From positions 1-26,008 of IMG/VR virus record IMGVR_UViG_3300048583_000424: 26,008 nt of DNA. One strand, 5' to 3'. Below the pieces are notes generated by a model. The model was not told the origin of the DNA. It did not search any database and worked only from the letters and a program-made list of their open reading frames with translations. Both the position numbers and the translations under genes were made by a program. Shown one piece after another: positions 1-26,008 of the stretch (position 1 is its first letter; the number at the start of each line of letters is the position of its first letter). The stretch is from a virus.

Positions 1-3000
1 TACGGATGTTTGCTGCGGCAAGCGGGTCAGCAAGCAAGTCAGCAACATTATAGTTCCCATTTCCAAAAAATGACATTCCGTATTGCGTGACCTGTCCCGG
101 AACAAGATAGTAAAGAGGCTGATTGTCAAAGTCAGAAACACCATCATTCCAAGATGAAGGCTCACCACCCACACGGGCAAACTTGTATCTTTCTGCGATC
201 TCTGTTCCGAAATCAACCCCCAAATAACTTCCGGGGTTATTTTCCAAAATAGATGAATAAATGCTTTGACCGATGCTATCCCAACGCCAGCCGTACTTAC
301 CCCAGGTATTTGTTTGGGTCAACAGGTAATGGGTAACTTCTGCCGGTGTATTGGCAGATGCGCCCGGATCATAACCGGATATAAGTGCCAGCAATGGATA
401 GTTCGGGAATGAATTTTTGTGCGAATCAATAATGCGCTTGTAAGTTGCCACGGTTGGGAAACGCGCTGATCCGTAGATGGTATCAATGTACGGGTAATGG
501 TGCCACTCACCAAACTCACCCAGACCACGAATGTCAATGTAACTGATCACGCTGCTGTATGGCACACCACTATACGTTGTACCGGCTATGTGCGCTGCTA
601 TTGCATCGTTTAAATTTTCAAAAGCGGATAAATATGCTTCTGCATTATAGTTTGGTACCCATGCACCTGCGTAAGTAAAATCCCTGTTAGCTGCTGTTAA
701 TGCTTGCATCGCATTATGTACATAAACCGGGTATGTGCAAACTGCTCCACCTACACTGTTTCCCTCACCGGATAATTGCGTCATTATGCCAAATGATGCT
801 TTCTTATTCTTTTGAATACAAGTCTGAACGAAAGTGTCGAACTTTGACCAGTTATAAACACCCTGACTTGGTTCCATTTCCCACCAGGAAAAACGGGCAT
901 AAGCGTCCGGAACTTCTGTATTTCCCTCAGGAACAGTTATTTGATTGTTACCTGTACTGAATGGGCCAGGGTTTAACCTGTTCCAGTGTTCAGCACCACG
1001 AGCAGGAGCTACGATATCCGGATCACTAAACGGAATAGCTGTAAATGTTAAAGGAGATACCTGACCAGATCCTCCAGAACTTAAAGTCAAAGTCTGAGTG
1101 TGTGTCTTAGTAGGAGTTAGTGTTTTAGTCCTAGTCTGTGTTGGAGTTAATCCTTGAGTCGAAGTCCTAGTAGGAGTCGAAGTCCTAGTAGGAGTTGCAG
1201 TAGGAGTAGATACTATTGCCTCACTACAAGAAACTACATCTACCCAATAGTTTGAACTAAGGTACGTACCTGTAGTAAAAGCAACAACATCTGAATATGT
1301 ATAAAGTCCATTACGACCATCTCCTGCATTGTCTTGAACAGCTGTTAGAGGGTAGGTAGTTACTCCAGAAGTTTCAAAAAAACTAGTAGATACTACATAG
1401 TTAGCAGATCCTCCTACATATGGAAAAAATACACTTACTACATATGTAGATCCAGCAGTTATTGAGACAGGTGAACTGAGAGTAGCTTCTTGCCACCCAC
1501 TAGAAGATTCCCCTGTAAAAGTTACTTCCGATAATTTTACTCCTGCACTAGTCCATAAAGTTCCTATATGAGTTCCTGTCATGGATACATCCTTATAAAA
1601 CCTTATTTTCTTTATTAAAGTGTTTATAGAGGATTTAAAAGTCATCCCTAGATTAACCCCAGTACCTGTAGTGTCCGCTTCTACTCCAAGTCCTGCTGGT
1701 GTTCCAGAGCCAAAAATACTTACTTCTGTACAGGGTGCAGCTCCAGATGTTGGAGTATTGGTATTTGTTACAGTCTTGGTAAGTGTTTTTGTAGGTGTAG
1801 GAGTTGTTGTTGCTGTACTAGTTACTGTTTTTGTAGGTGTAGGAGTTGTTGTAAGAGTCGATGTTTTAGTGGTAGACGCAGTTACTGTCTTTGTTAAAGT
1901 CTTAGTAACAGTCTGAGTAGCTGTTCTGGTATTTGTTACTGTTCTTGTAGGCGTAGGAGTAACAGTCAAAGTATTTGTCTGAGTAGCTTGATTTGTTGAA
2001 GTTACAGTCTGAGTTGCAGTCCTGGTAGTAGTATTAGTATTTGTAGGTGTTGTAGTAGAAGTTACCGTTTTAGTCGGAGTTGCAGTTACGGTTTGAGTAT
2101 TTGTCGTAGTCTTAGTAGGAGTTTGAGTAAGGGTTGCTGTTAATGATTTGGTTTGAGTTTGTGTAGCAGTATTTGTAGCTGTATTAGTATTAGTATTTGT
2201 TACAGTTTGAGTAGGTGTGGGTGTTAAAGTTTTAGTTGCAGTTACTGTTTGAGTGTTAGTTGCTGTATTGGTAGGAGTCTCAGTATTAGTCACAGTTTGA
2301 GTAGCTGTTACTGATTGAGTCAATCCTGGGGTATTAGTAAGAGATGAAGTAGTAGTTATAGTAGGAGTTTTTGTATTAGTCCTAGTCAAAGTATTAGTTA
2401 CTGTCTGAGTTGGAGTACCCGTATTTGTAGGAGTCTCCGTAGGTGTTGATGTATTAGTTTCAGTAGGGGTATTAGTATTTGTAGGCGTTTGAGTTAGTCC
2501 AGGTGTATTAGTGGGTGTAGGAGTTGGTGCCCCTGCTCCAGGAGAGTAGAAGGCGACATTAACACATGCCCCTACTGGATTAGGTTCACTGCTGGCACAT
2601 ATATACATAATTTCCAAGTCCGCAACATACACGGAAGTAAACACTCCATTGCAATCATAGTACTGAACTTCCCCGGTACACCCTAGATCTCCGTCAAAAG
2701 CTCCTTCTAATCTCCAAATATTGTTGTTTAAAGGGACACTAGATGTAGGAGTTCCAGTAGAAGTGGGAGTTTTTGTGCTAGTTTGAGTAGGACTAGCAGT
2801 TTTTGTCTGAGTGCTAGTCTTGGTTACAGTAGGTGTTGGTGACTGTGTAGGTGTAGCAGTCCTAGTCAGCCCGGGAGTCACTGTCTGGGAAGGGGTAGGA
2901 TTTATGTACAGAGTGACTTTTGTTTTGCAAATTCCTGTAGATTTTACATATATGATTGTAGCCTCTTCATCAGCTTGCACAGCATACCCCAATTTTATAG

Positions 3001-3115
3001 AATAAGCAGACACATTTTGAGCTAATTCACCTATAACATTATCCGATATGGTAAATGGTCCTGTTCCCAGGCCTATATTTCCTAATTTTACTATTACAGT
3101 CTTTGTCGCTGGCAT
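1..3115 (-). CDS. Giant modular tail protein with Thr/Pro linkers, DUF4082-like module and glycoside-hydrolase-like tip (3' end outside window)
   Basis: One uninterrupted frame runs from ATG at 3115 to the left edge (1038 codons, no stop). Order of parts: unique N-terminal region (residues 1-71); Thr/Pro-rich linker (about 72-125); short domain with four Cys (126-195); very long T-x-T-x linker (about 196-455); DUF4082-like beta module (about 466-572, with IRFYK, GTHIGTLW and GWQEA); third linker (about 635-680); then a domain resembling TIM-barrel glycoside hydrolases of the GH42/DUF4832 type (from about 690, with RFSWWEMEPSQGVYNW and GEFGEWHH; E867 and E870 are candidate acidic catalytic residues). 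Last gene of the baseplate block that is visible, so probably a tail fibre or receptor-binding/depolymerase protein. The C-terminal domain has different codon use (see findings). The modular layout is directly seen; enzymatic activity and substrate are inference. Confidence 0.85.
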   Translation of the reverse strand, partial: MPATKTVIVKLGNIGLGTGPFTISDNVIGELAQNVSAYSIKLGYAVQADEEATIIYVKSTGICKTKVTLYINPTPSQTVTPGLTRTATPTQSPTPTVTKTSTQTKTASPTQTSTKTPTSTGTPTSSVPLNNNIWRLEGAFDGDLGCTGEVQYYDCNGVFTSVYVADLEIMYICASSEPNPVGACVNVAFYSPGAGAPTPTPTNTPGLTQTPTNTNTPTETNTSTPTETPTNTGTPTQTVTNTLTRTNTKTPTITTTSSLTNTPGLTQSVTATQTVTNTETPTNTATNTQTVTATKTLTPTPTQTVTNTNTNTATNTATQTQTKSLTATLTQTPTKTTTNTQTVTATPTKTVTSTTTPTNTNTTTRTATQTVTSTNQATQTNTLTVTPTPTRTVTNTRTATQTVTKTLTKTVTASTTKTSTLTTTPTPTKTVTSTATTTPTPTKTLTKTVTNTNTPTSGAAPCTEVSIFGSGTPAGLGVEADTTGTGVNLGMTFKSSINTLIKKIRFYKDVSMTGTHIGTLWTSAGVKLSEVTFTGESSSGWQEATLSSPVSITAGSTYVVSVFFPYVGGSANYVVSTSFFETSGVTTYPLTAVQDNAGDGRNGLYTYSDVVAFTTGTYLSSNYWVDVVSCSEAIVSTPTATPTRTSTPTRTSTQGLTPTQTRTKTLTPTKTHTQTLTLSSGGSGQVSPLTFTAIPFSDPDIVAPARGAEHWNRLNPGPFSTGNNQITVPEGNTEVPDAYARFSWWEMEPSQGVYNWSKFDTFVQTCIQKNKKASFGIMTQLSGEGNSVGGAVCTYPVYVHNAMQALTAANRDFTYAGAWVPNYNAEAYLSAFENLNDAIAAHIAGTTYSGVPYSSVISYIDIRGLGEFGEWHHYPYIDTIYGSARFPTVATYKRIIDSHKNSFPNYPLLALISGYDPGASANTPAEVTHYLLTQTNTWGKYGWRWDSIGQSIYSSILENNPGSYLGVDFGTEIAERYKFARVGGEPSSWNDGVSDFDNQPLYYLVPGQVTQYGMSFFGNGNYNVADLLADPLAAANIR
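1156..1191. repeat. Tandem 18-bp perfect repeat (two copies)
   Basis: The unit gagtcgaagtcctagtag occurs at 1156-1173 and again at 1174-1191. It encodes a six-residue Thr/Pro/Arg unit twice on the minus strand, so copy number could change without breaking the frame. Confidence 0.85.
1751..2530 (-). repeat. Long Thr/Pro-type degenerate hexanucleotide repeat encoding the main linker
   Basis: About 780 bases encode roughly 260 residues in which nearly every second residue is Thr (T-P-T, T-N-T, T-K-T, T-Q-T, T-V-T patterns). At DNA level this is a degenerate 6-base periodicity of ACT/ACA codons alternating with a variable codon. Similar shorter tracts encode the linkers at about 1080-1215 and 2740-2902. 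It is protein-coding repeat and not a spacer array. Confidence 0.85.
1784..1852. repeat. Pair of 27-bp perfect direct repeats within the linker
   Basis: The 27 bases at 1784-1810 recur exactly at 1826-1852, a 42-bp period. The repeat keeps the reading frame (14 codons). It is long enough to allow in-frame gain or loss by slippage or recombination. Confidence 0.85.
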
Positions 3116-3135
3116 CTTACTTACTTTTTATTTTA

Positions 3136-4509
3136 TTAACATTGAACTGCTGAAACTCCAATCACAATACCTGTTACAGGCTCAACATCCCAGTTGGCTC
3201 CATCAATAAATACGTTGTCATATCCTGTTAAAGGAATTTCCAATCTCCTGTCTATATAAATAGGGCAGCTAGCTGTTATTGTGCTACAACTAGAATATAA
3301 AATTCTCTCATTTGCAACAGCATCCTCACAAGCTGCAGCCGGGTAATCACCATACCCAGAACTACTAAACTGATAGAATGTCACCTGGGAAGGGGTAGGT
3401 GTCATTGTAGGAGTCGGAGTCTTTGTAGAAGTAGGTGTCCTAGTTGGCGTAGGAGTCCTTGTCAATGTTGCAGTTAAAGTTGTAGTTCTAGTAGGAGTAG
3501 GCGTTGGAGCTAATCCGCTAGTTCCGGTTGGTGTAGCAGTAACCGTTTGAGTAGGTGTCGGAGTAGAAGTAACTACTATAGCTTCTCCATCCTCTATATA
3601 ACAATCTACGAGAGGTTCTACATCGAAAGTAAATGCACATGTAGACTCCAGGATTCTCACTATTATTTCTGCATAATTAGAATCTAATATACACGAACTA
3701 TCTGGAGATATGCTAGAAAATCTATAGTAAATCGGATAATATCCGGATTGTGATGCCAAAAATGACAAGGTTCCATCTCCGTTGTTATTATAATACACTG
3801 AGTTGGATCCAGATAATTCTATAGATCCAGTTAATATGGACCAATATTTAGCGCTATCATTTAGTAGTGGGTATACGGTCTTAGGGGTAGTAGATTTCCT
3901 GAACTCTACATAATCATCCACCGCATAAGGAAGAACCGGGAATATTGTTTGATAATCCTGGTGAGTTATTATTGCCAGACCATGGTCATAGAATATGTTT
4001 CCTATGAGGGTATCGGATACTGTGTCATATATATTTCCTTTTTTATCATCCTCTAAAGTAAAGGTGGAGGCAGATATATGAAAAGATCCTGGATTTACAG
4101 AGGTCCCATATAAGTTTTTTGTTATTGATAGTACTTTTATCTCCTGCCCGGTAACTACAGGGAAATCTTTATACATATATCCTACCGGAGTGTAATCATA
4201 GTAGGATGCAGAAGATCTGTAAATAGTTGAGTCTGCGTAAGCGTTAGATGCTAAATTTGAATGATTATTTAGAAGTGACCCAGAATATTCTTGGTAAAAA
4301 AGGTGATTTATAGACTCATAAACCAGCCTTTCATACTGTCCTCCAAACTTATACTCATTCCTGGGATCAAAGCTATCAGACATCTTTTTACCTGTCAGAA
4401 CAGCTATTCCGTTTGAATTCATTTCACAAGCAGTGAACCCCCACAGCTTATTTGCTATGTATGGTAGGGTTACTACATCTGAATTATTTAAACGTTTGTA
4501 TGCTGACAT
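3136..4509 (-). CDS. Tail/baseplate-associated protein with Thr/Pro linker and C-terminal Cys-containing domain
   Basis: 457 aa, ATG start, ending 20 bases before the giant tail gene. Residues 1-200 contain a segment (about 125-182: ITKNLYGTSVNPGSF, an acidic EDD, then YDHGLAII) that aligns by eye with the neighbouring 342-aa protein. Residues 200-310 look beta-rich. Residues 315-375 are a Thr/Pro linker of the same kind as in the giant protein. Residues 376-457 form a small terminal domain with Cys at 394, 408, 415 and 457. The plan (baseplate-related head, flexible linker, exchangeable tip) suggests a short fibre or host-contact protein. No named family is recognised, so function rests on context and architecture. 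Confidence 0.8.
   Translation of the reverse strand: MSAYKRLNNSDVVTLPYIANKLWGFTACEMNSNGIAVLTGKKMSDSFDPRNEYKFGGQYERLVYESINHLFYQEYSGSLLNNHSNLASNAYADSTIYRSSASYYDYTPVGYMYKDFPVVTGQEIKVLSITKNLYGTSVNPGSFHISASTFTLEDDKKGNIYDTVSDTLIGNIFYDHGLAIITHQDYQTIFPVLPYAVDDYVEFRKSTTPKTVYPLLNDSAKYWSILTGSIELSGSNSVYYNNNGDGTLSFLASQSGYYPIYYRFSSISPDSSCILDSNYAEIIVRILESTCAFTFDVEPLVDCYIEDGEAIVVTSTPTPTQTVTATPTGTSGLAPTPTPTRTTTLTATLTRTPTPTRTPTSTKTPTPTMTPTPSQVTFYQFSSSGYGDYPAAACEDAVANERILYSSCSTITASCPIYIDRRLEIPLTGYDNVFIDGANWDVEPVTGIVIGVSAVQC
3385..3567 (-). repeat. Thr/Pro linker repeat in the 457-aa tail protein
   Basis: About 60 residues of alternating Thr with Pro, Arg, Val or Lys, encoded by the same degenerate six-base pattern as in the giant tail gene. 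The two genes therefore share homologous repeat DNA only a few hundred bases apart, which could recombine. Confidence 0.8.
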
Positions 4510-4525
4510 GTTTCTTCATAACAGT

Positions 4526-5554
4526 TTAGAATTCTAGTTTAACTCTGCAAGTTATCTGCTTGGTAAAATCTTTTGGTAGTGGCTTGCTTAACTTAGCTAC
4601 AGCTAATAATTCACCAGCATCATTATACATTCCTATTGTAGTAGGATACACTTGAGGATTGTCTATTAATGATGAATGCAGTATGTTTCCATTAGAATCT
4701 ATTATAGAAGGGTTAGTGGTATAGTTATATTGAGAACTTTTCACATTCACAAAGAAATATCTAGCTGATATAGTTTCTTGACTCCTGCCTGAAAACATGG
4801 CCCCTGCTGATATAGCCGTATACAAGTAGTTAACATTAGTGTTATATCCCTCACTATACGTATCTGCACTGGTCTCATCTACTATTATACCTATTCCTTT
4901 ATCCGCATAATCTAACGCCAGGGCCCTTGGATTTAGTATCATAAGTCCCATATCAGGGAAAAATAGACCGTAACTACCGCTAGCCGTCTGTATAGAGGAC
5001 GAATTATAGCTGTTTCCGGAAGATCCGCTTACTATGTTATACACCCTATTACCTGCTAAGAAATTTGTTATTGAACTGTCTTTACTATCGTCTGTTAGAG
5101 ATATGCTGTCAGAATTATTAGATAACACAAGATTCCAACTACCTGGATTAACACTCTCTTTATACCTAGACCTGTTTATATTGATTGCATAGATATCTTT
5201 AGATATTCCGTTGTTGCCTCCGAAATTAAACAATGCACCCTCATCACCATACGCTACATTTCTATATTGTCCGTATATATCCCTGGTAGGACTCTTCTCA
5301 TTAACATTACCGTTAAATAGAGTAGATCCACTACCAGACACATGCCCATATGTTAATGAATATTGTACCTCAGATCCGGAAGTTCCAAAGAACATATTAT
5401 ACACACTTAAGTAATATTTTCCGCTAACCGAGGTTTGCTGAACGCTGGAAGAGTATGAAGCTGTGAGGGCGGTAACATTACCGGACCATAATGGAGCTGT
5501 TATAAGTTCCGAGCTTATCACACTATCGTCTGTTCCAAATTGTATAAAAGACAT
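4526..5554 (-). CDS. Baseplate/tail structural protein (342 aa)
   Basis: ATG start, 11 bases downstream of the 219-aa gene. The sequence is beta-rich with low charge. Residues about 44-215 include SGKYYLSVYN, EVQYSLTYGH, SPTRDIYGQYRN, INRSRYKESVNPGSW and GLFFPDMGLMIL. I remember this pattern from conserved baseplate-associated proteins of T4-like environmental phages, but cannot assign a gp number. The segment about 121-215 resembles part of the downstream 457-aa protein, which suggests the two arose by duplication and that the latter then gained a linker and tip. No transmembrane or signal segment. Virion structural role is inferred from context with good confidence; the exact position in the particle is unknown. 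Confidence 0.75.
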   Translation of the reverse strand: MSFIQFGTDDSVISSELITAPLWSGNVTALTASYSSSVQQTSVSGKYYLSVYNMFFGTSGSEVQYSLTYGHVSGSGSTLFNGNVNEKSPTRDIYGQYRNVAYGDEGALFNFGGNNGISKDIYAININRSRYKESVNPGSWNLVLSNNSDSISLTDDSKDSSITNFLAGNRVYNIVSGSSGNSYNSSSIQTASGSYGLFFPDMGLMILNPRALALDYADKGIGIIVDETSADTYSEGYNTNVNYLYTAISAGAMFSGRSQETISARYFFVNVKSSQYNYTTNPSIIDSNGNILHSSLIDNPQVYPTTIGMYNDAGELLAVAKLSKPLPKDFTKQITCRVKLEF

Positions 5555-5565
5555 CTGTAGATAGT

Positions 5566-6225
5566 TTATTTATTTTTTGTTACTGTTAATGGTATAGATA
5601 CCCTGGCTCCAGAATCTCTTCCCATAACTGTTATAGTCGTACTTAAACTAGTTGCAGAACTTCCAAAAAGAGTGTCTATGGTAGTTCCAACCAGTGTAAA
5701 TGATGTTCCCACTAGGGTTTTACTTATTTGAGTTCCTGTAGTTGACTGTATATCCGATATCCCCAAGGTAGAAGTATCTATTCCTATGGCAGTAAAAGTG
5801 GATAATAGCCTGGAATCTCCAACTGTTACCACGTATCCGCTAGGTTCAAAAGTACTGGAGGCTCCTAAATAATTCAGAGTCTGTGGAGTTATAACCAGAG
5901 AAGCGGCTTGCTTTAGTGTTATAGTTCCGTACCCTACATTTATTACAGGGAGCTTACTTGTACCTCTAGGAAGGGTTACCAGCTTATACTTCATTACTTG
6001 AGTTTCATCTGGAAAAGCTTCTAACATAGGTAGATTTTCTATGGCTTCCCCAGCAAATGCAGATCCTGAGGGGTGATCTGGATTGTATAAGGTATAATCT
6101 ATCTCATCGTCAGCTAATGCAAACTGTGTGATCCTAAAAGACCCATCATTTCTTGCTAGGTGCTCTCTACCTTTTTTGGTGAGAATAGCATCTATGGTCA
6201 CTACTGCGTTATTTAAATATCCCAA
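5566..6225 (-). CDS. Conserved tail/baseplate protein (219 aa), TTG start
   Basis: The reading frame opens just after an in-frame stop and contains no ATG before residue 47, so the start is the TTG at 6225-6223. The opening residues (GYLNNAVVTIDAILTKKGRE) look like the true N-terminus of a conserved family. Residues 1-85 contain KKGREHLARNDGSF, FALADDEIDYTLYNP and ENLPMLEAFPDE, a pattern I recognise from structural proteins of T4-like phages of Bacteroidota. The remainder is Thr/Ser/Val-rich and probably beta, with Ig-like character. A 61-base gap separates it from the upstream gene, larger than most gaps in this block. Confidence 0.75.
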   Translation of the reverse strand: MGYLNNAVVTIDAILTKKGREHLARNDGSFRITQFALADDEIDYTLYNPDHPSGSAFAGEAIENLPMLEAFPDETQVMKYKLVTLPRGTSKLPVINVGYGTITLKQAASLVITPQTLNYLGASSTFEPSGYVVTVGDSRLLSTFTAIGIDTSTLGISDIQSTTGTQISKTLVGTSFTLVGTTIDTLFGSSATSLSTTITVMGRDSGARVSIPLTVTKNK

Positions 6226-6286
6226 GGCGTTAGATTTTTATTGTGAAAGTCTTGATTTTGTATATAAATATCAGCTTATGCATACT

Positions 6287-8302
6287 TTATGGAGATATAT
6301 AGACAACTTTAGCTAAAATGCCATCTTTTAATGGAGCTATTATATTTCCTGTATTTTTTCGCACTTGGTCTTCCAAATTGAACGGAAGTAGCAATGCATT
6401 AGAAGTAGCGCCCTCATTTTTCTTGAAATTCACGATTACGCTAGTTTCGTCTGCTTTTTTCTTGAGTATTGCAAATGTACGGGAATTAACTTTATTACTG
6501 TTAATAAGCCTGTCTAATTTTATAGATAATTTTTCCATTACTATCTCCTGAGAACCTGAGGCTGCTATCTTAGGTTTTTTTACCTGGGAAATTGAGTATA
6601 ACTCCGGGTTAGGGGTAAAATAAGAGGTAAACCTTAGCAAATCCCCAACTGAGAAAGTAAAGATAGGTTCCACAGGACTATAGTAGGTAGCTATAGATCC
6701 TGAATTATCGACTTCTGGTGCTACAAATCCAGCCTTCTCATATAGCAAAGAAGCTGATTCATTGAAATCCAGATACTGATTATCCCTGACTGTAAATAGA
6801 TCTGGGGACCCGGGAACAATACTTCCTGTAACCGCAACTACCCCTGAATTTATCTCGTCATAAACTTCAAAGTACGAGTTAGATACATCTCCCCTTTGTA
6901 TTTCAAAATAGAATCCATTGGTTCTTAAAAACACATTCCTCATTTCCGCAAAGTAAAACTTCAACCTAAGTTTTTCACCCTGTATTAAATTAACTTGGGC
7001 ATCGTTTAGTATACAGGATACCTGTATATACGGGTTAGGGACCGGATCAAATATAGAACTTACAGTATCATCCATAAAGATGGAACTAGTCTCTTCATCA
7101 ACTCCTACAGAAGCATCTGTTTCTGGAAGCCTATTTATCCTTAATTTAGTCTTTCCTACATAGTTCCAAGAACTGTTTCCAGGGGCCTGTTTTTCTAGTA
7201 TAGCCAAAACTTTAAAAGTAGACCACTCAGGTCTATTATTTGATGCGTAGGTTATTTTTAAAGGTATGTTTATGTTTACTATATATGTAGAGTCTCTGAG
7301 AGCCTGAAAATACTGATAGTATTGTCCTCCCGATCTATTTGTTTTCATAGCCCCAGCACTGTCATTTGTCACATAGCCTCCTTCAGCAGATGCTGATATG
7401 AATGGAGTAAACCAGTCTAGAGTATAATAATTACTGTTATATTCTACCTTAGGGTTTGGATCATTAAATAAAGTTCCATCATATCTTTTGTAAGGGCCTC
7501 CAGTATTAAGAGGAGCATTCACTGAGTAAGGCCACTCAGAAGATGGGACTTGGTTAAAAGAAAATACAGTAGATGTCTCTGAGATACCATCTATTTTAAA
7601 TATAGTATTGGCATCAGGCAGAGAGTTAAAGTTTGTGTTAGGGTTTCCTATCGTCTGAAATAAGTAAGATGATGTAAGTACTGTCTTCACTCCTAACCTG
7701 CTGGTCGTTGTGTCTTTTGGCTGAAGATATAGAAAGTTCAAATTCTCATTTACTTCCCTAAATATTATAGGGGAATAGCTAAAACCTCCCTCGTATATCT
7801 CTTTATCTCCATCTAGATTTGATTGATTTGTTGGAGTGTATTTATCCATCATGGAGATACTCACTTTGTCACCTTTTTTATAAAGGTTTTGTACCTCAAA
7901 TAGATTAGAATTTTTGGTGGATAGCTCCGTTACAGATCCGGTAGGATCTATTAGGTATCTTATATTTATAGTGGTTTTATCATAAAAATTAAGGTTCCTG
8001 GAATTTATATTATTAGCCCATGCAAATTTGTAGGTGTTTATATCTATAGACGCATTCTTACCATAGGAAGTGTCTCCAATAGTATAGAAAGTATACCTGG
8101 AACTCTCAGATTTACTTCCATCATACCTTGCCCTGGTATAAGTTGGATCAGAATATTTACCGTCTTGAATCTGAACTGATTCCAATATCAACGAGTTTCT
8201 AGGATTAATTCTCTTAAATATTAAGGAATCTTGGCTAGAGGAAACCACATTTATCAGGGTATTATAATCTGATCTTATAAACTTTTCATGGTCAATTACC
8301 AT
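6287..8302 (-). CDS. Large baseplate/tail structural protein (671 aa)
   Basis: ATG start, overlapping the end of the 1089-aa gene by 7 bases, so probably translationally coupled. The sequence is rich in Ser, Asn, Tyr and Phe with alternating hydrophobic strands and no catalytic motif that I can identify, typical of a beta-rich virion protein. Blocks that stand out are EVQNLYKKGDKVSISMMDKY (about 136-155), PEWSTFKVLAILEKQAPG and the C-terminal LLPFNLEDQVRKNTGNIIAP. It lies between the putative gp7-like wedge protein and the smaller tail proteins. I do not recognise a named family; baseplate periphery or fibre-attachment is inference. Confidence 0.7.
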   Translation of the reverse strand: MVIDHEKFIRSDYNTLINVVSSSQDSLIFKRINPRNSLILESVQIQDGKYSDPTYTRARYDGSKSESSRYTFYTIGDTSYGKNASIDINTYKFAWANNINSRNLNFYDKTTINIRYLIDPTGSVTELSTKNSNLFEVQNLYKKGDKVSISMMDKYTPTNQSNLDGDKEIYEGGFSYSPIIFREVNENLNFLYLQPKDTTTSRLGVKTVLTSSYLFQTIGNPNTNFNSLPDANTIFKIDGISETSTVFSFNQVPSSEWPYSVNAPLNTGGPYKRYDGTLFNDPNPKVEYNSNYYTLDWFTPFISASAEGGYVTNDSAGAMKTNRSGGQYYQYFQALRDSTYIVNINIPLKITYASNNRPEWSTFKVLAILEKQAPGNSSWNYVGKTKLRINRLPETDASVGVDEETSSIFMDDTVSSIFDPVPNPYIQVSCILNDAQVNLIQGEKLRLKFYFAEMRNVFLRTNGFYFEIQRGDVSNSYFEVYDEINSGVVAVTGSIVPGSPDLFTVRDNQYLDFNESASLLYEKAGFVAPEVDNSGSIATYYSPVEPIFTFSVGDLLRFTSYFTPNPELYSISQVKKPKIAASGSQEIVMEKLSIKLDRLINSNKVNSRTFAILKKKADETSVIVNFKKNEGATSNALLLPFNLEDQVRKNTGNIIAPLKDGILAKVVYISP

Positions 8303-11300
8303 AAGTAGGGATTAGTATTTTTTTGAGTAAAAATGTTATTAATATCTATAATAGATCCACTTAGCTCTCCGGTATAAAAATCTCTACCGTCTTCAAACCC
8401 ACTAATATAAATACTGTCTCCTTCTATATTAGAAGAATTTATGCTAGATGAATAGCTTAAATAATTTGAATCTCCATAAACTTGAGGTGTTTTTGCTTTT
8501 GGCCTCTCTAAGATTGGAGATTTTATAGTAACCCCGGTGTAGGTATTATCCCTGCCAGGAACATAATCCAGTATCATTTTAAATAAGGCATTATCAAAAA
8601 ACTGTATTAACCTTATATAGTCTTTAAAATCATACCTGTCGAAATACTTCAAATAGTATTCTTCCTTTATCTTTTCCAGGTTTACATATTCTTTTCCAGC
8701 ACTTTCCCTAGGATCTCCTATATACTGATCTATATCTATAGTACTTCCAAAAGTAGCTATTATATCCTTATTTATTTCATTTTGAGGGGAGAAAGATACA
8801 TCTACAAAGTGTATATCTTTAGTAGTGGTCCTATCTGAACTATCCTCTAATCTGACTATTGGAGATAACACACTTCCCGTTATATAGTTGTCAACTATTC
8901 TAACTTTTCTATTTATTGGATTTGCATAAACAGAATTGGGGGAATTTGTAACATATTCCTCTACTACTGGAACATAGTTTTCTATGTTTGGAAAATCTGT
9001 AAATCTTATTACTTGTTCGTATCCTGCATTATAAAAAACCCTATTATTTTGATTAGGGTGCTTTGATTCTAGACTTCCTGTGAAATAATGGTTGTATACT
9101 GTTAGGTTATTACCTAATAAAAACCTAGCCGCTAAATTGTTATAAGCAGAACTGCTAGTATTTCCTTCTACAGACTCCGGGTTAAGGACATGATAATAAA
9201 AAGATGCTTTTGTTAAAGGTTCTGCCCAATATCTAAATTCCTGAAGGAGGCCTGTAAATGTGTAATCAACCAATTTAAGATCTTGGTATGTATTACTCCA
9301 AGCTTCATTAAAAGATGCAGAAGTAGATCCAGATATATAGATTGATGCAGATGCTTGATGCCCAACTCTGTCATCTATCTTATTTGCCACAATTAAAGTA
9401 TACTCTTGGCTTTGAGATACTTCTGTAATGTCTGTATGATTATTTCTAGTTAAGAGTATATTCCACCAATAATTTTCTCCTATAGAACTTGTATGGTGAT
9501 ATGGAACAGATATACTTGCGCTCTCTACTCCTGATGTTCCTATAAGATAAAAATCAAATTTGCTATATGGATATCCCAAATCAGTGTCAGGGCTTATATT
9601 CACTCCAAAACTTGCAGTAGCTGATCCGGACCTAGTTGCTTCTAGTATAGAAGAAGTCATATAATAATCTCCTCTATCAGGCTTTATTCTCAATTCTATA
9701 GAATCTGGAACATATCCTACAAAAGACCCGGTAGCTGCAGATAACAATGGGGCCCATAAAATCTGTACATGAGATCCACTATTATGAAGGGCATAGGAAA
9801 ATCTATCATAAGTATACTCCACAGTAGCACTACTTTTATCTGCTCCTCCAAATTGTGTAGGTACTAACACAGTGCTAGGAATCCCAAATATTGTTATAAG
9901 CTCTTCTAACCCTGAATTAGTTCCCTTCCTCTTAAGCAGACTTGGAATATTGTGATATATTCTCTTTAATAATTCTTTTTGTAAATCCTGACCTGGAATT
10001 GTCTCATTAGAAGCGCTGACCAGATAACTATATCCATCTGAAGTCGGAGAATAACTTCCTGAATTAGTAGACCCTATTAAGTAAGAGTATAGATCGTCAT
10101 TAGATTTTGAATTATATATCTTTATTCCTAAAGACTTAAGTGCGTAATATACCAGATCTTTAGATATTCCTTTTTTTAAATTATTAGAAGCCTTGTTTAA
10201 ATCCGTTATTGATTTTATATAAATCCAAATACTATCAAAATGTTGACCTATTAACTCTATAAACTTGTCATATCCTGCATTTACAGAGTCTACCCTTATA
10301 TACTCAGGTATACTATAAACAAGGCTATCTTGATTATCTAGGTCATATAATGATGAAGTTAGTAGTTGACCTCCATAGTATATTGAATTATCATCATAAC
10401 TTCCTATCCAAGAAATAGCTTCTGAGCTTGTAGATGGAAATAAAGTGTATGGTTTAGTGAAATTCGATTTGGGCCAGGAAGTTGAACTAGATTCAAAATA
10501 TAAATGAGATTCATATCCATCGAAATTTTTAACTATATCATCTACACTGCTTTCGTAAGAATAAATACTTTGACTTAGATTAAGAGAAGCGCTATAGTAG
10601 GGGACAGCTCTAACTTTATTTATGGCTTCTGTGTAAGATTCTATGCTTTCTACTTTACTTACAAAGTTTAATAATCTGGTAGTAGCAGAAGAAAAATGAA
10701 CAAAGTTAGAATAATCACTATAGTCTACATTTATTTGAATACCCTTGCTACTGAGTTTATTTAAAACTTCTTGGTAGGGTATAGTTGATTCCTTACTTAA
10801 GAGACTTTTTAAGTTGTAGTATTCAGAACTTTTATTACCATGTTGATCAAGCTCTATATCAAAATTAGCAGACTTTAAAAATGGGATTTTTTGTACAGGT
10901 ATTTCTGGAAACAAGTCTACTTCATATACTACCGGAGTAGACATTTCCTCTGCAAACCAAAAAGAATCCTTTACTTCAAATTCTGATGGAAGTGCTTTAT
11001 ACAGCTTTATTAATATAGAATATGGATTAGTATTTATATCTAACGCTATATTAACAGCATTAACAATCTTATTATCTCCAAAGTTTATAAGGAAATCCTT
11101 AAAATATGGAGAAGATTGTATCTCGCTTATAAAATTTAAAACTCCTACTTGTATATCGTTGTTGGATATACCGTTACTAGCCACCCGTATCTCCTTTCTG
11201 TCAGGAGATATTTCTTTTATAAAGAATACTTTTTCATAAGTATTTATTATCTTCTTCCTTAAAACATTGTAGTTTACTTTATATGTCCCAGCTGTGTATC

Positions 11301-11565
11301 CTATATCTTGAAGAAGTTTACCTGGAGAAAACTCTAGCTGGTTTGTAGTTGTTTCTACCTCTCCTTGGAGTTCCCCGGGCACCTTATATCCAGTAAAACC
11401 ATATTCAGAATAAATTAAAGAGTCATTCATTGTATAGATATGAACCTCTATATAATCCTCCTCTGTTCCAAAATTTCTTACAAAGTTTTTTGAAACTATG
11501 AGAGATTGGTCTATGGTATCATACCCATTCAAATTAACATTTATCTTTTTTTCCGAAACTATCAT
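8296..11565 (-). CDS. Giant baseplate wedge-type protein with LamG-like region (1089 aa)
   Basis: ATG start, only 2 bases from the preceding stop. Residues about 430-575 (FIELIGQHFDSIWIYI, HNIPSLLKRKGTNSGLEELI, then FGIP) resemble the tail protein I/gp7-type wedge region, in which a helical block ends with an R-K-GT motif and an FGI segment. Residues about 590-795 look like a concanavalin A/LamG-type beta sandwich (IELRIKPD, WWNILLTR, YTLIVANKI, LLQEFRYWAEPL). The C-terminal 290 residues include a helical segment (EKIKEEYYLKYFDRYDFKDY). Its length matches T4 gp7 (about 1030 aa) and its place in the block suits a wedge scaffold. The LamG-like part may bind glycans. Orthology to gp7 is inference. 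Confidence 0.7.
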   Translation of the reverse strand: MIVSEKKINVNLNGYDTIDQSLIVSKNFVRNFGTEEDYIEVHIYTMNDSLIYSEYGFTGYKVPGELQGEVETTTNQLEFSPGKLLQDIGYTAGTYKVNYNVLRKKIINTYEKVFFIKEISPDRKEIRVASNGISNNDIQVGVLNFISEIQSSPYFKDFLINFGDNKIVNAVNIALDINTNPYSILIKLYKALPSEFEVKDSFWFAEEMSTPVVYEVDLFPEIPVQKIPFLKSANFDIELDQHGNKSSEYYNLKSLLSKESTIPYQEVLNKLSSKGIQINVDYSDYSNFVHFSSATTRLLNFVSKVESIESYTEAINKVRAVPYYSASLNLSQSIYSYESSVDDIVKNFDGYESHLYFESSSTSWPKSNFTKPYTLFPSTSSEAISWIGSYDDNSIYYGGQLLTSSLYDLDNQDSLVYSIPEYIRVDSVNAGYDKFIELIGQHFDSIWIYIKSITDLNKASNNLKKGISKDLVYYALKSLGIKIYNSKSNDDLYSYLIGSTNSGSYSPTSDGYSYLVSASNETIPGQDLQKELLKRIYHNIPSLLKRKGTNSGLEELITIFGIPSTVLVPTQFGGADKSSATVEYTYDRFSYALHNSGSHVQILWAPLLSAATGSFVGYVPDSIELRIKPDRGDYYMTSSILEATRSGSATASFGVNISPDTDLGYPYSKFDFYLIGTSGVESASISVPYHHTSSIGENYWWNILLTRNNHTDITEVSQSQEYTLIVANKIDDRVGHQASASIYISGSTSASFNEAWSNTYQDLKLVDYTFTGLLQEFRYWAEPLTKASFYYHVLNPESVEGNTSSSAYNNLAARFLLGNNLTVYNHYFTGSLESKHPNQNNRVFYNAGYEQVIRFTDFPNIENYVPVVEEYVTNSPNSVYANPINRKVRIVDNYITGSVLSPIVRLEDSSDRTTTKDIHFVDVSFSPQNEINKDIIATFGSTIDIDQYIGDPRESAGKEYVNLEKIKEEYYLKYFDRYDFKDYIRLIQFFDNALFKMILDYVPGRDNTYTGVTIKSPILERPKAKTPQVYGDSNYLSYSSSINSSNIEGDSIYISGFEDGRDFYTGELSGSIIDINNIFTQKNTNPYLW

Positions 11566-11567
11566 TA

Positions 11568-11903
11568 TTATATATTTCCTGTATTAGTTAATACAAACAG
11601 CTGTCTTTTTAGTGCTACATTCTCTTCTCTCAAGCTTCTTATCTCTTCCTCCATTTCCAGTAGACTTATACCTAGATAATCACTACTCTTTAAAACAATC
11701 TCCTGGTGTGACTGTATAGACCCACTTGCTGGTATGTCATAAAATAGAGTTTCGTAATCATCGAAAAAAGATTCTATTGTGGCTGGTTTTGGGCCTATAT
11801 TCTTATCTTCTACTGGTACTAGCTGACTAAAAGAAGTATCTACTACATTAACAAATGTATTCTTTCCAAATATCTTTCTTTCTACTGTTACTATGTCTCC
11901 CAT
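11568..11903 (-). CDS. Small tail-block protein with C-terminal coiled coil (111 aa)
   Basis: The ATG shares its A with the stop of the upstream gene (TAATG), indicating translational coupling. The N-terminal half is beta-like (VTVERKIFGKNTFVNVVD). Residues about 80-105 (LLEMEEEIRSLREENVALKR) give a clear heptad pattern, so the protein probably oligomerises. It lies between the DNRLRE-like protein and the 1089-aa wedge-type protein, and may be a connector or assembly partner of one of them. No family is recognised. Confidence 0.7.
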   Translation of the reverse strand: MGDIVTVERKIFGKNTFVNVVDTSFSQLVPVEDKNIGPKPATIESFFDDYETLFYDIPASGSIQSHQEIVLKSSDYLGISLLEMEEEIRSLREENVALKRQLFVLTNTGNI

Positions 11904-13000
11904 TATTCGTTAACTTTAAAATAGTACTGATCATCAAAAATAACTGTTGATCCACTTATAACAGTCTTAATGAGTATCTTATAATACCTTTCTGGTTGTA
12001 GACCATACATGTTTATGTCAAAGTAATTGCCATTAGTATCTCTACTTATCTTAGTATACTCAGTGCTAAAATCAATAACATTTAAGTCAGCTTTTAAATC
12101 CTTTACGGCATAATAAGAAGAACTTGGTAAGGCTTTTGGGCTTGTGTATAAAGAAGATGTGCTAAAAGTTCTGGTTGGGAATTGATCCCTTACGTTAAGC
12201 CTAAACCTATATTTTTCATGCTGACTGTACTCTGCTTTATTATTTGCTATAGATACCCTGATATCCTGGCTACTTACTGAAGTAGCTACAGATGCTGTAG
12301 TCTGCACATATGAAGAATCATCCCATCTAAATTCAAGAACCGGAGGGTATACTGTATTAGTGTCTCTGGAAAAGAAATTTAATACGTAGTTATAAGCTTC
12401 GTTGAATTCCAGTGGATCAGCTGTTTTTAATATGAATCCTTCGTTTTTTATAGCTAGTGTTATATATTCATTTACTAAGCTAGTAACATCCATCTCTATA
12501 TCCTTATCTGTGTATACTCCAAAAGATTGAGTGGCCTTATAGTTAGTATACCATAACCCTCCTCCTTCATTACCGGGAGTGTAAGATCCAGTAAGTCCTG
12601 GATCAAAAGATATCTCCCAAGGATTTGTTAGACCGGAGTTTTTATATATCCAAGTAGTTCCAGTAGAGGTGGTAGGAATATCTCCGTATCTTCCTGTACC
12701 CATATCCCAGGCACCAGATATATTAAATGCTTCTATTGTGTAGTCTGTGGGTAAAGCTGTAGCATCTGCTAAATACATTCTTAAGAATGTTTTAAAAGGA
12801 ACAGCCCCTATCTCACTATAAATAGAATTTATATCATCATCTGAAAACTTTATTAAAATCCTAGCTGCAGTTGATTGACTAGTATGGTATAGGCTAGAAT
12901 TCTTTGTTAACTCCAGAATAGCATCCATACCAGTATTCATATTCCCATAATCGGAATATATAGTAGTATCTTTTTGTGCGAATATTTTATATACAGCCAT
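11903..13000 (-). CDS. Structural protein with DNRLRE-like N-terminal domain (365 aa)
   Basis: ATG start, 2 bases after the M15 peptidase stop. Residues 1-55 (FAQKDTTIYSDYGNMNTGMD, then ARILIKFSDDDI) follow the pattern of DNRLRE-type beta domains: a D-T-x-I strand, an N-x-G turn and an R-x-L-I-x-F strand. Later parts (DIEMDVTSLVNEYI, GFILKT, FFSRDTNTVYPPVLEFRW) complete a jelly-roll-like fold near residue 230. The rest, up to residue 365, resembles fibronectin- or Ig-like strands. Its place between gp6-like and gp7-like proteins suggests a wedge component comparable in size to T4 gp8 (about 334 aa), but sequence similarity to gp8 is not evident. Virion role likely; domain call by eye. Confidence 0.7.
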   Translation of the reverse strand: MAVYKIFAQKDTTIYSDYGNMNTGMDAILELTKNSSLYHTSQSTAARILIKFSDDDINSIYSEIGAVPFKTFLRMYLADATALPTDYTIEAFNISGAWDMGTGRYGDIPTTSTGTTWIYKNSGLTNPWEISFDPGLTGSYTPGNEGGGLWYTNYKATQSFGVYTDKDIEMDVTSLVNEYITLAIKNEGFILKTADPLEFNEAYNYVLNFFSRDTNTVYPPVLEFRWDDSSYVQTTASVATSVSSQDIRVSIANNKAEYSQHEKYRFRLNVRDQFPTRTFSTSSLYTSPKALPSSSYYAVKDLKADLNVIDFSTEYTKISRDTNGNYFDINMYGLQPERYYKILIKTVISGSTVIFDDQYYFKVNE

Positions 13001-13002
13001 TA

Positions 13003-13536
13003 TTATATCATTACGTAGTTTGTTCCTGGGATAAACTGAGACGCTTTATATTTAGCTAATAAAGTCTTCCAAGAATGTCCAAATGTTTTTTGAAAATGAG
13101 GCCTATCTTTAAATTTCCAATCTCCTCCCCACTCCCATCCACTTCTTTTAAATATCTTTACTATCTCCATCCAATCAGCTGTTCCATCCTTATCAAAGTC
13201 TACAGTATCTTCCCAACTAGATGTCTCATAGGTTCCATCACCATTTGTATCTTTTATAAGAGCTATATCAAGAGCGAGACCATAATTATGTAGAGACTGA
13301 CCACCTTTAGCGTTAGTAACTACTCCCAACTTATTCCCTTTAGCATCATATAACTTAGTTCTTCCATAGCTATACAGGATGTTTTGTTCTTCAAAAGTCC
13401 TTATAGTGTAGGAAAATCTGCAAATAGCTCTTCCCGTCAAAGCAGGTACTATTTGAGCTAGGTATATATGCTGCGCCTCTGCTCTTAAGCTTGGGTGAAG
13501 TTGCTGAATTCTATTTAGAGTTACTTGATCTGCCAT
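13003..13536 (-). CDS. M15-family peptidoglycan L-Ala-D-Glu-type peptidase
   Basis: 177 aa, ATG start. Zn-peptidase motifs of the M15/VanY-CwlK group are present: the SLHNYGLALD block (H83 and D90) and the WEWGGDWKFKDRPHFQ block (D139, H147), with a preceding R46-T-F-E-E-Q segment. This family cleaves peptide bonds in the peptidoglycan stem. Between the two metal blocks lies an Asp-rich insertion (DTNGDGTYE, DFDKDGTADW) resembling Ca-binding loops; I associate it with Bacteroidota homologues. No signal peptide is visible. The gene sits inside the baseplate block between gp6-like and the DNRLRE-like gene, so it is either a virion-associated entry enzyme or an endolysin that shares late expression. 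Activity call strong; timing is inference. Confidence 0.88.
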   Translation of the reverse strand: MADQVTLNRIQQLHPSLRAEAQHIYLAQIVPALTGRAICRFSYTIRTFEEQNILYSYGRTKLYDAKGNKLGVVTNAKGGQSLHNYGLALDIALIKDTNGDGTYETSSWEDTVDFDKDGTADWMEIVKIFKRSGWEWGGDWKFKDRPHFQKTFGHSWKTLLAKYKASQFIPGTNYVMI

Positions 13537-13548
13537 TTTTATTTATTT

Positions 13549-15441
13549 TTAGAAAGTTATAACACGACCGTAAATATCGCTGTCCGGGTACCTCACTTCA
13601 AAAATAGATGGATCCAGGCTCGGGTATATTACATTATTTTTAGTTGCTCCATTTATGTCGTATCCGTAAGGTGAGTATCCTTTATCTACTCCGTACTTAT
13701 TAACTATTTCTATTTTGGAAATACTTTGAACACCTTTTACATTACAGCTTATGATGTTGTATAGTTCGGATAACACTATAGGTTGATTTATTTGCCACTT
13801 ATCTATATCAAAATAATCTTTGAATATATCTATGCATTGAGACAATATCTCTCTATTATTGTATGCCGGGAGAACCACTATATCAAAATTTACACCTATG
13901 TTTATATAGTATGCATTTTTTATCTCCACTGCATCAGTCATTATTTTATGCTGATTTACATAGTTTTTTAGATTCTCTTTCACCGCCCTACTTGTATTTA
14001 CCAGCTTCTTAGAAGCATCGTAGGATAAAATATACATACTTAATACCAAGGGATTACTGCTTATAAAATCTGATATATTATCTAAGGTATTGAATGCCAT
14101 ATCTTGAGTCACATACACTTTAGCTATTGTCCCAAACTTAGAAGGCATACTCAAGGCCCTTATCATATGATCCTCTTTAGTAACATTCCTCAACTGAGTA
14201 GGAAAATTAGCCATGGTTTTTAGCCTAATGTCCTCATTACTATCTCCGGAGCCTCCTCCAGATGCAGGACTTTCATTATTGAAACCTACGCTAGATATAA
14301 TATAATTTAGAAGATTCTGATTTAAGACACTAGGATTTAGAGTTATTGGTGAGGCATTGAGTTCATATATCTGTGTTATTGTGTTAGAGTCCACATTTGT
14401 TTCCACCCCACCTCCAACTAAATACCTAATAGTTAAAGTTGTATTAGATGGAGCCAGACCATAATCCTTAGTATATAAGAAGTTTGATGGGTCATAAGAA
14501 GTATTCATCTTAGATATGGAATCTATAATTCCTATACCAACATTATCTGTGTTAGGTATTATCTCTTCATCAGGATCACTACTTATTCCGGAACCAAATT
14601 CCAAGTACATTTTATCATTTTCAGAAAACCTGGTCACAAATCTTCTTGATACCTTCCTCAATTTCAAAAGATATGGGGCCGTATCAGAATATTGTGCTAA
14701 ATATGGATCATTTAATTCGTTGTTCTTTACCTCCCTGAAAATAGTACTTTGAGCTAAGTAAGGAACCTCAAACCATTTATTTCCATCGGAATCTGTAACA
14801 TCCATTATCTCTATGACATTATCATCAGGAAGAGTTATTGAATTAAATTTAACTGGTTCTCCAAAAGAATATACAGCTGTTTTTATTTCTCCGGCTATGG
14901 CTTTTACTTTTTTCTTAAATAGATAATACTCCGGGAGATTTGTATTCTCATCTATCTGGTAGACACTAATCTCAGTGGGATCTGCAGATGACGAGAAACT
15001 AAAATCAACCAGATCTTCAGTAACAAATAGAGTATCTGTAGTTGCAGAAGTTTTTATCTTAGACTCCTTAGGTATCGTTAAGCAGTAATTATAGTCTGGA
15101 TTGGATATACTCTGACTAACAATAGATGGGACTTGCTGGTACACATCTAAAGTAACTATAGAGGTTGAAGTTACTTTGGGCCTGTAACCTAAAGCATAGG
15201 CTAAGGACATTAAATTTTGCCTATCCCTGGCAAACAAAAGAAAGTTTTCCTGGGTTTGTTTATCTATATAAAATGATAGAACATCTCCAACATACGCTGC
15301 CATCTCTATAAACATATTCCCCGGTGATGCTTCTGTAAAATCATTATACACCTCGGGAAAATAACTCTTAGAAAAATCTATAAGAGCTTGTTTTAGGCTT
15401 GTAAAATCTTTATTTATGTACTTAATATCCTTCTGTGTCAT
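13549..15441 (-). CDS. Baseplate wedge protein, T4 gp6-like
   Basis: 630 aa against about 660 for T4 gp6. The ATG overlaps the stop of the gp25-like gene. The N-terminus (KYINKDFTSLKQALIDFSKS, NDFTEASPGNMFIEMAAYVG, then a DVLSFYIDKQTQENFL segment and LAYALGYRP) is the hallmark start of gp6/gpJ-type wedge proteins. The region from about 360 to 460, with EDIRLKTMANFP and RNVTKEDHM, fits the conserved middle part of baseplate J-like proteins. Gp6 forms the ring of the inner baseplate that triggers sheath contraction. Adjacency to gp25 is the conserved arrangement in contractile-tail systems. Confidence 0.92.
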   Translation of the reverse strand: MTQKDIKYINKDFTSLKQALIDFSKSYFPEVYNDFTEASPGNMFIEMAAYVGDVLSFYIDKQTQENFLLFARDRQNLMSLAYALGYRPKVTSTSIVTLDVYQQVPSIVSQSISNPDYNYCLTIPKESKIKTSATTDTLFVTEDLVDFSFSSSADPTEISVYQIDENTNLPEYYLFKKKVKAIAGEIKTAVYSFGEPVKFNSITLPDDNVIEIMDVTDSDGNKWFEVPYLAQSTIFREVKNNELNDPYLAQYSDTAPYLLKLRKVSRRFVTRFSENDKMYLEFGSGISSDPDEEIIPNTDNVGIGIIDSISKMNTSYDPSNFLYTKDYGLAPSNTTLTIRYLVGGGVETNVDSNTITQIYELNASPITLNPSVLNQNLLNYIISSVGFNNESPASGGGSGDSNEDIRLKTMANFPTQLRNVTKEDHMIRALSMPSKFGTIAKVYVTQDMAFNTLDNISDFISSNPLVLSMYILSYDASKKLVNTSRAVKENLKNYVNQHKIMTDAVEIKNAYYINIGVNFDIVVLPAYNNREILSQCIDIFKDYFDIDKWQINQPIVLSELYNIISCNVKGVQSISKIEIVNKYGVDKGYSPYGYDINGATKNNVIYPSLDPSIFEVRYPDSDIYGRVITF

Positions 15442-15839
15442 TATGATATTTGAATTACTAAGCTATCAGCTTGGGTGTTTAAAGTATACTTTATGGATAT
15501 AATTAGAGTCAGATTGTCATAATTAGGGGTGAATTCAATCTCACTAAGAGTTATATTTGGAAAATATAATCCTATCTTTTCCTCCAGTTCATACTTCACC
15601 TGGTCCTGATTAGTCATTTGATCAAACACTAACCTTCTCAGGTCTGCTCCAAATTCCGGATTAAAATACCTTTCCCCTTTATTAGTAAGAAGGTAGTTTA
15701 ATAAGTTACTCTTAACCTGCTCTTTTGTTGAATAGGTTATATTGAAAACAGTTACAGGGTTATACGGAATCGATATCCCTATACCTCTGTTCTTGTTTAC
15801 ATCAAGAGTATTTATCGTATATTCTTTCCTTACCCTCAT
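15441..15839 (-). CDS. Baseplate wedge protein, T4 gp25-like
   Basis: 132 aa, exactly the size of T4 gp25. ATG start 1 base after the preceding stop; its own stop overlaps the gp6-like start (TAATG). Residues 40-75 carry the GPW/gp25 signature (NLLNYLLTNKGERYFNPEFG, then ADLRRLVFD), followed by an amphipathic helix and C-terminal strands. Gp25 joins the inner baseplate to the sheath and is the most conserved wedge component across contractile injection systems. Confidence 0.93.
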   Translation of the reverse strand: MRVRKEYTINTLDVNKNRGIGISIPYNPVTVFNITYSTKEQVKSNLLNYLLTNKGERYFNPEFGADLRRLVFDQMTNQDQVKYELEEKIGLYFPNITLSEIEFTPNYDNLTLIISIKYTLNTQADSLVIQIS

Positions 15840-15840
15840 A

Positions 15841-16254
15841 TTACTTTATCTTATCTTCCATATCCTTCCACACTGGAGAATTTTTATTAAACTTAGGGAT
15901 AGGGGCATCAAACTCAGGTAAAGTACCTTCTGTTGATAGTGCATGCCCTTGCTCTTCTGTTAGAACAAATTTAGGCACAGCTGTCTTGGTTGGAGTAAAA
16001 TCTCCCCCTACAGCTTCCCTAATTTTCTTTCTAAGTTCATCCGATCCTTCCTTATCATAGACTTTAACAGGAGTATTTATCTTCTGCTCTTTTATTAAAT
16101 ACCCCTCCTTTATGGTCTTAGCCAGGAGAAGTTTAACTTCTTTTATGTCCTTTTTTAATACGGAATCTAGAACCTCATTAAGAGCTTCTTTAACTACGGA
16201 CTTAACTGTTTCTTTTATTAACTCCTTCACAAGGAGGATTTCTTCATGTGTCAT
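15841..16254 (-). CDS. Helical protein of the baseplate block, unknown function (137 aa)
   Basis: ATG start 32 bases after the preceding stop. The N-terminal 60 residues are strongly helical and Lys/Glu/Val-rich (EEILLVKELIKETVKSVVKE, EALNEVLDSVLKKDIKEVKL), suited to a coiled coil. The C-terminal half is extended, Pro-rich and ends with NSPVWKDMEDKIK. Its position directly before gp25 suggests a small tail or baseplate assembly factor. No family recognised. Confidence 0.7.
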   Translation of the reverse strand: MTHEEILLVKELIKETVKSVVKEALNEVLDSVLKKDIKEVKLLLAKTIKEGYLIKEQKINTPVKVYDKEGSDELRKKIREAVGGDFTPTKTAVPKFVLTEEQGHALSTEGTLPEFDAPIPKFNKNSPVWKDMEDKIK

Positions 16255-16286
16255 GTCTTATATAAATATATGGTTATAAAATATTA

Positions 16287-17198
16287 TTATCTCAGGTTTA
16301 GTATTGTTTTTAGCTCTTCTAGGAGATCTTCGGGTGTGGAGAAAAAACTAGGAGCAGTCTGCTCTTCCAGCAAACCAGTAACCTTTTCGAAAGCTTTTGC
16401 TATTATCTTCTTTTCCCCATATTTCTCAACTTTTAATATATATTGGACCCCTGAATTGGATATATACTCCTCTGTGACGTTTTCAACTGGTTCTTCCAAG
16501 TTTGAGGAATATCCCAATAAATCTTGAGCAAGTAGGCTTTCTGCCTCACTTTGGTCTATATAACTACCCAGATTTGACTCATCTTGTATTTTTATAGACA
16601 CCTGCAAATCTCTGAACTTACTTGTTATTGAGTTTAAAGTTTGTAGATTTAGCTGTACCTGCCTTTTTATTACCAGGGAATACTCCTTTATCATGTCTTT
16701 CAAAAAAACAATCTTTATAGCTTTTTTAAATACTTGAAAAATAGGTCCTGTTGTCGGATTTAAGCTTAAAATAGATTCTTGTATACTTAGTGTTGTCTGA
16801 AGAGTGGTTATAGCTGTTTGTAGGGCCTGGACGGTCTGTAGAGTACCTTGTAGGGTAACAATAGTACTCTGTATATTGGCTACCTTAGATTCTATCCTTT
16901 GCTTTAGTTCTGAGGCCTGGTCGGCATTTTCTTTGGTAATAGTCACTACTATGGTGTTCCCTTCCAAAGCTACTCTACCTTTACCATCTGTAGACTTTAC
17001 TACATCCTGAGCTAGTTGATCTATCTTCTTTTCCAAGGTAGAAGTCATGTTGTTCACCTTATTGAACACCTTTACGACTGCTGAGCCAAAGGGATCCTTA
17101 ATAGCAGAGACTACGTTCTGTTCTATGTTCTGTATAGGGTTTTCCTTTTCAGACACTAAATTTTTTATTGAATCTAATTTCTCAGAAGATAGCGGCAT
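16287..17198 (-). CDS. Coiled-coil baseplate-block protein (303 aa)
   Basis: ATG start abutting the stop of the spike-like gene. Mostly alpha-helical: residues 45-70 and about 85-205 give long heptad-like stretches (ASELKQRIESKVANIQSTIV, TVQALQTAITTLQTTLSIQE) with a short hydrophobic stretch near 155-168 (IFQVFKKAIKIVFL). The last 50 residues (VQYILKVEKYGEKKIIAKAF, then SFFSTPEDLLEELKTIL) form a compact-looking module that recurs, as far as I recall, at the ends of baseplate hub-region proteins. The gene lies between the needle/spike and gp25, so a hub, tape-measure-proximal or plug function is possible. No named family. Confidence 0.65.
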   Translation of the reverse strand: MPLSSEKLDSIKNLVSEKENPIQNIEQNVVSAIKDPFGSAVVKVFNKVNNMTSTLEKKIDQLAQDVVKSTDGKGRVALEGNTIVVTITKENADQASELKQRIESKVANIQSTIVTLQGTLQTVQALQTAITTLQTTLSIQESILSLNPTTGPIFQVFKKAIKIVFLKDMIKEYSLVIKRQVQLNLQTLNSITSKFRDLQVSIKIQDESNLGSYIDQSEAESLLAQDLLGYSSNLEEPVENVTEEYISNSGVQYILKVEKYGEKKIIAKAFEKVTGLLEEQTAPSFFSTPEDLLEELKTILNLR

Positions 17199-17659
17199 TA
17201 TATTGTATTAGTTATCTTAGATTTTATAGGAGAGTCTTTTATCCCGAACTTGTTCTTTATCCTAGACATATCTGCTTTTAATTTAGCAGAAGCGACTGAT
17301 ATTTCCGGTATTTTGGAAACACCTACACCAACTGCTGTTGCATTTGATACAGCAAAGGCAAAGTCGGAAATTATTTTAACCATTTCATTTATATAATCAA
17401 TCACTGATTCTGCTTTTGCAACTGGCTCATTTTTCCCATCTTTAGGAAGTCCAAACTGTATTCTGGGAGAATTCACTATGAGGAAATGTTTTTCCGGGTC
17501 TCTTTTACCTAAAGGTCCTATGTTAAAGTGTACCTGCTCGACTGCAGAAAATCCTATGGTCTTACTTGCATTTAAAAATAATGAATCAGCCTTTGCGTTT
17601 AGTATTAACCTGTCCGAAGTTAATATAACATAATTACCACTATAGCTATTGAAATCCAT
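17198..17659 (-). CDS. Needle/spike-associated beta protein (153 aa)
   Basis: The start is coupled to the gp5-like stop (TAATG). Residues 5-50 (GNYVILTSDRLILNAKADSL, then FLNASKTIGFSAVEQVHFN) show short repeating strands like the C-terminal needle of T4 gp5 and related spikes, which form a trimeric beta-helix. Residues 60-85 carry a HFLIVNSPRIQFG strand pair. The C-terminus is helical (VIDYINEMVKIISDFAFAVS) with a basic tail. Immediately downstream of the hub gene, it probably extends or caps the cell-puncturing device. In T4 these parts are one polypeptide; here they appear split across two genes. Confidence 0.7.
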   Translation of the reverse strand: MDFNSYSGNYVILTSDRLILNAKADSLFLNASKTIGFSAVEQVHFNIGPLGKRDPEKHFLIVNSPRIQFGLPKDGKNEPVAKAESVIDYINEMVKIISDFAFAVSNATAVGVGVSKIPEISVASAKLKADMSRIKNKFGIKDSPIKSKITNTI

Positions 17660-19278
17660 TATTTTTTAGGTTGTTTTGGGTTTAGCTTACTGTTTATGAG
17701 CTTGTCCACGTATTTGTAAAAGTCAGCAACAGTTAAAGGAACTCCAGGCTTTTTACCAGCTGCATTAGCAATAGCCGAGTTTTGAACCGATACAGTATAA
17801 GCACTTACTCCCTTCCACTGGAATACCCAATTAAGAGGCTTTCCTACTGCTATTGGAACAAAAGTATACAGATATAAATCATACAAATTTTTAAATTTTC
17901 TACCAGAGAAGTATTTTTCAACATATTTTAGTTGTTGCAGATTGTTCATATTGTATAACTCTTGTATGCTGGTACCTAGCCTTATAGCTGTTTTGGGCAT
18001 AAACTGTATTAGCCCGGTAGCCTGGGTATGCTCATTAACTGCAGTAGTTTTAAAACCACTTTCCGCAAAAATTACCATATATAAATCATTCTCACTTACA
18101 CCTATTTTCCTGGAAATTTCACTAACTTTTAGCTTAACTCCTTGATCCGATACAAATGATTGAAACTGTTTATTGCCCAGTATCCTTGGTGGTAGGGAAG
18201 AGTAGTTCTTAAAATCAAAGGACACAGTGGATGAAGTCTCATATTTAGGAGAAGTCTCTACTGCTTCTTTGTATTGAACTACATCAGAAGTAAAAATGTA
18301 ATTTTCTACATCATCAAAAGACTGCATCTGCAGTTCATTATCCGGTAAGTTACTATCGTCTAGGTCTTGATTATTTTCTAGAGATCCAGTTACTGGAGAC
18401 ATTACAGGAGCTATTACAGGTAGTACTTCTTTAGTAACAGGCACTTCCATGTCTACTTGTTCTGAAGATTTTTCTTGTACATCTCCTGTAGACTGTTTTG
18501 GCTCTACATAATTACTCTTAGGATTAGATTCTATATCCACATTGTAGGAGTCATAATTCAAACTAGCAGGTATAAAAGATACATCATGACCACTCAGCAT
18601 ATACATTGAACTCCCATCTTTGTTTATATTCTCAAAAGTGGCTTCTTTATTATTTGTATACTCTCCCTGCTTGTTAGATATCACTAAAAGAGGAGATCTA
18701 TCTGGCCCTTTAAAAGGGCTATTAAACCCTTGTATAGAAGATCCAAACCTAATTGCATTCCCAGATCTACCTTCTAGAGTTATATCACCCGGGGCTTTAA
18801 TAATCCTTCGCACATCTCCAGTACTGTTAAATAACCCTGATATCTTTTCCTTATCGAACTCAGCGCTAGGTCTTAGATTCTGTTCCGGACCGTTCCATAC
18901 GGATATAGGGCCCATGTAATAATACTCCGGGGCATAATTACTGATGCCTCCCTGAGCTTGATTACTAACTCCTGTGTATATTAAGACGATTTCATTGAGT
19001 AATGGGTACTGAGTACTAGTTGAATTGAGAGGTTTAGCTATTATTGGAGGAATATTGCTGGTATTTTCGTTACCTACGAAGGGTCTGCACTCTATGGTTC
19101 CTATAGACTTCCAACCTCCCAACTTATCGAATTTTTCCTTATCCTGGGAATCCAGTAACACATATTCTACCCTGGCAGTAAAAAAGGGCACATAATTGCC
19201 CCCTACTGCAGTATTCCCACCAGTCCTATGCCCTGAAATGGCATTTGCACCCATTAAAGTACCCAGTTCACCGCTCAT
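17659..19278 (-). CDS. Baseplate hub/needle protein (gp5-like) with C-terminal lytic transglycosylase domain
   Basis: 539 aa, ATG start overlapping the preceding stop. N-terminal 130 residues suit an OB-fold hub domain (GTIECRPFVGN, YPLLNEIVLIYTG). Residues 164-181 (GDITLEGRSGNAIRFGSS) are a signature of gp5-like hub proteins. Residues about 260-350 are an acidic, Ser/Pro-rich linker. Residues about 385-520 form an SLT-type lytic transglycosylase: IFAESGF (catalytic Glu expected at 406), ATGLIQFMPKTA, then LQQLKYVEKYF. T4 gp5 instead carries a muramidase (gpe-like lysozyme) in the middle, so the lytic domain is of a different family and place. Role: puncture and local digestion of peptidoglycan during tail contraction. 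Confidence 0.88.
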   Translation of the reverse strand: MSGELGTLMGANAISGHRTGGNTAVGGNYVPFFTARVEYVLLDSQDKEKFDKLGGWKSIGTIECRPFVGNENTSNIPPIIAKPLNSTSTQYPLLNEIVLIYTGVSNQAQGGISNYAPEYYYMGPISVWNGPEQNLRPSAEFDKEKISGLFNSTGDVRRIIKAPGDITLEGRSGNAIRFGSSIQGFNSPFKGPDRSPLLVISNKQGEYTNNKEATFENINKDGSSMYMLSGHDVSFIPASLNYDSYNVDIESNPKSNYVEPKQSTGDVQEKSSEQVDMEVPVTKEVLPVIAPVMSPVTGSLENNQDLDDSNLPDNELQMQSFDDVENYIFTSDVVQYKEAVETSPKYETSSTVSFDFKNYSSLPPRILGNKQFQSFVSDQGVKLKVSEISRKIGVSENDLYMVIFAESGFKTTAVNEHTQATGLIQFMPKTAIRLGTSIQELYNMNNLQQLKYVEKYFSGRKFKNLYDLYLYTFVPIAVGKPLNWVFQWKGVSAYTVSVQNSAIANAAGKKPGVPLTVADFYKYVDKLINSKLNPKQPKK

Positions 19279-19646
19279 TATGCTTCAGCTGTATTTTTAC
19301 TATCCTTAATCATTCTCTCAGATACACTCTCCTGGGCCAGTCTTAGAAGCTCTTCCTTTTCATTTTCCGGGAGTAGGAAGTCACCAGTGTCCTTTCCTCT
19401 GTTTAAAGCATTCTGGACTATAGCAGCCATCTTTATAAGAGCGTCATCATTCTTAATATTTAAGTCCATATACTTGGCTATCAAGGGCACTATCATAGTA
19501 GCATCCCCAATGCTCTGTATAAGCTCTTTTAACTGATCTATAAGGTCAGTTATTTGTTTTTCCTTGGTGGAAGATCTATCATATATCTCTTTTAGTATAT
19601 CTGAAAACTTCTTCTTACCAAACACCACTTGATCAAAATTTGACAT
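19278..19646 (-). CDS. Helical protein between sigma factor and hub gene, unknown (122 aa)
   Basis: ATG start 11 bases after the sigma-gene stop; its stop overlaps the hub start. Predicted all-helical, acidic, no transmembrane part. Recognisable blocks: FGKKKFSDILKEIYDRSSTK, IGDATMIVPLIAKYMDLNIK and NDDALIKMAAIVQNALNR. I have the impression of a conserved small protein of T4-like environmental phages, but cannot name it. Its location next to a gp55-like factor invites comparison with T4 gp33 (112 aa, late co-activator), but I see no clamp-binding or gp33-like motif. A structural role in the hub region is equally possible. Confidence 0.7.
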   Translation of the reverse strand: MSNFDQVVFGKKKFSDILKEIYDRSSTKEKQITDLIDQLKELIQSIGDATMIVPLIAKYMDLNIKNDDALIKMAAIVQNALNRGKDTGDFLLPENEKEELLRLAQESVSERMIKDSKNTAEA

Positions 19647-19657
19647 ATTTATGCTTT

Positions 19658-20446
19658 CTAATAAATATCTGGTTCATCGGTTTCCAGCTCCCCATTCAGA
19701 TATACCTCTTTCATGACCACCTTATATACCCTCTTGAGTTCCTTAGTTACTTTGGTAATAGAGGGGGTAGATTGTCCTGTTATCTCCCTGATATAGAAGT
19801 AAAATTGCTGCTTATTAAACACATCCAAGTTCTCCCTCCTTTTGAAAATCTCCATCATTGCAATGGCTATAGTTTGATCGGAACTGGAGGGAAATAGTGT
19901 TTCTAGATTGTAGTCTACGTAATTTATATAAGAGTTAATGAAGGAAGTTAGTTCTGCACTTTGCTGCTCACTGAGTATATTATTGAAAACTTTCTTATCA
20001 TCGTCCACAGCATCTATGTCTGCCCGGACCTTCAATTTCTTATAGTTATCTTCGTTATAAACTATTAGGTACCTCTTAGCAATTGTACCTAAATAGGAGT
20101 AAGCTTTGCCTTTAGATTGATCATAGTTGTGCATTTTTTCCAATAAAAAAACCACAACTTCGTGTTTTAAATCCTGAACATTATCTAGTTCAGTGTAATA
20201 AAACTTAAAAGTGTGGATTATATTTTCAGCCAACTTATGAAGACTGTAGTTTATACTCTCGTTGAATATCCTATTCCTCTCTACATGGTTTTCGGATTGT
20301 AAGTATCTAACTATGGCATCCTCTGTTTCTTGAGTAAAGTACTCCCTAATTTTTTTCTTTTTTCTCTTTCTTAGCTTTCCAGATTTAGTATAAATCTCCA
20401 GGTCCAGCTCTTCCAATACTTCCTTTTCTTTTTTCTTCCTTGGCAT
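19658..20446 (-). CDS. Late-transcription sigma factor, T4 gp55-like
   Basis: 262 aa, ATG start, preceded by a 97-base gap holding a direct repeat. The first 35 residues are very basic (MPRKKKEKEV, KLRKRKKKK). Residues 40-145 resemble sigma region 2: helix with KHEVVVFLLEKMHNYDQSKG followed by AYSYLGTIAKRYLIVYNED, matching the D-x-x-K-G-x-x-x-x-Y pattern of gp55 and other sigma-2 proteins. Residues 190-245 might be a second helical DNA- or clamp-binding region. T4 gp55 (185 aa) binds RNA polymerase core and reads TATAAATA promoters without a -35 element. Here it is longer and lies inside the structural block. I hold the sigma call firmly and the exact gp55 orthology less so. Confidence 0.82.
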   Translation of the reverse strand: MPRKKKEKEVLEELDLEIYTKSGKLRKRKKKKIREYFTQETEDAIVRYLQSENHVERNRIFNESINYSLHKLAENIIHTFKFYYTELDNVQDLKHEVVVFLLEKMHNYDQSKGKAYSYLGTIAKRYLIVYNEDNYKKLKVRADIDAVDDDKKVFNNILSEQQSAELTSFINSYINYVDYNLETLFPSSSDQTIAIAMMEIFKRRENLDVFNKQQFYFYIREITGQSTPSITKVTKELKRVYKVVMKEVYLNGELETDEPDIY

Positions 20447-20479
20447 AAAATTTCAAATGGGTCGAATTAAATAGTAGTT

Positions 20480-20515
20480 TCATAACCTTATTTTTTAACA
20501 TCATAACCTTATTTT
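20480..20515. repeat. 15-bp direct repeat, two copies with 21-bp period, upstream of the sigma gene
   Basis: tcataaccttatttt occurs at 20480-20494 and exactly again at 20501-20515. On the transcribed strand it reads AAAATAAGGTTATGA. The copies lie 34-69 bases before the sigma-factor start and are two helical turns apart, as expected for two operator sites on one DNA face. A regulatory role is inference. Confidence 0.6.
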
Positions 20516-20543
20516 ACGCAATTCGCAATATGAGAAAATCAAA

Positions 20544-20846
20544 TTATTTGGCAGGAATGTCCTCGTTTTCTACGAGGTAATTTTTAAAATAAACGTCTAA
20601 AGATAGGGTAATATCTTTTAAATTTTTAAAGAAATAACCAACCTCATCATCAGATTCAAAGGCCCCATTAATATCAATCTGGTGTAATCTTGATGAGGCT
20701 GAATCCACAAGATACTTAAATTTTTCTATAAATTCATCCTTTAGGAGAATATCCTCTTCATACTTTTCAACTTTTCTCAGCAGATTCCATACCACAACTC
20801 CTAGACCTACTGCCAGTACTGATAAGATAATAAATACTATTTCCAT
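20544..20846 (-). CDS. Small membrane-anchored protein (100 aa)
   Basis: ATG start 1 base after the HD gene stop. Residues 3-22 are a single hydrophobic helix (VFIILSVLAVGLGVVVWNLL) followed by R-K, giving an N-out/C-in anchor with a soluble cytoplasmic domain. Residues 24-48 are an acidic coiled-coil-like helix (EKYEEDILLKDEFIEKFKYL). The C-terminal half is acidic with a helix ending YFKNYLVENED. The gene sits between an HD phosphohydrolase and the sigma factor. Function unknown; anchoring of an early factor at the membrane is only a possibility. Confidence 0.75.
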   Translation of the reverse strand: MEIVFIILSVLAVGLGVVVWNLLRKVEKYEEDILLKDEFIEKFKYLVDSASSRLHQIDINGAFESDDEVGYFFKNLKDITLSLDVYFKNYLVENEDIPAK

Positions 20847-20847
20847 G

Positions 20848-21561
20848 TTATTCGCTTAAAAATTTAGAGAGTGATGAACTTTCAGACTTTTTTAAAGGGG
20901 CTTCACTTTTTACAGATTCCGGAACACCTACTTTTTTCCTTTTACCTTCCACCTTAGAGCTAATAAAATCAGCCTGGTGAATAATGTGGGGGAGGATAGT
21001 CTTAAGCTCATAATCCTCACTGTAACTCATTAAGTAACCTTTATTTGAGTCTTCATACAGACCATCGTGCAATTTTATAGCCAGGTATTCTTTCTCTGAT
21101 ACGGGTATTTGCCTATTAGCTAATGTCATGAGAGTCCTCTCTGACACTTTCATAAACTGTATTTCTGGATTTATAACATAGACTTGACCCTTATTTATCA
21201 TCCATTGTTCCTTACAAGGGACATAATATTCATGGGTCTCAGTACCTATTTTTCCCAAATCATGAGTTAGGGCTGAGAACATGAGTTCCTCCCTACTGAA
21301 GTCTATATCTGCTCCCATACTTTCCCAGACACTGCTTAACTTTAGAGCGCAACTGGCAACATTTAGCACATGAAGAACATACCCTCCAGGAAAAGCATTA
21401 TGGTACTGGGTTTTAGTAGAAGCTGGAGCAATCCATATTCTTTCCATCCAATCATTGTGCAAATCCAATAGGCTGTCTTTCCTATCTCCGGAAATGTTTT
21501 TGTCAATGAGATCTATCAATTTTGAAAAATTCTCAATTTTTTGTTCTTTACTAAGTTTCAT
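20848..21561 (-). CDS. HD-domain metal-dependent phosphohydrolase
   Basis: 237 aa, ATG start. HD superfamily residues are visible in order: H64 in GGYVLHVLNVA, H100-D101 in FSALTHDLGKIG, H165-D166 in IKLHDGLYE, and D198 in IIHQADFIS. The combination of a leading HNAFPGGYVLH block and the HDLGK block resembles YhaM-like 3'-5' exoribonuclease HD domains or phage-encoded nucleotide phosphohydrolases. The C-terminal 35 residues are Ser/Lys-rich and low-complexity. Upstream of the membrane protein and sigma gene in one run with gaps of 1-10 bases. Could hydrolyse nucleotides, (p)ppGpp-like signals or RNA; the substrate is not decided by sequence. Confidence 0.8.
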   Translation of the reverse strand: MKLSKEQKIENFSKLIDLIDKNISGDRKDSLLDLHNDWMERIWIAPASTKTQYHNAFPGGYVLHVLNVASCALKLSSVWESMGADIDFSREELMFSALTHDLGKIGTETHEYYVPCKEQWMINKGQVYVINPEIQFMKVSERTLMTLANRQIPVSEKEYLAIKLHDGLYEDSNKGYLMSYSEDYELKTILPHIIHQADFISSKVEGKRKKVGVPESVKSEAPLKKSESSSLSKFLSE

Positions 21562-21571
21562 TTTTTATGGT

Positions 21572-21772
21572 TTAAATGCCGTTATAACCTCTACCGTATG
21601 AATCATCGCTTTCAACACTTATCATAGTTTCCAGGTCTTCCAATAGGCTGTTAACCCTATCAAATTTATCACCCAGCTCGTTGGTACTACCTCTATAGGC
21701 AGAGGATTTCAAATTGTTTAAGGCCCCTTTTAAATCTTCTATCTTATTTAAAGCATTAGTCTTATTAGTCAT
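21572..21772 (-). CDS. Small helical protein, first gene of the minus block (66 aa)
   Basis: ATG start at 21772, followed 10 bases later by the HD gene. The sequence is helical and polar (NKTNALNKIEDLKGALNNLK, DKFDRVNSLLEDLETM) with a Gly/Tyr-rich end. It is the first gene behind the divergent region, with about a 110-base leader if the promoter at 21892-21922 is used. No family recognised; the open frame, context and spacing support it being real. Confidence 0.65.
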   Translation of the reverse strand: MTNKTNALNKIEDLKGALNNLKSSAYRGSTNELGDKFDRVNSLLEDLETMISVESDDSYGRGYNGI

Positions 21773-21801
21773 ATAATAGTTATTAAGTAGTATTTAGTAG
21801 A

Positions 21802-21809
21802 TATTTATA
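21802..21809 (-). promoter_or_regulatory. TATAAATA box (possible late promoter)
   Basis: On the minus strand TATAAATA lies about 30 bases before the ATG at 21772. It is identical to the T4 late promoter element read by gp55, and the operon encodes a gp55-like factor. In AT-rich DNA this octamer can occur by chance, so the call is weak. Confidence 0.25.
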
Positions 21810-21845
21810 GTTAGATTATTATAGTAGTAGAGTCTTATTTAGCTA

Positions 21846-21861
21846 GGTGCGTCTACGCACC
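21846..21861. other. GC-rich hairpin/inverted repeat in the leader
   Basis: GGTGCG-TCTA-CGCACC: a perfect 6-bp stem with a 4-base loop, strikingly GC-rich against AT-rich surroundings. In the minus transcript it would lie in the 5' leader. No U-run follows on the minus strand, so it is more likely an operator or leader structure than a terminator. Confidence 0.6.
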
Positions 21862-21876
21862 AGTCCTATTTGTTAA

Positions 21877-21890
21877 AATGCTAAAGCATT
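21877..21890. other. Short inverted repeat near the predicted transcript 5' end
   Basis: AATGCT-AA-AGCATT, a near-perfect palindrome; as RNA it would fold as AATGC-TAAA-GCATT (plus) or the equivalent minus form. It starts within a few bases of the predicted minus-strand transcription start. Confidence 0.45.
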
Positions 21891-21891
21891 A

Positions 21892-21922
21892 CAAAACTAT
21901 ACTAAAACATAATACAAGCAAA
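21892..21922 (-). promoter_or_regulatory. Candidate Bacteroidota-type promoter for the minus-strand block
   Basis: On the minus strand, TTTG (21922-21919) is followed after 19 bases by TAGTTTTG (21899-21892). This matches the Bacteroidota housekeeping consensus TTTG-N19-TAnnTTTG. Transcription would begin near 21886, giving a leader of roughly 110 bases with both hairpins before the first ATG at 21772. Confidence 0.5.
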
Positions 21923-21946
21923 ATTTATTTTTAAAAAGTTATAAGA

Positions 21947-22507
21947 ATGTTAAATAGTTTAATAGATTTTAAGTCCTTAGATAAATCAAATATAGTAAAA
22001 CCTACTCATAAGAAAAAAAAATCTATAAAAAATATTTCTTCTGTAAACAAGACTGAAATATCTTCAAAGGATATAGTTAGGTCCCTGCAACTTAAGTTCA
22101 TAAGTCATAAGTATCAAATTAATAATGCTTTTATATACGATTGGGAAAGCGATTTTTTCTCAATATCTGAATTAGACTATGTATATGAAGTTGAAATTAA
22201 GGTAACTAAAGGAGATTTCAAAGATGATTTTAATAAGGTTGCCAAGCATGTATTACTAGAATCCCAGGATCCTGAAGTAAACTTAAAAAGACCGAATAAG
22301 TTTTTCTATGCAGCCCCTAAAAACCTATTAGCAACCTCCATAATACCTCCATATGCAGGGTTTATAGAAATAAATCCAGAAGATGGTATTGCTCATATAG
22401 TTAGGGATGCTCCTTACCTTCATAAAGAAAAATCTCTGCAGAGATTAAAAGACATTTTACTGGATAAATTTTATTCAAGATATAGGGAAATGTTGCTTGA
22501 AAAATAA
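21947..22507 (+). CDS. MmcB-like / restriction-fold nuclease-like protein (186 aa)
   Basis: ATG start, first gene of the plus-strand cluster. Residues 1-40 form a basic, probably disordered leader (HKKKKSIKNI). Residues 60-145 fit a PD-(D/E)xK-type core: acidic residues at E67/D69 (YDWESDFFSI), then EVEIKVTKGDFKDDF with E83 and K85 as the E-x-K pair and a following D-F, and PNKFFYAAPKNLL before IPPYAGFIEI. This pattern matches MmcB-type putative DNA-repair nucleases, in which an E-V-K-x-S-x-x-D-F motif precedes an R/K-F-Y-x-x-P strand. Probably acts on DNA (host DNA breakdown, repair or recombination). Specificity unknown. Confidence 0.75.
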   Translation: MLNSLIDFKSLDKSNIVKPTHKKKKSIKNISSVNKTEISSKDIVRSLQLKFISHKYQINNAFIYDWESDFFSISELDYVYEVEIKVTKGDFKDDFNKVAKHVLLESQDPEVNLKRPNKFFYAAPKNLLATSIIPPYAGFIEINPEDGIAHIVRDAPYLHKEKSLQRLKDILLDKFYSRYREMLLEK

Positions 22508-22511
22508 ATTT

Positions 22512-22539
22512 TTTGAATTAACTAACTTTACTATCTTTG
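22512..22539 (+). promoter_or_regulatory. Candidate Bacteroidota-type promoter, nearly leaderless
   Basis: TTTG at 22512-22515 and TATCTTTG at 22532-22539 match the -33/-7 elements, although the 16-base spacing is a little short of the usual 17-23. The ATG of the 98-aa gene begins only 4 bases after the -7 box, so a transcript from here would have almost no leader. Confidence 0.45.
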
Positions 22540-22543
22540 GCAC

Positions 22544-22840
22544 ATGGATACTACGAAAAATAAAGTCGGAATTTCAGAATTAAGAGCTATTTCACAGCAT
22601 TTGCTAGAAGCCTGTGATATGTTTGCAGTGTATGACTTCACTTATTCCCTTATAAACTTAGTATGGGCAGATATGTGCCTCCATTCTAAAGAATCCCTTG
22701 AGTATGATGAAGTTGTGGCTATGTTGGAAGAAGTGGACCAATCCATAGAAATAATGAATCCAGAGCTTAAAAAAGACCTAGAATTACTAAATTCTTTGAG
22801 AGATGCCCTGGAAAATGCTAAAAAATACTTAGAAAACTGA
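22544..22840 (+). CDS. Hypothetical helical protein (98 aa)
   Basis: ATG start directly behind a candidate promoter. The sequence looks like three or more helices (ELRAISQHLLEACDMFAVYD, VAMLEEVDQSIEIMNPELKK, ELLNSLRDALENAKKYLEN), acidic, without Cys pairs in motif form or membrane parts. Seven bases separate it from the thioredoxin-like gene. No family is recognised. Confidence 0.7.
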   Translation: MDTTKNKVGISELRAISQHLLEACDMFAVYDFTYSLINLVWADMCLHSKESLEYDEVVAMLEEVDQSIEIMNPELKKDLELLNSLRDALENAKKYLEN

Positions 22841-22847
22841 TAGTAAG

Positions 22848-23108
22848 ATGATTAGAGTTGTTAAGTTTACAGCAGATTGGTGTAATTCCTGCGCTCCTTT
22901 AGACAGGATTTTTGACATACTATCTGAGAAATACGCTGAAAAAGCACAATTTTGGTCCTTAGATGTAGATCAGAATGGAGAAGCGGTGCTGGAAAAACAG
23001 ATAAACACTATACCAACTGTTATTTTTGAGAGGGATGGAGTTGAGATGTTAAGGATAAAAGGTCTGCAGCCGATATCAATATACGAAAATATTTTAAAAA
23101 ACATATAA
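22848..23108 (+). CDS. Thioredoxin-like protein, CNSC active site
   Basis: 86 aa, ATG start. FTADWCNSCAPLDRIF carries the W-C-x-x-C redox motif (C12, C15), then DVDQNGEAV, the cis-Pro segment INTIPTVIF and GLQPISIYENIL: a complete minimal thioredoxin fold, about 20 residues shorter than bacterial thioredoxin. The dipeptide between the cysteines is Asn-Ser rather than the thioredoxin Gly-Pro, so the redox potential probably differs. Phage thioredoxin-like proteins commonly serve ribonucleotide reductase, but no reductase gene is in view. The stop TAA shares its last A with the next start. Confidence 0.88.
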   Translation: MIRVVKFTADWCNSCAPLDRIFDILSEKYAEKAQFWSLDVDQNGEAVLEKQINTIPTVIFERDGVEMLRIKGLQPISIYENILKNI

Positions 23109-23281
23109 TGAACTCCCCGAGTCTAACAATTGACCAGCAAACTGCTAAAGAAATATTCGAATTACACCTATCTTTATTAGAAAATAGTGAGTATTTGAAG
23201 CAATCTCTTAAGAAATTAGCAACAAATGTCCCAAATAACTACGATTTAGGTGAAATTATAAGAGAAATAGCCCTAAAATAA
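23108..23281 (+). CDS. Small hypothetical protein (57 aa)
   Basis: ATG at 23108 overlaps the thioredoxin-like stop (TAATG), the coupling seen throughout the window, and the frame runs 57 codons to TAA. The product begins MNSPSLTIDQQTAKE and ends GEIIREIALK; it is helical and near neutral. No family recognised. Support comes from coupling and the snug fit between neighbours. Confidence 0.6.
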   Translation: MNSPSLTIDQQTAKEIFELHLSLLENSEYLKQSLKKLATNVPNNYDLGEIIREIALK

Positions 23282-23289
23282 CATTAAAA

Positions 23290-23418
23290 ATGGCAAAGTC
23301 AATTAATTCCTCCTCCACCAGAAAGGTTACTTTTGGTAAGAAAAAGACCGGAAAAGCTCAAAAATCCTTCAATAAACACAATAGAAAGGAAAGAAATTAT
23401 AGGGCCCAGGGGAGATAA
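23290..23418 (+). CDS. Very small, strongly basic protein (42 aa)
   Basis: ATG at 23290, 8 bases after the previous stop, TAA at 23416-23418. The product (begins MAKSINSSSTRKVTFGKKKT, ends with a KERNYRAQGR segment) has about one third Lys/Arg and no acidic residue except one Glu. It could bind nucleic acid or a ribosome/polymerase surface. I recall short proteins with a similar FGKKxTGKAxKSxNKH pattern in phages of Bacteroidota, but cannot confirm it here. It ends 3 bases from the stop of the convergent protease gene. Confidence 0.6.
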   Translation: MAKSINSSSTRKVTFGKKKTGKAQKSFNKHNRKERNYRAQGR

Positions 23419-23421
23419 TCC

Positions 23422-23949
23422 TTATTTTAAGCTGTACATTGATCTATCTTTATAATCAATGATAAAGTTATAAGTACTAAAGAAATCCGACCCTAATATC
23501 CCTAATATCCGGATTCCTATGTTTAATCTGAAGGTTTCTACTACATTTCCCAGATCAGAGGCCATGAAAGTAACTCTAAATTGACCTTGATCAGTATCAA
23601 TGTGGTACGGTTGCATAGAGCCATACAAGGCAGTTTTGCCTCCAACACCGCTTAACTCTATGTCAAATAGTTCTTCGAAAGAAAGACCATAAGATTCAGC
23701 CTGGGCTATATCTACCACAGTAGTCTTAGCTCCTGTATCTACTAAAAAAACAGCTTCTTTACCTTTAATCCTGACCTTAACAAAGGCCATGGAATTGTTA
23801 TATTTTATGAATGGGATTTTATTTGGAATAGTATCATTATTATAAATCACTGGCGCTGGAGAAACAACTTCAGAAGATGTATTGAGTACAAAAAATCCAA
23901 ATGCTACCCCTATGATAAGTGCTAGCATATATTTTAAAAAGTTTAACAT
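23422..23949 (-). CDS. Membrane-anchored retropepsin-like aspartic protease
   Basis: 175 aa, ATG start. Residues 5-22 are one hydrophobic helix (LKYMLALIIGVAFGFFVL), then a 30-residue spacer and a single clan-AA protease unit: strand VKVRIKGKEAVFLVDTGAKT with the catalytic D71-T-G, the flap-region GVGGKT near residue 101, and ILGSDFFSTYNFIIDY near 150-166, the second hydrophobic-hydrophobic-G signature. Such single-lobed enzymes must dimerise to form the active site. The domain would face the periplasm in a Gram-negative host. Opposite in strand to genes on both sides except the lipoprotein gene upstream. No reverse transcriptase is present, so this is not a retroelement. Phage role unknown. 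Confidence 0.82.
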   Translation of the reverse strand: MLNFLKYMLALIIGVAFGFFVLNTSSEVVSPAPVIYNNDTIPNKIPFIKYNNSMAFVKVRIKGKEAVFLVDTGAKTTVVDIAQAESYGLSFEELFDIELSGVGGKTALYGSMQPYHIDTDQGQFRVTFMASDLGNVVETFRLNIGIRILGILGSDFFSTYNFIIDYKDRSMYSLK

Positions 23950-23961
23950 ACACTATAAATA

Positions 23962-24240
23962 TTACTTTTTATCTTTGTACACCTTTTTTCTATTAGGATA
24001 GTACTTATGTTTTGGGACCTGGTAGTACCTTCTAGGGTATTCGTAGTGAAGATAAGGCCTGTTGTAGTAAAATGGATCTGAGTACCTAAACGGAGAATTA
24101 GACCATGGATCATAATATTCCCGGTACCGGAAGTATACTTTTGGAGGGATGTTATATTCAATCTCAGGAGATACTGGAGACTCTTTAGGAGAGCATGATG
24201 CGATTATTAAAACTAATATATACAATATAATTTTTTTCAT
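23962..24240 (-). CDS. Tyr/Pro/basic-rich lipoprotein (92 aa)
   Basis: I place the start at ATG 24240, ten codons inside a longer possible frame starting at 24270, because it gives a classic signal: MKKIILYILVLIIASC with lipobox I-A-S-C (lipidated Cys at residue 16). The mature part is unusual: about 17 Tyr, many Arg/Lys and Pro (VYFRYREYYDPW, YYNRPYLHYEYPRRYYQVPK, KHKYYPNRKKVYKDKK). It is probably a periplasmic or outer-membrane lipoprotein. It sits 12 bases upstream of the protease gene and likely shares its transcript. Phage-encoded lipoproteins often serve superinfection exclusion or envelope modification; which applies here is not decided by sequence. Confidence 0.75.
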   Translation of the reverse strand: MKKIILYILVLIIASCSPKESPVSPEIEYNIPPKVYFRYREYYDPWSNSPFRYSDPFYYNRPYLHYEYPRRYYQVPKHKYYPNRKKVYKDKK

Positions 24241-24247
24241 ATCTTTG
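24240..24247 (+). promoter_or_regulatory. Possible -7 element (TATCTTTG) for the DUF7448-like gene
   Basis: TATCTTTG on the plus strand, identical to the box at 22532-22539, lies 25 bases before the ATG at 24273 in the short divergent gap. No good -33 TTTG is found upstream. A TATAAATA octamer also occurs at 24259-24266, six bases before the ATG. Confidence 0.3.
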
Positions 24248-24272
24248 TTTTTTACTAATATAAATATCATCC

Positions 24273-24632
24273 ATGTTTAAAGACTTGCTTAACAAAACAC
24301 TTGCTACAGTAACTGCATCATCAGATGAAATACACTTCACAACAACTGAAGGTGAGAAGTACCTGATGTACCACAGACAAGATTGCTGCGAATCAGTTGG
24401 GGTAGAAGAGATAATAGGAGACCTGGACGATCTCATAGGAAATCCTATATTAATGGCAGAGGAAGCAACCAGTGACGTAGGTGATACTTACTACGAATCA
24501 GCTACATGGACTTTTTATAAACTCGCTACAGTTAAAGGGTATGTGACTATTAGATGGTTAGGCACCAGTAACGGGTATTACTCGGAAAGTGTATCATTTG
24601 AAAAGTTAAATGAAGAAAACAAATGGGAGTAG
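24273..24632 (+). CDS. DUF7448-like protein (119 aa)
   Basis: ATG start, divergent from the lipoprotein gene. The block YLMYHRQDCCESVGVEEIIG followed by DLDDLIGNPILMAEE is characteristic of the small phage/bacterial family I know as DUF7448 (vicinal CC-E-S-V motif, then a D-L-x-x-L-I-G strand). Later TWTFYKLATVKGYVTIRW and GYYSESVSFEKL complete a beta fold. Function unknown; common as an accessory protein in large phages. Its last 10 bases overlap the next gene. Confidence 0.8.
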   Translation: MFKDLLNKTLATVTASSDEIHFTTTEGEKYLMYHRQDCCESVGVEEIIGDLDDLIGNPILMAEEATSDVGDTYYESATWTFYKLATVKGYVTIRWLGTSNGYYSESVSFEKLNEENKWE

Positions 24633-24904
24633 ATATTACCTTGACCACCGGAGAAGTAATAAAAAATGTCTTTTCTTCTAATGACGGGATGATAATTCTA
24701 CAAGGAAGGAGTTTAAGGAGAGTAAGAATGTTCATCAACAAGCCATTATATATAACTAAAGACAAAAAGTTTTTCTCTTATGAAGAGACTTGCCAGGAAC
24801 TTTTCCCAAAAAGTAAAAAAGAGGTGAATGGAATTTTATCCCATGAAATAGCCAAAGACAAGAATGTAATTTTTTATTATAAGTTAAAATTCTATAATAT
24901 ATGA
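24623..24904 (+). CDS. Small protein, divergent member of a local paralogous set (93 aa)
   Basis: ATG overlapping the end of the DUF7448-like gene by 10 bases. Begins DITLTTGEVIKNVF, which matches the openings of the proteins at 25226 and 25577 (I-x-L-x-S-G-E-V/I). Remainder basic, ending FYYKLKFYNI. Its TGA stop overlaps the next ATG (ATGA). No named family. Confidence 0.65.
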   Translation: MGVDITLTTGEVIKNVFSSNDGMIILQGRSLRRVRMFINKPLYITKDKKFFSYEETCQELFPKSKKEVNGILSHEIAKDKNVIFYYKLKFYNI

Positions 24905-25236
24905 TTAACGTAAAAGTGGGCCAAAAGGTTTGGATAAAAAATAGAGGTCACTACAGAATGGATGATAATATAACTGAAGAGGTAGTAGTTAAAGTAGGCA
25001 GATCTTATATCTATGTCAAAAGCAAGTATGGTAAAGATACTCCTTACGATAAGAATACAGGAATGGAGCATGTGGATAGTAACTATAAGAATCGGCTATA
25101 TGAATCCAGAGAGCAAATAGAAAATGAGCAAGAGCTTGCTAACTTGAAAAGTTTTTTAAAAAAAGCTTTTGACTATAATCCACAATATTCCCTGGAAACT
25201 TTACGAGCAGTTAAAAAATTATTAGATGAAAATTGA
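24901..25236 (+). CDS. Small phage protein, SH3/beta-barrel-like N-terminus (111 aa)
   Basis: ATG shares bases with the preceding TGA stop. Residues 3-45 (VKVGQKVWIKNRGHYRMDDN, EEVVVKVGRSYIYVKSKYG) are typical of small beta-barrel phage proteins, and the remainder (NRLYESREQIENEQELANLK) is a helical tail. The overall pattern is familiar from accessory proteins of large phages but no function is known. Its 3' end overlaps the next gene by 11 bases. Confidence 0.65.
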   Translation: MINVKVGQKVWIKNRGHYRMDDNITEEVVVKVGRSYIYVKSKYGKDTPYDKNTGMEHVDSNYKNRLYESREQIENEQELANLKSFLKKAFDYNPQYSLETLRAVKKLLDEN

Positions 25237-25564
25237 GCCATCTATGCTATCTGATAATTTAGAAGATTACCCTAGCGCAAATATAAAATTAGAATCAGGA
25301 GAGGTGGTGGAATATACTTCAAGACTCGCTAGCGAATGCTTTATACATGAGGAAGATATTCCTAAAGTTTATAAACTATATGCCAGGAAAGGATTATTAA
25401 TATCCAGTAGATTAAAAGTTATAGTCTATGATGAATATCATACAGAGCTTCCTCTTCTTCAATTTCACAGACTTCTAACCACTCCTGGTTTTAGAGAATT
25501 TTTACCTTTCACAGATTACATGATAAAAACAATTGGAAGGATTCCTCAATATGTTGGACTATAG
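25226..25564 (+). CDS. Small paralogous protein, copy B (112 aa)
   Basis: ATG start inside the end of the preceding gene; stop TAG. Shares with the next gene the sequence of blocks I-K-L-E-S-G-E, then CFIHEEDIPKVYKLYARK, LLISSRLKVIVYDEYHTELP and a C-terminal DYMIKTIGRI strand. No motif of known function. Compared with copy C it has a longer N-terminus (about 15 residues). Confidence 0.7.
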   Translation: MKIEPSMLSDNLEDYPSANIKLESGEVVEYTSRLASECFIHEEDIPKVYKLYARKGLLISSRLKVIVYDEYHTELPLLQFHRLLTTPGFREFLPFTDYMIKTIGRIPQYVGL

Positions 25565-25576
25565 AATATAAAAAAT

Positions 25577-25885
25577 ATGGCAAAAAAAGATATTGTACTG
25601 CAGTCAGGAGAGATAATTAAAGATTGTTATGAATTAGGTGATGTCACATTTATACCACATGAGAAGTTTATTGAAGTGAAGAAATTATATCGGAGATGCG
25701 CAACCATTATATCTAGTAAATTAATGGTAGTGGTTCCTGATGAATTTCATACAGAGGTTCCGGAAAAGGATGTGGAGTATATACTCGGATCCGCATTGAC
25801 CAGGCGTAGAGGTAAACCTATATACTCAGATTATGTTATTAAAGTTAAGGATAAGATTACTTTTTATGTAGACTACTTAACCTAA
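25577..25885 (+). CDS. Small paralogous protein, copy C (102 aa)
   Basis: ATG start 12 bases after the previous stop. Collinear with copy B: DIVLQSGEIIKDC, FIPHEKFIEVKKLYRR, TIISSKLMVVVPDEFHTEVP, then DYVIKVKDKITFYV. Conservation of the SS-(R/K)-L-x-V-x-V-x-D-E-(Y/F)-H-T-E block suggests a functional surface, but nothing indicates what. Tandem duplication is the simplest origin. Confidence 0.7.
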   Translation: MAKKDIVLQSGEIIKDCYELGDVTFIPHEKFIEVKKLYRRCATIISSKLMVVVPDEFHTEVPEKDVEYILGSALTRRRGKPIYSDYVIKVKDKITFYVDYLT

Positions 25886-25894
25886 AAATTTTAT

Positions 25895-26008
25895 ATGGAC
25901 GATAAGTATCTGAAAGCAAAAGAAAGGTTACTGCATCTGGAATATCTTGAATATACGCATCAGAATAATCTTTTTTTAATGGAGGCTTTATATAATAACA
26001 GAAGTGGT
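25895..26008 (+). CDS. Start of a further small gene (3' end outside window)
   Basis: ATG at 25895, 9 bases after the previous stop, open for 38 codons to the window edge. Begins MDDKYLKAKERLLHLEYLEY, helical and charged. Too short to classify. Confidence 0.5.
   Translation, partial: MDDKYLKAKERLLHLEYLEYTHQNNLFLMEALYNNRSG

Follow-up and report, generated by a model that had tools for sequence, protein, structure and literature searches.

The window analysed here is the whole of a 26,008-base virus contig of metagenomic origin from IMG/VR. At one end of it lies a gene for a tail-tip protein in which Thr/Pro linkers separate folded domains, and a series of conserved tail genes lies upstream of it (Table 1). 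Because the tip gene leaves the contig end, the C-terminal sandwich of its protein is outside view. The gene order gp6-H-G-F-E-D-C-B-tip is the same as in Flavobacterium phage immuto, and the gp6-like gene matches those of immuto and Microcystis phage Mel-JY01 at 44-48%. By these homologies the source phage is a myovirus related to immuto, and the tip gene sits in what is, by synteny, the tail-fibre slot: in immuto, gene B is followed by genes annotated as tail fibre and tail spike. The slot is variable, judging from the relatives compared, with other proteins in Mel-JY01 and non-tail genes in loci L006 and L010.

Table 1. Features of the tail-tip gene and of the neighbouring backbone genes in the window.
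Feature	Position	Strand	Remarks
Tail-tip gene	2..3115	-	One open frame, 1038 residues; no stop before contig end
N-terminal 'GPF' module, residues 1-72	2900..3115	-	Recurs on tail proteins in 12/80 backbone loci
Thr/Pro linker 1, residues 73-126	2738..2899	-	Thr+Pro 58%
Small domain, residues 127-196	2528..2737	-	No Pfam match; own-like codon use
Thr/Pro linker 2, residues 197-470	1706..2527	-	Thr+Pro 57%
DUF4082 domain (PF13313), residues 481-625	1241..1675	-	Pfam E 3.7e-36
Thr/Pro linker 3, residues 637-689	1049..1207	-	Joins foreign domain; own-like codons to about residue 690
Predicted TIM-barrel domain, DUF4832 kind, residues 690-1038	2..1048	-	Foreign codon use
Candidate catalytic E870, following beta-4 (GEWH)	506..508	-	Invariant in bacterial and phage homologues
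Candidate catalytic E985, in beta-7 (GGEP)	161..163	-	Invariant in bacterial and phage homologues
Gene B, next tail gene upstream; also contains a Thr/Pro linker	3136..4509	-	Immuto homologue im165; in 72/80 relatives
Genes C and D, conserved backbone tail genes	4526..6225	-	Homologues in backbone relatives
Baseplate wedge gene (gp6-like), backbone marker	13549..15441	-	PHROG baseplate wedge

Several other features of these loci deserve mention. A number of the Mel-JY01 tip-slot proteins (L083:14634-21436) end in gene-C-like domains, which suggests, from homology, that this domain was duplicated and fused in that phage. The closest backbone relative (L100:11713-15906) has a gene B enlarged to 1397 residues with Thr/Pro linkers. 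At positions 23422-23949 the window has a short gene, in a phage, for an aspartyl protease of the retropepsin type (PF13650, E 9e-9) with a hydrophobic N-terminus. The predicted model of the DUF4082 domain is too weak for a fold name (mean pLDDT 62, best structural Z 7.8), and a literature search on this domain returned nothing pertinent, only unrelated secretome work.

The sequence-only reading had likened the C-terminal domain to TIM-barrel glycoside hydrolases, and structure prediction bears this out. An AlphaFold2 model built with a 16-row alignment (pTM 0.85) is a (beta/alpha)8 fold with an eight-strand barrel. VIA-align places it nearest to beta-amylases (Z 20.5, with 279 residues superposed at 3.2 A) and then to GH35 beta-galactosidases (Z about 17), GH35 is also the best Foldseek match (E 5e-8), and a profile match links the barrel to GH42 beta-galactosidases (E 9e-6). 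Filing under GH42 was rejected, as PF02449 reaches 18.5 bits against a curated cut-off of 21, and the tip protein has no match to GH14 in Pfam even though beta-amylase is its best structural match. The best viral fold match, in BFVD, is a phage protein named DUF4832. The truncated window protein, whose gene leaves the contig at the barrel, has no Pfam match to PF16116; that cut-off is passed by the phage relatives L072 (73 bits), L066 (46) and L069 (33), which possess the C-terminal seven-strand sandwich of DUF4832. The first relative found, L002, is 34% identical, and its domain matches plasmid-borne bacterial proteins named DUF4832 that pass or approach the PF16116 cut-off. On these family matches, the barrel is of the DUF4832 kind of putative glycoside hydrolase.

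The phage relatives of the barrel include L060, L061, L065, L066, L069 and L072 and amount to 19 sequences from 15 contigs, and a search among isolate phages found none. An initial profile scan of genome contigs with a two-row alignment had returned 71 pattern matches and no relatives, and PDB searches with single-row and two-row alignments had returned chance matches only. The relatives are varied in architecture. Two tandem DUF4832-type barrel genes lie on one phage contig (L066:6169-9443), and two barrel genes each are also found in the contig behind L088/L090 and in loci L092 and L093. One 1333-residue phage protein (L069:6078-10079) combines a SASA-type (SGNH-like) esterase, PKD repeats and a DUF4832-type barrel. 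In L061:627-8897, L065:5403-9290, L002 and L060, barrel proteins and neighbouring tail-module proteins start with Sec-type signals (MKKLL...AQ); such signal peptides are unusual for virion proteins. The Enterobacteriaceae plasmids L011 and L016 carry bacterial DUF4832 genes with glycosyltransferase genes on one side and galE on the other, as in polysaccharide loci.

The motif GEFGEWHH is present as described in the sequence-only reading, which had highlighted its two glutamates, E867 and E870. Only the latter is conserved; E867 varies among homologues and was rejected as a catalytic residue. E870 follows model strand 168-173 and E985 lies within model strand 293-297, and both are present in 19/19 phage sequences from the 15 contigs. 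Along with R741 and D760, the two are shared with the bacterial DUF4832 proteins in almost every alignment row. By our own count of the predicted strands, E870 comes after beta-4 and E985 is on beta-7, which are the usual catalytic positions in (beta/alpha)8 glycoside hydrolase barrels. From conservation and the predicted model, the catalytic pair is likely to be E870 and E985, rather than E867.

The barrel also stands apart from its contig in codon use. The arginine counts that had been made by hand are exact, with CGN:AGR at 1:10 in residues 1-689 against 8:3 in residues 690-1038, and all other genes together give 10:191 (Fisher p = 7e-8). Over positions 3137-26008, CGN arginine codons are nearly absent (8 against 175 AGR), and AGG is commoner than AGA. 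The G+C of the sample lines that had been quoted is likewise as claimed (30, 28 and 14 per 60), and positions 1-1040 have 45.2% G+C against 35.0% in other 1040-base segments (sd 2.6, max 42.3%). GC3 is 0.393 in the barrel domain, whereas the remainder of the tip gene has 0.200 and the other genes 0.290. Under a codon model derived from the 23 other contig genes and conditional on amino acids, codon choice in the barrel falls far below the expectation from contig usage (z = -10.4, against -3.3 for the next worst gene), confirming that it is foreign, whereas DUF4082 (+2.1) and the linkers (+3.1) score positively. The proposed junction at a Thr/Pro linker holds as well, with own-like codons in linker 3 and foreign ones in the barrel. 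The likelihood of a codon change point is flat across residues 690-841, so the foreign border can be placed at or after residue 690 only imprecisely, and an exact change point was rejected. The barrel domain exceeds its own locus in G+C in most phage relatives too, and part of the rise is, by this comparison, intrinsic to the domain. G+C alone is therefore weak evidence of transfer, and we rejected it as proof; codon choice is the stronger evidence of foreign origin.

If the tip had been exchanged, as was proposed, relatives should retain the N-terminus and lack the barrel, and this is the pattern we see. A scan with gene D gave 80 backbone loci, many of them short: 55/80 extend 3 kb or more beyond gene C. 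Across these 80, the barrel was found in none (HMM, all six frames) and DUF4082 in none (tblastn), so the lineage does not carry the same domain throughout. Thr/Pro-rich proteins follow gene C in 18/80. An HMM of about 66 N-terminal residues of these backbone Thr/Pro-rich tail proteins, built with the window left out, scores 23.0 bits against residues 1-72 of the window tip, compared with a maximum of 9.2 over 500 shuffles, and the module occurs in 12/80 backbone relatives. Since the module recurs while barrel and DUF4082 are absent from all 80 loci, N-terminal module and linker style are the lineage's own and the tip is not. The gene offers a clear snapshot of tail-tip exchange, an older N-terminus and linkers in native codons carrying a newer enzyme in foreign ones.

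Where did the barrel come from? In the tree the window barrel falls inside a phage-only clade (15 contigs besides the window, support 100/100), apart from all 16 bacterial rows, and is 32-45% identical to phage homologues against about 16-25% for bacterial ones. Its carriers appear unrelated to the backbone: none of 9 records carrying barrel or DUF4082 has the backbone gp6, and the barrel is absent from all 4 backbone records that were searched end to end. In codon usage the barrel is closer to phages of 38-49% G+C and to several bacteria than to its own contig, and the phage and bacterial tables fit it to a similar degree. In L061 and L072 the barrel and DUF4082 again share one protein, in the domain order opposite to that of the window tip, and the L072 protein also has Thr/Pro linkers. 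Given the clade, the gp6-less carriers, the recurrent pairing and the codon fit, we infer phage-to-phage exchange, with another, unrelated phage as the probable donor. The sequence-only reading had instead proposed a direct, recent transfer from a higher-GC bacterium; its account of fold, linker junction, foreign codons and tip swap stands, while this donor is not supported, in view of the fully supported phage-only clade, the equal codon fit to phages and the commonness of the G+C rise. Direct capture of a bacterial chromosomal DUF4832 enzyme is quite unlikely on the same nesting and identities, although DUF4832 proteins do occur in bacteria and some bacterial codon tables fit as well as phage ones. 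Our genome scan for bacterial homologues yielded only Enterobacterales and Vibrionales, with a few plasmids sampled besides, and because of this bias a closer bacterial donor may lie outside the sample. It might also be asked whether a misassembly within the repetitive linker attached the last 1.05 kb and made the contig chimeric, as the composition break adjoins low-complexity sequence 1 kb from the end of a metagenome contig. We consider this highly improbable. The frame stays open through the join, the longest exact repeat near it is 22 bp, no 18-mer from positions 1-1400 recurs in any of the other loci compared, and barrel and DUF4082 occur in a single frame in the two other contigs just described; an artefact at the junction is for these reasons unlikely.

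As a whole, the observations are in our judgement best explained by a modular tail-tip protein with an acquired glycoside hydrolase barrel of the DUF4832 kind, a reading we hold with reasonable though not full confidence. A small N-terminal module typical of the lineage comes first, and after it several domains follow one another on flexible Thr/Pro linkers, with DUF4082 and then the barrel towards the C-terminal end. The barrel was gained recently enough to retain foreign codons, most likely from a pool of unrelated phages that bear it as a tail-module protein. DUF4082 and the DUF4832 sandwich, expected beyond the contig end, may grip surface or biofilm polysaccharide, and E870 and E985 might hydrolyse the gripped polymer and so open a route to the cell surface. 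Catalysis, substrate, virion location and donor of the tip protein are things we infer. With regard to substrate, SIR_1591 of Streptococcus intermedius combines a TIM barrel with DUF4832 and is linked to the pel operon, and the purified protein disrupts pre-formed Pel-dependent aggregates, like PelA hydrolase (PMC12345266). Gram-positive pel clusters are also accompanied by DUF4832 genes (PMC7112168). As the only tested relative acts on Pel-dependent material, an amino-sugar polymer of the Pel type is a sensible first candidate for the substrate. We tentatively speculate, with more doubt than belief, that the phage barrels form a glycoside hydrolase family of their own, a plug-in tip passed among unrelated phages with recurrent Thr/Pro linkers and DUF4082, and that they target the exopolysaccharide of biofilms, which may be Pel-like, in place of classical capsules.

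The barrel might instead be a catalytically dead binding module that serves adsorption only; the phage members are without known activity, and likeness of fold alone does not prove function. We regard this as unlikely, since both carboxylates are invariant in phage and bacterial homologues and a bacterial member, SIR_1591, is active. Another possibility is that the protein is not part of the virion and is released for polysaccharide breakdown after lysis, as the Sec-type signal peptides at the start of several phage relatives might indicate. The window protein, however, has no signal peptide, begins with the module that tail-cluster proteins have at their N-terminus and is encoded in the tail-fibre slot, and release is in our view very unlikely.

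These results define a phage clade of DUF4832-type barrels that spans no fewer than 15 contigs besides the window; its putative active-site pair is invariant and no characterised member was found, and the Pel-degrading bacterial relative gives these barrels a testable substrate class. The window tip resembles the Immutovirus tail fibre and spike genes (MW353176) in its slot after conserved D, C and B, although the immuto slot proteins have no match to the window tip or barrel. The best viral fold match, the DUF4832 protein of Ackermannviridae sp. ctaCq7 (A0A8S5R645; E 2.5e-10), is only 15% identical. Depolymerase activity has been described for four phages of Acinetobacter whose tail proteins contain TIM-barrel domains (PMC11823257); like the window, these have a tail fibre or spike with a (beta/alpha)8 enzyme domain but, compared by description, belong to other families and hosts and are not named DUF4832. 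SIR_1591 differs in being bacterial and having a transmembrane helix, whereas in the window the barrel forms the end of a tail protein of a phage and carries, ahead of the GWR motif, an insert seen only in phages, yet by domain architecture and fold description both have a barrel of the DUF4832 kind.
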